From: an uncultured Bacteroidota bacterium
GTDB taxonomy: Bacteria > Bacteroidota > Bacteroidia > B-17B0 > Aurantibacillaceae
Length of the DNA stretch: 64,000 bases
Reading direction: 5' to 3'
Assembly: GCA_903834765.1 (NCBI GenBank)
Contig: CAILKE010000071.1
Coordinates: forward strand, 1-64,000
Shown here piece by piece: positions 1 through 64,000 of the stretch (positions are counted from its first letter, which is position 1; each line of letters opens with the position of its first letter). The notes under the pieces are model-generated. The model made no database searches, had not been told where the DNA came from, and worked only from the letters and a program-made list of their open reading frames with translations. A program made the translations under genes and the position numbers.

Positions 1-2680
1 TAGGTGATATAGCTGCTGGTTGAGTGATCGTTGCCACAGCAGTTTTTGTACAACTATTCGCATCTGTTACTGTGCACGTATAATTACCTGCCGCTAATCC
101 ATTAGCTGTTGCTCCTGTGCCCCCGCTTGGTGCCCATAAATAAGTATATCCACCAGCTCCACCCGAAGCTGTTACAGTAGCTGAACCGTTAGAACCTCCG
201 TTACATGATACATTAGTAATGGCAGTTGTAGTTGTGATAGCTGTTGGTTGGGTGATCGTTGCGACAGCTGTTTTTGTACAAGCATTTGCATCTGTTACTG
301 TGCACGTATAATTACCTGCCGCTAATCCACTAGCTGTTGCTCCTGTGCCTCCGCTTGGTGCCCATGAATAAGTATAAGGCGCTGTGCCGCCCGAAACTGT
401 TACATTAGCTGAACCGTTAGAACCTCCAAAACAAGTAACGTTAGTTTGTGACGGGGTTGCTGTTATTGATGAAGGCTGGTTTACGGTATAGCTTGATGTA
501 TTAGTACAACCCGATACGGTATTTGTAACTGTGACAGAATAATTTCCGGCAGTAAGTGTCGTAATATCCTCAGTTGTGGCAGAGTTTGACCAAAGATAGG
601 TTTGTGCAGCATTAACACTATAATAAATTCTACCACAAAAACTGCGGGGGGAAGTTACAGGTAAAGTAAATTCCTGTCCCAACAGCATACTAAGCCCTAA
701 TCTGCCATATCCTTCGTATATTGTCATATCTGAATTAGATGCCAATATATTACCAACAGCAGTTCCGTTCGAATAACGTAAGCCTACAGAAGAAGGAGAA
801 TTACTTATGGCTATATAGAAACCATAAATGCCAGTAGGTAATGTGATAGGGCTTGGTAAGATAATATCACATGGGTTACCAGTACCTGCTCCAGTGATTA
901 TTGAAGTGCCAGCTAAAGTCCAACCTGCAGCGCTCATGGTATTGCCAACGACTGTTCCTAGTCGATAATAAAAAAGCACAGTAATAGTGTTCGTTGTGTT
1001 AACTGAAAATTCAAAACCTTTAATTGTAGTTTGTGCTGTTAAATTAACATCAAACATACTACCTGTCGAACCATTATTTGTTGTAAAGCTGGTTAGTAAT
1101 TGCGATTGTATAGGTGATTGGGCAGTGATATTAATAGCGCCAGTATTTCCTCCAAAACAATTAGAAACATTGGTAACAGTACCAGTTACAATTGGCAAAG
1201 CATTGGTGATAGTTGCTGTTTGAGTTATGCTACTACAAAGGTTTGCATCTGATACCAAGCATGTATAATTACCCGCTGCCAAACTCGATGTAGTAGCGGC
1301 ATTACCGCCGCTTGGAGACCATGAGTAGGTATACGGAGCAGTGCCGCCAGAGGCTGTTAATGATGCAATGCCATTATTAAGTAAACAAGTGCTATTGGTG
1401 GTGAAGTTTATAGTTGCTGAAAGTAAAGCAGGCTGTGTAACAGTTGCCACAGCTGTTTTTGTACAACTATTTGCATCTGTTACTGTGCACGTATAAGTTC
1501 CTGGCGATAGTCCATTAGCTGTTGCTCCAGTGCCACCACTTGGCGCCCATAAATAGGTATAAGGTGATATTCCGCCCGAAGCTGTTACTGTGGCTGAACC
1601 ATTAGAACCTCCATTACATAAGACGTTTGTCACCGCAGTAGTTGTTCCTAATGCTGATGGTTGAGTCATCGTTACTGTACTAGTTTTTGTACAACTATTG
1701 GCATCCGTTACAGTAACTGTTTTGACTCCTGCTGGTTGGCTAGAGATAACAGATGTTGTGGCGGCTGTGCTCCATAAATACGTATAAGGCGCTGTTCCGC
1801 CCGAAGCTGTTACAGTAGCTGCACCTGTCGTTCCTCCATTACATAAGACGTTTGTTACCGCTGTTGTTGTTGTGATAGCTGTTGGTTCAGTTAATGTAAA
1901 CACTTTAGTGATACTAGCCAGATTTGCATCGGTAATCGTACAGGTATAATTACCTACCGCTAATCCATTAGCTGTTGCTCCAGAGCCTCCGCTTGGTGCC
2001 CATGCATAAGTATAAGGGGCTGTTCCGCCCGAAGCTATTACACTTGCTTTTCCGGTTGAACCGACATTACAAGCGATATTGGTTTGTGATGTTGTAGCGG
2101 TTAATGCAGGAATGGCTGTCCAGGTTAAGGCATCTAAAGAAACGTAAAAAAAGTTACCACCCGTGCTGATTACAAATTGATCAATGGCTATGGTACTATT
2201 GTTAGACCCTCCAAAGGTGCTCATATTAATAAGCGTAAACCCATTATTAATAACAACACTTGTATTAAAACCCGAACTTGCCGTTGCAGTAAATTTAGTA
2301 ACACCTGCACGTTTACCGGTAATGGTAAGTGATCCTGTTACATTGACATTAGCAGAAGCATTACCTAAATAAAGCCACATGCTATTTACTTTGAAAGGCC
2401 CGCCCGATGATACAGTGAATGTTACTAACGTATTTGTAAAAGCTGTTCCGCTATTATCTATATATTTATTATCAGAGGATGTTCCGTTCCATCCTGTTCC
2501 TGGAAAAGATCCCTGTATTCTGAAATTGCCCGGGGTTTGGGAAGTAATATTAAAAACCTGACCATTATCTGTAAAAGATGTTGCGTTGTTGGTTTCTGTT
2601 TCAAACGTTTCAGTAGTTTGGGCCCATATCAAAGAGCTTAATAAACTAAAGAACACTGCATAAAAATAATTTTTTTTCAT
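1..2680 (-). CDS. Giant SprB-repeat surface protein, N-terminal part (runs off window)
   Basis: An open frame starts at the ATG at 2680-2678 and stays open for 893 codons to the left edge, so the C-terminus is missing. Residues 1-20 (MKKNYFYAVFFSLLSSLIWA) form a signal peptide. A unique beta-rich N-terminal region (about 20-180) is followed by SprB-type repeats, with recurring patterns such as TNVLCNGGSNGSATVTASGG, TYLWAPSGG and GNYTCTVTDANSCTKTA. A second unique domain interrupts the array at about residues 495-690. The repeats nearest the window edge recur every 228 nt (76 residues) and are nearly identical in DNA. SprB-repeat proteins of Bacteroidota are usually exported by T9SS and act in adhesion or gliding, so a C-terminal sorting domain is expected beyond the window. 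The precise role is unknown. Confidence 0.85.
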   Translation of the reverse strand, partial: MKKNYFYAVFFSLLSSLIWAQTTETFETETNNATSFTDNGQVFNITSQTPGNFRIQGSFPGTGWNGTSSDNKYIDNSGTAFTNTLVTFTVSSGGPFKVNSMWLYLGNASANVNVTGSLTITGKRAGVTKFTATASSGFNTSVVINNGFTLINMSTFGGSNNSTIAIDQFVISTGGNFFYVSLDALTWTAIPALTATTSQTNIACNVGSTGKASVIASGGTAPYTYAWAPSGGSGATANGLAVGNYTCTITDANLASITKVFTLTEPTAITTTTAVTNVLCNGGTTGAATVTASGGTAPYTYLWSTAATTSVISSQPAGVKTVTVTDANSCTKTSTVTMTQPSALGTTTAVTNVLCNGGSNGSATVTASGGISPYTYLWAPSGGTGATANGLSPGTYTCTVTDANSCTKTAVATVTQPALLSATINFTTNSTCLLNNGIASLTASGGTAPYTYSWSPSGGNAATTSSLAAGNYTCLVSDANLCSSITQTATITNALPIVTGTVTNVSNCFGGNTGAINITAQSPIQSQLLTSFTTNNGSTGSMFDVNLTAQTTIKGFEFSVNTTNTITVLFYYRLGTVVGNTMSAAGWTLAGTSIITGAGTGNPCDIILPSPITLPTGIYGFYIAISNSPSSVGLRYSNGTAVGNILASNSDMTIYEGYGRLGLSMLLGQEFTLPVTSPRSFCGRIYYSVNAAQTYLWSNSATTEDITTLTAGNYSVTVTNTVSGCTNTSSYTVNQPSSITATPSQTNVTCFGGSNGSANVTVSGGTAPYTYSWAPSGGTGATASGLAAGNYTCTVTDANACTKTAVATITQPTAITTTTAITNVSCNGGSNGSATVTASGGAGGYTYLWAPSGGTGATANGLAAGNYTCTVTDANSCTKTAVATITQPAAISP

Positions 2681-3092
2681 ATAGTTTTTTAAAATAATAA
2701 TTAAAAATAAATTGCAAATAATTTAACTTACAGTTTGGTACTCTATCCATGAATTATTTATTAAAATAAATACCCATTTCAATCCATGCCTGTCATTTTA
2801 TGATTTATATCATACTATTATTGTCATTATTTTTTTGTAATAATAAATAAATAATTAATACGCGTTTTGGGTTTGGGACGAAAGTGCTTAGGTTAGGGCT
2901 GAAACCTATGAAGTTTGGGAAGTTGGTGATAGAAAGTGACGCTAAAACAATCGGTTTGGCTTAAAAGTATATTAGTAAGGCAAAATAAAACTTAAAATTG
3001 AGGAGAGGAAAACGTTATACTTGTTGTTACGCCAATAGTTTTAGTTTTTTTTCTGCTACATATTAGTGCGTTTTATTGATCAGCAAAGGCTG
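2681..3092. other. Intergenic region, no gene recognised
   Basis: This 412-nt AT-rich gap lies between the divergent end of the response-regulator gene and the start of the repeat protein. It must hold the promoter of the minus-strand surface protein. I see no good TAnnTTTG box, no RNA gene and no convincing terminator. A short imperfect hairpin (AGGTT...AACCT near 2891-2908) is too weak to call. Confidence 0.5.
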
Positions 3093-3824
3093 TTATGGGT
3101 TAATGCCCAATTTTTTAATAAGCTCGGCTTTATAGTCTTTTGAGAGCGGTATTGTTTCGTTATATATGATAATAGAATCCCCCATGATTTTATCAATATA
3201 ATTAAGGTTTGCCACATACCTTCGGTGAATTTGCATTAAAAAATTTGCTGAGATTAATTGTAATATTTCGGGCATTGTTGTTCTTACTAATTGGCTTCTG
3301 TCATTAGTCATTGTTATTTTTACATAATTATGTTCGGTTGACATGTAAATAATTTCGTTGATGTTTACTTTACAAAAATGGTAACCATCCTTAACAAACA
3401 AAAAATCTTTTTTAGCAAACGTATCTGTATTGGTTTGTTTTTGATTGCTGTTGGTATAATTAGCGAAGGCAATTTCTATAGCAGCAAATAATTCTTCCTT
3501 TTTAAATGGCTTAACGATATAAGCATTAGGCTTAACTTTTTTGGCACGTTCAATAGTTGTCACATCACTGTTTGATGTTAAAAATATAAATGGCAGTTGG
3601 TATAATTCATTTACTTTCTCAGCAATATCAATCCCATCTTTTTTACCCGAAAGGTTAATATCGATCAGTAGCAAGTCAGGTTTTTCGTTTTCAATCATTT
3701 CTAACGCTTCAGAATAATTGATGGCTGCACCACAATGTTTGTAGTCCAATTCTTCCAAGGTATTGATAATGGTGCGCGCAATAATGAGTTCATCTTCTAT
3801 TACTCCAATTTTAAGTGTCATCAT
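3093..3824 (-). CDS. LytTR-family response regulator
   Basis: This 243-residue DNA-binding response regulator has an N-terminal receiver domain (about 5-120). Its acidic pocket is near E11-D12 and the phospho-acceptor Asp is at about residue 55 (LLLIDINLSG). The conserved T is in FLTSN and the conserved K in IVKPFKKEE. A C-terminal LytTR domain (about 145-240) contains IYMSTEHNYVKI and MQIHRRYVANLNYIDKI, typical of LytTR proteins that bind promoter direct repeats. It lies 3 nt downstream of the sensor kinase gene, so the two are almost certainly co-transcribed and form one two-component system. The regulated genes are not identifiable; the adjacent surface protein is an obvious but untested candidate. 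Confidence 0.93.
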   Translation of the reverse strand: MMTLKIGVIEDELIIARTIINTLEELDYKHCGAAINYSEALEMIENEKPDLLLIDINLSGKKDGIDIAEKVNELYQLPFIFLTSNSDVTTIERAKKVKPNAYIVKPFKKEELFAAIEIAFANYTNSNQKQTNTDTFAKKDFLFVKDGYHFCKVNINEIIYMSTEHNYVKITMTNDRSQLVRTTMPEILQLISANFLMQIHRRYVANLNYIDKIMGDSIIIYNETIPLSKDYKAELIKKLGINP

Positions 3825-3827
3825 AGT

Positions 3828-6650
3828 CTAATCTTGTTTTTTTCGTTCATCAATATTAGTAAAATGTATCGTAAAAAAAGCACCCTTTTTGTTCTCATAC
3901 GTTATGGTTCCTTTTATCTGACGGGTAAGATCTTTAATCAATTGCATTCCCATGGATGAAGGTTTGTTTAAATTAAAATCAGCTGGCAATCCAGGACCAT
4001 TGTCGTAATACTGTAGTTCAAAATGCCCTTCTTTTATTAATTTAATGGCAATTGCAATGGCAGGATTTAAATTATTTGAAATGGCATACTTACATGAATT
4101 TGTAATTAACTCGTTTAATATTAGTCCCAAAGGAACAGCGGTATCAATATCAAGATACATTTTTTCAGGTATAGCAATATTTACCGTTACAGATTTTTCT
4201 TCTCTTAAAAGTGCATTCTGTATTTGTTTATACAAATCATTCACAAATATCCTAAGATCAATATGACTCATATCTTCAAACTCATATAAATTTTTATGAA
4301 TCAGAGCAATACTATGTATTCGGTTTATACTTTCGTTTATTAAAGCACTCTCATTAGCACTTGCTTTTTTGTTTTGAATTTCGAGTAAACCTGAAATAAT
4401 TTGTAAATTATTTTTTACTCGATGGTGTATTTCTTTTAAATGCACTTCTTTTTCTTTAAGCATGCCATTGAGTTGTTGAGTTCGTTTAGCTACCGATTTT
4501 TCTAAAAAATCTTTGTCTTTTAAAAGTTTACGAGTTCTAAATTTTATAAAAGCGATGATGCCTATTAGGATAAGAACACAAGACGATATAATGAACCATG
4601 TTTGAAGGTAAATTGGAGGAACCGCTTCTATTGGAAGTTTAATCGCATTATCCTGCCATGTTCCATCTTTTAATTGCGCTTTTATTTCAATGATATATGA
4701 TCCATATGGAAGGCTTCCAATGGTGATACTATTATCGTTGGTATAAATCCATTCATCTTGAATGCCATTAATTTTATAGGCATATTGTTTTTTCCAAATT
4801 TGGTAGTCCAACAGAGCAAATTCAATTTTTATAAACTTATCTTCTGGCCTCCATATGATTTTTTGATTTGAATTTTTGGCAAACCAAGGGATATTAATTT
4901 CTTTGTTTTTAGAGTATTTTTTGATGTTGATGATATGAAGTGGAACTTTTTGTTGCTCGTTTTTGAGCATAAAACTTTCTGGATCAAATCCAACAACACC
5001 ATTCATACCTCCAAAATAAAGCCAACCATCTTTTGATTTGAATGATGATGTTCGATTAAATTCATGATGAGGCAGGCCATCTTCGTTTTTGTATAAGGTA
5101 ACTTGTTTATTTTTTTTATTAAATTTCATGATGCCATCATCCGAACTCACCCAAAGATTGTTCACATCATCTTCTTCAATGCGATAAAGAGTCATTGACG
5201 GTAGGCCATCATTCATGGTATATAAACGTGTTTTTTTAAGATCACTATTCTTATTCCAATCCCACTGAATCAAGCCATCTCCATTGGAGGCAATCCACAA
5301 GCAGTTATTTTTATCTTCATGGATATCAAGGATGGACGATATTGGTAGATACTTGTTTTCATCTTTGCTAAGAGGTCCAAAATAATTAGATATTTTTTCA
5401 TTTTGAATGATATAGATACCGTTTTCAGCTACAGCTGTAATGCCTTTTGATGTTTTTACAATCCTATAAACGTTTTTTACAACAGGGATTTTATTTGAAG
5501 CTTTTTGAAGTAACCATTTTTTTTGGTTGAAGCGATTGTATGCAAAAATCGATTGAGAGGTTCCTATATATAAAATGGAATCAGAATACTGAAACACACA
5601 GGTTGAAAACACCTTTTCTGAAGTTACCTCATTTACAAGGCGAATACGATTTAGCGTCACTTTGTCAAATTCAAATAAACCACTTCCAAATGCATAGAGA
5701 TTATTATTAATGCCAATAATGGCCCAGGCAGGAGCGAAGAGTGTTTGTTCTAAGTTTTTTTTAGAGGAAAACATGGAGGCCATAACATTTGCAAAAACGG
5801 TCTTCTGCCCATTGTTATCGATATCCACATAAATACCTCTTGCTTGTGGCCATGGATACAAACTTTGCTGTGTATTGGTGAAATAGGAATAAAAATGATT
5901 TCTCTTATATTTTATTTTATAAACGCCTTGGGACATGCAGATCCAAAGGTTACCCAATGCATCTTTAAAAAAATAATTGATACGTCCTTCGTTGCCCTCA
6001 AAAAGGTCAGAACTATTTAGCAATTTTATGGATAACTCACCCTCTATATAATATATCCCATCTTTTTTTGAATAAATTAGTTTTGCTTTATTCTCTGGCA
6101 TAACGTATATGCGGGAGTTTGCTTCAATGCGTAGCTTTTTGTTTATGGAATCATTTCCACTAACCCACTCAATTTTATAAATAATGTCTTTATCGATATA
6201 ATGATAAATCCAGTTATTCTTATTAATATTCTTAAATGAAGAGGTCGTTTTATTATAAGGGATTATTTTAAAAGTGTTGACATTAAAAATATCTGTTTTG
6301 CCAGACGGGCTGGTAGGAGACCATCGCAAGCCGTGCTGTATAATTAAACGATTTTCCCCATCGACAAACAAATTGGAAATGATGTTAGATGAGAGTCCAT
6401 CCTTTGTGGTAAATAGTATGATGTTTTTTCCATCATAGCGATTCAACCCAAATTTTGTTCCAAACCAAATGAATCCATTTTGATCTTGTGCAACACAATA
6501 CACTTCCCTAGATGCAAGGCCATCTTTAGTAGAAATAAATTGTTTTTCGATGGTATAGGTGTTTATTCTGTCATCTTGGTTTGATTGAGCTAAACACTTG
6601 TAACTAATTACGCATAATAACAAAAATATACCAAGATGAAATTTACTCAT
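3828..6650 (-). CDS. Beta-propeller sensor histidine kinase (HisKA_2 type)
   Basis: This 940-residue inner-membrane sensor begins with a signal peptide (residues 1-21). A large periplasmic region of two-component-regulator propeller repeats follows (about 30-590; units such as GLASREVYCVAQDQNGFIWFG and NNLWVSSDDGIMKFN). A Y_Y_Y-type Ig domain (about 600-685) precedes one membrane helix (about 687-705) and a coiled segment. The phospho-acceptor His lies in HHRVKNNLQIISGLLEIQ (about 740), the HisKA_2/DHp form. The ATPase domain has an N box (ELITNSCKYAI) and a G1 box (YDNGPGLPADF, about 883). Similar sensors in Bacteroidota detect extracellular polymers or envelope states, but here the ligand is unknown. 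It pairs with the LytTR regulator directly downstream. Confidence 0.93.
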   Translation of the reverse strand: MSKFHLGIFLLLCVISYKCLAQSNQDDRINTYTIEKQFISTKDGLASREVYCVAQDQNGFIWFGTKFGLNRYDGKNIILFTTKDGLSSNIISNLFVDGENRLIIQHGLRWSPTSPSGKTDIFNVNTFKIIPYNKTTSSFKNINKNNWIYHYIDKDIIYKIEWVSGNDSINKKLRIEANSRIYVMPENKAKLIYSKKDGIYYIEGELSIKLLNSSDLFEGNEGRINYFFKDALGNLWICMSQGVYKIKYKRNHFYSYFTNTQQSLYPWPQARGIYVDIDNNGQKTVFANVMASMFSSKKNLEQTLFAPAWAIIGINNNLYAFGSGLFEFDKVTLNRIRLVNEVTSEKVFSTCVFQYSDSILYIGTSQSIFAYNRFNQKKWLLQKASNKIPVVKNVYRIVKTSKGITAVAENGIYIIQNEKISNYFGPLSKDENKYLPISSILDIHEDKNNCLWIASNGDGLIQWDWNKNSDLKKTRLYTMNDGLPSMTLYRIEEDDVNNLWVSSDDGIMKFNKKNKQVTLYKNEDGLPHHEFNRTSSFKSKDGWLYFGGMNGVVGFDPESFMLKNEQQKVPLHIINIKKYSKNKEINIPWFAKNSNQKIIWRPEDKFIKIEFALLDYQIWKKQYAYKINGIQDEWIYTNDNSITIGSLPYGSYIIEIKAQLKDGTWQDNAIKLPIEAVPPIYLQTWFIISSCVLILIGIIAFIKFRTRKLLKDKDFLEKSVAKRTQQLNGMLKEKEVHLKEIHHRVKNNLQIISGLLEIQNKKASANESALINESINRIHSIALIHKNLYEFEDMSHIDLRIFVNDLYKQIQNALLREEKSVTVNIAIPEKMYLDIDTAVPLGLILNELITNSCKYAISNNLNPAIAIAIKLIKEGHFELQYYDNGPGLPADFNLNKPSSMGMQLIKDLTRQIKGTITYENKKGAFFTIHFTNIDERKKQD

Positions 6651-6841
6651 GTGTCTTTTTTCTATGCTATTTTAATTAAAAAAAACTGAATGTAGTCAAT
6701 TTGTTTTAAATTTCACAAAGATTATACTTACTTTTCCTTCTCTATTTAACATATATGAAATAGCCATGTTTGCCGAAACACAAACACCAATTATTAAACT
6801 GGCTATACCATATGGTAAATAAAAAACAATAATTTAGACAT

Positions 6842-7651
6842 ATGAAAAAAGTAGTTTTTTTAATTCTCGCGCTATTTTCAATTACTAATAGTTACGCTCA
6901 ATTAATTGAGGAGTACCGAGAATGTGCGGTTGAAAGGTTCAATATGAGAGATTATCAAGGCGCTATCGAATACTTCACTAGAATTATTGAGATTAATCCA
7001 AAGGACTCGTCAACCTATTTTGATAGGGCGATGACAAAAGAATATATAAAAGATTATAAAGGGGCTATTGAAGATTTCACAAAAGGTATTGAACTTGACT
7101 CAACAAGCATAGATAATTACTTTTTAAGAGGCATCGTAAAAAACAAGTTGAAAGATTACAAAAGCGCAATTATAGATTTTGATAAAACAGTGAAACTTGA
7201 AGCTGGAAATGCCGATGCTTATTACTATAGGGGAATTGCTAAAGTAGAACTTAAAGAGTTAAGCAATGCAATTATTGATTTCACAAAAGCAATTGAAAAA
7301 AGAACGAATCACTTCGAAGCATATACTAATAGAGGAAGTGTGAAATTTCAATTAAAGGATTATACTAATGCCTTAATCGATTTCAATAAAGCCATCGAAT
7401 TTGATTCGACTTATGCAGATGCTTATTATTATAGAGCAAGAACAAATGCTGCCTTAAAAAATGATAAAAAAGCTATTTTTGATTTTGATAAAGCCATTGA
7501 ATTAAATCCAACTAATGCAGAATATTACTTGTATCGCGGAGAAGTAAAATTACAATTAGGCCAAAAAGAAAGCGGTTGCATGGACATCCGCAAATACTTA
7601 GAGTTAGGCGGAGAAGATAAAGAAAAAGCTAGTAAAATTCTATCTCATTGA
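6842..7651 (+). CDS. Secreted TPR-repeat protein
   Basis: This 269-residue protein starts with a signal peptide (MKKVVFLILALFSITNSYAQ), so it is probably periplasmic. About six consecutive 34-residue tetratricopeptide repeats fill residues 25-255. They recur with the pattern A-Y-Y-Y-R-G/A-x-A-K/R...L-K-D-Y-x-x-A-I-x-D-F-x-K-A-I-E. TPR solenoids bind protein partners; nothing in the sequence shows which. It is transcribed divergently from the histidine kinase, with a 191-nt gap shared between the two starts. No enzymatic domain is present. Confidence 0.85.
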   Translation: MKKVVFLILALFSITNSYAQLIEEYRECAVERFNMRDYQGAIEYFTRIIEINPKDSSTYFDRAMTKEYIKDYKGAIEDFTKGIELDSTSIDNYFLRGIVKNKLKDYKSAIIDFDKTVKLEAGNADAYYYRGIAKVELKELSNAIIDFTKAIEKRTNHFEAYTNRGSVKFQLKDYTNALIDFNKAIEFDSTYADAYYYRARTNAALKNDKKAIFDFDKAIELNPTNAEYYLYRGEVKLQLGQKESGCMDIRKYLELGGEDKEKASKILSH

Positions 7652-7837
7652 TTTGCTTTATTCTTTCGGAATTACTCTCTAATAATAAATCTGACTACAA
7701 CATCGGCTCACTATTTTCCTAAATCATTAAATAGAATTAGTTCTCGTCCGTAATTATAGGATTTTATTAAAAACTCAGATTGTCTTCAGGTTTTGTTTTT
7801 ATATTTGCTTTTAAATAAAATTAATGATTTTGAACCT

Positions 7838-8641
7838 ATGAAAAAACTATTATCTAAATTAACTATTGTAGCAGCTGCAATTTACTTTACAACATCATTG
7901 ACCGCACAAACAGCTGGTACATTAACTGTTATTTATACACCAACCGTTCCATCAACAGCAACATTTTATTCTTCGCCAAGACATTTAGGTGCTGCGTGGA
8001 TTGAAACTAGCACTGGTACTTTTGTTAAAACAAAAATAAAATACTGCGGAGGCAATTGTGATCATGTTAACACTTCAACTTGGGCAACTGCATCTGCGGG
8101 TAATACAACAGGCGCTGATGTTTCGTCTGGAGCTACAAAAACATCATTGGCTCCTATAACTTTTACATGGAATGGAACTAATGTAGCCGGCACTGTAGTT
8201 GCAGATGGCGCTTATAATGTTAAAATTTATGAAGTATGGAACCACGGTTCAACAACTAATCAACTTCAAACTTCTACCGTAGCCTTCACAAAAGGCACAA
8301 CTGCATCAACAGTAACACCGGCAGCTACTAACTGGCTTAAGAACGTTTCTATTATCTGGCACCCTGCAGTAACAAATGGCATTGACGAAAGTACTATTGT
8401 AAATCCAGTAATATCTGTATATCCTAACCCAACTGAAGGAATATTTAATGTTGATTTTAAAAATGCAACTAGTATCAAAGTATTAAATACATTAGGTGCT
8501 GTTATTTATGAAGAAAAAATTGATCAATTAACAGAGGGAACTAAAAGCATTGATTTAATTAATTTCACAAATGGAATTTATTTTATCAATGTTTCAAACG
8601 GTATAAACTCCTCTAATCACAAAATTATTTTAAATAAATAA
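7838..8641 (+). CDS. DUF2271-like protein with T9SS type A sorting domain
   Basis: I prefer the ATG at 7838 over an in-frame ATG 45 nt upstream, because it opens directly into a signal peptide (MKKLLSKLTIVAAAIYFTTS, ending near LTAQ) and gives 267 residues. Residues 25-175 resemble DUF2271: an AAWIE strand, the segment D94-V-S-S-G-A-T-K-T-S103, then TWNGTN and DGAYNVKIYEVWNHG. Residues about 190-267 are a type A T9SS sorting domain (VYPNPTEGIFNVDF, GIYFINVSNG, KIILNK end), so the protein should be exported across the outer membrane and anchored or released there. The D-x-x-S-G-A-T string resembles ApbE flavinylation sites, and apbE is the next gene, convergent. The flavin link is inference; the DUF2271 call is by motif only. 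Confidence 0.72.
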   Translation: MKKLLSKLTIVAAAIYFTTSLTAQTAGTLTVIYTPTVPSTATFYSSPRHLGAAWIETSTGTFVKTKIKYCGGNCDHVNTSTWATASAGNTTGADVSSGATKTSLAPITFTWNGTNVAGTVVADGAYNVKIYEVWNHGSTTNQLQTSTVAFTKGTTASTVTPAATNWLKNVSIIWHPAVTNGIDESTIVNPVISVYPNPTEGIFNVDFKNATSIKVLNTLGAVIYEEKIDQLTEGTKSIDLINFTNGIYFINVSNGINSSNHKIILNK

Positions 8642-8660
8642 TTATTAACTTATATAACTA

Positions 8661-8696
8661 AAAAGAGTCTGTTTCATTATTGAAACAGACTCTTTT
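8661..8696. terminator. Perfect bidirectional intrinsic terminator
   Basis: A 16-bp perfect stem (8661-8676 with 8681-8696) encloses the loop TTAT and is followed by a T-run. The 5' arm starts with A residues, so it can work in both directions between the convergent DUF2271-like gene and apbE. It lies 20 nt after the DUF2271 stop codon. Confidence 0.93.
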
Positions 8697-8836
8697 TTTA
8701 TGTTAAAACTGAAAGCTGTAAATATAAATTCGAAATCAAATACAACTTCACACAGATAGAGTAACTAGATGTAACATTGCACAGTCAGCCTAAACATGTT
8801 TCAGGGCTCTATAAGAAAATGAAACAATGGTTTATA

Positions 8837-9850
8837 TTAATTCTGCTCTTCTGCTTCAGTTAAAATAGATTTCAAGCCTTGTGTTTCGTATACTTGATAA
8901 TTTCCTTTATCATCCGAATAAATTAAATATGCTTGTAGCTCTGGATGAGCAATCAAAAATTCTTTTGCTTTATCAAGCCCCATAACAAGTATACCTGTTG
9001 CATTGGCATCAGAAGAAATACATTCTGTTGCAAAAACAGATGCGCTTAGTAAATTATTTTTTGTTGGATAGCCTGTTTTAGGATCTATATGATGATGATA
9101 CTTAACTCCGTCTTCTAAAATGAAACGACGGTAATTTCCGGAAGTAGCAATTGCTAAATTTTCTAATTTAACCAATGCTTTAAAGGCATTTTCAGATTCT
9201 TTATTATCAATTGGTTTTTCAATTCCTATTTTCCAATTATCACCATTCGGTTTTTTCCCTTTTGCAAATACCTCTCCTCCAATCTCTACAATATATGATG
9301 TAATTCCCATAGTACTTAAAAATTCAGAAACAACATCAACAGAATAACCTTGCGCAAAAGCATTAAAATCTAAGGATACGCGAGGATCTTTTTTAATTAC
9401 TTTATTGCCTTTTAATTCGATTAAATTAAAACCAACAAATTTAAGAATGCTATCAATTTTTGTTTTTTCTATTTTTTGTTTTTTTCCAGGACCGAAACCC
9501 CAAGCATTTACTAATGGATAAACCGTTGGATCAAATGCACCATTCGTATTTTTCCATACTTCTTTTGCCTTATTAAAACAAGCTATAAAGTATTTATCAA
9601 CCTTAACTTTTTTATCATTTGCATTAACACGCGATATAATGGATGTTGGAACATAGGTGGATACTGACTTATCAAAATCAGTTAATATTTTTTCTATCTC
9701 TGGTTGAAGATCTCTATTTTTAGAATCAAAATAAGTAATATGATAACTTGTTCCTTGAGCTAATCCCTCCATACGCATAGGCTCTTGTTGAGCATTAATA
9801 AAGGTTATAAACAAAAAAATAAAACTAAATGTATACCCAATTTTTTTCAT
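8837..9850 (-). CDS. apbE: FAD:protein FMN transferase (ApbE)
   Basis: ApbE moves FMN from FAD onto a Thr/Ser of extracytoplasmic proteins (RnfG, NqrC and FMN-binding domains), using Mg2+. The protein is 337 residues with a signal peptide (about 1-20, cut after FINA) and no lipobox Cys, so it is probably soluble in the periplasm. Typical motifs are GTSYHITYFD near the N-terminus, DFNAFAQGYSVD (usual form D-x-G-G-x-A-K-G-Y), YIVEIGGEVFAKG, and YHHHIDPKTGYPT followed by SSDANATGILVMG, which hold the metal and flavin ligands. The natural acceptor is not proven. The convergent DUF2271-like gene is the only nearby candidate; no Nqr or Rnf genes are in the window. Confidence 0.93.
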   Translation of the reverse strand: MKKIGYTFSFIFLFITFINAQQEPMRMEGLAQGTSYHITYFDSKNRDLQPEIEKILTDFDKSVSTYVPTSIISRVNANDKKVKVDKYFIACFNKAKEVWKNTNGAFDPTVYPLVNAWGFGPGKKQKIEKTKIDSILKFVGFNLIELKGNKVIKKDPRVSLDFNAFAQGYSVDVVSEFLSTMGITSYIVEIGGEVFAKGKKPNGDNWKIGIEKPIDNKESENAFKALVKLENLAIATSGNYRRFILEDGVKYHHHIDPKTGYPTKNNLLSASVFATECISSDANATGILVMGLDKAKEFLIAHPELQAYLIYSDDKGNYQVYETQGLKSILTEAEEQN

Positions 9851-9933
9851 AAACTATAACGTAATGGTGATGCGCAAAGTTATGATTATATGTCGTATTT
9901 AAAATTTGAACATCATAAAAAAATATTTTTTTA

Positions 9934-10043
9934 ACATCAGCGTTCTATAAATAAATGCAACGGATAAGACGCAGACAACAATGATTTTTTATGATGAAAA
10001 AAATAGCAAATCATAAACATCTGCGACATCTTCGTTCTATAAA
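9934..10043. repeat. Imperfect repeat cluster between apbE and clpB
   Basis: An 18-nt motif at 9934-9951 (ACATCAGCGTTCTATAAA) recurs with two mismatches at 10026-10043. Between the copies, 9971-9987 and 10008-10024 form an imperfect inverted repeat (12 of 17 positions pair). There is no coding potential. This looks like a small dispersed intergenic element, but no second locus is visible in the window. Confidence 0.45.
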
Positions 10044-10049
10044 AATATC

Positions 10050-12662
10050 CTAAAAACTATATAAAGATGAGTTTCTAAACACAATTTGCTTATCAAATAC
10101 ATCTACAATAATTTCCTTAGCCTGATCTACTTTATCTGCTAATATTTGTTTGGACAATTCGTTTAGTACTTGCTTTTGCAATACACGTTTTATAGGACGC
10201 GCACCGTATTGAGGATCAAAGCCTAATTGCGCTAACCAATCAATCGCTTCATCTGAAGCTGCTATCTTAAGATTTTGTTCAGCTAAACGTTTGGCAATTT
10301 GCTCGAATTGTATTTTCACTATATTATGTACATCATCTCTGCTTAATGGCTCAAACATAATTACTTCATCAATTCTATTCAAAAACTCAGGACGAACCGA
10401 TTTTTTCAATAGATCAAATACTTCGTTTTTAGTTTTTGCTAACACTTCTTCTTTATTGAATTCTGTTAATTGCTCAAAATTATCTTGTATGATATGTGAA
10501 CCAATATTTGATGTCATAATGATAATGGTATTTTTGAAATTAACCGTTCTGCCTTTATTATCAGTCAATCTGCCATCATCCAATACTTGTAACAAAATAT
10601 TAAAAACATCAGGATGTGCTTTTTCAATCTCGTCTAATAAGATAACAGAGTATGGTCTTCTTCTCACAGCCTCTGTTAATTGTCCGCCTTCATCAAAACC
10701 TACATATCCCGGAGGCGCTCCAATTAAGCGACTCACCGCATGACGTTCTTGATATTCAGACATATCAATACGCGTCATCGCATTTTCATTATTAAATAAA
10801 TAATCTGCCAATGCTTTTGCTAATTCTGTTTTACCAACACCTGTTGTGCCTAAGAAAATAAATGAACCTATTGGTTTTTTATTATCTTGCAAACCAGCTC
10901 TGCTTCTTCGCACTGCATCCGATATGGCTTCTATGGCAGCATGTTGTCCAACTACACGTTTGTGTAATTCAACTTCCAGCGCTAATAATTTTTGTTTATC
11001 GCTTTGCAACATTTTAGAAACAGGAATACCTGTCCATGCACTAATGACGTCAGCGATATCTTCGCTGTCCACTTCTTCTTTTAGCAATTGTGAACCGTTC
11101 GCTTTTGCTTCGCTTAATTTATTTTCTAAAGAAACTAATAATGCTTCGGCTTCTTGTATTTTACCGTAACGGATTTCTGCTACCTTACCAAAGTCGCCCT
11201 GTTTCTCGTAATTAGAAGCTTCGTGTTTATAATTTTCTATATCTGCTTTTACTTTTTGTACACCTTCAATTGCTTCTTTTTCGCTTTGCCATTTTGCTTT
11301 TAACGCAATTCGTTTGTCATTTAAATCAGCTAATTCTTTATTTAAGACCTCTACTTTCGCATCTTCTTCCTCACGCTTCATAGCCTCTCGTTCAATTTCA
11401 AGTTGCATGATTTTACGCTCTAACTCATCCAATTCAATTGGCATAGAGTTAATTTGCATACGCAATTTAGACGCTGCTTCATCCATTAAATCAATCGCTT
11501 TATCTGGCAAAAAACGATCGCTGATATAACGTTGAGAAAGTTCTACTGCGGCAATAATTGCCTCATCTTTAATACGCACTTTATGATGTGCTTCATACTT
11601 TTCTTTAATACCACGCAAGATAGAAATAGCATCTTCTGCCGAAGGTTCATCCACCATTACCTTTTGAAATCGTCGCTCTAAGGCTTTATCTTTTTCAAAA
11701 TATTTTTGATACTCATTTAAGGTTGTTGCGCCTATGGCTCTTAATTCGCCTCGAGCTAAAGCAGGTTTCAAAATATTGGCAGCATCCATCGCACTGTCTC
11801 CCCCACCGCCAGCGCCAACTAAGGTGTGAATTTCATCAATGAATAAAACGACATCACCATTACTTCCAATCACTTCTTTTACCACTGACTTTAAACGCTC
11901 TTCGAATTCACCTTTGTATTTAGCGCCAGCAATTAACGCAGCCATATCTAAAGAAAATACTTGCTTACTTTTTAAATTTTCAGGTACATCACCTGCAATG
12001 ATGCGATGTGCTAAACCTTCTGCAATAGCGGTTTTACCAACACCAGGCTCTCCAACTAAAATAGGATTATTTTTAGTACGACGAGATAAAATTTGTAAAA
12101 CGCGACGTATTTCTTCATCTCTACCAATTACAGGATCAAGTTTACCGTTACGTGCTTGCGTATTTAAATTGATTGCATATTTATTAAGTGCGTTGTATGT
12201 TTCTTCAGCTGATTGACTTGTAACATGAGAACCCTTGCGAAGTTCAACAATTGCTGCCTTTAATTCTTTTTCTTTAATGCCATTATCTTTTAATAATTGA
12301 GTAATTGCATCACCGCTCGCTAAAATTCCTAACAATAAGTGCTCGATAGAAACAAATTCATCTTTAAACTCAGTTAAGTAATTAGTTGCTTTGGCAACTG
12401 TTTGATTGGCATTACGCGATAAATAAGGCTCTCCCCCTGAAACTTTAGGATATGATGTCACGATAGCATCAACTGTTTTTGAAAAATTTTGTTGATTAAC
12501 TCCTAATTTTTTTAAGATGAAAGGTGTTACATTTTCATCAACTTCCAAAATAGCTTTTAAAATATGTCCATTTTCGATGGCTTGATTGCCATTAATAGTG
12601 GCTATTTGTATGGCTTGTTGAATAGCCTCTTGCGATTTGATTGTAAAATTATTTAAGTTCAT
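10050..12662 (-). CDS. clpB: ATP-dependent disaggregase ClpB
   Basis: ClpB is a cytosolic hexameric AAA+ chaperone that pulls polypeptides out of aggregates with DnaK. The length of 870 residues is normal for the family. Seen in order are the Clp N domain (1-145, double repeat), AAA-1 with Walker A GEPGVGKT (about 202-209) and Walker B VVLFIDEIHT, the coiled-coil middle domain (about 400-530) that separates ClpB from ClpA/ClpX, and AAA-2 with Walker A GTTGVGKT (about 606) and Walker B VILLDEIEKAHPD. The arginine-finger region RRFQKVMVDEP and the C-terminal D2-small domain (GARPIKRVLQKQVLNEL) are intact. It appears monocistronic. No CIRCE-like heat-shock operator is visible upstream. Confidence 0.97.
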   Translation of the reverse strand: MNLNNFTIKSQEAIQQAIQIATINGNQAIENGHILKAILEVDENVTPFILKKLGVNQQNFSKTVDAIVTSYPKVSGGEPYLSRNANQTVAKATNYLTEFKDEFVSIEHLLLGILASGDAITQLLKDNGIKEKELKAAIVELRKGSHVTSQSAEETYNALNKYAINLNTQARNGKLDPVIGRDEEIRRVLQILSRRTKNNPILVGEPGVGKTAIAEGLAHRIIAGDVPENLKSKQVFSLDMAALIAGAKYKGEFEERLKSVVKEVIGSNGDVVLFIDEIHTLVGAGGGGDSAMDAANILKPALARGELRAIGATTLNEYQKYFEKDKALERRFQKVMVDEPSAEDAISILRGIKEKYEAHHKVRIKDEAIIAAVELSQRYISDRFLPDKAIDLMDEAASKLRMQINSMPIELDELERKIMQLEIEREAMKREEEDAKVEVLNKELADLNDKRIALKAKWQSEKEAIEGVQKVKADIENYKHEASNYEKQGDFGKVAEIRYGKIQEAEALLVSLENKLSEAKANGSQLLKEEVDSEDIADVISAWTGIPVSKMLQSDKQKLLALEVELHKRVVGQHAAIEAISDAVRRSRAGLQDNKKPIGSFIFLGTTGVGKTELAKALADYLFNNENAMTRIDMSEYQERHAVSRLIGAPPGYVGFDEGGQLTEAVRRRPYSVILLDEIEKAHPDVFNILLQVLDDGRLTDNKGRTVNFKNTIIIMTSNIGSHIIQDNFEQLTEFNKEEVLAKTKNEVFDLLKKSVRPEFLNRIDEVIMFEPLSRDDVHNIVKIQFEQIAKRLAEQNLKIAASDEAIDWLAQLGFDPQYGARPIKRVLQKQVLNELSKQILADKVDQAKEIIVDVFDKQIVFRNSSLYSF

Positions 12663-12867
12663 ACGTAAATATTTATTTTTTTGTTTGGGTTCGTCAAATT
12701 ACAGTCCACGCTAAATTATCTGTAATATAGTCTTAAAAATGTAACGAAAATGGTCTATTTGTCTGATTAATATCATTTTTTATGACGTTTCGACTTAACA
12801 TTTTTTTGTAAATCGAATCTATAGTGCATTATATTAATGTCTATTTTTAGATAAAAATAATTAAAGT

Positions 12868-13341
12868 ATGAAGACTATATTTCTATCATTTATTCTGCTT
12901 CTTAATCTTGTAGGCTTTTCGCAAATACCATTGAATCCTGTGACTTGGAAAGCGACTTACATTGATTTGCTAAACAATGAAGGAGAGATAACCTTTACTG
13001 CAACCATCGAAAAAAAGTGGCACATATACTCGCAACGCCCAACAGATGCTGGACCTATCCCCACTAGTTTTTCTGTAACACCATCTAATGATTATATAGC
13101 AATAGGAAAGGTACAAGAAGAAAATGCACACGAAGAATATGTAAAAGCCTTTGAAGCCAAGGTCTTCGTTTTTGAAAATCAAGCCATATTCAAACAAAAA
13201 ATAAAACGGAGTAATAAAAAATCCTTTGTTATTAAAGCATCATTAGAATTTATGACATGTAATGATTCGCAATGCTTACCTCCTAAAACTATTAGTTTTG
13301 ACATTGCTATTGCTGAGTATACAACAAATACAAAAAAATAA
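12868..13341 (+). CDS. Stand-alone DsbD N-terminal domain protein
   Basis: This 157-residue periplasmic protein has a signal peptide (residues 1-18, ending GFSQ) and one domain homologous to the N-terminal (DsbC-binding) domain of DsbD. The characteristic pattern is present: W-H-I-Y-S-Q near residue 50, then a redox Cys pair in TCNDSQCLPP (about residue 130), corresponding to C103/C109 of E. coli nDsbD. It has no transmembrane or thioredoxin domain. The full dsbD gene starts 81 nt downstream on the same strand and has its own copy of the domain. It could be a second periplasmic outlet for electrons from DsbD; this is inference. Confidence 0.85.
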   Translation: MKTIFLSFILLLNLVGFSQIPLNPVTWKATYIDLLNNEGEITFTATIEKKWHIYSQRPTDAGPIPTSFSVTPSNDYIAIGKVQEENAHEEYVKAFEAKVFVFENQAIFKQKIKRSNKKSFVIKASLEFMTCNDSQCLPPKTISFDIAIAEYTTNTKK

Positions 13342-13422
13342 ATTTAGGAATCACATAATACATTTATTTAACGTTTCATATTTGGTTTACAACGCTTAAT
13401 TTTACAACTCAAAACTTCTGTT

Positions 13423-15507
13423 ATGTCAAAAAAAATAGCCACTCTTCTTTTAACCTTAATTACTACTTTTTCTTTTTTAATAGCGCAAGAAACTCCAGTA
13501 CATTTCAAATTATCTACTAAAAAAATAACGGACTGTGAATATGATTTGGTTTTCAATGCGTCGATTGACGATGGTTGGCATTTATACTCCTTAAAAAGAG
13601 CTGCTGAGGATGGCCCTAATCCAACAGTATTTATGTTTAATAAGTCCAATGAGTATGAATTGGTTGGTAAAACAACCGAAAGCAAAACTGTGCAAGAATT
13701 TGATAAGGTGTTTGAAATGCAAGTTGCATACTTTAAACATACGGCGATGTTTACGCAACGCATAAAATTAAAAACAGACAAAAAAATTACTATTAGTGGA
13801 AAGTATGAGTTCCAGGCTTGTACAGAAGAAAAATGTATTTTCCCGCCTGCTGATAAATTTGATTTTAGTTTACAAGGTACTGCCGGTTGTATCAATACAA
13901 CCTCAGCCGTTATTACAATTTCCGCGGATGATAAAATCAAACAAAAAAGTGATTCCATAGCGGCAATAGATTCAACTCAAGTTGCAAATCAAACTAATGA
14001 GTCAATTAATAGTTCAACAGTAGCTTTACATTCCGATATCGTTGATGTAGAAAAAGAAACTGAAAATAAAGCATGGTGGGCTATTTTTTTAGCTGGATTT
14101 TTAGGTGGTTTAACGGCATTATTAACTCCTTGCGTGTTTCCAATGATACCAATGAATGTGAGTTTCTTTACGAAACAAAGCAAAACAAAATCTCAGGGAA
14201 TTAGAAACGCTTTTTTATTCGCTATATCTATTATTGTTTTATATGTAGCTTTAGGATTGGGTGTTACCTTAATATTTGGCGCAGGCGCTCTGCATTCTCT
14301 CTCTACGAACGTATGGTTCAACTTAGCATTCTTTGTCTTACTCCTTGTATTCGCTATGTCTTTTTTAGGAGCCTTCGAAATTACATTACCAAGTTCGTTC
14401 GTTAATAAAATAGATGCTAAATCCGACAAGGGTGGCTATATCGGAATTTTCTTTATGGCTTTTACTTTAGTTTTAGTTTCATTTTCTTGTACGGGTCCAA
14501 TTATAGGAACGTTGTTAGTTGAAGCAGCAACAAGCATTTCAGGGCCTTTTTGGGGAATGTTCGGCTTTGCATTAGCCTTGGCTTTACCCTTTGGATTATT
14601 TGCTGCTTTCCCAGGTTGGATGAATTCATTGCCACAATCAGGTGGTTGGTTAAATACCGTTAAAGTGACCTTAGGCTTTTTAGAATTAGCTTTAGCCTTG
14701 AAATTCGCATCCAATGCGGATTTGGTAATACAGGCAGGTATTTTAACACGTGAAGTGTTTATTGGAATATGGATTGCAATTTTCGCATTCTTATCTTTTT
14801 ACTTATTGGGTGTATTTAAAACATCACACGATAGTGATGTAAAATATGTTTCTGTTGGTCGATTATTTGTCGCCATCACATCCTTTTTTATATGTATGTA
14901 TTTAATACCAGGTTTGTGGGGTGCACCATTAAAATTATTTTCTGGAATACTACCACCACTAGAATATTCTGAATCTCCGCATGGTTTTGGAGGCTCTGCA
15001 GGAAATACAAACACGCCTTCTGTTCCTAACGATCCTGAATTTGCAAAATACATGGAGGTTAATAAAAATGGCATCATTCATTTTAAAAATGATTATGAAC
15101 ATGCATTGGCTTATGCTAAAAAAGTGGGGAAACCTTTATTAATAGACTTTACAGGGCATGCTTGTGCTAATTGCCGTAAGACAGAAGATTATGTTTGGCC
15201 GGATCATGAAGTGACCAAACGATTAAATAATAATGTGGTATTAGTTTCATTATATGTAGATGATAAGCGAGCTTTAAATCCAAAAGACTTTATGACTGTT
15301 CAATGGTATGGTAAAGAGCGTGAAATAACAGACATTGGAGATAAATATAAATATTTGGAAGAAACAATTTATGGATCAAGTACACAACCTTTGTATGTAT
15401 TAGTTGATGGAAATGAAAAACTATTAACTCCTGTGAGAGGTTATGATCCAAGTATCGAAGAATATGTGAAGTGGATGGATGTAGGCATTTCTAAATACAA
15501 AAAATAA
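13423..15507 (+). CDS. dsbD: Thiol:disulfide interchange protein DsbD
   Basis: DsbD carries reducing power from cytosolic thioredoxin across the inner membrane to periplasmic substrates. The 694-residue protein has all three modules. After the signal peptide, nDsbD has a Cys pair (ACTEEKCIFPP, about 135-141). The eight-helix transmembrane part (about 215-510) has its two catalytic Cys in LLTPCVFPMIPM and SFSCTGPIIGTLL. The C-terminal thioredoxin domain has H-A-C-A-N-C-R-K (CxxC at about 581-584). All six expected cysteines are therefore present. A linker rich in Ser/Asn/Thr joins the first two modules. It lies between its stand-alone N-domain paralogue and dtd (3-nt gap), which suggests co-transcription. 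Confidence 0.96.
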   Translation: MSKKIATLLLTLITTFSFLIAQETPVHFKLSTKKITDCEYDLVFNASIDDGWHLYSLKRAAEDGPNPTVFMFNKSNEYELVGKTTESKTVQEFDKVFEMQVAYFKHTAMFTQRIKLKTDKKITISGKYEFQACTEEKCIFPPADKFDFSLQGTAGCINTTSAVITISADDKIKQKSDSIAAIDSTQVANQTNESINSSTVALHSDIVDVEKETENKAWWAIFLAGFLGGLTALLTPCVFPMIPMNVSFFTKQSKTKSQGIRNAFLFAISIIVLYVALGLGVTLIFGAGALHSLSTNVWFNLAFFVLLLVFAMSFLGAFEITLPSSFVNKIDAKSDKGGYIGIFFMAFTLVLVSFSCTGPIIGTLLVEAATSISGPFWGMFGFALALALPFGLFAAFPGWMNSLPQSGGWLNTVKVTLGFLELALALKFASNADLVIQAGILTREVFIGIWIAIFAFLSFYLLGVFKTSHDSDVKYVSVGRLFVAITSFFICMYLIPGLWGAPLKLFSGILPPLEYSESPHGFGGSAGNTNTPSVPNDPEFAKYMEVNKNGIIHFKNDYEHALAYAKKVGKPLLIDFTGHACANCRKTEDYVWPDHEVTKRLNNNVVLVSLYVDDKRALNPKDFMTVQWYGKEREITDIGDKYKYLEETIYGSSTQPLYVLVDGNEKLLTPVRGYDPSIEEYVKWMDVGISKYKK

Positions 15508-15510
15508 CTC

Positions 15511-15963
15511 ATGCGTTTTGTTATTCAACGTGTAACGGAAGCGTCTGTAACAATTGATAATGCTATATATTCAAGCATCACTCAAGGTTTTTTAGTATTG
15601 GTCGGCATTGAAGAATTAGATACAATAGAGGATGCTGATTGGCTGTGTTCTAAATTAATTAGCCTTCGTATATTTAGTGATGATGAAGGAAAAATGAACT
15701 TGTCTTTGCAAGATATAAAAGGTGATCTACTACTTGTTTCTCAATTCACTTTATTTGCCTCTACTAAAAAAGGTAATCGTCCATCGTTTATAAAATCAGC
15801 TAAGCCTGATGTTGCTATACCGTTATATGAATATTGCATCTCCCAATTATCAACGATGCTTCAGAAACCCATAAAAACTGGAGTATTCGGCGCCGACATG
15901 AAAGTGGCTTTAGTCAATGATGGACCGGTTACAATTTTGATGGATAGTAAAAATAAAGAGTAA
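15511..15963 (+). CDS. dtd: D-aminoacyl-tRNA deacylase
   Basis: Dtd is a cytosolic homodimer that hydrolyses D-amino acids (and Gly from tRNA-Ala) off mischarged tRNAs, keeping them out of translation. The 150-residue length is standard. The two defining motifs are present: SQFTLFA (residues about 77-83, with the catalytic-site Ser-Gln) and the cross-subunit motif in the NDGPVTI segment (Gly-Pro at about 139-140). The N-terminus MRFVIQRVTEASVTID is typical. It begins 3 nt after the dsbD stop codon. Confidence 0.96.
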   Translation: MRFVIQRVTEASVTIDNAIYSSITQGFLVLVGIEELDTIEDADWLCSKLISLRIFSDDEGKMNLSLQDIKGDLLLVSQFTLFASTKKGNRPSFIKSAKPDVAIPLYEYCISQLSTMLQKPIKTGVFGADMKVALVNDGPVTILMDSKNKE

Positions 15964-16012
15964 GCATTTCTAGAGTGTATTCAAAAACTTAGTCTCTTTT
16001 TACATTTTTTTC

Positions 16013-16125
16013 CTTGACGAAAAAAAGTAACAAAAAAAGTCAAGCCAAAACGCCAAATCCATTTTTCTTCACACATTCCACGCTTCAGCTCCGCCAGAAA
16101 AATTAGGATTTCACACCGTTTTGGC
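16013..16125. repeat. Intergenic element with nested inverted repeats
   Basis: The gap of about 240 nt between dtd and the next convergent gene holds no gene. It contains a short inverted repeat, CTTGAC (16013-16018) with GTCAAG (16039-16044), around an A-rich loop. A second, longer-range one pairs GCCAAAACG (16044-16052) with CGTTTTGGC (16117-16125). The sequence resembles a class of intergenic element I recall as common downstream of genes in Bacteroidota; that is from memory and unverified. It may also help terminate the two convergent transcripts. Confidence 0.5.
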
Positions 16126-16204
16126 AAAACCCTCCGCACAATTACCAATGCGTGTATTAGTTAATTATAACTTAATTCCGCTAAAAATATTTTGTAAAAC
16201 AAAA

Positions 16205-18037
16205 CTATCGGCAATACATACTAATGGATTGCTGAGCAGGCGTAAATCCTAAATTAACGGCCGTTCTTAAATCAGCACAAGGGTTTTGTTTTAAATTGAC
16301 TTTTACGACTCCCTTCCAATAATAAGCCTCTGCAAAATTTGGATTGAGTGTTGTACAAGCGTTCAAATCATTTAAACAGGCCGTGAAATTTTGTTGTTTA
16401 CCATACAAAATACCTCTACGCATAAAAAACAAAGGCTCATCAGTATATTTAGTAATTGCCTTATTATAGAATGATAGTGCCTTATCTAATTGATTCAAAT
16501 CGTCATAACAAGTCGCCATCACAAAATTTGCTTTAATGTTCGCAGCATCTATTTTCAATACGGTTTCTGCATCTGCAATTGCTTTTGGAAAATCTTTTAA
16601 GGCATAATATAAATTCGCTCTTGCCACATACGCTTTTGGATATTTGTTTAATTCAATGGCTTTATTGAAATCGTTCAAAGCTCTATCATATCTATTTGTT
16701 TGAGCATACAACAATCCTCTATTATAATAGCCTTTGTAATAATTGGTGTTCTCATTGATAGCAGAATTTAAATAAGTCATTGCCGGATCGTATTGTTTAT
16801 TGAGCATATATTCTGCCCCCAAACTATTTAGTGCCACAAAAGAGTGAGGATATTTTTTTAGAATATCACTGTATAAAGAAATACTATTTTTCCAAACACT
16901 GGTCCTCGCAAAAGATAAACCACCTAATACAAATAAAAGTATAAACGAAATAAGTTTGAGTTGTTTTTGATTTATGGAAATTAAGGAAACAATCGCAATA
17001 CCAATGCCAACTAATGGCAGGTATAAATAACGATCTGCCGTCAAAACCTCTCCAAATGGGATGAATTGAAGCACTAGTACTAAATTGATGAAAAAGAAAG
17101 CGACTCCAAATAAAGTTGTATATTTTTTTGTTTTATATAATTTATAAATCAAAAATCCCATGACGATCAGTAAAACATAACCACTTATCATACTCACTAG
17201 TTTGTTTTGTGGGTAAGGATAAATAACTGACAAATTAATTGGCAACAAAAACTTATTGAAGTATTGTATGATAGCATAACCGGCATAACCAATACGCTCG
17301 TATATAGGATATGCATGGCTGTTGGTTAAGAATTTATCTTCCGTACGAGTATAAATCGTGACTAAGCCAATTATGAAAGCTACAATCAAAAAAGGGATTT
17401 TATTTAAAAATAATTTTTTATCAAATGTCTTTCCTAAAACATAATCAATAGCAAATAAACATAAGGGAAAGCAAATAGCAGAAGGCTTGCTAAGTACCGA
17501 AAATACAAAGAGGATAAAGGCATATACATAAAAACGTTTATTATTTTCCTTACAAAACTTGATATAATAAATGGATGCTGCTAAAAAAAAGAGAGCATAA
17601 ATGGTATTGTTCTTCGCTGCCACCCAAGCAACTGTTTCTATTTGCGTAGGATGAAAACAAAAAATGACACAGACTAAAAAAGCTTTATAAGTGTCGTTCA
17701 ATAGCAATTTCACTAATTTAAAAACAAGCAACACATTGATAAAATGAACTACCAAATTAGAACTGTGCTGCCAAAAAGCCGAACCTTTAAATAATAACCA
17801 ATCGATTGCAAAAATAATCATGGTAATTGGTGCATAATTGCCAACATAATGTTTCGTAAAAAATGCTTTGAGATTAAACTCATGAACATCCATGTTAGCG
17901 AGTAGCACATCCTTATCATCCCAACTTATAAAATTGGCTGAAAACAAATTCAAGTAAACTATAGGAAAAGCAAGCGCTATAAGCAACATTAATAAGCTGC
18001 TAGGATCTGCTTTCATATTTTGAATGACTTTGTTCAT
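16205..18037 (-). CDS. GT-C family membrane glycosyltransferase with TPR tail
   Basis: This 610-residue protein has about ten membrane helices in residues 15-380 and a C-terminal TPR region (about 385-590; for example YKGYYNRGLLYAQTNRYDRAL). The first loop has the Asp-Asp pair SWDDKDVLL that GT-C polyprenyl-phosphate-sugar transferases use near the active site. The downstream segments FCFHPTQIETVAWVAAKNNT and SVLSKPSAICFPL match the TMTC/DUF1736-like layout. Such proteins are thought to move sugars from lipid carriers to proteins on the outer face of the membrane. The donor and acceptor here are unknown. A TAnnTTTG box lies only 4 nt upstream of the ATG. The TPR half may hold the acceptor. 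Confidence 0.8.
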   Translation of the reverse strand: MNKVIQNMKADPSSLLMLLIALAFPIVYLNLFSANFISWDDKDVLLANMDVHEFNLKAFFTKHYVGNYAPITMIIFAIDWLLFKGSAFWQHSSNLVVHFINVLLVFKLVKLLLNDTYKAFLVCVIFCFHPTQIETVAWVAAKNNTIYALFFLAASIYYIKFCKENNKRFYVYAFILFVFSVLSKPSAICFPLCLFAIDYVLGKTFDKKLFLNKIPFLIVAFIIGLVTIYTRTEDKFLTNSHAYPIYERIGYAGYAIIQYFNKFLLPINLSVIYPYPQNKLVSMISGYVLLIVMGFLIYKLYKTKKYTTLFGVAFFFINLVLVLQFIPFGEVLTADRYLYLPLVGIGIAIVSLISINQKQLKLISFILLFVLGGLSFARTSVWKNSISLYSDILKKYPHSFVALNSLGAEYMLNKQYDPAMTYLNSAINENTNYYKGYYNRGLLYAQTNRYDRALNDFNKAIELNKYPKAYVARANLYYALKDFPKAIADAETVLKIDAANIKANFVMATCYDDLNQLDKALSFYNKAITKYTDEPLFFMRRGILYGKQQNFTACLNDLNACTTLNPNFAEAYYWKGVVKVNLKQNPCADLRTAVNLGFTPAQQSISMYCR

Positions 18038-18114
18038 AAAACAAATTTAATGTTTGTTGTTAAACTATCATACATTATATTTACGAGTCAGTTTAAATTT
18101 ATATTGTAATAATT

Positions 18115-18213
18115 GTTATCCGTATTTTTGAGCGAAAAGAGGCAAATTTTGCAGAGATAGTTGGCTACTATCTCGAAAAATTTAACGAATTTGCAGCCGA
18201 AAAGACGTATAAC
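18115..18213. repeat. Long imperfect palindrome (possible dispersed element)
   Basis: Nearly 100 nt between the divergent GT-C and GT2 genes folds on itself. The outer arm at 18115-18133 (starting GTTATC) faces 18196-18213 (ending GTATAAC), and AAATTTT faces AAAAATTT further in. At the centre is a perfect 8-bp stem GAGATAGT (18154-18161) / ACTATCTC (18167-18174) with loop TGGCT. It does not end in a T-run, so it is not a typical terminator. A dispersed palindromic element or a structured leader for the GT2 gene are both possible. Confidence 0.55.
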
Positions 18214-18250
18214 AAAATTATTAGATAAATTTTAAACAGGCTCCCATACT

Positions 18251-19009
18251 ATGCCAAAAATATCGGTAGTCATCATAACTTATAATGAGGAAAAAAACAT
18301 TGCTCGTTGTATACAATCGGTAAAAGATATTGCCGATGAAATTGTGGTACTCGATTCTTTTAGTAAAGATAAAACCAAACAAATATGCGAAAGCTTAGGC
18401 GCTAAGTTTTATGAACATGCATTTGATGGGCATATTCAACAAAAGAATAGAGCCATTACTTACGCATCCTTTTCGCATATTTTATCATTAGATGCAGATG
18501 AGGCATTAGATGAAACACTCAAGCAATCTATTATCGACGTAAAAAATAATTGGACGCACGATGGCTATTACATGAATCGCTTAACCAACTATTGTGGGCA
18601 TTGGGTAAAACATTGCAATTGGTATCCAGATACAAAGTTGCGTTTATGGGATAGTAGAAAAGGATCATGGACAGGAATTAATCCCCATGATAAATATGAA
18701 TTACATGATGGCGATAGTAACACAAAACATATTAAAGGAGATATATTACATTACAGTTTTAATTCCGTTACTGACCATTATAAACAAGTAGAATACTTCA
18801 CTGACATTTCTTCTAAAGCTTATTTTGACAAAGGAAAGAAAGCACCTTTATATAAATTACTTGTAAACCCATTTGCAAAGTTTATTGATCATTATTTGTT
18901 GCATGTAGGATTTTTAGATGGCAAAGCTGGCTTTTCGATTTCTAAAATTTCAGCGTATGCTACCTATTTAAAATATAAAAAATTAAGAGATTTATGGAAG
19001 ACTCAATAA
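18251..19009 (+). CDS. Glycosyltransferase family 2 (WaaE/KdtX-like)
   Basis: This 252-residue cytosolic GT-A enzyme starts with the family hallmark ISVVIITYNEEKNIARCIQS. It continues with IVVLDSFSKDKT and the metal-binding D-x-D in ILSLDADEAL (about residue 85). The later GHWVKHCNWYPDTKLRLW segment and the HYSF/KQVEYF region are typical of the lipopolysaccharide core beta-glucosyltransferase group (WaaE/KdtX-like). It likely adds a sugar to an envelope glycolipid. The acceptor is not known. It is the first of three co-oriented envelope-sugar genes (with GT4 and SDR). Confidence 0.88.
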   Translation: MPKISVVIITYNEEKNIARCIQSVKDIADEIVVLDSFSKDKTKQICESLGAKFYEHAFDGHIQQKNRAITYASFSHILSLDADEALDETLKQSIIDVKNNWTHDGYYMNRLTNYCGHWVKHCNWYPDTKLRLWDSRKGSWTGINPHDKYELHDGDSNTKHIKGDILHYSFNSVTDHYKQVEYFTDISSKAYFDKGKKAPLYKLLVNPFAKFIDHYLLHVGFLDGKAGFSISKISAYATYLKYKKLRDLWKTQ

Positions 19010-19089
19010 ACGAGTTAGCGATTTCCTTATAATATAAAACTTGTAATTATTTACTAAATTCAAACAACCAAAAACAAAAATCAAATAGC

Positions 19090-20127
19090 TTGACTATACT
19101 TGAATTAAATTACGAGAAATCGTGGCGTGGAGGCGAAAGACAAACACTGTACAACATGCAGGGTTTCCGGGATGCCCAACAATCAGTAGAGTTACTTTGC
19201 CGTAGAGATTTTCCTTTAGAGGCAGAAGCAAAAAAACAAGGCTTTAAAACGCATGGATTTCATTCAATTTTTTCTGTTTTATTTTTTTTAATTACCAAAG
19301 GAAAAAACTACGATGTCCTTCATGCACAAACCTCTCACATCCTCACCTATTGCATATTAACAAAGCCGTTTCATAGAGCGACGATTGTTTTTTCTAAGCG
19401 AGTTGATTTTGTACCAAAAGGTTTTTTTACCAAATTAAAATACAAACTCACCGATCATGTCACTGTTATTAGCACTGCCATCAAAACTATTTTTAATACG
19501 TTCGGTATTCCGCAAGTATCGGTCATTTCAGACATTGCCGTTAAAACAGATTTAAATAAAACCAGAGCAGAACATGTTTTATCCGAACACAACGTCCCTA
19601 CTCATAAAAAAAGAATAGGCACATTAGCGGCTTTTGTCCCTCATAAAGACCCATTAACTATGGTAGAAGCTATTTATTTAGTGTCTAAACAACGTAATGA
19701 TTTTGTATTTCTTCATTTCGGCGAAGGACCATTAATGCATGAAGTTCAACAAAAAATAAAAGACTATAACCTTTCGGAAGTATATAAAATAATGGGCTTT
19801 CATCAACAAGCCGAAGATTTTTTTTCGGTTTTAGATGGCTTTGTAATGAGTTCAGAAGAAGAAGGATTAGGCAGTAGTGTATTAGATGCATTTTTATACG
19901 AAGTACCTGTAGCTTCAACAAACGCTGGTGGATTGAAGGATTTATTAAAAGATCAACGTGGCGAAGTATGCGACATCCATTTGCCCATGGAATTAGCCAA
20001 ATGCATTGATGCAATGTTAACTCGTAACGAAACAACAGAACTCCAAATTCAAAACGCAAAAAAATATGTCACACATTATCATAGTATGGAATACATAACC
20101 AATAAGTATTTATCTTTACTAAAATGA
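19090..20127 (+). CDS. Glycosyltransferase family 4
   Basis: This 345-residue GT-B enzyme starts at a TTG codon (19090). The first residues, TILELNYEKSWRGGERQTL, include the GT4 donor-loop glycines, and no in-frame ATG lies upstream before the A-rich leader. The C-terminal half has GTLAAFVPHKDPLTMVEA and the E-x7-E type region (SSEEEGLGSSVLDAFLYEVP), which bind the nucleotide sugar. It is cytosolic or peripheral to the membrane. Its stop overlaps the next gene's ATG by 4 nt, so it is translationally coupled to the SDR gene. The sugar and acceptor are unknown. Confidence 0.88.
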   Translation: MTILELNYEKSWRGGERQTLYNMQGFRDAQQSVELLCRRDFPLEAEAKKQGFKTHGFHSIFSVLFFLITKGKNYDVLHAQTSHILTYCILTKPFHRATIVFSKRVDFVPKGFFTKLKYKLTDHVTVISTAIKTIFNTFGIPQVSVISDIAVKTDLNKTRAEHVLSEHNVPTHKKRIGTLAAFVPHKDPLTMVEAIYLVSKQRNDFVFLHFGEGPLMHEVQQKIKDYNLSEVYKIMGFHQQAEDFFSVLDGFVMSSEEEGLGSSVLDAFLYEVPVASTNAGGLKDLLKDQRGEVCDIHLPMELAKCIDAMLTRNETTELQIQNAKKYVTHYHSMEYITNKYLSLLK

Positions 20128-20918
20128 ATTTAACAGGTAAAATAATTTGGATCACCGGCGCTTCCTCCGGTATAGGAGAAGCCTTAGTTCATGAATGCGC
20201 CAAACATCAAACCAAACTCATTTTATCGGCTCGCCGAGAAGAAGAGTTGAAAAGAGTCGCTAAGCAAGCAAATCTAAAAGAAGGGGATTATTTAATTCTT
20301 CCATTCGACTTGGCAGATACTTCTAAAGCAAACGAATATGTTCAACAAATTATCGAAAAATTCGGAACCATTGATATATTGATTAATAATGGCGGACAAA
20401 GTCAACGCTCCGAATCGATTGACACGAGTAGTGAAACAGAACGTCGCTTGTTTGAAATCAATTATTTTTCGGCTGTTAATTTATCAAAAGCTGTTTTACC
20501 TTTCATGCTGAAAAACAAAATCGGAAAAATTGTAGTCATAAGCAGTATAGCCGGAAAATTTGGTTTTTATTTGCGTTCATCATACTCTGCTGCTAAACAT
20601 GCGTTACACGGTTATTTCGAAAGCCTGCGCTTAGAGGTAGAAAAAAAAGGCATAAGCGTTTTATTGGTTTGTCCCGGTAAGATAAAAACTAATGTATCTG
20701 TCAACGCCGTTAGTACAAATGGAAAGTCACATAATCACATGGATGAAAGCCATCAACAAGCCATGAGTGCCAAAACCTGTTCGCAGCAAATCATTCAAGC
20801 TATAGTAAATGACAAAGAAGAAATTTTAGTAGGTGGTAAAGAATTATTAGCTGTGAAAATCAAACGTTTTTTTCCTAAATTATTTGGAAAAATAATCAGA
20901 AAACAAAGCCCTTATTAA
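20124..20918 (+). CDS. Short-chain dehydrogenase/reductase (DHRS7-like)
   Basis: This 264-residue classical SDR has the cofactor motif T-G-A-S-S-G-I-G (residues about 11-18), the structural N-N-G-G motif (ILINNGGQS), catalytic Ser (VISSIAGKFG) and Y-x-x-x-K (YSAAKHALHG). It reduces or oxidises a carbonyl/alcohol with NAD(P); the arginines after the first strand (SARREEEL) favour NADP(H). The substrate is unknown. The coding region overlaps the upstream GT4 gene by 4 nt, which suggests a linked step in envelope lipid or sugar metabolism, although SDRs of this type also sit in unrelated operons. Confidence 0.9.
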   Translation: MNLTGKIIWITGASSGIGEALVHECAKHQTKLILSARREEELKRVAKQANLKEGDYLILPFDLADTSKANEYVQQIIEKFGTIDILINNGGQSQRSESIDTSSETERRLFEINYFSAVNLSKAVLPFMLKNKIGKIVVISSIAGKFGFYLRSSYSAAKHALHGYFESLRLEVEKKGISVLLVCPGKIKTNVSVNAVSTNGKSHNHMDESHQQAMSAKTCSQQIIQAIVNDKEEILVGGKELLAVKIKRFFPKLFGKIIRKQSPY

Positions 20919-20920
20919 TA

Positions 20921-21544
20921 TCATTCGTTTGTGGGAACCAAACATTTAGGCACGTTCCAAATCCCTTTATAATCAAGTAAATTAATGATGTTATCATTAC
21001 AAGTAACATATTGATAATTAGAATTTCGTTTTAAATACCAAGTCTTGCCATTTTTTATTTCTGAAATTATTAGGTATTTTAATTCTTCATTAGTAGAGTG
21101 TTTATGAGCAATTCCAAGTGTAATTCCCACTTCATTATTTCGCAGATCCATCTCGCAAGCAATGCTATCTGCTCTTTCAGCAAACTCTAATTTATTATCA
21201 TAGAATTCTCTTTTGTTGCCTTTTTCATGAGCAATCCCTAGTTTTCGTAATTTCTTAATCTTGATAGTTCTAGCCAAATGTGACATCACATAAGTATGCC
21301 TGAAAGCATCTAACTTTCCGCCATAAGCAAGGGTGTCCAATAATTTATTTTTTTCAACTTCTTTATAAACTAACATCGCAAATGGTAATTGTTTTTTTAT
21401 TTTCAAAGCCGCTATCGGATGCCATAATGCCCAACATCGTTCATATTTACTAATTGAATGTTGGCCGAGTAATTGCACGCTAAAACATAGTAATAGCGCA
21501 ATTCCTTGCATTCGATTAAAACATAGAATTGATTTTAACATCAT
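20921..21544 (-). CDS. DUF6973-like secreted or membrane protein
   Basis: This 207-residue protein has a hydrophobic N-terminus (residues about 10-27) and then a compact domain marked by KLDAFRHTYVMSHLA, IAHEKGNKREFYD and CEMDLRNNEVGITLG. The D-A-F-R-H ... H-E ... M-D-L-x-N-N-x-x-G arrangement resembles the DUF6973 group, in which the conserved His, Glu and Asp residues suggest a hydrolase-like or metal-binding site. No function is established. It is convergent with the SDR gene, with only 2 nt between the stop codons. The family assignment is from memory of the motif. Confidence 0.55.
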   Translation of the reverse strand: MMLKSILCFNRMQGIALLLCFSVQLLGQHSISKYERCWALWHPIAALKIKKQLPFAMLVYKEVEKNKLLDTLAYGGKLDAFRHTYVMSHLARTIKIKKLRKLGIAHEKGNKREFYDNKLEFAERADSIACEMDLRNNEVGITLGIAHKHSTNEELKYLIISEIKNGKTWYLKRNSNYQYVTCNDNIINLLDYKGIWNVPKCLVPTNE

Positions 21545-21608
21545 TTTGTTAGAAAGAGTTTCATGAAAAATACTAAATTAATCAATCCAATTCATATCTT
21601 TGAAATTG

Positions 21609-21881
21609 ATGGACTTTAAAAATAACATAACAAAACACTTTTTCTCCAAGCAAGATATTGGTGGTGTAGAAAGCATCAATGACTTAAGAGATAAGGAATT
21701 TAGTGGCAAAACCCTTACCGCTGAAGAAAAATATGCTTTGGCTAATTTTGACAAGTATCGTTTAAATATCCTCAATTCTCAGGAAGATGATGAACAATTT
21801 CACTTACACTACCGTCAAATACAAGTTATCTCAAATTTGGGAGATTGGCGTGAGTTCATAAAAGATGAATACTCTAAATAA
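21609..21881 (+). CDS. Hypothetical 90-residue protein
   Basis: The small charged, mostly helical protein begins MDFKNNITKHFFSKQDIGG. I chose the ATG at 21609 rather than an upstream in-frame TTG at 21600, because a TATCTTTG promoter box covers 21595-21602 and would leave the TTG untranscribed. No signal peptide, membrane helix or known motif is visible. The C-terminal part (DDEQFHLHYRQIQVISNLGDW) is amphipathic. Function unknown; codon use is like its neighbours. Confidence 0.6.
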   Translation: MDFKNNITKHFFSKQDIGGVESINDLRDKEFSGKTLTAEEKYALANFDKYRLNILNSQEDDEQFHLHYRQIQVISNLGDWREFIKDEYSK

Positions 21882-22010
21882 GTTTTATGTTAGAACATTG
21901 TTTACGAAAAGCTAAGACCTAAATACATAAAACTGAAATGAGAGAAAATATCTCTTATGTGATAGATTGTAAATAATTTCATTAAGAAAAAACATACAAA
22001 CAACTTTTTA

Positions 22011-22037
22011 AAAATGCTTCAAAATCTGAAGCATTTT
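22011..22037 (+). terminator. Intrinsic terminator upstream of fbp
   Basis: An 11-bp stem (22011-22021 AAAATGCTTCA with 22027-22037 TGAAGCATTTT) has a 5-nt loop and a run of T. It ends the transcript of the small gene at 21609 and insulates fbp, which starts 45 nt later. Confidence 0.85.
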
Positions 22038-22081
22038 TTTACTTTTATACAATTAATTTTCACTCTCTAAAAACAGAAAAT

Positions 22082-23098
22082 ATGTACGCGAAAACTCTAG
22101 GCCAATTTATCATCGAAAAACAAAATGACTTTCCATTTGCTAAAGGCGAATTATCCCGTTTATTGCGTGACATAGGTATTGCTGCGAAAATAGTTAATAG
22201 AGAAGTAACTAAAGCTGGACTTGTAGAAATACTAGGGGAAACCGGAGATACAAACGTACAAGGCGAACGTGTAAAAAAATTAGACGTCTTCGCAAACGAT
22301 CAATTTATCGCAGCTTTAAAAGCAGGAGGTGAATGTTGCGCTATTGCAAGCGAAGAAAACGAAGACATTATTCCTATAGATACTGAAATCTCTAAAAATG
22401 CTCGCTACGTTGTAGCTATGGATCCGTTAGATGGATCTTCTAATATTGATGTGAATGTTTCTATTGGTACAATTTTCTCAATATATCGTCGCACAAGCCT
22501 TAACGGACCTGGCACCTACGAAGATTTTATGCAACGCGGAACTGAACAAGTAGCTGCAGGGTATATTATATATGGCTCATCAGCAATGTTGGTGTATACA
22601 ACTGGTAAAGGCGTTAATGGCTTTACGTTAGATCCAAGTATTGGCGAATTTTGTTTATCGCATCCTAAAATGCAAATGCCTAAAAACGGTAAGACCTACT
22701 CTATCAATGAAGGTAATTATTTACACTTTCCTGATGGTGTAAAAAAATACATTAAATATTGTCAAGAAGAAGACTTAGCTACCAATCGTCCCTACTCTAG
22801 CCGTTATATAGGTTCAGGTGTGGCAGATATACACCGTAATTTAATAACTGGCGGCATTTATATTTACCCAACTACAACTAAATCGCCAAACGGAAAATTA
22901 CGTTTATTGTATGAATGCAATCCATTAGCCTTTATTATTGAGCAAGCGGGTGGCGTTGCAACTGATGGCTATAAGCGTATTATGGAGCAAGACATTACTG
23001 AACTTCACCAACGTACCCCCCTATTTTTAGGCTCTACTGAAATGATGGCAACATCCATGGCATTTATGGAGAAATACAAGGAAGCATCTCTTAAATAA
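22082..23098 (+). CDS. fbp: Class 1 fructose-1,6-bisphosphatase
   Basis: This gluconeogenic cytosolic enzyme hydrolyses fructose 1,6-bisphosphate to fructose 6-phosphate and phosphate. It has 338 residues, normal for class 1. Visible motifs are the metal site [20 protein letters not shown] (residues about 113-132), SEENED near residue 95, the sugar-phosphate binding segment [15 protein letters not shown], and [21 protein letters not shown] (active-site loop). It stands alone between a terminator and the next short gene. No regulatory AMP-site change can be judged by eye. Confidence 0.97.
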
Positions 23099-23205
23099 TA
23101 ATCATAGGATTTTATTTAGTTATATAATTTTCTCACATTAAAGATTAACATTCTGGTAACATTCACCTTAACTTAATTTAAACTTCGGTTAGTTAAATTT
23201 GTGAT

Positions 23206-23553
23206 ATGAAAAAGAGTGCAGTCATTTACACCATCTTATTTTTATTCATTGGATTAATTGGGTTTGCGGGTGAATTACCTAAAAATTCAAAAGATAAAAC
23301 AGTGATAATTAGTGGCTCAATTTCAGATAAAAGCAGTAATGAATACTTAGCGGGAGTTAAAATAGCTTGCGCAACCTGTCAAAAAATAGTGTACTCTGAT
23401 TTAGATGGTAAATTTTTTATTTACTTAGAAGTTAAAGCCGATGAAAATTTAACATTAGAATTTTCTCAAGTAGGTTATTCTACTAAAACCCTTGATGTAA
23501 AAGGATTTCAAACAAATAGTTCCGATTTATATATTGATTTAGAATCTGAATAA
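23206..23553 (+). CDS. Secreted CarboxypepD_reg-like single-domain protein
   Basis: This 115-residue protein has a signal peptide (about 1-21) followed by one carboxypeptidase-regulatory-like (CNA-B/transthyretin-type) beta sandwich. The markers are VIISGSISDKSSNEYLAGVK, the DLDGKFFIYL turn and LEFSQVGYSTKTLDV. In Bacteroidota this domain usually heads TonB-dependent receptors; here it is alone, so it may be a small periplasmic binding or structural protein. The two cysteines (C-A-T-C at about 61-64) may form a disulfide. A TAAATTTG box ends 4 nt before the ATG. Confidence 0.75.
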   Translation: MKKSAVIYTILFLFIGLIGFAGELPKNSKDKTVIISGSISDKSSNEYLAGVKIACATCQKIVYSDLDGKFFIYLEVKADENLTLEFSQVGYSTKTLDVKGFQTNSSDLYIDLESE

Positions 23554-23683
23554 GTAAGTTTCAATGTAAAGTTAAAGTTAATATTTTGTTATCTATGTAA
23601 CAATTTTATGTTATTTTAAGTATAATTGTATTAGAAATCATTTGGTGATTTTTATTTGTTACACTTAAAATAAATATACGGTT

Positions 23684-24145
23684 ATGAAAACTTTAACACT
23701 ATCCTTATTGCTTCTTATCGGAAGTATAGCATTATCTCAAGACATTGTATACAAAGACGGTTTGTATCTTAAGCAGGAAATAGCATATTCAGGTCAGCAT
23801 ACATTGTATTTTGCTAATGGTTCCGTTAAAGAAACGCTAACTATTAAAGATGGCAAACTAAATGGCGAGGTTGTTAAGTATTATGAAAACGGAACTAAAA
23901 TGGAAACTGGACAATTTGAGAATAATTTAAAATTCGGTTTATGGTCACGTTACAACACAACTGGTTCTGTTATAGCAGAAGCTTCTTATAAAAATGATAA
24001 AAAAGATGGTACTTGGGTAGTATATAACGAAAAAGGTTCTAAACTATTTAAAATGGAATATAAAAATGGAGAAAAAGTTGGCACTTGGCAACAGTGGGAT
24101 GAAAAAGGCGACATCATTAAGTCAACATCTTATAGCTCTATGTAG
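23684..24145 (+). CDS. Secreted MORN/YwqK-like repeat protein
   Basis: This 153-residue protein has a signal peptide (about 1-18) and five to six tandem repeats of about 22 residues of the type Y-Y-E-N-G-T-K-M-E-T-G-Q-F-E-N-x-L-K-F-G-x-W. These are MORN-like repeats of the kind annotated as the YwqK 'antitoxin component' family. Such repeats form an open beta-meander. I see no partner toxin gene, so a toxin-antitoxin role is not supported. Function unknown; probably periplasmic. Confidence 0.8.
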   Translation: MKTLTLSLLLLIGSIALSQDIVYKDGLYLKQEIAYSGQHTLYFANGSVKETLTIKDGKLNGEVVKYYENGTKMETGQFENNLKFGLWSRYNTTGSVIAEASYKNDKKDGTWVVYNEKGSKLFKMEYKNGEKVGTWQQWDEKGDIIKSTSYSSM

Positions 24146-24165
24146 TTCAGTTTAATTTAAAATAC

Positions 24166-24191
24166 AAAGCCATACATTTTTGTATGGCTTT
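24166..24191. terminator. Bidirectional intrinsic terminator
   Basis: An 11-bp perfect stem AAAGCCATACA (24166-24176) / TGTATGGCTTT (24181-24191) has loop TTTT and a T-run. It lies between the convergent MORN-repeat gene and the OppC-type permease gene. Confidence 0.9.
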
Positions 24192-24236
24192 TTTTATGCA
24201 GAAATAAAAGATTTAGTAAATAAGAAGTATTATAAA

Positions 24237-25499
24237 TTAATTACCTAATAATGGCTTAGAATCAACTGATTTAGTATCTAAGGCGTCTCGTAAGCCATTG
24301 CCAACAAGCATAAACGCTAATACCAAAATCATAATTGCCAAGCCAGGGACAAAAGCCAAATAAGCAGCATCCACTAATACATAACCACGATGGGCATTAA
24401 TCATTTCACCCCAAGATGGCGTTGGCGGCTGCGCTCCAATGCCCAAGAAACTTAAACCTGCTTCTGTTAAAATAGCTGCTGCAAAATTAGATGCTGCAAT
24501 TACAATAACTGGCCCCATTACATTTGGTAAAATATGTTTAATAATGATACGCATATTTTTAAAACCTAAGGCGCGACCCGCCTCAACAAATTCTTTTTCA
24601 CGTATACTTAAAATTTGTCCGCGTATCAAACGGGCTACATCAACCCACATAGTAAGGCCTACTGCAATAAATACTTGCAAAATGCCTTTTCCTAAAACCA
24701 AAGTAATAGCAATGACTAATAATAAGGTAGGTATAGACCACACAACATTGATAAGCCACATAATAGCATCATCAAACCAACCTCTATAATAGCCTGCCAT
24801 TGCTCCTAATAAAATACCTATGACGATAGAAATAATAACAGAAATAAACCCAACCGATAACGAAATACGGGTGCCAATCATTAATCGACTTAGTAAATCA
24901 CGACCAGCAAGATCTGTACCTAAGGCAAATGTTTTAGTGTCAAGATTATTTTTAGTGATTTCATTTTGCAATTCAGAAACCTTTACTTTTAATTTGGAGC
25001 CTGAACTTAATTGATAAAATTCGATTTGATTTAAAGCAGAATCATTAATAATTGGGTAATTATTATTAGCATCGTATACAACATCAGCCAGGTTATAAGC
25101 CACTTTGCCGCCATTATTAGGCTCATTACCGGTATACTCTTCTACAACAATGTCGAATCCTTTAAATGAATATGAATAAAATGGAATAGTTGAATAATCG
25201 CTAATTTTACCCAACAACATCGTATTGAATATGTTTCTACTGTGTGGCGCCTCGTTTTTCTTAACTAATAATAATTGCGCTTTAAAGCCTGGTTTTTTAA
25301 TATGTAACTCTGGTTTTTGATCATTCGCAAAAGGCGAAGAATCAGGTGTTATTAAATAACCTAATATGGAAATGATGGTTGCAAATATAATTAAACTCAG
25401 GCCAAACATTGCTAACTTATCACGTTTAAAGCGAATCCACGTTTGCTTAGTAAGTGATTGCGAGGTAAAATCTATATTTTTTTTCTTTTTAAAAAACAC
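24237..25499 (-). CDS. OppC-type ABC transporter permease
   Basis: This 420-residue inner-membrane permease of the dipeptide/oligopeptide ABC family has TM1 at about 30-50. A conserved segment, LGTDLAGRDLLSRLMIGTR, leads into the five-helix core. The EAA loop, EAGRALGFKNMRIIIKHILPN (about 310-330), contacts the ATPase. It is about 120 residues longer than typical OppC because a hydrophilic periplasmic insert (about 52-190) separates TM1 from the core. No ATPase or binding-protein gene is adjacent. It is the last gene of a three-gene operon, directly abutting the glycosyltransferase stop codon. The substrate cannot be told. Confidence 0.9.
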   Translation of the reverse strand: MFFKKKKNIDFTSQSLTKQTWIRFKRDKLAMFGLSLIIFATIISILGYLITPDSSPFANDQKPELHIKKPGFKAQLLLVKKNEAPHSRNIFNTMLLGKISDYSTIPFYSYSFKGFDIVVEEYTGNEPNNGGKVAYNLADVVYDANNNYPIINDSALNQIEFYQLSSGSKLKVKVSELQNEITKNNLDTKTFALGTDLAGRDLLSRLMIGTRISLSVGFISVIISIVIGILLGAMAGYYRGWFDDAIMWLINVVWSIPTLLLVIAITLVLGKGILQVFIAVGLTMWVDVARLIRGQILSIREKEFVEAGRALGFKNMRIIIKHILPNVMGPVIVIAASNFAAAILTEAGLSFLGIGAQPPTPSWGEMINAHRGYVLVDAAYLAFVPGLAIMILVLAFMLVGNGLRDALDTKSVDSKPLLGN

Positions 25500-26633
25500 T
25501 TAATTAATTTTTTTTTCCTTCCAATAGGGTTTTATTACCATAGAACAAATCCCTATTAACAAAGCATATATCCAATATATAAACTGAAAAGGAACCATCC
25601 AACCTAAATACTTCAATCTACCTAAATAAACAGAAGCTAAAAATAGTAACAAAAAATCAAATACAAACTTTGACAGCACAAAAATCGACAAATAAGGTAT
25701 AATAGCAGACTTGTTTATAATTGCCATTACAAATGCTAGTATTAATAAATTTGCCATCATAACAATAAACCCGGCACTAAGATTCAAAAAATTGGAATTA
25801 TACTTGGCTTTATAAGCCCATCTAATGCGTTGATTAAAGAAATCACTGAAATTTGTTTGTGCTTTAGTTTTTACTATTAGAGCCCTGGACAAAATATAAT
25901 GAATACCTGTAGGATTAACATTTTTAATAGCCTCCATTAAAAACACATCTTCACCAGACGAAATATTCAAATGAGATTTATAGCCATTTACTAAATCATA
26001 AGCTGATTTTTTAAACGCTAAATTAGCGCCATTACACATAAACGGCTTATGTATGCCAACATAACCAGCTGTAATAGCTGTTAATGCCATGTTTTCAATA
26101 ATCTGAAATGTTGGCAACATGCCAGATTCGGATTCAAAATCAATAGGCATTACTAACATTGCCGGTTTATGAATTTCAAAATAATTAGAAATTGTGCTTA
26201 ACCAATTACTGAATCTAAAAACAACATCAGCATCCGTTGTAACTATAATAGAGCCCTTTGCCAAAGCTATTGCTTTAGAAATATTCTTTTTTTTACCTTG
26301 GTGAATAGGCTCTCTAAATACTTGAAATTGCAAAGATGATTTTCCTAAAATATTGTTGGCTAATTGATACGTATCATCTTCAGAGGCATCATCAATAACA
26401 ATTATTTCAAAATGAGTAGTAGGAAATTGTTGTTTAATGATTTGCTCTAAACATACTTCAATCGTACTAGCCTCATTGCGCGCTGATAAAACAATAGAAA
26501 TAAATGTAGGATTTAAATCAATTGCGGAAGTTTGTAAATCTTGATTAAGCCTGTTAAATCCAATAACAGCGAGGGTTGTAAACAAACCATACACAATGAT
26601 AACAACTGCAAATATATATAACTCAATGAGCAT
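25500..26633 (-). CDS. Membrane glycosyltransferase family 2
   Basis: This 377-residue protein starts with a membrane helix (about 1-25). A GT-A domain follows: FISIVLSARNEASTIEVCLEQ, IIVIDDASEDDT, D-x-D type TTDADVVF (about 134) and a Q-x-x-R-W type end (FNQRIRWAYKAKY, about 277). Three to four C-terminal helices complete it. This layout is that of processive or lipid-linked GT2 enzymes. It overlaps the upstream LPG-synthase-like gene by 11 nt, and the downstream permease starts next to its stop, so the three are one operon. The product may be a glycolipid or polysaccharide; not determined. Confidence 0.88.
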   Translation of the reverse strand: MLIELYIFAVVIIVYGLFTTLAVIGFNRLNQDLQTSAIDLNPTFISIVLSARNEASTIEVCLEQIIKQQFPTTHFEIIVIDDASEDDTYQLANNILGKSSLQFQVFREPIHQGKKKNISKAIALAKGSIIVTTDADVVFRFSNWLSTISNYFEIHKPAMLVMPIDFESESGMLPTFQIIENMALTAITAGYVGIHKPFMCNGANLAFKKSAYDLVNGYKSHLNISSGEDVFLMEAIKNVNPTGIHYILSRALIVKTKAQTNFSDFFNQRIRWAYKAKYNSNFLNLSAGFIVMMANLLILAFVMAIINKSAIIPYLSIFVLSKFVFDFLLLFLASVYLGRLKYLGWMVPFQFIYWIYALLIGICSMVIKPYWKEKKIN

Positions 26634-27585
26634 GTTCTGTTCTGAAAATTATTTTTTCTTTTAAAATAATAGCGTATCCAATAGCACTTGGCACTACAAC
26701 ATTTACTATCCAGACTAATGTTGATGCGAGCACAACATTAGCCTCATTATCTGTTGCTGAATTAAAAACTAAAATAGCAATAGCGGCTCTAATAGCTGGC
26801 TCAATAAAACTAATCATAGGAATAATACTAGTTATTGTAAAATAGGCCGCTATACTTAAAAACACCTGAAAAGGCAGTGATTGAGGCGATAAAGCGTGAT
26901 AAATAATATAAAACTGAGTTGTAAAAACAGCATATCTTACAATAGATAATGAGATTAATGTGGTGATTATTTTTTTTGTAAAGCGCAAATTGCGCGCGTT
27001 TTCAATAGTCTTGAACCATTTAATAAACTGCAACTTACGTTGAATATAAGATGCATTAAAAATTGCCCAACAAAAAAATAACACCATGCAAACACCTGCC
27101 GTTAAAGCTAAATAAATCACACTCGTGGATTGGCTACTTCCATTGATTTTATATGCTATCGCCATAAGCCCCATTGATAGGGTAATAAGCATTTGAAACA
27201 TTCCATTAATGAAATGCAGTATCGTGACACTTGGTCTATTGTGAGGTTTGAAATAATATATTTTTGCTAAAAATTCCATTGCTCTGCCAGGCGCAATATT
27301 ACCAATACAAACACCGGTTAATACAGCTTTTACAGAAGTTATGTATGAAATAGATTCAATTTGAGTTGTAATTAATTTCCATTTATAGCTTTCGATACCC
27401 CAATTAATGGGCATTAAAAGCAATACCAAAAAAAATACAACATACATAGTTGGATCTGCAAATAACTGCAAAAATTGTTCTTTAAGCTCAGGAATATGAC
27501 TTAAACGACTGTAAATAATCCAAAAACTGATAATGCCAATAAGTAGCTTAATACTAAACGAAATTATTTTTTTTGAGGGTATCAC
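26623..27585 (-). CDS. Lysylphosphatidylglycerol synthase TM-region (UPF0104/AglD-like) protein
   Basis: This 320-residue integral membrane protein has about eight helices and lacks the cytosolic aminoacyl-transferase domain of MprF. The signature pieces of the LPG_synthase_TM family are N-W-G-I-E-S-Y-K-W near residue 60, then IGNIAPGRAMEFLAKIYYF (about 95-113), and the late ...EPAIRAAIAILVF... segment. Relatives act as flippases or accessory proteins in lipid or glycolipid assembly. Being the first gene of the operon with a membrane GT2 suggests a role in lipid-linked sugar handling. Function is inferred from context. Confidence 0.82.
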   Translation of the reverse strand: MIPSKKIISFSIKLLIGIISFWIIYSRLSHIPELKEQFLQLFADPTMYVVFFLVLLLMPINWGIESYKWKLITTQIESISYITSVKAVLTGVCIGNIAPGRAMEFLAKIYYFKPHNRPSVTILHFINGMFQMLITLSMGLMAIAYKINGSSQSTSVIYLALTAGVCMVLFFCWAIFNASYIQRKLQFIKWFKTIENARNLRFTKKIITTLISLSIVRYAVFTTQFYIIYHALSPQSLPFQVFLSIAAYFTITSIIPMISFIEPAIRAAIAILVFNSATDNEANVVLASTLVWIVNVVVPSAIGYAIILKEKIIFRTEHAH

Positions 27586-27877
27586 TAAATTATTTGCAAA
27601 GAAATAAAACTACACATTAAATGTAAGTTTATTTAATAATATCCATACTTTATAGTTTTATTAGTTGTTAAAACTAAGTTTAATAAGTTGAGTTACTCAA
27701 TAATTATACACTTTTACATTTCCAAAAGTATATTTCAATCATTTACTATTTATTTTCCATTTAAAAACATTGCTTTTTAAGTTTAAAATTTTAATTTCGT
27801 TTTATTGTCATAATTTTTATTATTAATTAAGTATCGCCATTTAATCTTTTTTTATTTGGTATAAAAAAATTAAAACC

Positions 27878-28621
27878 ATGAAAAAAATCATCTACCTTTT
27901 TTGTATTGGGCTTGGTATAAGCCAATCTGTTTTTGCTCAGAATATTGGTATTAACCCAACTGGAGCGCTACCTAACAATAGTGCTATGTTAGATGTTTCT
28001 TCTACGAACAAAGGGGTGCTTTATCCCAACATTAATTTAACAAGTAACACAGATGCTGTTACTATTACTTCGCCTGCAACTGGTTTAATGGTTTGGAATA
28101 CTAATACTGCTATGCCATGTGGTGCAGGATATTATTATAATGCTGGCACACCAGCTTCACCGGCTTGGCTTTGCTTCAAAAAACAGCAACAAGTAATTCA
28201 GTTATACGGAACAGCATCAAGAACTGGAGTTGCTACAACGGCTCAAACTGCTCAGCCTGGATTATCAACTACCATTGTAGTTCCTGCTGGCCAAACTGCT
28301 CAAATATCTGTTATAGGCGATATAGGTGTGCGTAACGTTGCTACTACTAGTAGTGCTTATTCCATCGTGGATGTCATAATTTTTCTTGATGGAACTTTTC
28401 TTCCTGTAGGTGGATGGAATCGTGGTGAAACCTTAAATGGAACGCTTCAAAATTCTTTTACAGTAATACCATTTTCAGCAACATTTACCGTAACTGCTGG
28501 TACGCATACGATTGACATTCGTACAGCTAGATTTGGAGGTAATACAAGTTGCGATATTGGAGGTAATTGTGCTACTGATACAAATTGTGGTGAAGCTACT
28601 GTTTTTGTAAATTATCAATAA
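27878..28621 (+). CDS. Secreted protein with Bacteroidota tail-fibre-like N-terminal motif
   Basis: This 247-residue protein has a signal peptide (1-20, cut after SVFA-Q). Next comes the recurrent Bacteroidota surface-protein motif IGINPTGALPNNSAMLDVSS plus TNKGVLYPNI and ATGLMVWNTNT (about 22-90). The C-terminal 130 residues are a separate beta-rich domain ending in four cysteines (SCDIGGNCATDTNCGEAT). There is no T9SS sorting domain, so it probably stays in the periplasm or uses another route. It is the first of three co-oriented genes leading to the 1499-residue surface protein. Function unknown. Confidence 0.7.
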   Translation: MKKIIYLFCIGLGISQSVFAQNIGINPTGALPNNSAMLDVSSTNKGVLYPNINLTSNTDAVTITSPATGLMVWNTNTAMPCGAGYYYNAGTPASPAWLCFKKQQQVIQLYGTASRTGVATTAQTAQPGLSTTIVVPAGQTAQISVIGDIGVRNVATTSSAYSIVDVIIFLDGTFLPVGGWNRGETLNGTLQNSFTVIPFSATFTVTAGTHTIDIRTARFGGNTSCDIGGNCATDTNCGEATVFVNYQ

Positions 28622-28661
28622 CAACGAAACAAAACAAGCTTAATTTTAAAACTTTTTACTC

Positions 28662-28925
28662 ATGAAAATAAATCTCTTTTTTTTACTTGCTTTTTTTTAT
28701 ACAGGCTATGTTTTTAGTCAGGACTCGTCCGACAGAAAAGCGATAGGCAAGCAAAGCACAATAAATAATATTTCAAATTCAAATAAACCAAATTTAAATC
28801 AATCCGCAAAGAACACTGTTTCTGTAAATTCTAGTGATAGCATTCCTCATCAAACTACTGGCGATTATCAAGAGAAAAAAAGAATTCCTAATAGTGAAAA
28901 CGGTAAGATGGATGACCAAAAATAA
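28662..28925 (+). CDS. Small secreted low-complexity protein
   Basis: This 87-residue product has a signal peptide (1-19, ending YVFSQ). The mature part is hydrophilic and disordered, rich in Asn, Ser, Lys and Asp, with no recognisable domain. It lies 40 nt after the upstream secreted-protein gene and 120 nt before the giant T9SS protein. Unknown function; possibly a periplasmic accessory or simply a poorly constrained gene. Confidence 0.55.
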   Translation: MKINLFFLLAFFYTGYVFSQDSSDRKAIGKQSTINNISNSNKPNLNQSAKNTVSVNSSDSIPHQTTGDYQEKKRIPNSENGKMDDQK

Positions 28926-29045
28926 AAGTTAAATTTTGAATAAAGTTTTTTTGACAGAATTAACTTTAATACAAAATTTAAATCATGAATAGATATTTGT
29001 ATTAATAATAAACGGTAAATTTTCTAACTTATAAAAATTTTTTAA

Positions 29046-32000
29046 ATGCGTAAATCTTTATTTTTATTTTGTCTAATCATTAGCGCTTTTTTTGGTTTTT
29101 CCCAAAATAATTCATTAGTGTTAAACGGTGGCTATATTCGAATGAATGGAGGAACTGCCGCAAACCCTATTTTTATGGTAGTTAATCAGCCACAAACTAC
29201 TGGAATAATTAGGCCTGGAGGCGGGCATATTCATTCAGAAAATCAGTATAACCACCTTCGATGGGTAACCTCTACTACTGTTGGTAACTATGTATTTCCT
29301 TTTGGTGTAGGTGGAACCGCAGCAGATTATATACCTTTCGAATTTAATAAAGCTACTGCTGGAAATGCAAACTTAACAATTTCTACTTTCAGTACAAATA
29401 CTGGTAATCTTCCATTCGCTAATCCTGTCAGCCTTATGCCTCAGGCTCCGAGTTCCATTGATCGTTTTTGGGATATCCGATCTTCAACGACGGTTACAGC
29501 AAATCTTATTTTCAGATATAGGGGAATTGAAAACACAGTAACAACTTGTGCTGATGATACGATTAAAGCTCAATTTTGGAATAATTCAGCAGGTCCCTGG
29601 AGCGCTATGGCAGGCCCTGGTAATCCAGGAGTAACTTCTGGAATTGGCACTGTTGGGTCGATTCTTAATCAAACATATTTTCAACCGACTGAAACTGTTT
29701 GGGCATTAACTACTATACCAATTTCCCCTACTATTTCTGCTTCTGCAAACATTAGTTGTAATGGCTCTAATAATGGAAGTGCTACTGTTACTACCACTGG
29801 CGGACTTGGACCTTATAGTTTTTCTTGGACACCAACTGGTAGCATAGGAAATGTGAATGTAGGATTAACTCCAGGCATTCACACTGTAGTAGTTACCGGT
29901 GCTAATGGCTGTAATCAAACAAGAACAGTTAGTATTTCTCAACCACCTGCAGTTACTCTTACTGTAAATCAAACACAGGTAACTTGTTCTGCTTTAGCTT
30001 CTGCATCCCTAACTCCAACTGGTGGAACTCCAACATATACAGCTTATACTTGGAATCCAGCTATAAGTACTACAAATACAGCTACAGGATTGGGTGCAGG
30101 AAATTATACTGCTACTGTAACTGATAATAACGGATGTCAAAAATCAACGGTTTTTTCAATTACAACAAATACATTAACTCCTATTGTATCATCTGCAACT
30201 ACAGGTTCCTTAAATTGTTCGACATTAAGCGTAAATGTAAGTGCCACCACCTCAACCACTCCTGTATCTTATACTTGGTCGGGGACTGGAATAACAGCTG
30301 GCGCAGGAACAGGAACGATTTCAGTTAATCAAGGTGGTATATTTAACTATACAGTAGCAAATACATCTAATGGATGTGTAACGACTGGTTCACAGGCGGT
30401 AACACAAAACACCAATGCGCTAGTAGCGACTTCTTCCAATTCAGGTACATTGACTTGCGCAACCCCAACTGTAGCCCTATTAGGAGGGCCTTCTTCGGGA
30501 GTTATTTATCAATGGAGCGGTCCAAGCTTTAGTGGAGGAACAACCTCGCAAAATGCTGTAGGTACGGCTCCTGGAATCTATACCTTAAATATAATTGATG
30601 CTGCAACAAGTTGCACAGCGCAAGCTACAACTGTTGTTACTCAAAATATTACAACTCCTGTAACGGTTGCAAGCTCAACTGGTTCTCTTACTTGTTCTTC
30701 AGCATCTGTAAACTTAAATTCATCTTTAGCCGGAGCAAATTATACATGGACAGCTCCTGGAGGCTCATCCATTGCTAGTGGAACAAACTCTCAAAATGCT
30801 ATTGGGTTAGGAAGTGGGACTTATACTTTATTAGTAGTTAATCCAACGAATGGATGTTCTGTTACCGCTACTACAGCGGCAAATATTAATACTGTTTCCC
30901 CGATAACTTCTGCATCTACTGCAGGATCAATTACGTGTGTAACAAATACGATTAATTTAACATCAACGCTAGCTGGAGCAAATTACACATGGACAGCGCC
31001 AGGAGGCGCCTCTATCACTAGTGGAATAAATTCACAAAACGCCGTTGGACAAGGATTAGGGACCTATACGCTAATAGTTCAAAATATTACCAATGGTTGT
31101 ACTAGCACTGTAGTAACTTCTGCTAATCAAAATACGACTACGCCAACCATTACTATGCCTTCTTCACAAACTATTACATGCTTGTCACCAACAGTATCAT
31201 TAGTTGGTTCTGCAGTTCCATCTTCTTGTACACCAGTGTGGACAGGTGGCGTGTGTGGAGGATCAACATCTTATTCAGCTACAGCTTGCTCTCCAAATAT
31301 TTATACGTTAACAGTTACAAATCCTGCCAATGGCTGTGCTAATTCAGAAACTGTTAGTGTTCTTCCTAGCTCTGGAATCCCTATCGTTACAGCTTCTAAT
31401 ACAGGATCTATTACTTGCACAAATTTAAGTGTCGGGATTTCTGCTTCAACTACGATGACTCCTGTTTCTTATTCTTGGTCGGGTCCGGGAGCTATAGTAG
31501 GCTCATCTTCTCCAAACGGAACAGTTACTGTTGGAGGCATATATCAATGTGTAGTTTCAAATACAATCACAGGTTGTACATCAACAGTCACTACTTTGGT
31601 TAATACTAATACTACAATTCCAACAACTACTATAAATGTATCTGGAATATTAACATGCTCAATTAGTTCAGTTACATTAACTGGCGCATCAACTTCAACA
31701 GCCACTACCAATTTATGGAATACAGGAGCCACAACGCAATCTATTTCCGTTAACGTTCCAGGCCCTTGTACTTTAACCGTTACAGATTCTTCTAATGGAT
31801 GCTCATTTACAACTTCTACCACAGTTACACAAAATACCTTATCACCATTAGGGTTGAACGCAGGAACAAATCAAACGTTAACATGTTCTTCTACATCAGT
31901 TGCTTTAAACGGAAGCATAACAAGCCCAACAAATGCCATTATAAACTGGACGGGTGCTGGAGTATGTGGTCCTGTATCAAGTCTAACATCAACAGTATGT

Positions 32001-33545
32001 TCGGCAGGTGTTTATACATTAACTGCAACAGATGGATCAAACGGATGTGCATCAACATCAACTGTTCAAATATTTTCAAATCCTGGGGCTCCAACCGCAA
32101 CTATTTCATCTTCTGCATTAGTTTTAGATTGCAATAATGCTAGCCAGTCAGTAACTGTAACAAGTACGCCAAGTTCAAATGTGACTTATACTTGGAATAC
32201 ACCTCCATCATCTTTATCAACGAATGGGGACATGGCTACTTTTAATTTGCCAAACACATATATTTGTACGATAACTAATACATTAACTAGCTGTTCTTCT
32301 AATGTTCAGGTTACAATTACAAGTAATACATTAATTCCAACCATTGCAATAAGCGGAACGCAAACTCTTACTTGTGGTTCACCTTCAGTAATTATCAACA
32401 CAACTGTCACGCCTGTTTCAAGTTATTCATGGCAAGGAAGTGGAATTGTTTCTGGACAAAGCACAGGAGCTATTGTTGTTAATGCATCTGGCACGTATAC
32501 TGTTAATGTTACTAATTCAGCAAATGGGTGTACAAATACAGCTACTTCAAATATTACATCTAACACAACTATACCATCAGCAACAATTAATGCGACGTCG
32601 TCAAATATTATTATTACTTGCTTAAACACAAGCGTTACATTATCTGTAAATGTGACACCTATAGGAGGCTATACATATACTTGGTCGACAAGTAGTAATA
32701 ATACTTCTATAAATGCATCAACAGCTGGCATATATAATGTACTTGTTTATAATTCAACTACAGGATGTACAACCACAGCTCAGTATGCTGTATCGAGTAA
32801 TACTACTGCTCCAAACATTACAGCTTCAAATGCAGTAATTCCTTGTGGTTCAAGCACAGTCAATGTGGTTTCTACTTCTACGGATGTGGTAACTTATAAC
32901 TGGTCTACATCAACTGGTAATATTATTACAAATGGTTCAGCAACAGCTCTAGTCGGCTCTGCAGGTATTTATACTGTAACAGTAACTAATGCTGCAAACG
33001 GATGTACAAATTCAGCAATTGCCAGCGTAACTCAAACAAGTGTTAACGCTTTGTTCACTGCAAATCCAATATCTGGTACAGCACCACTAGGCGTTAATTT
33101 CATAAATCAATCTACGGGGGCAACCAGTTATTTATGGTCTTTTGGAGATTCTAATAATAATACTTCAACCATTACGGACCCAAGCCATACTTATAATACT
33201 ACAGGAACATATACTGTGCTTTTAACTGCAATTAATGGGTCATGTTCCGATACAGCAACATTAACAATAGAAGTGTATTCGGCTTCCTCTATAGTTATAC
33301 CAAATGTATTTACTCCAAACGGAGACGGCTTTAACGATGTATTTAAAATTAATACAAATGGTATTAAAGAAATAACATGTGATATCTTTAATCGTTGGGG
33401 ATCTAAAATTTATACTTTAAACGGCGTAAATGATTCATGGGATGGAAATGGTTCTGCAGATGGCACTTACTTTTACATATTAAAAGCCACAGGTTATGAT
33501 GGTAAAGAATTTACTGAAAATGGCTTTATCAATTTATTCAAATAA
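29046..33545 (+). CDS. Giant T9SS type B (gliding-motility-associated CTD) repeat adhesin
   Basis: This 1499-residue surface protein begins with a signal peptide (1-19). A unique N-terminal domain (about 20-230) is followed by an SprB-type unit (ISCNGSNNGSATVTTTGGLG). Some fourteen Ig-like repeats of about 75 residues then run to about 1330; each opens with T-C and closes with NGC, a spacing that would allow one disulfide per module. A PKD domain follows (FTANPISGTAPLGVNFIN ... YLWSFGDS). The C-terminus is a type B sorting domain (IPNVFTPNGDGFNDVFKI, IFNRWGSKIYT, DGTYFYILKATG), which directs T9SS export. Likely an adhesin. The DNA is Thr/Ser-rich, which gives many spurious antisense frames. 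Confidence 0.93.
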   Translation: MRKSLFLFCLIISAFFGFSQNNSLVLNGGYIRMNGGTAANPIFMVVNQPQTTGIIRPGGGHIHSENQYNHLRWVTSTTVGNYVFPFGVGGTAADYIPFEFNKATAGNANLTISTFSTNTGNLPFANPVSLMPQAPSSIDRFWDIRSSTTVTANLIFRYRGIENTVTTCADDTIKAQFWNNSAGPWSAMAGPGNPGVTSGIGTVGSILNQTYFQPTETVWALTTIPISPTISASANISCNGSNNGSATVTTTGGLGPYSFSWTPTGSIGNVNVGLTPGIHTVVVTGANGCNQTRTVSISQPPAVTLTVNQTQVTCSALASASLTPTGGTPTYTAYTWNPAISTTNTATGLGAGNYTATVTDNNGCQKSTVFSITTNTLTPIVSSATTGSLNCSTLSVNVSATTSTTPVSYTWSGTGITAGAGTGTISVNQGGIFNYTVANTSNGCVTTGSQAVTQNTNALVATSSNSGTLTCATPTVALLGGPSSGVIYQWSGPSFSGGTTSQNAVGTAPGIYTLNIIDAATSCTAQATTVVTQNITTPVTVASSTGSLTCSSASVNLNSSLAGANYTWTAPGGSSIASGTNSQNAIGLGSGTYTLLVVNPTNGCSVTATTAANINTVSPITSASTAGSITCVTNTINLTSTLAGANYTWTAPGGASITSGINSQNAVGQGLGTYTLIVQNITNGCTSTVVTSANQNTTTPTITMPSSQTITCLSPTVSLVGSAVPSSCTPVWTGGVCGGSTSYSATACSPNIYTLTVTNPANGCANSETVSVLPSSGIPIVTASNTGSITCTNLSVGISASTTMTPVSYSWSGPGAIVGSSSPNGTVTVGGIYQCVVSNTITGCTSTVTTLVNTNTTIPTTTINVSGILTCSISSVTLTGASTSTATTNLWNTGATTQSISVNVPGPCTLTVTDSSNGCSFTTSTTVTQNTLSPLGLNAGTNQTLTCSSTSVALNGSITSPTNAIINWTGAGVCGPVSSLTSTVCSAGVYTLTATDGSNGCASTSTVQIFSNPGAPTATISSSALVLDCNNASQSVTVTSTPSSNVTYTWNTPPSSLSTNGDMATFNLPNTYICTITNTLTSCSSNVQVTITSNTLIPTIAISGTQTLTCGSPSVIINTTVTPVSSYSWQGSGIVSGQSTGAIVVNASGTYTVNVTNSANGCTNTATSNITSNTTIPSATINATSSNIIITCLNTSVTLSVNVTPIGGYTYTWSTSSNNTSINASTAGIYNVLVYNSTTGCTTTAQYAVSSNTTAPNITASNAVIPCGSSTVNVVSTSTDVVTYNWSTSTGNIITNGSATALVGSAGIYTVTVTNAANGCTNSAIASVTQTSVNALFTANPISGTAPLGVNFINQSTGATSYLWSFGDSNNNTSTITDPSHTYNTTGTYTVLLTAINGSCSDTATLTIEVYSASSIVIPNVFTPNGDGFNDVFKINTNGIKEITCDIFNRWGSKIYTLNGVNDSWDGNGSADGTYFYILKATGYDGKEFTENGFINLFK

Positions 33546-33553
33546 TAAATTAT

Positions 33554-33582
33554 AAACCCCTCAGTCAATTGACGAGGGGTTT
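33554..33582 (+). terminator. Terminator after the T9SS giant
   Basis: A stem of AAACCCCTC (33554-33562) with GAGGGGTTT (33574-33582), continued by GTC/GAC in the loop, is followed by T residues. The TTG element of the ruvC promoter (33569-33571) lies within its loop. Confidence 0.88.
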
Positions 33583-33596
33583 TTATGATACCTTTG
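33569..33596 (+). promoter_or_regulatory. Bacteroidota-type promoter for ruvC
   Basis: TTG (33569-33571), a 17-nt spacer and TACCTTTG (33589-33596) fit the Bacteroidota consensus TTG/TAnnTTTG. The predicted start site falls about 10 nt before the TTG start codon of ruvC. The promoter overlaps the preceding terminator hairpin. Confidence 0.65.
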
Positions 33597-33612
33597 TGTA
33601 ATAAATTAAGCG

Positions 33613-34170
33613 TTGTTACTTTCAGATAAAATCATATTAGGCATTGATCCAGGCACTGTAGTAATGGGATACGGCCTGGTACATATACAAAATAGTAAGT
33701 TATCCTTAATTACCTTAGGAGTTATTAAATTAGATAAGTTAGAGGATCATAGCTTACGATTACAAAAAATATTTGAACGTGTTATTGATTTAATAGAACA
33801 GTACAAGCCTGATGAATTAGCCATTGAAGCGCCGTTTTTCGGTAAAAATGTGCAATCTATGTTAAAGCTTGGAAGAGCTCAAGGAGTTGCTATTGCGGCG
33901 GCATTATCAAAGCAAATGCCTTTCGTGGAATACTCGCCAAAAAAAATAAAAATGAGTATTACGGGGAATGGTAACGCTAGTAAAGAGCAAGTAGCCGCTA
34001 TGCTGGAAAATTTATTGAATTTTAAGCACAATGATGAATATTTAGATGCCACTGATGCATTAGGAGCTGCTGTTTGTCATTATTTTCAAGGTAAAGGCCA
34101 TGCATCTGAAAAAAAATCATATTCGGGATGGAAAAGTTTTTTGAGCGATAACCCTAACCGCAAGGTATAG
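33613..34170 (+). CDS. ruvC: Holliday junction resolvase RuvC
   Basis: RuvC cleaves Holliday junctions symmetrically within the RuvABC complex. The 185-residue product must start at the TTG (33613), because the next ATG lies beyond the first catalytic motif. Catalytic acids are visible in ILGIDPGT (Asp about 11), LAIEAPFFGKN (Glu about 72) and the C-terminal DATDALGAAVCH segment (Asp about 148). The helix QSMLKLGRAQGVA is family-typical. It is preceded by a terminator and its own promoter. cdd follows after 41 nt. Confidence 0.95.
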   Translation: MLLSDKIILGIDPGTVVMGYGLVHIQNSKLSLITLGVIKLDKLEDHSLRLQKIFERVIDLIEQYKPDELAIEAPFFGKNVQSMLKLGRAQGVAIAAALSKQMPFVEYSPKKIKMSITGNGNASKEQVAAMLENLLNFKHNDEYLDATDALGAAVCHYFQGKGHASEKKSYSGWKSFLSDNPNRKV

Positions 34171-34211
34171 TATAATCGATTAATTAAATTAGTATCTTTC
34201 CTATTTAAATT

Positions 34212-34721
34212 ATGACAAAACTATCGCCCACTAGATTCACTATTTCAACCGAATTCGAAGTTTATAAATCTGCGTCTGATTTAGAACAACAGGATTTAGA
34301 ATTATTACAAGCCGCTCAAAAAGCAGTGGATTCAGCTTATGCACCATATTCTCATTTTTATGTGGGTGCGGCTGCATTACTCGAAAATGGAAAAATTGTC
34401 TTAGGCAATAATCAAGAAAATGCTGCTTACCCTAGCGGATTATGCGCTGAACGCGTCGCTATTTTCCATGCTGGAGCAATCTATCCCGACATTGCAATAA
34501 AAGCAATTGCCGTGACTTGCAAATCAAAAAGTAATATCATTAATGTACCCTTATCACCCTGTGGTGGCTGTAGGCAAACGATTTCTGAATATGAAAACCG
34601 CTATGGACAAAAAATTCGAATAATAATGGGCGGAGAAACAGGCGAAGTTTATGTTTCTGAAAGTATTGAAAATTTACTTCCATTGATGTTCAATGCTAAG
34701 TATTTACCAGCAAAAGATTAA
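34212..34721 (+). CDS. cdd: Cytidine deaminase
   Basis: This cytosolic zinc enzyme of pyrimidine salvage converts (deoxy)cytidine to (deoxy)uridine. The 169-residue length fits the small tetrameric type with an N-terminal extension of about 35 residues. Zinc and catalytic motifs are C-A-E-R (GLCAERVAIFHAG, about 79-83) and P-C-G-G-C-R-Q (about 117-123), giving three Cys ligands and the proton-shuttling Glu. The substrate segment AYAPYSHFYVGAA is intact. It is on the same strand as ruvC and pdhA. Confidence 0.96.
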   Translation: MTKLSPTRFTISTEFEVYKSASDLEQQDLELLQAAQKAVDSAYAPYSHFYVGAAALLENGKIVLGNNQENAAYPSGLCAERVAIFHAGAIYPDIAIKAIAVTCKSKSNIINVPLSPCGGCRQTISEYENRYGQKIRIIMGGETGEVYVSESIENLLPLMFNAKYLPAKD

Positions 34722-34778
34722 TATTTTTAAGAAAATTGAGTTGACTGGCTTTACTAAAATTCAAACCCCTTTATTTTA

Positions 34779-34807
34779 TTGATATTAATCAAATTCTGTT
34801 ATTTTTG
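34779..34807 (+). promoter_or_regulatory. Bacteroidota-type promoter for pdhA
   Basis: TTG (34779-34781), an 18-nt spacer and TATTTTTG (34800-34807) match the consensus. The ATG of pdhA follows 22 nt after the box, leaving room for a short A/T-rich leader. Confidence 0.6.
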
Positions 34808-34829
34808 TAACGTTAATATGTAACCTATT

Positions 34830-35840
34830 ATGGCTAAGAGTTCAGATAAAAAAACTAAGTTCACTCAAGAACAATATTTAAAATGGTACGAATCAATGTT
34901 ATTGATGCGTAAGTTTGAAGAAAAAACTGGGCAAGTATATGTTCAACAAAAAATAAAAGGCTTCTGTCATTTATATATTGGTCAAGAGGCCATTGTAGCG
35001 GGTACTGTAAGTGCTACCAAAAAAGAAGACAAACATATCACAGCCTACCGCTGCCATGCGCATGGCATTGGCTTAGGTATGCATCCAAAATATATTATGG
35101 CCGAAATGTATGCGAAGATCACTGGTTGCTGTAAAGGTAAAGGTGGAAGTATGCATATTTTCAGCAAGGAACATAACTTTGTTGGAGGTCATGGTATTGT
35201 TGGTGGTCAAATTCCTTTAGGGGCTGGACTTGCATTTGCAGATAAATATCAAGGTACTGATTACGTAACCGTTTGCTCTATGGGCGATGGTGCTGTTCGT
35301 CAAGGTGCTTTACACGAGGTATTTAACATGGCTATGACATGGAAATTACCAGTTGTATTTATTGTAGAGAATAATATGTATGCTATGGGAACATCTGTGG
35401 AACGCACAAGTAATGTTCACGATCTATGGAAATTAGGATTAGCTTATGATATGCCAAGTAAACCTGTAGATGGCTTGACGGTTGAAGCCGTTCATGAAGC
35501 GATGGAAGAGGCTGTGGCTAGAGCTCGTAGGGGTGATGGTCCAACGTTTTTAGAAATGAAAACATATCGTTATAAAGGGCATTCCATGAGTGATGCTCAA
35601 ACATATCGTACTAAAGACGAAGTAAAAGAATACCAAACTCAGGATCCTATCCAAAAAGTATTAGAAACATTAATTGCTAATAAATGGATTGACGATGCTG
35701 GCATTGAAGTAATCGATGAAAAAGTAAAAGCATTGGTTGATGAGTCAGTAAAATTTGCTGAAGAAAGCCCGTATCCAGAGCCTGAAGAGCTTTACAAAGA
35801 TGTATATGCTGAAGCAAATTATCCATACATTTTAGAATAA
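34830..35840 (+). CDS. pdhA: Pyruvate dehydrogenase E1 component, alpha subunit
   Basis: With thiamine diphosphate, E1 decarboxylates pyruvate and acetylates the lipoyl arm of E2. The 336-residue alpha subunit has the ThDP motif G-D-G-(A)...N-N (MGDGAVRQGALHEVFNMA ... FIVENNMYAMGTS, about 150-190). The phosphorylation-loop region YRYKGHSMSDAQTYR and the N-terminal CHLYIGQEA and AYRCHAHGIGLG segments are also present. The beta subunit gene is not in the window. E2 (pdhC) is the next enzyme gene, but a small four-helix-bundle gene is wedged between them. Confidence 0.96.
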   Translation: MAKSSDKKTKFTQEQYLKWYESMLLMRKFEEKTGQVYVQQKIKGFCHLYIGQEAIVAGTVSATKKEDKHITAYRCHAHGIGLGMHPKYIMAEMYAKITGCCKGKGGSMHIFSKEHNFVGGHGIVGGQIPLGAGLAFADKYQGTDYVTVCSMGDGAVRQGALHEVFNMAMTWKLPVVFIVENNMYAMGTSVERTSNVHDLWKLGLAYDMPSKPVDGLTVEAVHEAMEEAVARARRGDGPTFLEMKTYRYKGHSMSDAQTYRTKDEVKEYQTQDPIQKVLETLIANKWIDDAGIEVIDEKVKALVDESVKFAEESPYPEPEELYKDVYAEANYPYILE

Positions 35841-35849
35841 TGTTAAATT

Positions 35850-35869
35850 TTGAATGATAAATTTTAAAT
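35850..35869 (-). repeat. Left 20-bp inverted repeat of S23 cassette
   Basis: The reverse complement reads ATTTAAAATTTATCATTCAA, identical over all 20 bases to 36218-36237 and 36289-36308. It begins 10 nt after the pdhA stop codon and runs into the ATG of the four-helix-bundle gene. Confidence 0.85.
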
Positions 35870-36218
35870 GTATCCAAAACCGAATATTATAGTTGATAAA
35901 ACATTTAATTTTTCTAAAGAAATAATTAAATTATATATCAATTTAAAAAATGATAAAATTTATGAATTAGCATCTCAGTTATTTAGAAGTGGAACTAGTA
36001 TTGGCGCAAATGTAGAAGAGGCTCAAGCGGCTCAGTCAAAAAAAGATTTTATTTCTAAATTAAGTATCTCTGCAAAAGAAGCCCGAGAAACACGATACTG
36101 GCTAAGACTGTTGAGCGAGACGAACATATCGCAAATAGATGTAAAGCCATTATTAAACGATATTAATGAAATAATAAATATTTTAACTAAAATTATTAAA
36201 ACATCAAATGATAAATAA
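35868..36218 (+). CDS. Four-helix-bundle protein (S23/IVP family)
   Basis: This 116-residue helical protein belongs to the family first seen in intervening sequences of 23S rRNA and related in fold to the DGR accessory protein Avd. Diagnostic residues are SFEI-like LINLKNDKIYELASQLFRSG, then TSIGANVEEAQAAQSKKDFI (about 43-62) and SAKEARETRYWLRLL (about 69-83). The function of free-standing members is unknown; nucleic-acid binding through basic faces is suspected. Here it is wedged between pdhA and pdhC and enclosed by inverted repeats, as if it were a cargo gene. Same strand as the pdh genes, so it is probably read through with them. Confidence 0.88.
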   Translation: MYPKPNIIVDKTFNFSKEIIKLYINLKNDKIYELASQLFRSGTSIGANVEEAQAAQSKKDFISKLSISAKEARETRYWLRLLSETNISQIDVKPLLNDINEIINILTKIIKTSNDK

Positions 36219-36310
36219 TTTAAAATTTATCATTCAACACTAAAGATTAATTAGATAACATACATTATAAAAACTTAAGTGATAAATAATTTAAAATTTA
36301 TCATTCAACA
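36209..36310 (+). repeat. 31-bp perfect direct repeat pair
   Basis: Positions 36209-36239 and 36280-36310 are identical over 31 bp, 71 nt apart. The first copy includes the last codons and stop of the four-helix-bundle gene. The second ends 17 nt before the pdhC start codon. Each contains the 20-bp repeat core and an imperfect palindrome (GATAAAT...ATTTATC). Confidence 0.9.
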
Positions 36311-36327
36311 TTTAAAATTTCATTAAC

Positions 36328-37938
36328 ATGGCTGAAATCGTAAGAATGCCCAAATTAAGTGATACAATGACGGATGGCGTTATTGCAAAATGGCACAAAA
36401 AAGTTGGAGATAAAGTTAAAAGCGGTGAGTTATTAGCCGATATAGAAACTGACAAAGCAACCATGGAATTTGAATCATTTCAGGATGGTGTTTTATTACA
36501 TATTGGCGTTCCAGAAAAAGGTACTATCGCTGTGGATGGCCTCATTGCTATACTTGGCAAAGAAGGCGAAGACATCAGTGGAATTATAAATGAAAAATTA
36601 GAAATGAAAAATGAAATTGTAACTTCAAAACTAGAAAGTGAAAATAATTTATCATCTAACATTTATAATTTAAAATTACCCTTAGGTGTTGAAGTTGTTC
36701 GTATGCCAAAATTAAGTGATACAATGACAGAAGGCGTTGTTGAGAAATGGCACAAAAAAGTAGGCGATAAAGTAAAGAGTGGCGAATTACTAGCGGATAT
36801 CGCTACAGATAAAGCAACCATGGAGTTTGAATCATTTCAAGATGGTGTGTTAATTCATATTGGTGTTGCAGAAGGAAAAAGTGTTCCTGTTGATAGTGTT
36901 TTAGCTATCTTAGGAAAAGGTGGGGAAGATATCGCAGCCATTTTGAAAACGATTGAAGGTCCTGGAAAGACTCAAGAGACTAAAGGGACTCAAGAGAAAA
37001 AGGAGACAAGCACAACTATAACAACTCCTACAACATCAAACAACTCTGCTCAAACAACCAATAACTCTAATGACGGTAGAGTAAAAGCAAGTCCTTTAGC
37101 AAAAGCAATAGCAAAAGAAAAAGGTATTGATATTTCAAAAGTGAATGGTTCCGGTGATCATGGCCGTGTAACCAAATCAGATATAGAAAATTACAAACCA
37201 CAAGCGACATCTAGCAGTAGTAATTCAAAAACTGTAAGTTCGTTTGTGCCAGGAGCAGAAGGTTACACAGATGAACCTACTTCTCAAATGCGAAAAGTAA
37301 TTGCAAAACGATTATTAGAAAGCACAAATGGAGCACCGCATTTTTATTTAACAATAGAAGTGGATATGGATAATGCTATCGCTTCTCGAAATGCTATTAA
37401 TGCGATGCCTGATACAAAAGTGTCATTTAATGACTTAGTAATTAAAGCCTGTGCAGTAGCATTACGCAAACATCCAAAAGTAAATACGTCTTGGATGGGA
37501 GATAAGATTCGCTATTACTCTCACGTCCATATTGGTGTAGCAGTTGCAGTGGAAGAAGGATTATTAGTTCCTGTAGTTCGCTTTGCTGATCAAAAATCAT
37601 TATCTCAAATTAGCGCTGAAGTAAAAGATTTAGGAAAACGTGCTAAGGATAAAAAATTACAACCGGCAGATTGGGAAGGAAATACATTTACAGTATCTAA
37701 TTTAGGCATGTTTGGTATTGATGAGTTTACTTCCATTATCAACTCACCTGAGTCTTGTATCTTATCAGTTGGTGCTATCAAACAAGTTCCCGTAGTAAAA
37801 AATAATCAAGTAGTTCCAGGTTCTGTAATGAAAGTAACCTTAGCTTGCGACCACAGAACGGTTGACGGAGCAACGGGTGCTGCTTTCTTACAAACATTAA
37901 GAACTTACTTAGAAAATCCAGTAACGATATTGGCTTAA
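36328..37938 (+). CDS. pdhC: Pyruvate dehydrogenase E2 (dihydrolipoamide acetyltransferase), two lipoyl domains
   Basis: E2 is the core of the complex and passes acetyl from lipoyl-lysine to CoA. The 536-residue protein has two very similar lipoyl domains (1-80 and about 122-200) with lipoylated Lys in E/A-T-D-K-A-T-M (about 42 and 160). A Gln/Thr/Asn-rich linker, an E1/E3-binding domain (KASPLAKAIAKEKGIDISKV, about 250-283) and a catalytic domain ending in D-H-R-T-V-D-G-A (His about 508) follow. The linker between the lipoyl domains (about 88-120, including NNLSSNIYNLKLP) is encoded by a diverged copy of the repeat that borders the upstream cassette (36647-36678). Confidence 0.95.
   Translation: MAEIVRMPKLSDTMTDGVIAKWHKKVGDKVKSGELLADIETDKATMEFESFQDGVLLHIGVPEKGTIAVDGLIAILGKEGEDISGIINEKLEMKNEIVTSKLESENNLSSNIYNLKLPLGVEVVRMPKLSDTMTEGVVEKWHKKVGDKVKSGELLADIATDKATMEFESFQDGVLIHIGVAEGKSVPVDSVLAILGKGGEDIAAILKTIEGPGKTQETKGTQEKKETSTTITTPTTSNNSAQTTNNSNDGRVKASPLAKAIAKEKGIDISKVNGSGDHGRVTKSDIENYKPQATSSSSNSKTVSSFVPGAEGYTDEPTSQMRKVIAKRLLESTNGAPHFYLTIEVDMDNAIASRNAINAMPDTKVSFNDLVIKACAVALRKHPKVNTSWMGDKIRYYSHVHIGVAVAVEEGLLVPVVRFADQKSLSQISAEVKDLGKRAKDKKLQPADWEGNTFTVSNLGMFGIDEFTSIINSPESCILSVGAIKQVPVVKNNQVVPGSVMKVTLACDHRTVDGATGAAFLQTLRTYLENPVTILA
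36647..36678 (+). repeat. Diverged copy of cassette repeat inside pdhC
   Basis: ATTTATCATCTAACATTTA at 36647-36665 differs at only two positions from 36296-36314 (ATTTATCATTCAACATTTA). The match extends weakly into ATAATTTAAAATT. It is in frame and encodes the unusual inter-lipoyl linker of E2. Confidence 0.6.
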
Positions 37939-38077
37939 GATTAAGTTGTATTTTTTATCTAGGTTTTGATTATTTTATATTATTTTGGATTGATATAATT
38001 CAAAATATGTTTTAATACTATTAACTATTATTTTTCTATAGTATTAAATAAATTATTACGTTGATTAAATTTAAATA

Positions 38078-38749
38078 ATGAATCACTCACAATATAACAT
38101 TATCATAGTTGCAGGCGGAACAGGCACTCGCATGCAATCTAGCATACCCAAACAATTTATCGAAATAAAAGGTAAACCTATTTTAATTCATACAATTGAA
38201 AAATTCATTGAATTTGATGAATACATTAATGTGATTGTATGTGTACATAAAGATTATTTAACGGATGCTAATTTTATGTTGGCTGAATATTTTCCTGATA
38301 AAAATATACAAACCGTTGTAGGTGGCGAAACACGATTTCATTCAGTAAAAAATGGATTAAATTGCATAACTAATAAAAATGATATAGTAGGCATACACGA
38401 TGCTGCTCGCCCATTTGTAAGTATAGCAACTATCAAACGTTGTTTTGAAACGGCTTCTATTAAAGGCAATGCAATACCTGTATCACCTGTTAACGAAAGT
38501 TTGCGATTAGTAACTAACGGCATTAATAAAGCGGTGAGTCGTGATGATTATAAAATAGTACAAACACCTCAGTGCTTTTTAGTATCAAAAATACAAACTG
38601 CTTTTGAGCAACCGTTTACGCCTTTCTTTACGGATGATGCAACGGTATTGGAACGTATGGATGAAGAAATATTTTTAGTAGAAGGGAATCCTGAAAACAT
38701 AAAAATTACAAATCCGGATGATGTGAAATTTGCAGAATTATATTTATAA
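38078..38749 (+). CDS. ispD: 2-C-methyl-D-erythritol 4-phosphate cytidylyltransferase
   Basis: IspD catalyses the third step of the MEP isoprenoid pathway, making CDP-methylerythritol from MEP and CTP. The 223-residue length is normal. Seen are the CTP-binding loop A-G-G-T-G-T-R-M-Q-S-S-I-P-K-Q-F (about 11-26), GGETRFHSVKNGL, GIHDAARPFVS (about 106) and the C-terminal VEGNPENIKITNPDD segment. Its stop codon overlaps the ATG of the next gene by 1 nt, so it is translationally coupled to the PolX-like gene. Confidence 0.96.
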   Translation: MNHSQYNIIIVAGGTGTRMQSSIPKQFIEIKGKPILIHTIEKFIEFDEYINVIVCVHKDYLTDANFMLAEYFPDKNIQTVVGGETRFHSVKNGLNCITNKNDIVGIHDAARPFVSIATIKRCFETASIKGNAIPVSPVNESLRLVTNGINKAVSRDDYKIVQTPQCFLVSKIQTAFEQPFTPFFTDDATVLERMDEEIFLVEGNPENIKITNPDDVKFAELYL

Positions 38750-40350
38750 TGATGACAACTGAAGACATAGCTGATGCCCTTGAACTCACAGGGAAGTTAT
38801 TGGAGTTGCATAACGAAAATCCATTCAAAGTAAAAGCCATTAACAGCGCGGCTTACAAGTTAGGTAAAACACGACTCGATTTAAATAATCAATCGATTGA
38901 GGAATTAACCAAAATAGAAGGCATCAGTAAAAGTTTGGCAGAAAAAATTCATGCGTTCACTACTACTGGCACTACTCCTGAACTAAGCGAATTACAAGCG
39001 AAAACGCCCATTGGCGTGATTGACATGTTAGGCATAAAAGGATTAGGTCCAAAAAAAGTAAGACAATTATGGCAAGAATTAGAAATTGAAAGTGTTACTG
39101 ATTTATTGTATGCTTGTCACGAAAACCGATTAGTAGAATTAAAAGGCTTTGGTGCTAAAACTCAAAATTCAATCATTGCTAATATTGAATTCAAATTAAA
39201 AAATACGGGTAAATTTCATTATGCGTATGCCGAAAAAATTGGCAAGCCTATTATAGAGCAATTACTAAAACAAACAGATTTAGTAAGCTACACAGGCGCT
39301 ATGTATCGTAAATGCGAAGTAATAGAGGAAATTGATATTTTAATTGGAGATGAATCAATCGACACTGATGAATTTATTTCGGAACAAATTCTGATTAATT
39401 TTATTCAAGTAAATTCTACTATTTTTTACAGAACCTTAGTAGAAACATCTTCTACAAAAGAACATTTAGAAGGTATACATTTCTCTGAACTAAAAACAAA
39501 ATTATATAAAAGTGAAGAGGATGTTTACGTTAGTTTAAACACTCAATATTGCGAACCTGAATTACGAGAAGGATTTTTTGAATTAGAAAAAGCAAAGGCA
39601 CATACCTTACCAAAATTAATTGAATTAGCTGATTTAAAAGGGATCTTGCACAACCACTCTACCTATAGTGACGGCATGAATTCCCTAGAAGAAATGGCGG
39701 TGTATTGCAAGCAACTTGGTTACGAATATTTAGGAATTTGTGATCACTCTCAAACAGCTAGCTATGCAGGCGGTTTAAAGGTAGAGCAAGTATTATTACA
39801 ACATGATGAAATAATAAAGCTTAATCAGCAATTAGCGCCATTTAAAATATTTAAAGGAATTGAAAGTGATATTTTAGGTAACGGTAATTTAGATTACGAA
39901 GAAGATATTCTCAAAACCTTTGATTTTATTGTTGCTTCCGTTCATGCCAATTTAAAAATGGATGAAGAAAAAGCAACAAGCCGTTTATTAAAAGCAATTG
40001 AAAATCCATACACAACCATTCTTGGTCATCCAACTGGTAGATTATTATTAGGAAGACCAGGTTACCCAATAGATCATAAAAAAATAATTGATGCTTGTGC
40101 TGCCAATAAAGTTGTTATCGAATTAAATGCTCATCCTTACCGCTTGGATATTGACTGGCGATGGATACCATACTGTTTAGAAAAAGGCGTGATGATTTCT
40201 ATTAATCCTGATGCACACCAATTAAAAGGTTACCACGATATGAATTATGGTATTAATGTGGCACGTAAGGGATTATTAACTAAAGAACATTGTTTTAATT
40301 CGAAAAGTTTAATTGAAATAGAACAGTATTTCATTCATAGAAATAAATAG
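38749..40350 (+). CDS. polX: PolX-like protein: degenerate polymerase, intact PHP phosphoesterase
   Basis: This 533-residue protein has the layout of bacterial family X polymerase. Helix-hairpin-helix segments (LTKIEGISKSLAEKI; DMLGIKGLGPKKVRQLW) are followed by a palm region and a C-terminal PHP domain (about 300-533). The PHP ligands are intact: HNHSTYSDGM, CDHSQTAS, GIESDIL, ASVHAN, LGHPTGRLLLG and INPDAH. The palm looks damaged. The segment aligned with G-S-x-R-R...D-x-D reads TGAMYRKCEVIEEIDIL, so the first Asp is Glu, and I see no third carboxylate (V-D-x-R). Expected activity is therefore 3'-5' exonuclease or AP-site processing, with doubtful DNA synthesis. Confidence 0.85.
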   Translation: MMTTEDIADALELTGKLLELHNENPFKVKAINSAAYKLGKTRLDLNNQSIEELTKIEGISKSLAEKIHAFTTTGTTPELSELQAKTPIGVIDMLGIKGLGPKKVRQLWQELEIESVTDLLYACHENRLVELKGFGAKTQNSIIANIEFKLKNTGKFHYAYAEKIGKPIIEQLLKQTDLVSYTGAMYRKCEVIEEIDILIGDESIDTDEFISEQILINFIQVNSTIFYRTLVETSSTKEHLEGIHFSELKTKLYKSEEDVYVSLNTQYCEPELREGFFELEKAKAHTLPKLIELADLKGILHNHSTYSDGMNSLEEMAVYCKQLGYEYLGICDHSQTASYAGGLKVEQVLLQHDEIIKLNQQLAPFKIFKGIESDILGNGNLDYEEDILKTFDFIVASVHANLKMDEEKATSRLLKAIENPYTTILGHPTGRLLLGRPGYPIDHKKIIDACAANKVVIELNAHPYRLDIDWRWIPYCLEKGVMISINPDAHQLKGYHDMNYGINVARKGLLTKEHCFNSKSLIEIEQYFIHRNK

Positions 40351-40370
40351 TCTATTAAATGTATTCTAAT

Positions 40371-40403
40371 AAAAAGAGCCTAATAATTTATTAGGCTCTT
40401 TTT
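40371..40403. terminator. Bidirectional intrinsic terminator
   Basis: A 15-bp perfect stem (40371-40385 with 40389-40403) has a 3-nt loop, with A-run on one side and T-run on the other. It lies between the convergent PolX-like and bactofilin-like repeat genes. Confidence 0.93.
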
Positions 40404-40425
40404 ATTTAATACCTGAAATTAGTGC

Positions 40426-40824
40426 TTAATCAAAAAATCCAAAGAAAAACATTACTGCAGCTTCTTCCTTATCTACACCGCTTGCAGAACCTACAATGCT
40501 TCCATCTTTTCTAACATCGCCATTGCTTTCGATTTTGCCTTTAATACTGCCATTTATTCTAACATCACCGTTAGACTCTACTTTTCCAACAATACTTCCA
40601 TCTTTTCTAATATCACCATTAGATTCAATTTTTCCCTTAATACTTCCATTAACACGGATATCACCATTAGATTCAAATTTTCCTTTGATGCTACCGTTAA
40701 TACGAACATCACCATTAGATTCAATTTTCCCATAAGATGAGCCATTCTTTCTTAAATCTTGAGCTGAAGCTGAATTAACAGCCAAACAAATAACAGAAGC
40801 AATTAGTAATTGTGTGATTTTCAT
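40426..40824 (-). CDS. Secreted 16-residue-repeat (bactofilin-like) protein
   Basis: This 132-residue protein has a signal peptide (1-21, cut at ASA-Q). Five near-perfect 16-residue repeats of the form G-K-I-E-S-N-G-D-V-R-I-N-G-S-I-K (48-bp DNA units) span about residues 32-110. The tail is short, ending AAVMFFFGFFD with a cluster of Phe. Regular G/N-turn repeats of this length suggest a small right-handed beta-helix or '5-fold beta-flower'. The repeat matches the bactofilin segment SNGDVRIDGTLNG encoded at 52 kb. A secreted bactofilin-like polymer is possible; no function is known. Confidence 0.75.
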   Translation of the reverse strand: MKITQLLIASVICLAVNSASAQDLRKNGSSYGKIESNGDVRINGSIKGKFESNGDIRVNGSIKGKIESNGDIRKDGSIVGKVESNGDVRINGSIKGKIESNGDVRKDGSIVGSASGVDKEEAAVMFFFGFFD

Positions 40825-40950
40825 AATTTATTTTTTTAAATTTACTACTCGTATGGCTTTTCGTTTTCGCCCCACTTTTTTAATGTGGTTGGTTCACAAT
40901 AGTTACTTAAATATAAATATAATCTCATCAAATAACGATAGTTTTACAAA

Positions 40951-41544
40951 ATGATTTTTGAAAATTTAAAACGCAAAAAGATTTGCTCTGATTCAGGCTT
41001 TGATAAAATATACCCAAAAACATATCAAGACCACTCTGCTAGGCATTTCACTCCTGTTAAAATAGCTATTAAAGCAGCTAAATTACTTGTAGATAGCCCT
41101 TTAGATAAGATATTAGACATAGGATCAGGAGTTGGTAAATTTTGCAGCATTGGCGCAACGGTTACAGATGCTCATTTTTATGGGATTGAAAAACGAAAGA
41201 CACTTATCAATTTATCAAACAAAATAAAACGACAGTATAAAATAAAAAATGCTCATTTTATTAATAACGATTTTACGAAAATCGATTTTAAAAAATTCAA
41301 TGGAATATATTTTTTCAATTCCTTTCATGAACATTTTGATGAAAGTTGTGTGTTGGATGAAACATCTAAAGTTTCATTGAGCGCTTATAAAAAATATCAC
41401 CAAGATTTAATATCAAAATTAAACGAGTGTGAGAAAGGCACTAAGTTGGTGACGTTTCACACCTTCAAAAATAAAATTCCGTCTACCTACCAATTCATTG
41501 ATATGAATGAAACAGGTCTCCTAAAGTTTTATATAAAAAAATAA
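40951..41544 (+). CDS. Class I SAM-dependent methyltransferase
   Basis: This 197-residue cytosolic protein has the SAM-binding motif I, LDIGSGVGKFC (about 50-60), the acidic end of strand 2 (FYGIEKRKTLI), and motif IV-like FNGIYFFNSFHEHFDES. The N-terminal part (FDKIYPKTYQDHSARHFTPV) is a family-specific cap. The substrate is unknown. It stands alone, with a gene remnant downstream. Confidence 0.75.
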   Translation: MIFENLKRKKICSDSGFDKIYPKTYQDHSARHFTPVKIAIKAAKLLVDSPLDKILDIGSGVGKFCSIGATVTDAHFYGIEKRKTLINLSNKIKRQYKIKNAHFINNDFTKIDFKKFNGIYFFNSFHEHFDESCVLDETSKVSLSAYKKYHQDLISKLNECEKGTKLVTFHTFKNKIPSTYQFIDMNETGLLKFYIKK

Positions 41545-41826
41545 ATAAGTGCGTGCGATTTCCGATACAATTTTATTAAACAAAAGATTGTATTTTGTAA
41601 ATCAAACGAAGGATATGATTATTTGAAAATAAAAAATTATCAAACAGATATGAAACATGGTTCATATATTACTAATGGTAAAAATTACAGTTATGATAAT
41701 TATACGTTAACAAAAGGGGATAAAGCCGTTAAGATCATCGTAAGTTATTTACAAGACGATGAATTATTAAGTAATTATGCTAATATTGTATCTCAAAGTA
41801 TTTTTAAAAACAAGCAACAAATCTAA
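41545..41826 (+). pseudogene. Possible gene remnant (C-terminal fragment)
   Basis: A frame open from 41545 to a stop at 41826 has no ATG until residue 10 of a possible TTG-started product (41623). The readable part (DMKHGSYITNGKNYSYDNYT, then DKAVKIIVSYLQDDELL) looks like the end of a folded protein rather than a complete one. There is no signal peptide or ribosome-site support. I read it as a decayed gene, though a 67-residue protein from the TTG is possible. Confidence 0.35.
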
Positions 41827-41837
41827 TCATTTCATAA

Positions 41838-43355
41838 ATGGCAATACTCAATTCTATAGCATCCTGGTTAATGAAAAAACGGATGCATCAAATAGAGTTG
41901 TTTATGAAATACCCACACGACGTTCAAAACGAGTGGTTATTAAATCTAACTTCTTCTGCTCACAAAACAGAATTCGGAAAAGCACATCATTTTAAATCCA
42001 TTACTAATTACGAGCAGTTTAAACAACAAGTTCCTATACAAGGTTACGAATCACTGAAACCCCTTATAGAACGTACTCGCCGAGGAGAACAAAATTTATT
42101 ATGGCATACAGATATAAAATGGTTTGCTAAAAGCAGCGGCACTACTGATAAAAGTAAGTATATCCCTGTTAGCAAAGAATTTTTAGATGGTTGTCATTAC
42201 AATGGTGGCAGAGATATGATTACCTTTCAATGTATTAATAATGCTGACACGAAATTATTTACCGGAAAAAATTTAGCGCTTGGAGGAAGTTTCAAAACGG
42301 ATAATTTCGGAGATCATCATTCTTATCATGGTGATGTTAGTGCTATTATTATTCAGAATTTACCAATGTGGGCGGAGTATTTCAGAGCACCTGATGTTAA
42401 CATCGCCTTGATGGATAATTGGGAAGATAAGCTCGAGAAAATGGCATTATCGATGGCTGATGAAAACGTGACTAGTTTAGCTGGTGTTCCAAGTTGGATG
42501 CTTGTTTTGATAAAACGTATTTTAGAATTAAAAAAAGTTGATGATCTAAAAGATATTTGGCCAAACTTAGAAGTTTATTTTCACGGCGGCGTAAGCTTTA
42601 CCCCTTATAAAGAATTATTCGAGAAGTTATTCAATAACAACAACGTTGCGTATATGCAGTTATATAGTGCTTCTGAAGGGTTCTTTGGTATACAAGATGA
42701 ACGCGTTAGTAATGAAATGTTGTTAATGTTAGATTATGGAATTTATTATGAATTTATTCCAGTGTCGGAATTACAAAAAGAAAATCCCAAGACATATAAT
42801 TTATCTGAGGTTCAAAAAGATAAAGACTATGCTATGCTTATCAGTACTAATGCGGGTTTATGGCGATATCAAGTTGGAGACACTATTCGTTTCACCAATT
42901 TAAGTCCGTATCGTTTTATAATCACTGGCCGTACAAAACAACACATTAATGTGTTTGGTGAAGAATTGATGATACATAATGTAGAGCTTGCTTTAAAAAC
43001 AGCGTGCGAAAAAACAAAAGCACATATTATAGATTTTACTGTTGCCCCTGTGTTTATGACTGATAATACGGGCGCACACGAATGGCTCATTGAATTTGAT
43101 CAAGAGCCTAATAACCTAGATTTTTTTATTTCTGTATTAGACGATACGCTTAAACATATCAATTCTGATTATGAAGCAAAACGTTTCAATAATTATGTAT
43201 TACAAAAACCAGTAATTAATTTATTACCAAAAAATAGTTTTTATAATTGGTTAAAAGCAAATAATAAATTGGGCGGACAATTTAAAGTGCCTCGATTAAG
43301 CAATGATAGAAACACTTTAGAAGACGTTAAGAGAAGCTTATTAAAACACGCTTAA
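41838..43355 (+). CDS. GH3 auxin-responsive-promoter-family acyl-adenylating enzyme
   Basis: This 505-residue cytosolic ANL-superfamily protein is homologous to plant GH3 amino-acid conjugases. In bacteria the family presumably adenylates a carboxylic acid and transfers it to an amine. The ATP-binding P-loop-like segment WFAKSSGTTDKSKYIPVS (about 91-108), LYSASEGFFGIQ (about 277-288) and the GLWRYQVGDTIRF and GRTKQHINVFGEE motifs are all present. The natural substrate in Bacteroidota is unknown. It is convergent with the YkgJ-like gene, with which it shares overlapping stop codons. Confidence 0.9.
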   Translation: MAILNSIASWLMKKRMHQIELFMKYPHDVQNEWLLNLTSSAHKTEFGKAHHFKSITNYEQFKQQVPIQGYESLKPLIERTRRGEQNLLWHTDIKWFAKSSGTTDKSKYIPVSKEFLDGCHYNGGRDMITFQCINNADTKLFTGKNLALGGSFKTDNFGDHHSYHGDVSAIIIQNLPMWAEYFRAPDVNIALMDNWEDKLEKMALSMADENVTSLAGVPSWMLVLIKRILELKKVDDLKDIWPNLEVYFHGGVSFTPYKELFEKLFNNNNVAYMQLYSASEGFFGIQDERVSNEMLLMLDYGIYYEFIPVSELQKENPKTYNLSEVQKDKDYAMLISTNAGLWRYQVGDTIRFTNLSPYRFIITGRTKQHINVFGEELMIHNVELALKTACEKTKAHIIDFTVAPVFMTDNTGAHEWLIEFDQEPNNLDFFISVLDDTLKHINSDYEAKRFNNYVLQKPVINLLPKNSFYNWLKANNKLGGQFKVPRLSNDRNTLEDVKRSLLKHA

Positions 43356-43834
43356 ATTATTTTCTTTAATCGTTCGGTTATTTCTAATACTGCCGGGCAA
43401 ACAATGGTATTCTGAAAAGTCAAATCTAAAATTTGTTCCATACGTTTCCGATTTGTATGTGGATATTCTCTGCAGGCTGTGGGGCGAGCTTCGTAAACAG
43501 AACAATAATTATCTGAACCTAAAAACGGGCAAGGGGCTTGACGCAAAACATAATCTTTATCTTCATCTATTAGTAAATAAGTATCAATAAAATCTCCTGG
43601 CTTTTGTTTCAAATGCTTAGCTAATCGTTCAATATCCTTATTATAAAAAATAGGAGATGTTGTTTTGCAACAATTAGCGCAGACTAAGCAATCAATCGTT
43701 TCAAAAACCTCTTCATGCAACTCATGAAATTGATTGTCTAAATTTTTTGGTTTGGTTCGCTTCAATTTGTCAAAAAAAATCCTGTTCTCTTTCTTAAGAG
43801 TAGACGCTTTTTGATTATGTTTTTTAAAATCCAA
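43352..43834 (-). CDS. YkgJ-family cysteine-cluster protein
   Basis: This 160-residue protein has the Cys pattern C-L-V-C-A-N-C-C (about 52-59), then APCPFLGSDNYCSVYEARPTACREYP (about 102-127). These are the eight or so cysteines of the YkgJ/CxxCxxCC family, which binds zinc or an iron-sulfur cluster. Function unknown. The best start is a TTG codon at 43834, as no internal ATG precedes the Cys motif. It follows truB on the same strand after 42 nt. Confidence 0.85.
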   Translation of the reverse strand: MDFKKHNQKASTLKKENRIFFDKLKRTKPKNLDNQFHELHEEVFETIDCLVCANCCKTTSPIFYNKDIERLAKHLKQKPGDFIDTYLLIDEDKDYVLRQAPCPFLGSDNYCSVYEARPTACREYPHTNRKRMEQILDLTFQNTIVCPAVLEITERLKKII

Positions 43835-43876
43835 AATACAACGTGTAATTTGAAGGTGAGCGAATTAAATAATTAG

Positions 43877-44584
43877 TTAATATGAATATTCTTTAATGTA
43901 TTCTTCCGGAGATTTAGCATCTTCTATTTTAAAATGACCAATTTTAGTGCGACATAGAGCATCAAGGTATGCGCCACTATTTAAGGCTAAACCGAAATCG
44001 CGAGCAATACTTCGTATATATGTTCCTTTCGTACAAGCAATTTTAAAATCTACATAAGGTAAATTATAGTTTGTTATTTCAAATTCTAAAATTTCAATCG
44101 GTCGTGCTTTTAATTCAATCTCCTGTCCTGCTCTTGCTAGTTTGTATAAACGTTTGCCGTCAACTTTAACAGCGCTAAACATAGGTGGTATTTGTTCTTG
44201 CTTACCAACAAAGGATTTCGCTGTTTCTAGCACAAATTCTTTAGTAATATGATCGATTGAAAAAACTTCATCCACTTCTTTTTCTTTATCATAACAAGGC
44301 GTTGTAGCGCCAATAAAAAAAGTACCTGTATATTCTTTTGGTAAATCCTGAAAAGAAGAAATTTCTTTGGTTTTTTTTCCGGTACAAATTATTAATAATC
44401 CAGTCGCTAATGGATCGAGGGTACCGGCATGTCCAATACGTAATTGCACTAATTTATCATCCAATAATAATGAAGGATGTTTTTTAAGAGCGTGCTTTAA
44501 TTTATTAACCGCCTGAAAAGACGACCAAGTGTATGGTTTATTAATTAAGAGTAATTCGCCTGAGCGGTAATTTTGTTCAATCAT
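43877..44584 (-). CDS. truB: tRNA pseudouridine-55 synthase
   Basis: TruB isomerises U55 to pseudouridine in the T-loop of tRNAs. It has 235 residues, the short Bacteroidota form without a C-terminal PUA domain. The catalytic motif is G-H-A-G-T-L-D-P-L-A-T-G (catalytic Asp at about 57). The N-terminal INKPYTWSSFQAVNKLK, PPMFSAVKVDGKRLYKLAR and CTKGTYIRSIARDFG segments are typical. It starts 5 nt after ribBA, so they form one transcript. Confidence 0.97.
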   Translation of the reverse strand: MIEQNYRSGELLLINKPYTWSSFQAVNKLKHALKKHPSLLLDDKLVQLRIGHAGTLDPLATGLLIICTGKKTKEISSFQDLPKEYTGTFFIGATTPCYDKEKEVDEVFSIDHITKEFVLETAKSFVGKQEQIPPMFSAVKVDGKRLYKLARAGQEIELKARPIEILEFEITNYNLPYVDFKIACTKGTYIRSIARDFGLALNSGAYLDALCRTKIGHFKIEDAKSPEEYIKEYSY

Positions 44585-44589
44585 TATCC

Positions 44590-45795
44590 TTATATACTAT
44601 GCCCCATTTTATCTTTTTTGGTTTGCATATATTTTTCGTTATGTGGATTTGAAGGAATAATGATAGGGATATTTTCTACAACCTCTAAGCCATAACCAAT
44701 AAGACCTACGCGCTTTACGGGGTTATTAGATATTAATTTCATTTTAGCAATTCCTAAATCACGAATGATTTGAGCACCAACGCCATAATCGCGTTCATCC
44801 ATTTTAAACCCTAATTCTAAATTGGCTTCAACAGTGTCTCTTCCTTGCTCTTGTAATTTATAAGCTTTCAATTTATTTAATAAACCAATACCTCTGCCTT
44901 CTTGATTCATATATACGATTGCGCCTTTGCCTTCTTTTTCAATCAATTCCATTGCTTTGTGCAATTGTGGCCCGCAATCGCAACGGCAAGAACCGAAGAT
45001 ATCTCCAGTAACACAAGAAGAATGAACCCGAACTAATATAGCTTCGTCTTTTGTCCATTCGCCCTTAACTAAAGCCATATGCTCTTCTCCTGTAGTATTA
45101 ACTTTATAAGCAATTAATTTAAAATCGCCCCATATTGTTGGCATAGCAACTTCTACTTGACGAGTGACTATACTTTCTTTACTTAATCGGTATGAGATCA
45201 AATCTTTAATGGTTACAATTTTCAAATCAAATTGCTTGGCAACCTTAACTAAATCAGGCAAACGAGCCATTGTTCCATCTTCGTTCAAAACTTCTACTAA
45301 AGCGCCACAAGGCTCAAAGCCTGCTAAACGAGCAAAATCAATGGTTGCTTCTGTATGTCCCGTTCGGCGCAACACACCGCCAGTTTTAGCAATTAAAGGA
45401 AATATATGTCCAGGTCTTCCAAAATCAGAAGCCTTCATTGTTGGGTCAATCATGGCTTTCACCGTTTTAGATCTGTCGGCTGTAGAAATACCTGTCGTGC
45501 ACCCATGACCTAATAAATCAATGGATACTGTAAATGCAGTTTCGTGCAAAGCAGTATTCGAAGTTACCATCAATTGTAGCTCTAATTCTTTGGCACGTTC
45601 TTCGGTAACAGCGGCGCAAATTAATCCACGACCGTGAGTTGCCATAAAATTAATAATCTCAGGAGTTACGTTTCGAGCGGCAGTTAAAAAATCACCTTCA
45701 TTCTCTCTATCTTCATCATCAACTACTATAATTACTTTACCAGCCTTTATATCCGCGATGGCCTCCTCTATCGTATTTACTTTTAATGCTTCCAT
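44590..45795 (-). CDS. ribBA: Bifunctional DHBP synthase / GTP cyclohydrolase II
   Basis: RibBA supplies both precursors of riboflavin. The N-terminal RibB half (1-205) converts ribulose 5-phosphate to dihydroxybutanone phosphate ([43 protein letters not shown]). The C-terminal RibA half (about 206-401) opens GTP and has zinc ligands in [17 protein letters not shown] plus [12 protein letters not shown]. The 401-residue length is normal. No FMN riboswitch is visible in the 164-nt upstream gap. Flavin supply fits, though it does not prove, the ApbE flavinylation idea. Confidence 0.97.
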
Positions 45796-45901
45796 TGTTT
45801 AGTAGTTCTTTTTTGCAGTGCGAATTTACGGAATAAATTTTATACCATTTCCTTAAACTTTAGGGTAAAATAAGCGCTAATTAACAATGATTTATGAAGA
45901 T

Positions 45902-45934
45902 TTTGATTCACAAAAAAGGATAACTGTATATTTG
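45902..45934 (+). promoter_or_regulatory. Bacteroidota-type promoter for the NUDIX gene
   Basis: TTTG (45902-45905), a 21-nt spacer and TATATTTG (45927-45934) match the consensus well. The ATG follows 25 nt downstream. Confidence 0.65.
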
Positions 45935-45959
45935 CATCTTAAACAACTATCAATTCGAA

Positions 45960-46598
45960 ATGTTTTCAGAATTCATTCTTCATTTAAAAACAAAATTAGA
46001 GTTACCACTTCCAGGTGAAGAAGCGCAGTTTGAATTAGCGCATGTTCAAAGAGAACGAATTATTTCAAATACAGAAGAAGCCAATACGTATCGTCCTAGT
46101 GCCGTATTGATTTGCATTTATCCAAACGCTTATAACGAACCAACTATTTTATTATTAGAAAGACCGACATACAAAGGCCATCACAGCGGTCAAATTGGAT
46201 TCCCTGGTGGCAAAGCCGAACCAACAGATTTTAATTTAGAGGCAACAGCCTTACGCGAATTTATTGAAGAAACCGGATGCATCGCAATTCCTCATTTTAT
46301 TGGCAACCTAACTCCTGTATATATTCCAATTAGTAAATTTATGGTGCAACCATATATTGCTTACCTAACCGAAAAACCCGAATTTAAACCTGATGAAAGA
46401 GAAGTATATCAGTTAATAGAACTAAAGGTAAATGATTTATTAAATCCAGAACTTCTCAAAGAAACCATAGTAACACCTGCACCTACTATAAGATTTAAAA
46501 CGCCTTATTTTGATGTAAATGAAAAAGTAGTATGGGGTGCAACTGCTATGATATTAAATGAATTTAAAGTCTTGATTTCAAAAATAGATATACTATAA
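45960..46598 (+). CDS. NUDIX hydrolase, CoA pyrophosphatase type
   Basis: This 212-residue protein has the NUDIX box G-x5-E-x7-R-E-U-x-E-E-x-G in FPGGKAEPTDFNLEATALRE plus FIEETGC (about 82-105). It is preceded by the CoAse-specific GQIGFPGG segment. Family members split CoA or related dinucleotides into phosphopantetheine and 3',5'-ADP with Mg2+. The ribBA gene is divergent. The end is convergent with the ABC permease gene, 15 nt apart. Confidence 0.9.
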   Translation: MFSEFILHLKTKLELPLPGEEAQFELAHVQRERIISNTEEANTYRPSAVLICIYPNAYNEPTILLLERPTYKGHHSGQIGFPGGKAEPTDFNLEATALREFIEETGCIAIPHFIGNLTPVYIPISKFMVQPYIAYLTEKPEFKPDEREVYQLIELKVNDLLNPELLKETIVTPAPTIRFKTPYFDVNEKVVWGATAMILNEFKVLISKIDIL

Positions 46599-46613
46599 AA
46601 AGATGATGGATAC

Positions 46614-47885
46614 TTAATGTAATTGTCGATACTTTTGATACCAATATGCGCCTCCTAGCGACACTATAAAGAAAGTTAATAGTTTAGCGACTTCAGGAAA
46701 CACTTCTTTAAATCCAAAGTTACGCAAGAAGATTCCATAAAAAGCTTCCAAACCCCAATTTAAAGGGGATATAACAGAAATTTGTTTCATCACTTCCGGC
46801 ATCACAAATGTAGGAACCCATACACCACCGATAGCCGCTAAAATAATAACGAACACTGCTCCAAATAAGGAAGCTTGGTCGTGCGAAGTTGCGATGGTTC
46901 CAACTAATAACCCAAAGCCTGTTGCTGCTAAACCCGCAGAAAATGCTACTAAAAACAATACTGGTAAATTATCTCCGATATTTAATTGGGGCAACCCCAT
47001 CATTGGTAAAATAAATAATCCAACACTTAACATTAATGCGAATTGTATTAAGCTTACAAAAACATACATCAACATTTTTCCTAAAATCACAATCATGTAT
47101 GAACCAGGCATAGTCAACAATCTAAAGGCACTACCATCTTCACGTTCTTTAATTATATTACCTGCTAAAGGAATACAAATAAAAAACATAGCAAATAATG
47201 TCCATGCCGGTACATTATGTTGTACTGAATTTGGAATAATAGTAGAGTTATTATAAGAAGCATACTCCTCCGTTAATCCAACAATAGGAGCTGTTTCAAG
47301 CTTCGAAGGTTTGGCATCAGGAAAACTCTCTTTCATTGTTTCATTCAAAGAGTTAACCATACTTTGCATTTCTATTTGAGAAATGATTCGCTCAATTGAA
47401 TTACTAATTGTTGTTTTAAATGATTTTTTAGTAATAGGGTCAAAAAACAACTTCAAGCGTATCGTAGAGGTATCAAGCCTTTCGGAAGACAATGTATCTC
47501 CGCTAAAACTACTCATTAATTTATTAACTCTATCTGATGAACGCTGACGTAATAAATCACTCGTATGTTCAGGTATTACAATGCCAATAAAATAATGTCC
47601 TTTAGCAACTTCACTTTTTGCCTCGTCAACACTCAATTGTTTTTTTGTAATGATAAAAAACTTTGAATTGATTAGTGATTTTTCTAACACATTTGATAAA
47701 GAGTCATGATCGTTATCTACAATTAATAAAGGAACAGATGCTTCGTTTACAGAGCGAAATGTGGTATCTTGAATAAGTGTGATAATTAAAATTAAAACAG
47801 TTGGCATGATAAAGGTTATTGCAAGCCCAGCCTTATCACGCGTGATTACTTTAAATTCTTTGTATAAACTGTATAATAGTTTCAT
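46614..47885 (-). CDS. ABC-2 type exporter permease
   Basis: This 423-residue inner-membrane protein of the ABC-2/YhhJ-like class has TM1 at about 20-40 (DKAGLAITFIMPTVLILIIT). A large extracytoplasmic domain (about 45-220) and five more helices follow, including FIILAAIGGVWVPTFVMPEV and the IKEREDGSAFRLLTMPGS loop, a typical ABC-2 signature. It pairs with the ATPase gene 51 nt upstream. Transported molecule unknown; linkage to a hotdog-fold dehydratase hints at a lipid or polyene-type product. Confidence 0.9.
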   Translation of the reverse strand: MKLLYSLYKEFKVITRDKAGLAITFIMPTVLILIITLIQDTTFRSVNEASVPLLIVDNDHDSLSNVLEKSLINSKFFIITKKQLSVDEAKSEVAKGHYFIGIVIPEHTSDLLRQRSSDRVNKLMSSFSGDTLSSERLDTSTIRLKLFFDPITKKSFKTTISNSIERIISQIEMQSMVNSLNETMKESFPDAKPSKLETAPIVGLTEEYASYNNSTIIPNSVQHNVPAWTLFAMFFICIPLAGNIIKEREDGSAFRLLTMPGSYMIVILGKMLMYVFVSLIQFALMLSVGLFILPMMGLPQLNIGDNLPVLFLVAFSAGLAATGFGLLVGTIATSHDQASLFGAVFVIILAAIGGVWVPTFVMPEVMKQISVISPLNWGLEAFYGIFLRNFGFKEVFPEVAKLLTFFIVSLGGAYWYQKYRQLH

Positions 47886-47936
47886 TTATGTTTTTTAAAC
47901 CGCAATTACACTGCGAGTTTTCAGTGCGATTAATAT

Positions 47937-48686
47937 TTATTTATCTCTAAATTTTAAACCTGTAATTTTTAAATAGACCTCTTCAATACTTTGACTATTA
48001 TTTTCAATAATTAAGTCCTTGGTTTTGCCTTGAGTAACTAGTTTTCCGTCATCAATAATAGCAATGCGATTACAAAATTCTTCTGCTTCATCCAAGTGAT
48101 GTGAGGTATATAAAATAGTCATACCTTTTTCTGTATTTAATTTTTTAAGGTAATCAATAATCGCTTGTTTAGATTGCACATCAACACCTACAGTAGGTTC
48201 ATCTAAAATCAATAATTGAGGATTATGCAATAAGCCTGCAATTAAATTTACTCTGCGTTTCATGCCACCAGAATAAGTTGAAATTTTTTGATGCGTATTA
48301 GATTCTAATCCTAAAATTGCTAAGTTATATTTAATAGACTCCTTTAAAGGAGTTGTTTTTAAACCATACATGTGCCCCAAAAACAATAAATTTTCCCAAG
48401 CTGTTAATTTAGGGTATAAGGCGATTTCTTGCGGAACAACGCCAATGGCTTGTTTACATTGATTGCTATGTGTTTTATGTGTCAGTCCATTGATGTATAT
48501 TTCTCCTTCAGTAGCAGGAAACAAACCACACAACATAGATATCAACGTTGTTTTACCTGCGCCATTTGGTCCCAGCAAACCAAACACATCACCTTTATCT
48601 ATGGTTAGAGATAAATTATTAATAGCAGCGCGGGGAGCATCTTTATATTTTTTGATTACGTTTTTTACCTCAACTAATTTGCTCAT
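47937..48686 (-). CDS. ABC exporter ATP-binding protein
   Basis: This 249-residue ATPase has Walker A GPNGAGKTT (about 39-47), Q-loop VVPQEIALYP, signature YSGGMKRR (about 138-145), Walker B LLILDEPTVGVD (about 157-168) and an H-loop (TSHHLDEAEEF). The arrangement is that of drug/lipid exporter subunits (CcmA/NatA-like). It begins 1 nt after the dehydratase-like gene stop and feeds the ABC-2 permease that follows. Confidence 0.94.
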   Translation of the reverse strand: MSKLVEVKNVIKKYKDAPRAAINNLSLTIDKGDVFGLLGPNGAGKTTLISMLCGLFPATEGEIYINGLTHKTHSNQCKQAIGVVPQEIALYPKLTAWENLLFLGHMYGLKTTPLKESIKYNLAILGLESNTHQKISTYSGGMKRRVNLIAGLLHNPQLLILDEPTVGVDVQSKQAIIDYLKKLNTEKGMTILYTSHHLDEAEEFCNRIAIIDDGKLVTQGKTKDLIIENNSQSIEEVYLKITGLKFRDK

Positions 48687-48687
48687 A

Positions 48688-49131
48688 CTATGCGTTTTCT
48701 TGTAAAAATATTTTCATTTCGCAAGTCGCGATTAGTGTATTATTACAATATGATTTAGCTTCTATGATTGAGACATTCATTACCTGCGTTTTAGTTATAA
48801 CCTCTGTCAATAGCTCTTTTCCGGTTGATGGCAATTCATATATCACTAAATCCTTGATATTCCCAATAAAACCAATTACTGGTTTAACTCCATTTTTCAT
48901 GGCTTCATATCCTGCTCTACTTGCAGCAGTTTGCGCCATGTTTTCAACAATACCCGACTCTGTTAATTTTCCATGATGAGCAAAAATATGTTCTTCTCTA
49001 ATATCAAACCCTGTAACAATAGTAGTATCATCACTTTTGTAAATGCGACTAACAAGCACAATTGGCGGTCGTTGAGGGATGTATTGTAAAATACTATCGG
49101 AACTTACAATGGGATTATTTACAGTAATCAT
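48688..49131 (-). CDS. FabZ-like hotdog-fold hydroxyacyl-ACP dehydratase
   Basis: This 147-residue single-hotdog protein has IPQRPPIVLVSRI near residue 18. The central segment HHGKLTESGIVENMAQTAAS (about 52-71) is positioned like FabZ's H...P-G-V-L-x-x-E-x-x-A-Q, with His and Glu as likely catalytic residues. It resembles the dehydratases of flexirubin/aryl-polyene clusters more than housekeeping FabZ; that is by memory of the motif. It is tightly coupled to the ABC exporter genes. The rest of a polyene cluster is not present, so the product is uncertain. Confidence 0.72.
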   Translation of the reverse strand: MITVNNPIVSSDSILQYIPQRPPIVLVSRIYKSDDTTIVTGFDIREEHIFAHHGKLTESGIVENMAQTAASRAGYEAMKNGVKPVIGFIGNIKDLVIYELPSTGKELLTEVITKTQVMNVSIIEAKSYCNNTLIATCEMKIFLQENA

Positions 49132-49141
49132 GCGTGCAAAT

Positions 49142-49756
49142 TTATGGATTTACCTCAACAATAAACGGATTAACCATCAACTTTGCTGTTAATTTTTCTA
49201 TTTTAGGATTCAATTCATTAGCAAAAACGATGTGTTGACATTTTGGTAGGCTCTGAATCAACCTATCAACATTGCCTTGCTGCGCATCTTTAATTTGTGA
49301 TTCTGCATCATCCAAAATAAACAATTTGAGTTTATTTAAATTTAAACCATGCTTAAAATAGATATCCATAATACGCTGAGTTGTGCCGATAATAACATCT
49401 GTTCCAAAATAAATTTCCTCAAATTGTTTTTCAATTTTAATCCCTTCAATAGCGAATGCGTAACGTAAGCTCGTATTTTTTCCCAATGTCCTAAACTGAT
49501 CTTTCATTGTCAAGGCTCTTTCATGTGTGGCTACTATGATTAATGCTCTTGGTGCATCTTCAAACTCTTCTTTAAGTTTTTGAATGGTAGCGATAATAGC
49601 CGTTGTTGTTTTACCAATTCCATTCGGACCAATACCAAACATATCTTGCCCTGCATTTAATTTCGAAATAGATTTTTCTTGCAAAGGCAAAGGCGATGTC
49701 ATTCCTGCTTCTATTAAAGCTGAGGAAAGTGGTTTAATTAATTTTTCTGAAAACAT
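49142..49756 (-). CDS. Single-RecA-domain DEAD-box-like helicase
   Basis: This 204-residue protein corresponds to only the first RecA domain of a DEAD-box helicase. Motifs in order are Q motif TSPLPLQEKSI, Walker A GPNGIGKTT (about 43-51), Ia VATHERAL (usual P-T-R-E-L-A), Ib GTTQRI, motif II ILDDAESQ (D-D-A-E in place of D-E-A-D) and motif III FAN (usual S-A-T). The second RecA domain (motifs IV-VI) is absent and the frame ends naturally, followed by the dehydratase-like gene after 10 nt. It cannot be a standard helicase alone; an ATPase-like regulator or RNA-binding remnant is possible. Confidence 0.8.
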   Translation of the reverse strand: MFSEKLIKPLSSALIEAGMTSPLPLQEKSISKLNAGQDMFGIGPNGIGKTTTAIIATIQKLKEEFEDAPRALIIVATHERALTMKDQFRTLGKNTSLRYAFAIEGIKIEKQFEEIYFGTDVIIGTTQRIMDIYFKHGLNLNKLKLFILDDAESQIKDAQQGNVDRLIQSLPKCQHIVFANELNPKIEKLTAKLMVNPFIVEVNP

Positions 49757-49795
49757 ATATTTTTGTTTACGAATATAAAATTACTTCATACTCTT

Positions 49796-50191
49796 TTAGT
49801 GGTTCGATTTAATAGTTTTACTTTTTTTGTGTGCTTGATAAAAAAGTCTATATCCATTTTCACCATCTATCATAATGATATCGAATTTAAAATATCCTTT
49901 ATGAACTCTTTTATTACCTGTGCCACAAATCCCAATGAATCTTGTATCACGTTTCTTTTCATTAATCCTTCCATTAGCAGTTCCTATAGGCAAACCGCCC
50001 ATCATTGATATTTCCTTGCAACCACGAATAACAATGGAAGAGTCTTTTTTTATTTTGACAAAACCTTCATTTCCTATTGAAACTGAATCAAGGTCAAAGC
50101 CCGATTTATTAAATAATTCTATTTTTAAATGTTGTCCAAAAATAAATTCAGAACCCATTACTAATAAAAATAAAAATGTAATAGTTTTCAT
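49796..50191 (-). CDS. Hypothetical secreted protein
   Basis: This 131-residue product has a signal peptide (1-19, ending FIFGQ) and a short beta-rich mature region beginning LKIELFNKSGFDLDSVSIG. It has no cysteine pair pattern, lipobox or sorting domain. The segment KKDSSIVIRGCKEISMMGGL and a basic C-terminus (HKKSKTIKSNH) are all that stand out. It lies 11 nt after the papain-like protease gene on the same strand, so they may be co-transcribed; it could be an inhibitor or partner, but nothing shows this. Confidence 0.6.
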   Translation of the reverse strand: MKTITFLFLLVMGSEFIFGQHLKIELFNKSGFDLDSVSIGNEGFVKIKKDSSIVIRGCKEISMMGGLPIGTANGRINEKKRDTRFIGICGTGNKRVHKGYFKFDIIMIDGENGYRLFYQAHKKSKTIKSNH

Positions 50192-50202
50192 ACAAATAAA
50201 TA

Positions 50203-51390
50203 TTATTGAATTATTCCTAATTTTTTAGCAATAACAGGGGGTAATCCTTTTTTATGCAACATAATATTAGTTGTTTTATATAACACGTAACTTTCTGAAG
50301 CATAGAAATACCCATCACATTCGTTTCTGGTTTTGCCCCAAGAGTTTTTTACTACATAATAAGGTGTTGCATTTTGATCTTTTACTAACCCTACAATATG
50401 CATCCCGTGATCATCTTGTGTTTCGTAATTATCAAAAGCTAATTGTCTGTTTTCTTGCGTAATTTTCAATTGAGGTTGGGGCGTTTTCATAGCCACTTCT
50501 TTTTCATTATCAGTCTTTTCGCTAAAAGGCGTTTCTGTTATAATGGCTAAGCCATCTTTAAATCGAAAACTTTTTTCGCTGATATCTGATGCCCACGCAA
50601 AGCTATATCCATTAGTGACAGCATATTGCATCACCTCTTGAAATTCGTTTAATGGTAAATTATACATTTGCTCAAAATTCCAATTATCAGGAACTTCCAA
50701 TACAAATTTTGAATAAAACGGGTGGTGTGTATATGACGTAATAAATACATAATCATCAGGATTAATACCAGAAGCTTCTGCATAACTTTTAGGAGTATAC
50801 TCTTTTCCTCTATACATAAATTTTTCTGGTACTTTCCCTAAAAAAGCATCGCAAGTTGATTCAACAACATGATGAACAGCCTGAAAATCAATTTTTGCGT
50901 TTTTATCATCTGCAGCTGCTGAAACAACACCTTTTAAGGTTGCTTCTAATAATGAGTGATTATGGATATCATTAGGATTTTTCTTTCCTGTATATATTTC
51001 TTCTGGAACCATCCCATAATTTCGTATCACATTTAATACATCAGGAAAACCACCTCCTTCTCCAAAATTTAAACGACCGTGCATTCGTATATAATTATCA
51101 GCCTTTAATGGATAGGCTTTACGAGCCACAAACATTTCAGATAAATTAAATTCCTTTCCTTTTCCCATGCGCATCAATTCACTTTCAAAAAATGATAACG
51201 AAGAAAATGCCCAACAGGTACTTGTTTGGTTTTGATTTTGAACAGCAGACGCATCTATACTTTTAACTACTGTAAATTTATAATCACTCCCTTTCGTATT
51301 AGTTAAAGGGCCTTGATACTGAGCTTGAACCTGACCTTGAGAGTAGCTTATAGTGCATACTGCAATTGTTATTAAAAAAAAGTGTTTCAT
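50203..51390 (-). CDS. Papain-like (C1/bleomycin-hydrolase-type) cysteine peptidase
   Basis: This 395-residue protein has a signal peptide (about 1-19), so it acts in the periplasm or outside. Catalytic residues are Q-x5-C-W in QNQTSTCWAFSSLSFFESEL (about 54-73; Cys about 60), His in DHGMHIVGLVKD (about 332) and Asn in VVKNSWGKT (about 351). Insertions such as the NFGEGGGFPDVLNVIRNYG segment fit the C1B (aminopeptidase C-like) group. It probably degrades peptides for nutrition. A small secreted protein follows. Confidence 0.9.
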   Translation of the reverse strand: MKHFFLITIAVCTISYSQGQVQAQYQGPLTNTKGSDYKFTVVKSIDASAVQNQNQTSTCWAFSSLSFFESELMRMGKGKEFNLSEMFVARKAYPLKADNYIRMHGRLNFGEGGGFPDVLNVIRNYGMVPEEIYTGKKNPNDIHNHSLLEATLKGVVSAAADDKNAKIDFQAVHHVVESTCDAFLGKVPEKFMYRGKEYTPKSYAEASGINPDDYVFITSYTHHPFYSKFVLEVPDNWNFEQMYNLPLNEFQEVMQYAVTNGYSFAWASDISEKSFRFKDGLAIITETPFSEKTDNEKEVAMKTPQPQLKITQENRQLAFDNYETQDDHGMHIVGLVKDQNATPYYVVKNSWGKTRNECDGYFYASESYVLYKTTNIMLHKKGLPPVIAKKLGIIQ

Positions 51391-51490
51391 TTGTTTAAGT
51401 TAATGATTTGGTTGGTTAAAGAATGATAGTATAACTATTTTTTATTGATAAATACAACTAATCAAATCGTCAAATTAACTCCTACTCTCA

Positions 51491-51868
51491 TTAGTTAGTT
51501 TTAATATACTTCAATAAAAAAGACATTTCAAAGATAGTAAAAATGACGTACTGCACCATAAAATGACAGGTAAACGCCAACGCTTGTTCCTTATTAATCA
51601 ATGAATATACGAATACGACTATCATGCAAACAAGTAAGCGAGCCATACTAAGCGCTAATGTTTTAAATACGAATTCTTTTGACTGTTTATCTCCAGAGGT
51701 TAAGAGTAAATTAGCACCAACAGTCGTAAGTAAAAAAAACAAGGTTGGAATCCAATAATGGGTTGTTTTGAAATATTTAGAGTCAATCTCACTGAGTCCA
51801 TAAGATACTATTAACGATCCTATGCAAACAGATATTAACTGTATATAATATTTTGTCTGAGATTGCAT
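51491..51868 (-). CDS. Small four-helix membrane protein (AtpI-position)
   Basis: This 125-residue protein has four predicted membrane helices (about 10-28, 37-56, 72-92, 98-120). It overlaps the upstream AtpZ-like stop by 1 nt (TAATG), so the two are coupled. In many Bacteroidota an equivalent hydrophobic gene lies between atpZ and atpB; here no atpB follows. Function unknown, perhaps AtpI-like in assembling the c-ring. Confidence 0.65.
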   Translation of the reverse strand: MQSQTKYYIQLISVCIGSLIVSYGLSEIDSKYFKTTHYWIPTLFFLLTTVGANLLLTSGDKQSKEFVFKTLALSMARLLVCMIVVFVYSLINKEQALAFTCHFMVQYVIFTIFEMSFLLKYIKTN

Positions 51869-52104
51869 TATTTTTTTGGCTTTATAAAATCTTTAAGAAC
51901 AACATACATTGCAATGGCAATAGACAATAAACTTAGACTAATTGTAAAAATTGGGGTTTTAATATTTTTAAAATATTCATCAAGCTTATAGCCACCGTAG
52001 CAACCGCCACCTATAATTAATGCCATTTGAAGTGCGAGTCCGCTATATTTAGCGTAATCATTAAGCGGTTTTTGAGGCTCCTTGTTCTGATTGTTGGTTT
52101 CCAT
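51868..52104 (-). CDS. atpZ: AtpZ/AtpI-family protein
   Basis: This 78-residue protein has two membrane helices (about 22-40 and 50-70) separated by a short turn. The GGGCYGGYKLDEYFK segment is typical of AtpZ, an F0F1-ATPase accessory/Mg2+-channel-like protein. Its start lies 44 nt inside the end of the bactofilin gene, and its stop overlaps the next gene. The ATP synthase genes that normally follow are absent from this side. Confidence 0.85.
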   Translation of the reverse strand: METNNQNKEPQKPLNDYAKYSGLALQMALIIGGGCYGGYKLDEYFKNIKTPIFTISLSLLSIAIAMYVVLKDFIKPKK

Positions 52105-52471
52105 TAGAAATATTTTTTACCACAGCTCCCATATTACATGTGCCTGTAAATGTTGCGTTTGGCTCAATTGAAATTTTACCTGTAATAATATCCCCCAATA
52201 ATTTAGAACTTGCTTTTAAAATTAATAACTCACTAATTTCCACTTTACCATGAATTTCTCCTGAAATATCAGCATTCTGACAAGTTACATTACCTTCAAT
52301 TTTACCAGTTGAACCAACCACTAATTTACCATTAATAGTAATATTTCCATTCAATGTGCCATCAATTCTTACATCACCATTAGACGTAATATCTCCTGAA
52401 ATAGCAGTACCATTACCTATAAGATTAATGGATGCAGTATCGTTTGCAGTTTTATTTATTTTTTGAAACAT
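52061..52471 (-). CDS. Bactofilin (polymer-forming cytoskeletal protein)
   Basis: This 136-residue protein forms the right-handed beta-helix of bactofilins (about 15-110), with short turns of I-x-G-x-I/V: SGDITSNGDVRIDGTLNGNI, VGSTGKIEGNV, ISGEIHGKVEISELLIL. Bactofilins polymerise without nucleotide and often recruit peptidoglycan-acting enzymes. The M23 peptidase gene lies divergently 2.7 kb away, beyond porW. N- and C-termini are flexible. The last 44 nt overlap the atpZ start. Confidence 0.92.
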   Translation of the reverse strand: MFQKINKTANDTASINLIGNGTAISGDITSNGDVRIDGTLNGNITINGKLVVGSTGKIEGNVTCQNADISGEIHGKVEISELLILKASSKLLGDIITGKISIEPNATFTGTCNMGAVVKNISNGNQQSEQGASKTA

Positions 52472-52506
52472 GCGATTTATAGTTTATCGTTACGAATATA
52501 CTAAAA

Positions 52507-55152
52507 TTACTTCTCTAACTTATAATGGTCGGAAAAAAAAGGCTTGTAATAATTAGTTTGTTTTTTCTTATACAACTTAGGTAAATTATCAGCAGAAATG
52601 ACCATTAAAGTAAATAAGTCTAATTTTATTTTACCTGAAAATATCGTTTTATCCTTACTTATATTATCCATATAAGCAAGAGCCGCTTGAGCATTTTTAA
52701 ATGTTTTAGCTATCATAATTTGTTCTGCATTGCCAAATAAACTGCTCGTCAAATTTAAATTTTCAGCACTATAAAAACTGGCATTAAAATCTGCTAACGA
52801 TGATTTAAAAGTGCTTGCGATAGCTGGATCATCAGGAGATATAGCAATCATGAAATGGGGAGACTCTAAATCTAAAGTAAAAGTATCTGTTTTATTAACA
52901 GCCACTCCAACCGTTGCTTCACTTGGATGCTTCAAATTATATATAACTTCTAATAATTCTTGTGCTTTTTTTGTGGCTGGATCCTTTGGGTATAGCGCTT
53001 GTAACTCCTTTAATGAAGACTCTAATGAGTCGATACCTTTTAGTTTTCCAATAGATAGCGCCTTAATGTATGCGAACTTTGAACCAAAATCATTTTTTCC
53101 AAACTTAGCTTCTGATTCTTTACAACGGCTAACAGCAACTATATAATTTTGTTCAGAATAAATATTATACGTTTCCGTATAATACGTTTCTACCTCTCCT
53201 TTTTGTGTGTTTTTTTCAGCAGCATAATTAGGGTTTTTTATAATTTGAGCGTACTCACTAGTTGGATAATCATTTAATAATTTATTTTTATAATAGTCTG
53301 CTTGCGATTTATTTTTAATTGATTCGAAGATCCGATATAATTGATAATACGTGGAGAGCTTGTATTTATGGTCAACGTAACGTTTATTTAACTCTTCAAA
53401 TGTAGCAATAGCTTTTATATTATTATTTAATTCTTCTTTATACGTGCTACCTAGATTATAATACGCATCAATAATTTTTATATCTGATTTTTTGATTAAA
53501 GAGTCTGCTAATGGCAAATCTTGTAAATAAATGTCTTTTGTTTTTGTGTTTTTTGGTTTTGCGCCACCCTTTACAATTCCATCTTTTGTTTCTTTTTCAG
53601 TTGAATCAACTGGATTAGTTCCATAATCTACTATAATCGCTTTTTGGCTTCTTCTCCAATTATCTTCTAACTTTCTAGTATTACCCCATTTTTTAGCGAA
53701 ATCACCAATACCAAAAGCTAAGGTTGTTGGATTATAAAAATACCAATCTCCCTTCACTCCATTTCCTAATTCTGGCAACCCATTATTTGGAATTGCATTA
53801 TTATTCGGCGTTTGGTTTTGATTTTTTGCATTTTCTAATTCTTCTTTCTTGCGCTCCTCATCTTCCTCCATCTTATTAATCATCTTTTCAATAAATTTAC
53901 TACGATCACCATCACTCATTTTGGCAATACGTTGCAAACTGTCTTCGCGTTGTATAATCCTAATATAGCCTACTAAAGTCGCTAGGGTTTGCTTGCGTTT
54001 ATTTATTACATCATAATCTTTATAGTCTCTTGGAAGAGATAACATTGTACTGTCGTAATATGCCCCTGATGCTGTATAATTCGTTTGCTCGAAATTTATT
54101 TCTCCTAATTTCAAATAGGATAATGCTTTTTGTTTAGCGTTTTGTGTACTATTTTTTACGGATAATTTATAATTTAAAATAGCTAAGGCTTCATTTTTAT
54201 CTTTTTCATAAATTTCACCTATTGTATAGTATATAATATCTAAATATTCGTTGTTTTTAAAATCACGAGCCATTTTTTCCAAATCCTTAATTAATTTATA
54301 AGGGTTTCCATTTTTCAAATCTACTAAACGAGCTTTTTTCATTTGAGCGTTAAACAACAATTCATAAGTGGGCTTTGCTGATATTGTTTTTTGATAATAT
54401 TCTCTAGCCCTGCTATTATTTTTTTGCTGTTCGTATAATTGGGCTAATATAAAGGAATAACGAGCTTTATCTTTTTTCTTAGATTTAGACTTGATGGCTC
54501 TTAATAATGCCTGTTCAGCCTCCGAAAACATTCCTCGTTTAATAAAATAATCTGCTTGCACAGCAGGTAATTCGTTTTTAGCATATTTTGATATTTTTTT
54601 ATCTTCTTTTAAAACTCCTAAAATGGGCTCTGCTTGAGATGGAGCACCCAGTTCGTTATAGGATCGAGCGAGCCAAATCATAGCCTTATATTTGTCCTTC
54701 GATTTATAACTTCTAATTACATATTCAAACGCTTCTATTCCTGAAAAGAAATCACGTTTATAGAAATTTGAAATACCAATCACATTCCAATTATTATCTA
54801 TCCATTTGCCAGCAGTAACTATTTCATTATCTTTTTTATCCTTTATAGTATGGCGTTGTATACAGTTAGATGACTTTTTAATAGCTTTATCAAACTCAGG
54901 AAAAGTTGCTTTACATGTTTCCTTGTTTGGTACTAAAAATACTGGCAATAACACGTCATAATCATACTTATAATCTTTTCTAATCTGTGCTTCTCCCTCT
55001 TTTATGCTTTCAGTAGCATAGTAGTATCCATTAAATCGGGCAGTGAGGTTATGGTATCCTCTATGGATAAATGTATTTTTATTTGTTTTGCACGAAGAAA
55101 AAACAACTAAAAATAAAATAACAGTAAATATATATGTCTTAAAACTATTCAA
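52507..55152 (-). CDS. porW: PorW/SprE-like T9SS-associated TPR lipoprotein
   Basis: This 881-residue outer-membrane-type lipoprotein has a lipobox at residue about 21 (VVFSSC). The PorW/SprE start motif HNLTARFNGYYYATESIKEG follows. Two blocks of TPR-like helical repeats (about 120-400 and 540-740) flank a charged linker. PorW/SprE links the T9SS core to its periplasmic machinery and is needed for secretion and gliding. Its presence agrees with the several T9SS cargo genes here. It is followed 36 nt later by the bactofilin gene, so they are likely one operon. Confidence 0.85.
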   Translation of the reverse strand: MNSFKTYIFTVILFLVVFSSCKTNKNTFIHRGYHNLTARFNGYYYATESIKEGEAQIRKDYKYDYDVLLPVFLVPNKETCKATFPEFDKAIKKSSNCIQRHTIKDKKDNEIVTAGKWIDNNWNVIGISNFYKRDFFSGIEAFEYVIRSYKSKDKYKAMIWLARSYNELGAPSQAEPILGVLKEDKKISKYAKNELPAVQADYFIKRGMFSEAEQALLRAIKSKSKKKDKARYSFILAQLYEQQKNNSRAREYYQKTISAKPTYELLFNAQMKKARLVDLKNGNPYKLIKDLEKMARDFKNNEYLDIIYYTIGEIYEKDKNEALAILNYKLSVKNSTQNAKQKALSYLKLGEINFEQTNYTASGAYYDSTMLSLPRDYKDYDVINKRKQTLATLVGYIRIIQREDSLQRIAKMSDGDRSKFIEKMINKMEEDEERKKEELENAKNQNQTPNNNAIPNNGLPELGNGVKGDWYFYNPTTLAFGIGDFAKKWGNTRKLEDNWRRSQKAIIVDYGTNPVDSTEKETKDGIVKGGAKPKNTKTKDIYLQDLPLADSLIKKSDIKIIDAYYNLGSTYKEELNNNIKAIATFEELNKRYVDHKYKLSTYYQLYRIFESIKNKSQADYYKNKLLNDYPTSEYAQIIKNPNYAAEKNTQKGEVETYYTETYNIYSEQNYIVAVSRCKESEAKFGKNDFGSKFAYIKALSIGKLKGIDSLESSLKELQALYPKDPATKKAQELLEVIYNLKHPSEATVGVAVNKTDTFTLDLESPHFMIAISPDDPAIASTFKSSLADFNASFYSAENLNLTSSLFGNAEQIMIAKTFKNAQAALAYMDNISKDKTIFSGKIKLDLFTLMVISADNLPKLYKKKQTNYYKPFFSDHYKLEK

Positions 55153-55218
55153 AATAGGTGATAAAAATAAGGTAATAACGTCAAAATCGTAAATTTAGTA
55201 TATTTTTGCAAGGAAAGT

Positions 55219-56094
55219 ATGTCGGAAACCAAAAATAGTCGTTGGAAAATTCTAACTAATCAATTGCGTAATAAGTATCGCTTGGTTATACTTAACGACA
55301 ATTCTTTTGCTGAAAAATTTTCGTTACGACTTTCGCCTCTTAGTATAATCATTTTGTTTAGCTCTATTACATTGCTAATGACAGCAATTGTAATTAGTTT
55401 AGTGGCATTTACTCCTTTACGCGAATATATTCCTGGCTATGGCAATGTAAATGATCGCAAAGATATTTTGGTATTGAATGCAAAAGCCGATTCGCTTGAA
55501 AGCACTTTAGTTGCAAAAGATTGGTATTTAAATAATTTGATTAATGTGTTTTCTGGAAGAACGGAAGGTAAACTGCCTAAGCCTAAAAAGGACTCAACAG
55601 GTAAATTTTCCCAAATTAATACAAAACCCAGCGATGAAGATAAAAAACTCAGAAACGATATTGAAACAAATCAACTTGCATCAACAAGTGATAAAGTTTC
55701 TGCAAATAAACTTAATAATTTAAGTAATTTTTTCTTTTTTAGTCCCATAAATGGTATTGTTACATCATCTTATAACATTAATGAAGGGCATTTTGGGACT
55801 GATATCGTATCAAAAGAGAACGAATTAATAAAAGCAACATTAGACGGAACTATTGTTTTTTCGGGGTTTACAGCCGATGATGGTTATGTTATTCAAATTC
55901 AGCATAGTAATAATTTAACAAGTGTTTACAAACACAATTCCTCAGTTAATATTAAAGCTGGAGATTTTGTAAAAGCAGGCGAACCTATTGCGGTAATAGG
56001 AAATACAGGAGAAAATAGCAAAGGAGCCCACCTTCATTTTGAATTATGGTATAATGGATTTTCGATTAATCCACAAGACTATGTTATATTTTAA
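55219..56094 (+). CDS. M23-family murein endopeptidase
   Basis: This 291-residue membrane-anchored enzyme has one N-terminal helix (about 35-60) and a C-terminal LytM domain (about 180-291) with metal ligands H-F-G-T-D (GHFGTDIV) and H-L-H-F (KGAHLHFELWYNG), the latter with the family's catalytic His. It cuts peptide cross-links in peptidoglycan. The coiled region (about 90-165) is variable. It is divergent from porW, 66 nt away; a TATTTTTG box (55201-55208) precedes the ATG by 10 nt. Confidence 0.92.
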   Translation: MSETKNSRWKILTNQLRNKYRLVILNDNSFAEKFSLRLSPLSIIILFSSITLLMTAIVISLVAFTPLREYIPGYGNVNDRKDILVLNAKADSLESTLVAKDWYLNNLINVFSGRTEGKLPKPKKDSTGKFSQINTKPSDEDKKLRNDIETNQLASTSDKVSANKLNNLSNFFFFSPINGIVTSSYNINEGHFGTDIVSKENELIKATLDGTIVFSGFTADDGYVIQIQHSNNLTSVYKHNSSVNIKAGDFVKAGEPIAVIGNTGENSKGAHLHFELWYNGFSINPQDYVIF

Positions 56095-56224
56095 ACTGCT
56101 TTAGATAAAAGCTATTATTCATTATTCTTTTTGCAATATCTCAGATTGCAGAGCTATTCAAAATTTCATATCTCACGTATATTAAACGCGGTATAATCCA
56201 AACATTATAGAGCTATTTATAACA

Positions 56225-56258
56225 AAACCCCCTCTTTAATATCTTAAAGAGGGGGTTT
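56225..56258. terminator. Bidirectional intrinsic terminator
   Basis: A 15-bp perfect GC-rich stem (56225-56239 with 56244-56258) encloses loop TATC, with T- and A-runs at the ends. It lies between the convergent M23 peptidase gene and the T9SS type B gene. Confidence 0.94.
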
Positions 56259-56276
56259 ATATTTATATTACATTAT

Positions 56277-59200
56277 CTATTTATTATGAAAAACAGTTAT
56301 AAAGCCATTATATTTTTTATCATCAGGAACCTCAACCACATAAAAGTAAGTTCCATCCGATAAATGATCAGCCTTCCAATCATTATTATAATTAGCACTT
56401 TCAAAGACTTTTCTACCCCAACGATCGAACATAGTAACCGCTGTATTTGGATGATGTTCGATATTAGCTATTACAAAATAATCATTCACTCCATCACCAT
56501 TTGGTGTAATAACATTTGGTATAACTATATTACAAGGAGGTAATACTGTAATAACCTCAGATGCAGCGGCGTTGTATCCACAACTATCATTTACATATAA
56601 AATAATTGTGTATACGCCTGAATTGGCTGGGCTAATAGATGTTAAATTGGCTGAGGTTGATAACGGTGAAGTGTTTGAATCAATGAACCATCCATAATTG
56701 TAGCCAGGATAACCACCCGTAACATTTGAATGTAATGTAAATTCAGTTCCAGCACATGTTGTGGAACTGTCAATAATAGTGGTTGCTAAATTATTCGCAA
56801 AATTTCTGATAACGATTGTATCTCTATTTGCATTAGCACAACTACCATTTACAGTAACAACTAATGTTGTTGTAGTATTAGAAGTTACTGTGTAATTTGA
56901 AGAAGTATTAACACCCGACGCAGGAGTATTTGAAGGAAGAGTTGTCCAAGCATAATTATAAGGAGTTCCTGCATTTCCTGGGGTGGTTGAACCCACGCCT
57001 GTAGTTATGACGAAATTATTATTTAAACATTTAGTTACATCCTGTAATGGCGATATTAATAAATCTGCTTTTGGAATAACATTAACCGTAATTGTTTTTG
57101 TATCAGGAAGAGCACCACAAGGCGCTGCGCCAGTTACAATATAAGTGTTTAAACCAGCACTAGGAGGAGTTACTGTAACTGATGAAGTTGTTGCAATACT
57201 TACAGAACTAGCTCCTTGCAAATAATACCAAGTATAGGTAATTGCGCCTGTTGAATTTAAAGCTAATTGAGATCCTTCACAAACTGTCGTATTATTTGGT
57301 ATTGCCGTAATACTTGTAATTGGTGAAGGATATAAGATAGCTACAGTTTGCGTTTTAACACAACCTCCATTTGGATTAATAACTGAAATAGTATATATGT
57401 ATGGTGTGTTGTTAGCAGGAACAGTAAACGTAGAAGGTGGAACTACTTTTATAGAATCATTACTAAAATTAGCTGTCAATGAACCATTTGAAACAGAAAC
57501 TGTATAAGTGGCAGGATTAGTAGCTCCGCAATTTTCAAATTTAATATTTGGACGATCAGATGACGAACCAAATGCGGTCACTATTGGACAGGCAACTGTT
57601 CCATCAGAATTAAAATATCTTACAGATACAAATGGAGTTACTGTATATGGAGATTGAGAGTTTTGAGAAAATGATGGTATTGTTTGTGAATTACAAACGT
57701 CTATTAATAAATTAGATACACCGTCCCATTCATAAGGAGTGGGAAATGTATACGTGTTCCAGCCAGTTGTAATGTTAATAGTAGGAGCATAATATACTTG
57801 TGTTAATCCCGTTTCAAATGTTAATGAAGTTAAATCATTAGTATTTGTACACTTCATTTTAATTGTAAAGTCTGGGTAAGTCGTTGTTCCAGAAATAGTA
57901 GCTATATTAAATGAAATACTAGAAATTTTACCAGGTAATATACCTGCTGAAAGTAACTCAGAAGCAGTATATAAAATTTGATGACGGGTATTTCTATACC
58001 AATTTCCATATATTGCTGGGTAACTAGTAGTTGTATTTACTAAAGTCCCAGTTCCTAATTGTATACTGTTTGGAGTAGTACATCCACCAGTTGTAGAAAG
58101 TGCGCAAACAGAAGGCACCGAAGAACCAAAATTAAGGTGCAATACAGCGGTATCGGCAGGGAAACATAATACGGTATTAGTTGGCGTGATGGTGAAATTT
58201 GTTTGTATAGTAGTAATAGTAAAAGTACTATTATATAAACATACACCATCATCAATTAAATAGGAATAAGTTCCTGCTGCAAGAGGAGTTAAGGTTAAGT
58301 TTGAATCAGAAGTTACCGTATTTGAAACAACTGTACCAGCTGTTGGCCCAGTTACATTGTAAGAATATGGTGAAGGGAAAGTAGTGTTTAAATTAATTAC
58401 AGCGGAACCATTTGCATTACCTGGACAAACGTTTTGAATATTATTGACATAAGAGTTACCTCCAGCAATTTGCCCTAATGTATACTGTATTGAATCTTGA
58501 CAACCTGAAGCATTTGTATAAACCAACGTATATAAACTTCCTGCAACGGCAGTAGCTATTTTTAGAGTATCATTTGTGCCATTTGGCGCAGGAATTAACA
58601 CTGACGGAGATCCTTGATACCACTGATAATTAGAACCTCCAGGCTGTGCTATATATGTAGAGTTTCCACAGAATGATTTAGTTTGGGAAATAAAGAATGG
58701 TGGCGAAATGCCTACTGAAATATTTGCCGATGCCTGACCACATGTTGTGGAAGCAACAACAACGCTATAATTACCGGGGGCTAAGCCTGTAGCCGTTTGC
58801 GAATTACTTACAGCAAGTCCTGTACCTGTATTTGTCCATGTATATGTGTAAATTCCATTACTGCCATTAGCCTGCACATAAGCAGATCCAGAAGCTCCGC
58901 CGGCACATGAACTATTTGCATTTAAATTAATAATATTAACTGTTGTAGCTTTAATAGTATCATTTATAGTTATGGTACAGCCTCCTGGAGAAACCATTTG
59001 AACTGCGTATAAAGTATTAGTAGTAACAGAAGGGACAATTAATGTGTCATTTGTTCCACCAGGGATGATAACACTACCTGGCATTGATAGCCACTGATAA
59101 TGAGAAAAACCAGCTGGCGCAACTAATGTAGCGAATGAAGACCCACATAAATTAGCGTACGGAGCTCCTAAGCCACCACAATCTGCATCTACATATGCGT

Positions 59201-60212
59201 AGCCAATATGTCCACCTAAAGAACAACCACCAACTTCAAAATTAACTGAAACGTTTGTACCTGGAGGCAATGTTGATAAATCCACTGAATATAATTGCCA
59301 TTTTCGATAATAAACTGGATCAAAAGACATTACATGTGATGATAAAAATAAAGAATCCGCAGGAATCGTTGATTTAGGATTAAATGTGTAAGATGTACAC
59401 CCGGGTAGTAATAAACCTGTTGCTTCATTTCTAACTTCTACCTTAAAATATGGTGATTCTCCTGCTGTGTGACCTGATGGATTTTCGAGCACAACTGCAT
59501 AGCTGAAGGTTAATTGTTTGTTTGTAGATGAAGATGTTGTAATATATTTTAAACGAGAGGCTTTGTTATTTGCATGTTGACCTAACATACGAACCGAAAC
59601 TGGGTCAAAACTAAATGGACTTACTAATGGGATTTGAGAAACATTTGTGGAACCAACTAATTTTGTTGCGTTTGTATCATATCCAGCAGAAAAATAATTA
59701 GGTCCATTAGGATTTGTTGGCGGAATAGTTAAAATAGTATGGTAATTAGCTGTTTTCTTTTCAGAGACGTTACTCCCTAAAGGATTGATAATTGCAGCTC
59801 CTGCTACTGCATAAGTAGGGTAAGTTACCCCAGTAGAAACAGTTCCTGATCCTCCTGTCCAGTTAGTAAAATTATACTGTTCAAAACCCATATTAGGACA
59901 ACCAACACTAGCTGTTTTATTTGGAGTTAAATAAATAACTGTTTCATCAACAACAGAACTACCACCTTCATAAGGTGTGTGTTTTCGAGGTAATTTAGCT
60001 AATTCTTTTTCTGAAGAAAATTCTAAATGCAGCGCATTTACATAACCCTTAAGATCACTAGCCTTAATTCCTTTTGCCTTTGCTTTTGAAAGTGCAGCTT
60101 CCTCATCAAATACTTCAGGGTTATGTTTTTTAGGTTCCTTAGTTTGAGCCTGTATATAATGGCTGAAACTTAAGCTAAGTAATATTGCAGAAAATAGAAA
60201 TTGTTTCTTCAT
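56277..60212 (-). CDS. Giant T9SS type B (gliding-motility-associated CTD) protein
   Basis: This 1311-residue surface protein has a signal peptide (about 1-22) and a unique lysine-rich helical N-terminus (about 25-75). A jelly-roll-type domain (about 105-355, GFEQYNFTNWTGGSGTVSTG) follows, then a mix of Ig-like, SprB-like (SSCAGGASGSAYVQANGSNG) and beta-sandwich repeats. The C-terminus is a type B T9SS sorting domain (NIVIPNVITPNGDGVNDYFV, MFDRWGRKVFE, GTYFYVVEV). Likely exported to the surface and involved in adhesion or matrix. It differs from the 1499-residue relative in its non-repetitive N-terminal half. Confidence 0.92.
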   Translation of the reverse strand: MKKQFLFSAILLSLSFSHYIQAQTKEPKKHNPEVFDEEAALSKAKAKGIKASDLKGYVNALHLEFSSEKELAKLPRKHTPYEGGSSVVDETVIYLTPNKTASVGCPNMGFEQYNFTNWTGGSGTVSTGVTYPTYAVAGAAIINPLGSNVSEKKTANYHTILTIPPTNPNGPNYFSAGYDTNATKLVGSTNVSQIPLVSPFSFDPVSVRMLGQHANNKASRLKYITTSSSTNKQLTFSYAVVLENPSGHTAGESPYFKVEVRNEATGLLLPGCTSYTFNPKSTIPADSLFLSSHVMSFDPVYYRKWQLYSVDLSTLPPGTNVSVNFEVGGCSLGGHIGYAYVDADCGGLGAPYANLCGSSFATLVAPAGFSHYQWLSMPGSVIIPGGTNDTLIVPSVTTNTLYAVQMVSPGGCTITINDTIKATTVNIINLNANSSCAGGASGSAYVQANGSNGIYTYTWTNTGTGLAVSNSQTATGLAPGNYSVVVASTTCGQASANISVGISPPFFISQTKSFCGNSTYIAQPGGSNYQWYQGSPSVLIPAPNGTNDTLKIATAVAGSLYTLVYTNASGCQDSIQYTLGQIAGGNSYVNNIQNVCPGNANGSAVINLNTTFPSPYSYNVTGPTAGTVVSNTVTSDSNLTLTPLAAGTYSYLIDDGVCLYNSTFTITTIQTNFTITPTNTVLCFPADTAVLHLNFGSSVPSVCALSTTGGCTTPNSIQLGTGTLVNTTTSYPAIYGNWYRNTRHQILYTASELLSAGILPGKISSISFNIATISGTTTYPDFTIKMKCTNTNDLTSLTFETGLTQVYYAPTINITTGWNTYTFPTPYEWDGVSNLLIDVCNSQTIPSFSQNSQSPYTVTPFVSVRYFNSDGTVACPIVTAFGSSSDRPNIKFENCGATNPATYTVSVSNGSLTANFSNDSIKVVPPSTFTVPANNTPYIYTISVINPNGGCVKTQTVAILYPSPITSITAIPNNTTVCEGSQLALNSTGAITYTWYYLQGASSVSIATTSSVTVTPPSAGLNTYIVTGAAPCGALPDTKTITVNVIPKADLLISPLQDVTKCLNNNFVITTGVGSTTPGNAGTPYNYAWTTLPSNTPASGVNTSSNYTVTSNTTTTLVVTVNGSCANANRDTIVIRNFANNLATTIIDSSTTCAGTEFTLHSNVTGGYPGYNYGWFIDSNTSPLSTSANLTSISPANSGVYTIILYVNDSCGYNAAASEVITVLPPCNIVIPNVITPNGDGVNDYFVIANIEHHPNTAVTMFDRWGRKVFESANYNNDWKADHLSDGTYFYVVEVPDDKKYNGFITVFHNK

Positions 60213-60382
60213 AATTTTGAAATAATATTAAAAAATTAATATAACACTAAATTAGTGTTATTTACTTTGTCTACAAAAATAATCCTTTTTTTGGTTTTTT
60301 GATACTTTTTAACTAAGTCAAACGGAAGATTCGCCCAATAATATTCTATATTTATAGTATTCCTAAAATTTATTCTTAAATT

Positions 60383-60411
60383 TTTGATTCTAAGGTTTTA
60401 GCTTACCTTTG
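60383..60411 (+). promoter_or_regulatory. Bacteroidota-type promoter for PBP1A
   Basis: TTTG (60383-60386), a 17-nt spacer and TACCTTTG (60404-60411) match the consensus; the ATG follows 16 nt downstream. Confidence 0.65.
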
Positions 60412-60427
60412 CAAATCTTAACTTTCT

Positions 60428-62680
60428 ATGGCTACAAATTCTAAATTTATAAAATACACTTGGCTCTTAATTTGGTCGCCGTTTATAATTTTATTTATTC
60501 TTTTAACGCTCATATCTTGCGAGATCTTTTTTGATTTACCAAGTGTAGAAGAATTACAAAACCCTAAAAGTAATTTGGCAACCGTTATATACAGCTGTGA
60601 CGGTAAAACCTTAGGTAAATATTATGCCGAAAACAGAGTTAGTGTTAAATATTACGATCTCGATAAAGACTTAGTAGATGCGCTAATTGCAACGGAAGAT
60701 GCGCGTTTTAAGGAACATAGTGGTGTAGATTTAAGGGCTTTGGGACGAGCAGTGTTTGGCGCACTTACCGGCAAATCAAGCAGTGGCGGCGGTAGCACAC
60801 TATCGCAACAATTAGCTAAAATGATGTTCCCCCGTCAAAAATTAAGCAAACCTAAAATGATGATACAAAAACTCAAAGAATGGGTTATTGCTGCGCGTTT
60901 GGAAAAAAATTATACTAAGGATGAAATTCTTTCTCTATACCTCAATAAGTTTGACTTTTTAAATCAAGCAGTAGGTGTTAAATCGGCTGCGCAAATTTAT
61001 TTTAACCGTGGTCAAGATAGTTTAGAGATTCAACAAGCTGCTATGCTAATTGGCATGGCTAAAAATCCATCCTTATTTAACCCCATCAAAAAAGCGGACA
61101 CAACATTACATCGACGAAATGTGGTGATGATGCAAATGGTTGTGAACGGCTCTTTAAAAAAAGAAAAATATGATAGTTTAAAAAAACTACCTCTTGGAAT
61201 TATTTATCATCCAGAAGATCATAACGATGGATTAGCTCCTTACTTCAGGGAATATTTGCGCGAATATTTTTTAAAAACATGGTGTGAAAAACACATTAAT
61301 CCGGAAACTAATAAACCCTATAATATTTACCGTGATGGCTTAAAATTATATACAACCATCGATTCGCGTATGCAGCAATATGCTGAAGAAGCGGTTCATG
61401 AACATATGACGGAATTACAAACTCAATTTACTAAAGAATGTAAAACCAAAAAAAATGCGCCATTTGCATGGAACGTTACTAAAGAACAAATACAAAATAT
61501 TATGATGAGCTCCATGAAACGGAGTGATCGTTATCGTTCATTAAAAAATGCAGGGTTATCATCCGATCAGATTTTAATTGAATTTAAAAAGCCTCAAAAA
61601 ATGGTCGTATACAGCCTTCGTGGCGATATTGATACACTAATGAGTCCTTGGGATAGTATTCGTTATTACAAAAGTTTTTTACATACAGGCTTTGTTTCTA
61701 TAGAACCATCAACTGGATATGTGAAAGCGTGGGTGGGAGGCATTAATCACCGTCATTTTAAATTTGACCATGTTAAGGTTGGTCGCAGACAAGTAGGCTC
61801 TACCTTTAAACCCTTTGTATACGCATTAGCAATTCAAGAAGGTTACTCTCCATGCTACCAAGTTCCTAATGTAAGGACATGTATTGACATCCCTGGTCAA
61901 GCTCCTTGGTGTCCAGATAATTCGGATGGAGATAAAGGAACTGGAAAAATGGTAACCTTACGTTATGCCTTAGCGGGTTCTATTAATTATGTTACAGCTT
62001 GGGTGATGAAACAATTTGGGCCAGATGCAGTAATTACTTTAGTTCGCAGATTAGGTATTACAGCACCCATAGATGCAGTTCCCTCTATTGCTTTGGGAAC
62101 ACCTGATATATCAGTATTTGAGATGGTAGCAGCTAATTCTACATTCGCTAACCAAGGTACTTATGTGCAACCAACATTTATTACCCGCATAGAAGATAAA
62201 AATGGAAAAGTTCTAGAAGAATTTATTCCTACTACAGATGAAGTTTTTAGTGAAGAAAAAGCATACGCTATGATACAATTAATGCGAGGGGTTGTAGATA
62301 GAGGAACAGGATCAAGATTAAGAGGTCGTTTTAAGTTAATGAATGAAATTGCAGGTAAAACTGGGACCACGCAATTTAATGCAGATGGTTGGTTTATTGG
62401 ATTAACACCTGAGCTCGTTGCGGGTTGTTGGACAGGTGGAGAGGAAAGAAGTGTTCACTTTAACTCCACTAACGAAGGGCAAGGAGCGAGTATGGCTTTA
62501 CCTATTTGGGGTAAATTTTTTCAAAAAGTATATGCTGATCGAACATTAAAAATTACTAAAAATGGTTTTAAAAAACCTGCTAATATGGGCGATATCGAAT
62601 TAGATTGTAGCGCATACGATGCTCAAACAGATAAAGAAATTCCAATGGAAGATTTAGATTTTGAAGATAAAGAGAAATAA
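60428..62680 (+). CDS. mrcA: Class A penicillin-binding protein 1A
   Basis: This bifunctional peptidoglycan synthase is anchored by an N-terminal helix (about 12-32). The GT51 glycosyltransferase domain (about 60-235) has EDARFKEHSGVD (catalytic Glu about 89), GGSTLSQQLAKM and a second E in RLEKNYTKDEIL. The transpeptidase domain (about 400-690) has active Ser in STFKPF (about 457), GSIN (about 517) and KTGTT (about 642). Its 750-residue length is typical. It is the drug target of beta-lactams. The CoA-transferase operon follows 20 nt later. Confidence 0.95.
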   Translation: MATNSKFIKYTWLLIWSPFIILFILLTLISCEIFFDLPSVEELQNPKSNLATVIYSCDGKTLGKYYAENRVSVKYYDLDKDLVDALIATEDARFKEHSGVDLRALGRAVFGALTGKSSSGGGSTLSQQLAKMMFPRQKLSKPKMMIQKLKEWVIAARLEKNYTKDEILSLYLNKFDFLNQAVGVKSAAQIYFNRGQDSLEIQQAAMLIGMAKNPSLFNPIKKADTTLHRRNVVMMQMVVNGSLKKEKYDSLKKLPLGIIYHPEDHNDGLAPYFREYLREYFLKTWCEKHINPETNKPYNIYRDGLKLYTTIDSRMQQYAEEAVHEHMTELQTQFTKECKTKKNAPFAWNVTKEQIQNIMMSSMKRSDRYRSLKNAGLSSDQILIEFKKPQKMVVYSLRGDIDTLMSPWDSIRYYKSFLHTGFVSIEPSTGYVKAWVGGINHRHFKFDHVKVGRRQVGSTFKPFVYALAIQEGYSPCYQVPNVRTCIDIPGQAPWCPDNSDGDKGTGKMVTLRYALAGSINYVTAWVMKQFGPDAVITLVRRLGITAPIDAVPSIALGTPDISVFEMVAANSTFANQGTYVQPTFITRIEDKNGKVLEEFIPTTDEVFSEEKAYAMIQLMRGVVDRGTGSRLRGRFKLMNEIAGKTGTTQFNADGWFIGLTPELVAGCWTGGEERSVHFNSTNEGQGASMALPIWGKFFQKVYADRTLKITKNGFKKPANMGDIELDCSAYDAQTDKEIPMEDLDFEDKEK

Positions 62681-62700
62681 CAATAATAATATAATAAGAA

Positions 62701-63414
62701 ATGATCAACAGAGTAGTAAAAAATGCAGAAGAAGCCTTAGAAGGATTAACCGATAATATGACCTTAATGGTTGGTGGCTTTGGTTTATGCGGCATACCCG
62801 AAAACAGTATTGCTGCCTTAGTAAAAAAAGGAGTGAAAGGATTAACTTGTATTAGTAACAATGCTGGCGTTGATGATTTTGGGTTAGGGTTATTATTACA
62901 AACTAAACAAATTAAAAAAATGATTTCGTCTTATGTAGGCGAAAATGCTGAGTTTGAGCGTCAAATGCTAAGCGGTGAATTAGAAGTAGAATTAGTCCCT
63001 CAAGGAACTTTAGCAACTCGTTGTATGATGGCAGGTTACGGCATTCCTTTTTTTCCAACACCAGCAGGCGTTGGCACTGAAGTAGCTATAGGTAAGGAAA
63101 CTAAGATGGTAACCTTTAATGGAGAAACTAAAGAATATTTAATTGAAAAAGCGTTTGAAGCTGATTTTGCAATTGTTAAAGCTTGGAAAGGAGATACTGC
63201 TGGTAATTTAATTTTTAAAAGTACGGCTCGTAATTTCAACCAACCGATGAGTATGGCAGGAAAAATAACGGTTGCTGAGGTTGAAGAACTAGTAGAAGTT
63301 GGTGAACTAAATCCTGATCACATACATACACCGGGTATTTACATTCATCGTATTTTTAAAGGCGAAAATTATGAAAAACGAATTGAACAAATAACTGTAA
63401 GAAAAAAAGGATAG
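62701..63414 (+). CDS. scoA: 3-oxoacid CoA-transferase, subunit A
   Basis: This 237-residue alpha subunit (type I CoA transferase) of succinyl-CoA:3-ketoacid CoA-transferase moves CoA between succinate and acetoacetate. Recognisable features are the glycine-rich [14 protein letters not shown] (about 23-36), [22 protein letters not shown] and the C-terminal [19 protein letters not shown]. The catalytic Glu is in the beta subunit, whose gene begins at 63960, after an intervening lipoprotein gene. Confidence 0.95.
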
Positions 63415-63415
63415 T

Positions 63416-63955
63416 ATGAAAAAAATAAACATTGGAATTATTGCGCTAACATTAATAGTTACATCTTGCAGTAAAGATGTGAAAGAGAATAAAACAGAAA
63501 GAATATTTGATGTGAATGTGAATTTAGAAAATGATTTTATCAACATTGATAATACAAAAAAACAATATAATGCGCATTCAGGTGAATTCTACTCTAGCAT
63601 TGATTCAATTGCGCAATATGGGGCTGGTTATGTAAAATCAATTGATGATACCTTACACGGATATAATCTTAATTTAATTGTGAGTGCATGGGTAAGAGAA
63701 TTTGAAGCACCCGCCGAAGGCTCTATTGCTGTTTCTTTAAATAAAGCAGATAATTCATTAAAAGATTGGACTGGATTAAAAGTAAAGGCTAATAATTTTA
63801 AAGAAAAGGAATGGATATTTATTGTTGATACTTTTAAATATAAAGCCGATTTTTTGACCGATGTAAGCACAATAAAAGTATTTTCACTAAAACAAAATGG
63901 AAAGGATTATTTAGATGTTGATGATTTAAAAATTAAGTATATTTTTTACAAATAA
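63416..63955 (+). CDS. Hypothetical lipoprotein between CoA-transferase genes
   Basis: This 179-residue protein has a lipobox (LIVTSC at about 16-21), so it is a lipoprotein. Its beta-rich mature part (starting CSKDVKENKTERIFDVNVN) has no recognised domain; the C-terminal half looks like a small sandwich (LDVDDLKIKYIFYK end). It starts 1 nt after scoA and ends 4 nt before scoB, so it is embedded in the operon. No link to CoA transfer is evident. Confidence 0.75.
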   Translation: MKKINIGIIALTLIVTSCSKDVKENKTERIFDVNVNLENDFINIDNTKKQYNAHSGEFYSSIDSIAQYGAGYVKSIDDTLHGYNLNLIVSAWVREFEAPAEGSIAVSLNKADNSLKDWTGLKVKANNFKEKEWIFIVDTFKYKADFLTDVSTIKVFSLKQNGKDYLDVDDLKIKYIFYK

Positions 63956-63959
63956 TATT

Positions 63960-64000
63960 ATGTTAGATAAAAACGGAATAGCAAAACGCATCGCAAGAGA
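63960..64000 (+). CDS. scoB: 3-oxoacid CoA-transferase, subunit B (start only)
   Basis: Only the first 13 codons are in the window (MLDKNGIAKRIAR). They match the usual start of the type I CoA-transferase beta subunit, which carries the catalytic Glu. The ATG follows the lipoprotein stop codon by 4 nt. The rest runs off the right edge. Confidence 0.8.
   Translation, partial: MLDKNGIAKRIAR

Follow-up and report, generated by a model that had tools for sequence, protein, structure and literature searches.

Most of the sampled genes of the S23/IVP family, in many bacterial phyla, sit between complementary arms that lie near their start and stop codons and consist of degenerate, tandem seven-nucleotide words (heptads). 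The recurrence of this hairpin-bounded design suggests that operons harbour a hitherto undescribed class of mobile inserts. One such gene lies between pdhA and pdhC in the window, which here means the whole 64,000-nucleotide stretch of an uncultured Bacteroidota bacterium (contig CAILKE010000071.1) that was analysed. The unit that contains it is read here, with somewhat better than even confidence, as an intercistronic mobile element that resembles the intervening sequences (IVSs) of 23S rRNA and holds its S23 gene in the loop of a hairpin of tandem 7-nt words. The structure of S23/IVP proteins has been solved since 2006, and to our knowledge these proteins have no known function; likewise, we know of no explanation for the heptamer repeats that have long been seen in bacterial intergenic regions.

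The S23 unit between pdhA and pdhC

The unit and its host genes are listed in Table 1, together with the nuclease genes discussed further below. The window's protein belongs to the S23 (IVP) family by both profiles, scoring 91.4 bits against PF05635 (curated cut-off 33.8) and 107.8 against TIGR02436 (cut-off 24), and a close relative with a solved structure is 2RLD (E 3e-24). The preliminary description had placed perfect 20-bp inverted repeats at the start and stop codons of the gene, and positions 35850-35869 and 36218-36237 are indeed exact reverse complements. The same 20-mer recurs at 36289-36308, and the 31-bp duplicate of the right end that had also been described, TGATAAATAATTTAAAATTTATCATTCAACA, is present at 36209-36239 and 36280-36310. 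The last heptad of the left (5') arm supplies the ATG at 35868, and the proximal 3' arm overlaps the stop codon and is predicted to form a small hairpin with the sequence from 36209 onward. The S23 gene had been said to fill the pdhA-pdhC gap exactly; a PF05635 gene does lie in the gap, but the cassette is not alone there, because the extra copy of the right end comes after it.

Table 1. Coordinates of the S23 unit, its host genes and the arm-bounded nuclease genes
Feature	Position	Strand	Basis or remark
pdhA, pyruvate dehydrogenase E1 alpha, upstream host gene	34830..35840	+	ORF; orthologues in relatives, 45-93% identity over query
5' arm of heptads, TGTTAAATTTTGAATGATAAATTTTAAAT	35841..35869	+	Inverted repeats, arm score 53, RNA fold
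S23/IVP four-helix-bundle protein, PF05635, TIGR02436, 116 aa	35868..36218	+	ORF, profile matches, PDB 2RLD
Proximal 3' arm, complementary to 35850-35869 over 20 bp without mismatch	36218..36249	+	Repeat comparison, RNA fold
Distal 3' arm, second copy of right end	36277..36320	+	Repeat comparison, RNA fold
pdhC, dihydrolipoamide acetyltransferase, downstream host gene	36328..37938	+	ORF
PDDEXK_3 in heptad inverted-repeat arms	L116:8126-8515; L244:4715-5098; L388:1489-1863
PDDEXK_3 in heptad arms	L170 5026-5433; L241 3145-3519	minus	Coordinates in reverse complement of locus

By local alignment the arms of the window's S23 gene score 53, where the 99th percentile for mismatched S23 flanks from the same genomes is 30. 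In the predicted RNA fold of positions 35835-36330 (-86.8 kcal/mol, compared with -64.6 ± 4.7 for shuffled sequences, z -4.75) base pairing joins the left arm to the distal right copy and leaves the ORF in the loop; the terminal inverted repeats form a predicted stem around the ORF, as is expected of an IVS. The window has no Rfam match, the unit lies between pdhA and pdhC and not in a 23S rRNA helix, and a conserved 23S motif was absent from the S23 loci that were searched for it. The view that the unit is a cassette which ends in repeats of its own and lacks a transposase is borne out in the window.

Arm-like repeat words also run in frame within the linker of pdhC (window 36965-37010, GACTCAAGAGACTAAAGGGACTCAAGAG), and in L066, downstream of pdhA, the pdhC linker similarly contains in-frame arm-like repeats (GACAGGGGACAGGAGACAGG).

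Empty junctions and other loci of the same genome

The pdhA-pdhC junction could be read in 17 genomes of the genus, and S23 is present there in two only, the window's own genome and G008. Empty sites, which the preliminary description had considered, do exist: G003 and G012 have a bare junction (GAC/ATG), and the remaining junctions of the genus carry other short sequences, several of which are S23-less hairpins with other words. Two genomes from other families have S23 at pdhA-pdhC with other words, the gene in L059 being from a different S23 clade.

The window's own genome (3.6 Mb, 79 contigs) holds seven S23 loci, all seven of which have flanking inverted repeats, each with its own simple words (TTAAGAAGTTAGATTTA at the S23 gene of the nuo operon and AAAGTTTAGAAAGT at that of the suf operon). 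On the question of whether other S23 genes carry the same ends, terminal repeats are found there too, but their sequence differs at each locus. A search with the window's 20-mer gave 37 places in this genome, compared with 16 for the reversed control, and elsewhere the word belongs to S23-less hairpins between genes; none of the other six S23 loci carries it, and the proposal of a MITE-like cassette with a shared 20-bp end fails on this point. At L006/L008 (G000:C4:152983-153301) the S23 gene is split by a frameshift and the matching arms are retained.

A MITE-like non-autonomous transposon, in which a transposase encoded elsewhere would recognise the terminal repeats and S23 would be passenger cargo, is in keeping with the inverted repeats, the empty sites, the absence of a transposase inside the unit and the S23-less hairpins that carry the window's word elsewhere in its genome. 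It is quite unlikely, however, as the terminal repeats are not common to same-genome copies (word similarity 0.12 below 35% S23 identity), the word follows the S23 protein and not the genome, and filled and bare pdhA-pdhC junctions, whose flanks have diverged, revealed no evident target-site duplication when compared by eye. Since the arms match each other and not other copies, across phyla, the element appears closer to a 23S IVS than to a MITE. The earlier reading of the unit as a minimal non-autonomous mobile cassette is partly supported.

Complementary arms around S23 genes across bacteria

Of 60 Bacteroidia genomes, 48 have PF05635 matches in a profile search, with 1-23 in each. Arms were scored by locally aligning the 150 nt before each gene with the reverse-complemented 150 nt after it. 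At 110 Bacteroidia S23 loci the matched arms have a mean score of 34.0, compared with 17.5 for mismatched flanks from the same genome; 85 of these loci score above the 95th percentile, and clear arms are missing at 25. In direct orientation the same loci display little excess (mean 20.6, median 16). Unrelated small genes that served as controls have a mean arm score of 18.5, and the top scorers among them turned out to be further S23 copies or genes for PDDEXK_3.

In a second, independent sample, 80 S23 loci drawn from many phyla (Nitrospirota, Planctomycetota and Pseudomonadota among them) gave 32.4 versus 17.3 for mismatched arms. Similarly, the pooled loci of cyanobacterial plasmids (12 with S23, 2 with PDDEXK_3) gave 34.7 versus 18.0, with matching arms at plasmid S23 loci of Nostoc, Calothrix and Trichormus, among others. 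Many of the sampled genomes are metagenome-assembled, and the cyanobacterial plasmids and several other records come from cultures. In viral contigs no S23 gene was confirmed, and one PDDEXK_3 relative was found.

S23 genes also occur in clusters, with several genes within a few kb and different words, as in L116 (G027:C2 45-49 kb) and L102/L128 (G047:C1 116-123 kb). In addition, PF05635 lies inside long open frames at G071:C43:22553-22876 (471 aa) and G026:C51:8487-8807 (492 aa), possibly as S23 fusions.

Two S23 elements with heptad arms lie in cas operons, between cas6 and cas4 in Anabaena sp. 90 (L376) and between cas10/cmr2 and cmr3 in Picosynechococcus PCC 7003 (L389). In the literature, 18 S23 genes have been reported in cas loci (PMC3936711), and arm-bounded elements in cas operons may explain such published 'CRISPR-associated' 23S_rRNA_IVP genes.

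Heptad words and their tie to the S23 protein

The arms used for periodicity were chosen by complementarity and not by period. In Bacteroidia S23 arms, identity is 0.615 at lag 7 and 0.618 at lag 14 (0.33 when shuffled), 0.39 at lag 8 and at most about 0.34 at the remaining lags, and S23 arms from other phyla reach 0.60 at lag 7. G exceeds C in 68 of 74 Bacteroidia 5' arms and in 45 of 51 in the many-phyla set. When 132 loci are folded on seven columns, a consensus core A-[G/A]-T emerges with 2.21 bits, compared with 0.97 for shuffled arms, and C is almost absent at both purine positions of the heptad. The arms are 25-35 nt long at the quartiles, with a median of 4.3 heptads. The words are locus-specific; what the arms have in common is the period of 7, the G-rich 5' arm and the (A)RGT core.

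The relation of word to protein was assessed on S23 pairs from different genomes at different junctions. Where S23 identity is low, word similarity is 0.12; it climbs to 0.36 once identity exceeds 50%, and the coding flanks stay flat. Pairs of at least 45% identity reach 0.293, against a permutation mean of 0.144 and maximum of 0.188 (2000 permutations). For same-genome pairs below 35% identity, word similarity is at background. The type of word goes with the type of S23 protein, also where the genomes differ and the sites are unrelated, and of all the evidence this tie speaks most strongly for protein and arms being one unit, either moving or co-evolving together.

Heptads are also associated with S23 at the level of whole genomes. 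Gapless hairpin density over 20-kb stretches proved too insensitive, and lag-7 tracts were used instead: 20 strict tracts were found in 864 kb of S23-rich genomes, compared with none in 955 kb of S23-free ones. The pattern AGTNNNR x3 + AGT is present in 34 of 48 S23-containing and 1 of 12 S23-free Bacteroidia genomes, and phylum-wide in 81 of 116 versus 5 of 32 (p 4e-8, with kinship not fully corrected). Within genera the association is modest (permutation p 0.036); in genus g117 one genome has 4 S23 matches and 329 heptad matches, and its sister genome has zero of both. The main exception is G166, which has 107 AGT-heptad matches without any PF05635 match. AGT-heptad matches are also lacking in many genomes that hold one or two S23 genes and in the window's own genome, where the words have AAT in place of AGT. 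Heptad tracts without S23 are found mostly in genomes that have S23 genes elsewhere.

It could be argued that polymerase slippage makes intergenic heptads and fold-back hairpins neutrally, and that S23 is found there by chance. In many bacteria no long simple repeat is more frequent than the heptamer, and slippage is a proposed source (PMC4679880, PMC4692102); furthermore, repeat numbers differ between strains, as in Coxiella. Slippage leaves unexplained, however, why complementary arms flank one gene family (34.0, compared with 18.5 for control genes), why the RGT core and the polarity are conserved, and why the words are tied to S23 type and the tracts to S23 presence, and this account is highly unlikely.

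Residence in operons and a second cargo

S23 recurs at the sufB-sufC, fadB-fadA and nuoJ-nuoK junctions in different families, mostly with matching arms and other words. In a tree of 112 S23 proteins the junction groups are clustered (19 changes compared with 35 when shuffled), and many of them are not single clades. The clustering implies that part of the distribution reflects old residence and not fresh movement, and together with the differing words and the many groups that are not single clades it suggests a long stay with turnover of the arms, and junctions that have been filled repeatedly. The neighbours noted around S23 loci are host operon genes. S23 is on the same strand as its upstream neighbour in 91% of cases, compared with 80% for other genes (p 0.004), and its strand agreement with the downstream gene is not above that of other genes. 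Where dS could be estimated, dN/dS is 0.04-0.16, which indicates purifying selection and hence that the S23 protein is kept.

Both this selection and the recurrence of clustered S23 types at the same junctions across families would suit an immobile resident that binds its own leader and trailer heptads and thereby regulates or stabilises the operon mRNA. Such an autoregulated gene would not be expected to be as patchy as S23 is at pdhA-pdhC within one genus (2 of 17), with a different clade at that junction in L059, nor to appear as a like S23 type with a like word at unrelated junctions in different genomes, and we regard it as unlikely.

S23 is not the only gene found in such arms. PDDEXK_3 genes (PF13366, GxxExxY) have S23-type arms in 4 of 6 loci of the retrieved DNA; one more with heptad arms is present in Bernardetia, and the one in Persicobacter has none. 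The PDDEXK_3 nuclease is a second cargo type of the heptad arms.

Proposed mechanism and implications

For the favoured IVS-like mobile element, a mechanism may be proposed by analogy. The arms, co-transcribed with the host operon, would enclose the ORF by forming a duplex of about 30 bp. RNase III would cut this duplex as it does in S23-bearing 23S IVSs, so that insertion between genes would be tolerated. As a homopentameric ring made of five four-helix bundles, S23 could read the RGU/RGT core of successive heptads in the manner of TRAP, and such reading would tie each S23 protein to its own arms. Element and arms would spread together to unrelated junctions and later be lost, leaving bare junctions or S23-less hairpins; this joint spread and loss is partly shown. 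Sequence comparison suggests mobility itself, since some sites are empty and similar S23 types with similar words occur at dissimilar sites, and the presence of a nuclease gene in the same arms suggests that copying might proceed by cut and repair.

In its broadest form, the proposal is that these are widespread minimal mobile elements, an S23 ring or PDDEXK_3 in RGT-core hairpins, which co-evolve and co-travel with their arms and leave empty hairpins behind; we consider the chances for and against this to be about equal. If true, 23S rRNA IVSs, cyanobacterial STRRs and other heptamer repeats that lack an explanation would fall under one heading, and the S23 genes reported in cas loci would become insertions. 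An S23 gene inside a cas, suf, nuo or pdh operon is probably there as an insertion and not as a member of the pathway. Moreover, the tie between S23 and heptads provides testable partners, as the protein gains a predicted RGU/RGT target every 7 nt and the repeats a predicted maker or user, and it offers a possible origin for the fragmentation of 23S rRNA.

Comparison with known systems

REP/BIME repeats with RAYT genes are likewise small, dispersed palindromes with a link to one gene family. They differ from the present elements in that S23 is not a tyrosine transposase and its arms are arrays of heptads, with a word that changes from copy to copy. TRAP is an RNA-binding ring protein that reads triplets at fixed spacing; its fold is unrelated to that of S23, and it is proposed as an analogy for reading RGU every 7 nt. 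Avd of diversity-generating retroelements resembles PF05635 (PMC10053308); among the neighbours noted beside the present loci, which are host operon genes, there was no sign of a reverse transcriptase, an Avd setting or template and variable repeats. In the open-access literature, neither S23 elements between protein genes nor a heptamer-S23 tie outside rRNA was found.

Tandem 7-nt units in intergenic gaps are likewise seen in the cyanobacterial STRRs, the TAACTGA repeats of Beggiatoaceae and the GGGAATC repeats of Xanthomonas. In the sources consulted, those of cyanobacteria and Xanthomonas are able to form hairpins, those of Beggiatoaceae are heptamer direct repeats, and no gene family is tied to any of them, whereas the present heptads flank S23 or PDDEXK_3 as inverted arms.

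The closest likeness is to the 23S rRNA IVSs of Leptospira and Coxiella, in which one S23 ORF is looped in an inverted-repeat stem of about 28 bp. S23-bearing IVSs are about 430 nt long, and that of Coxiella has a 28-bp terminal stem, is excised by RNase III and shares with the present elements the tandem heptamers (GACAGAT in its case) just before the S23 ATG; its S23 is thought not to be expressed, and the Xanthomonas S23 is a toroidal homopentamer (PMC4990558). While these IVSs sit in rRNA helices, the present elements lie between protein genes of operons and occur in many copies per genome with locus-specific words. By its location the window's unit stands outside the 23S IVS class, and by analogy it probably works like a member of it.
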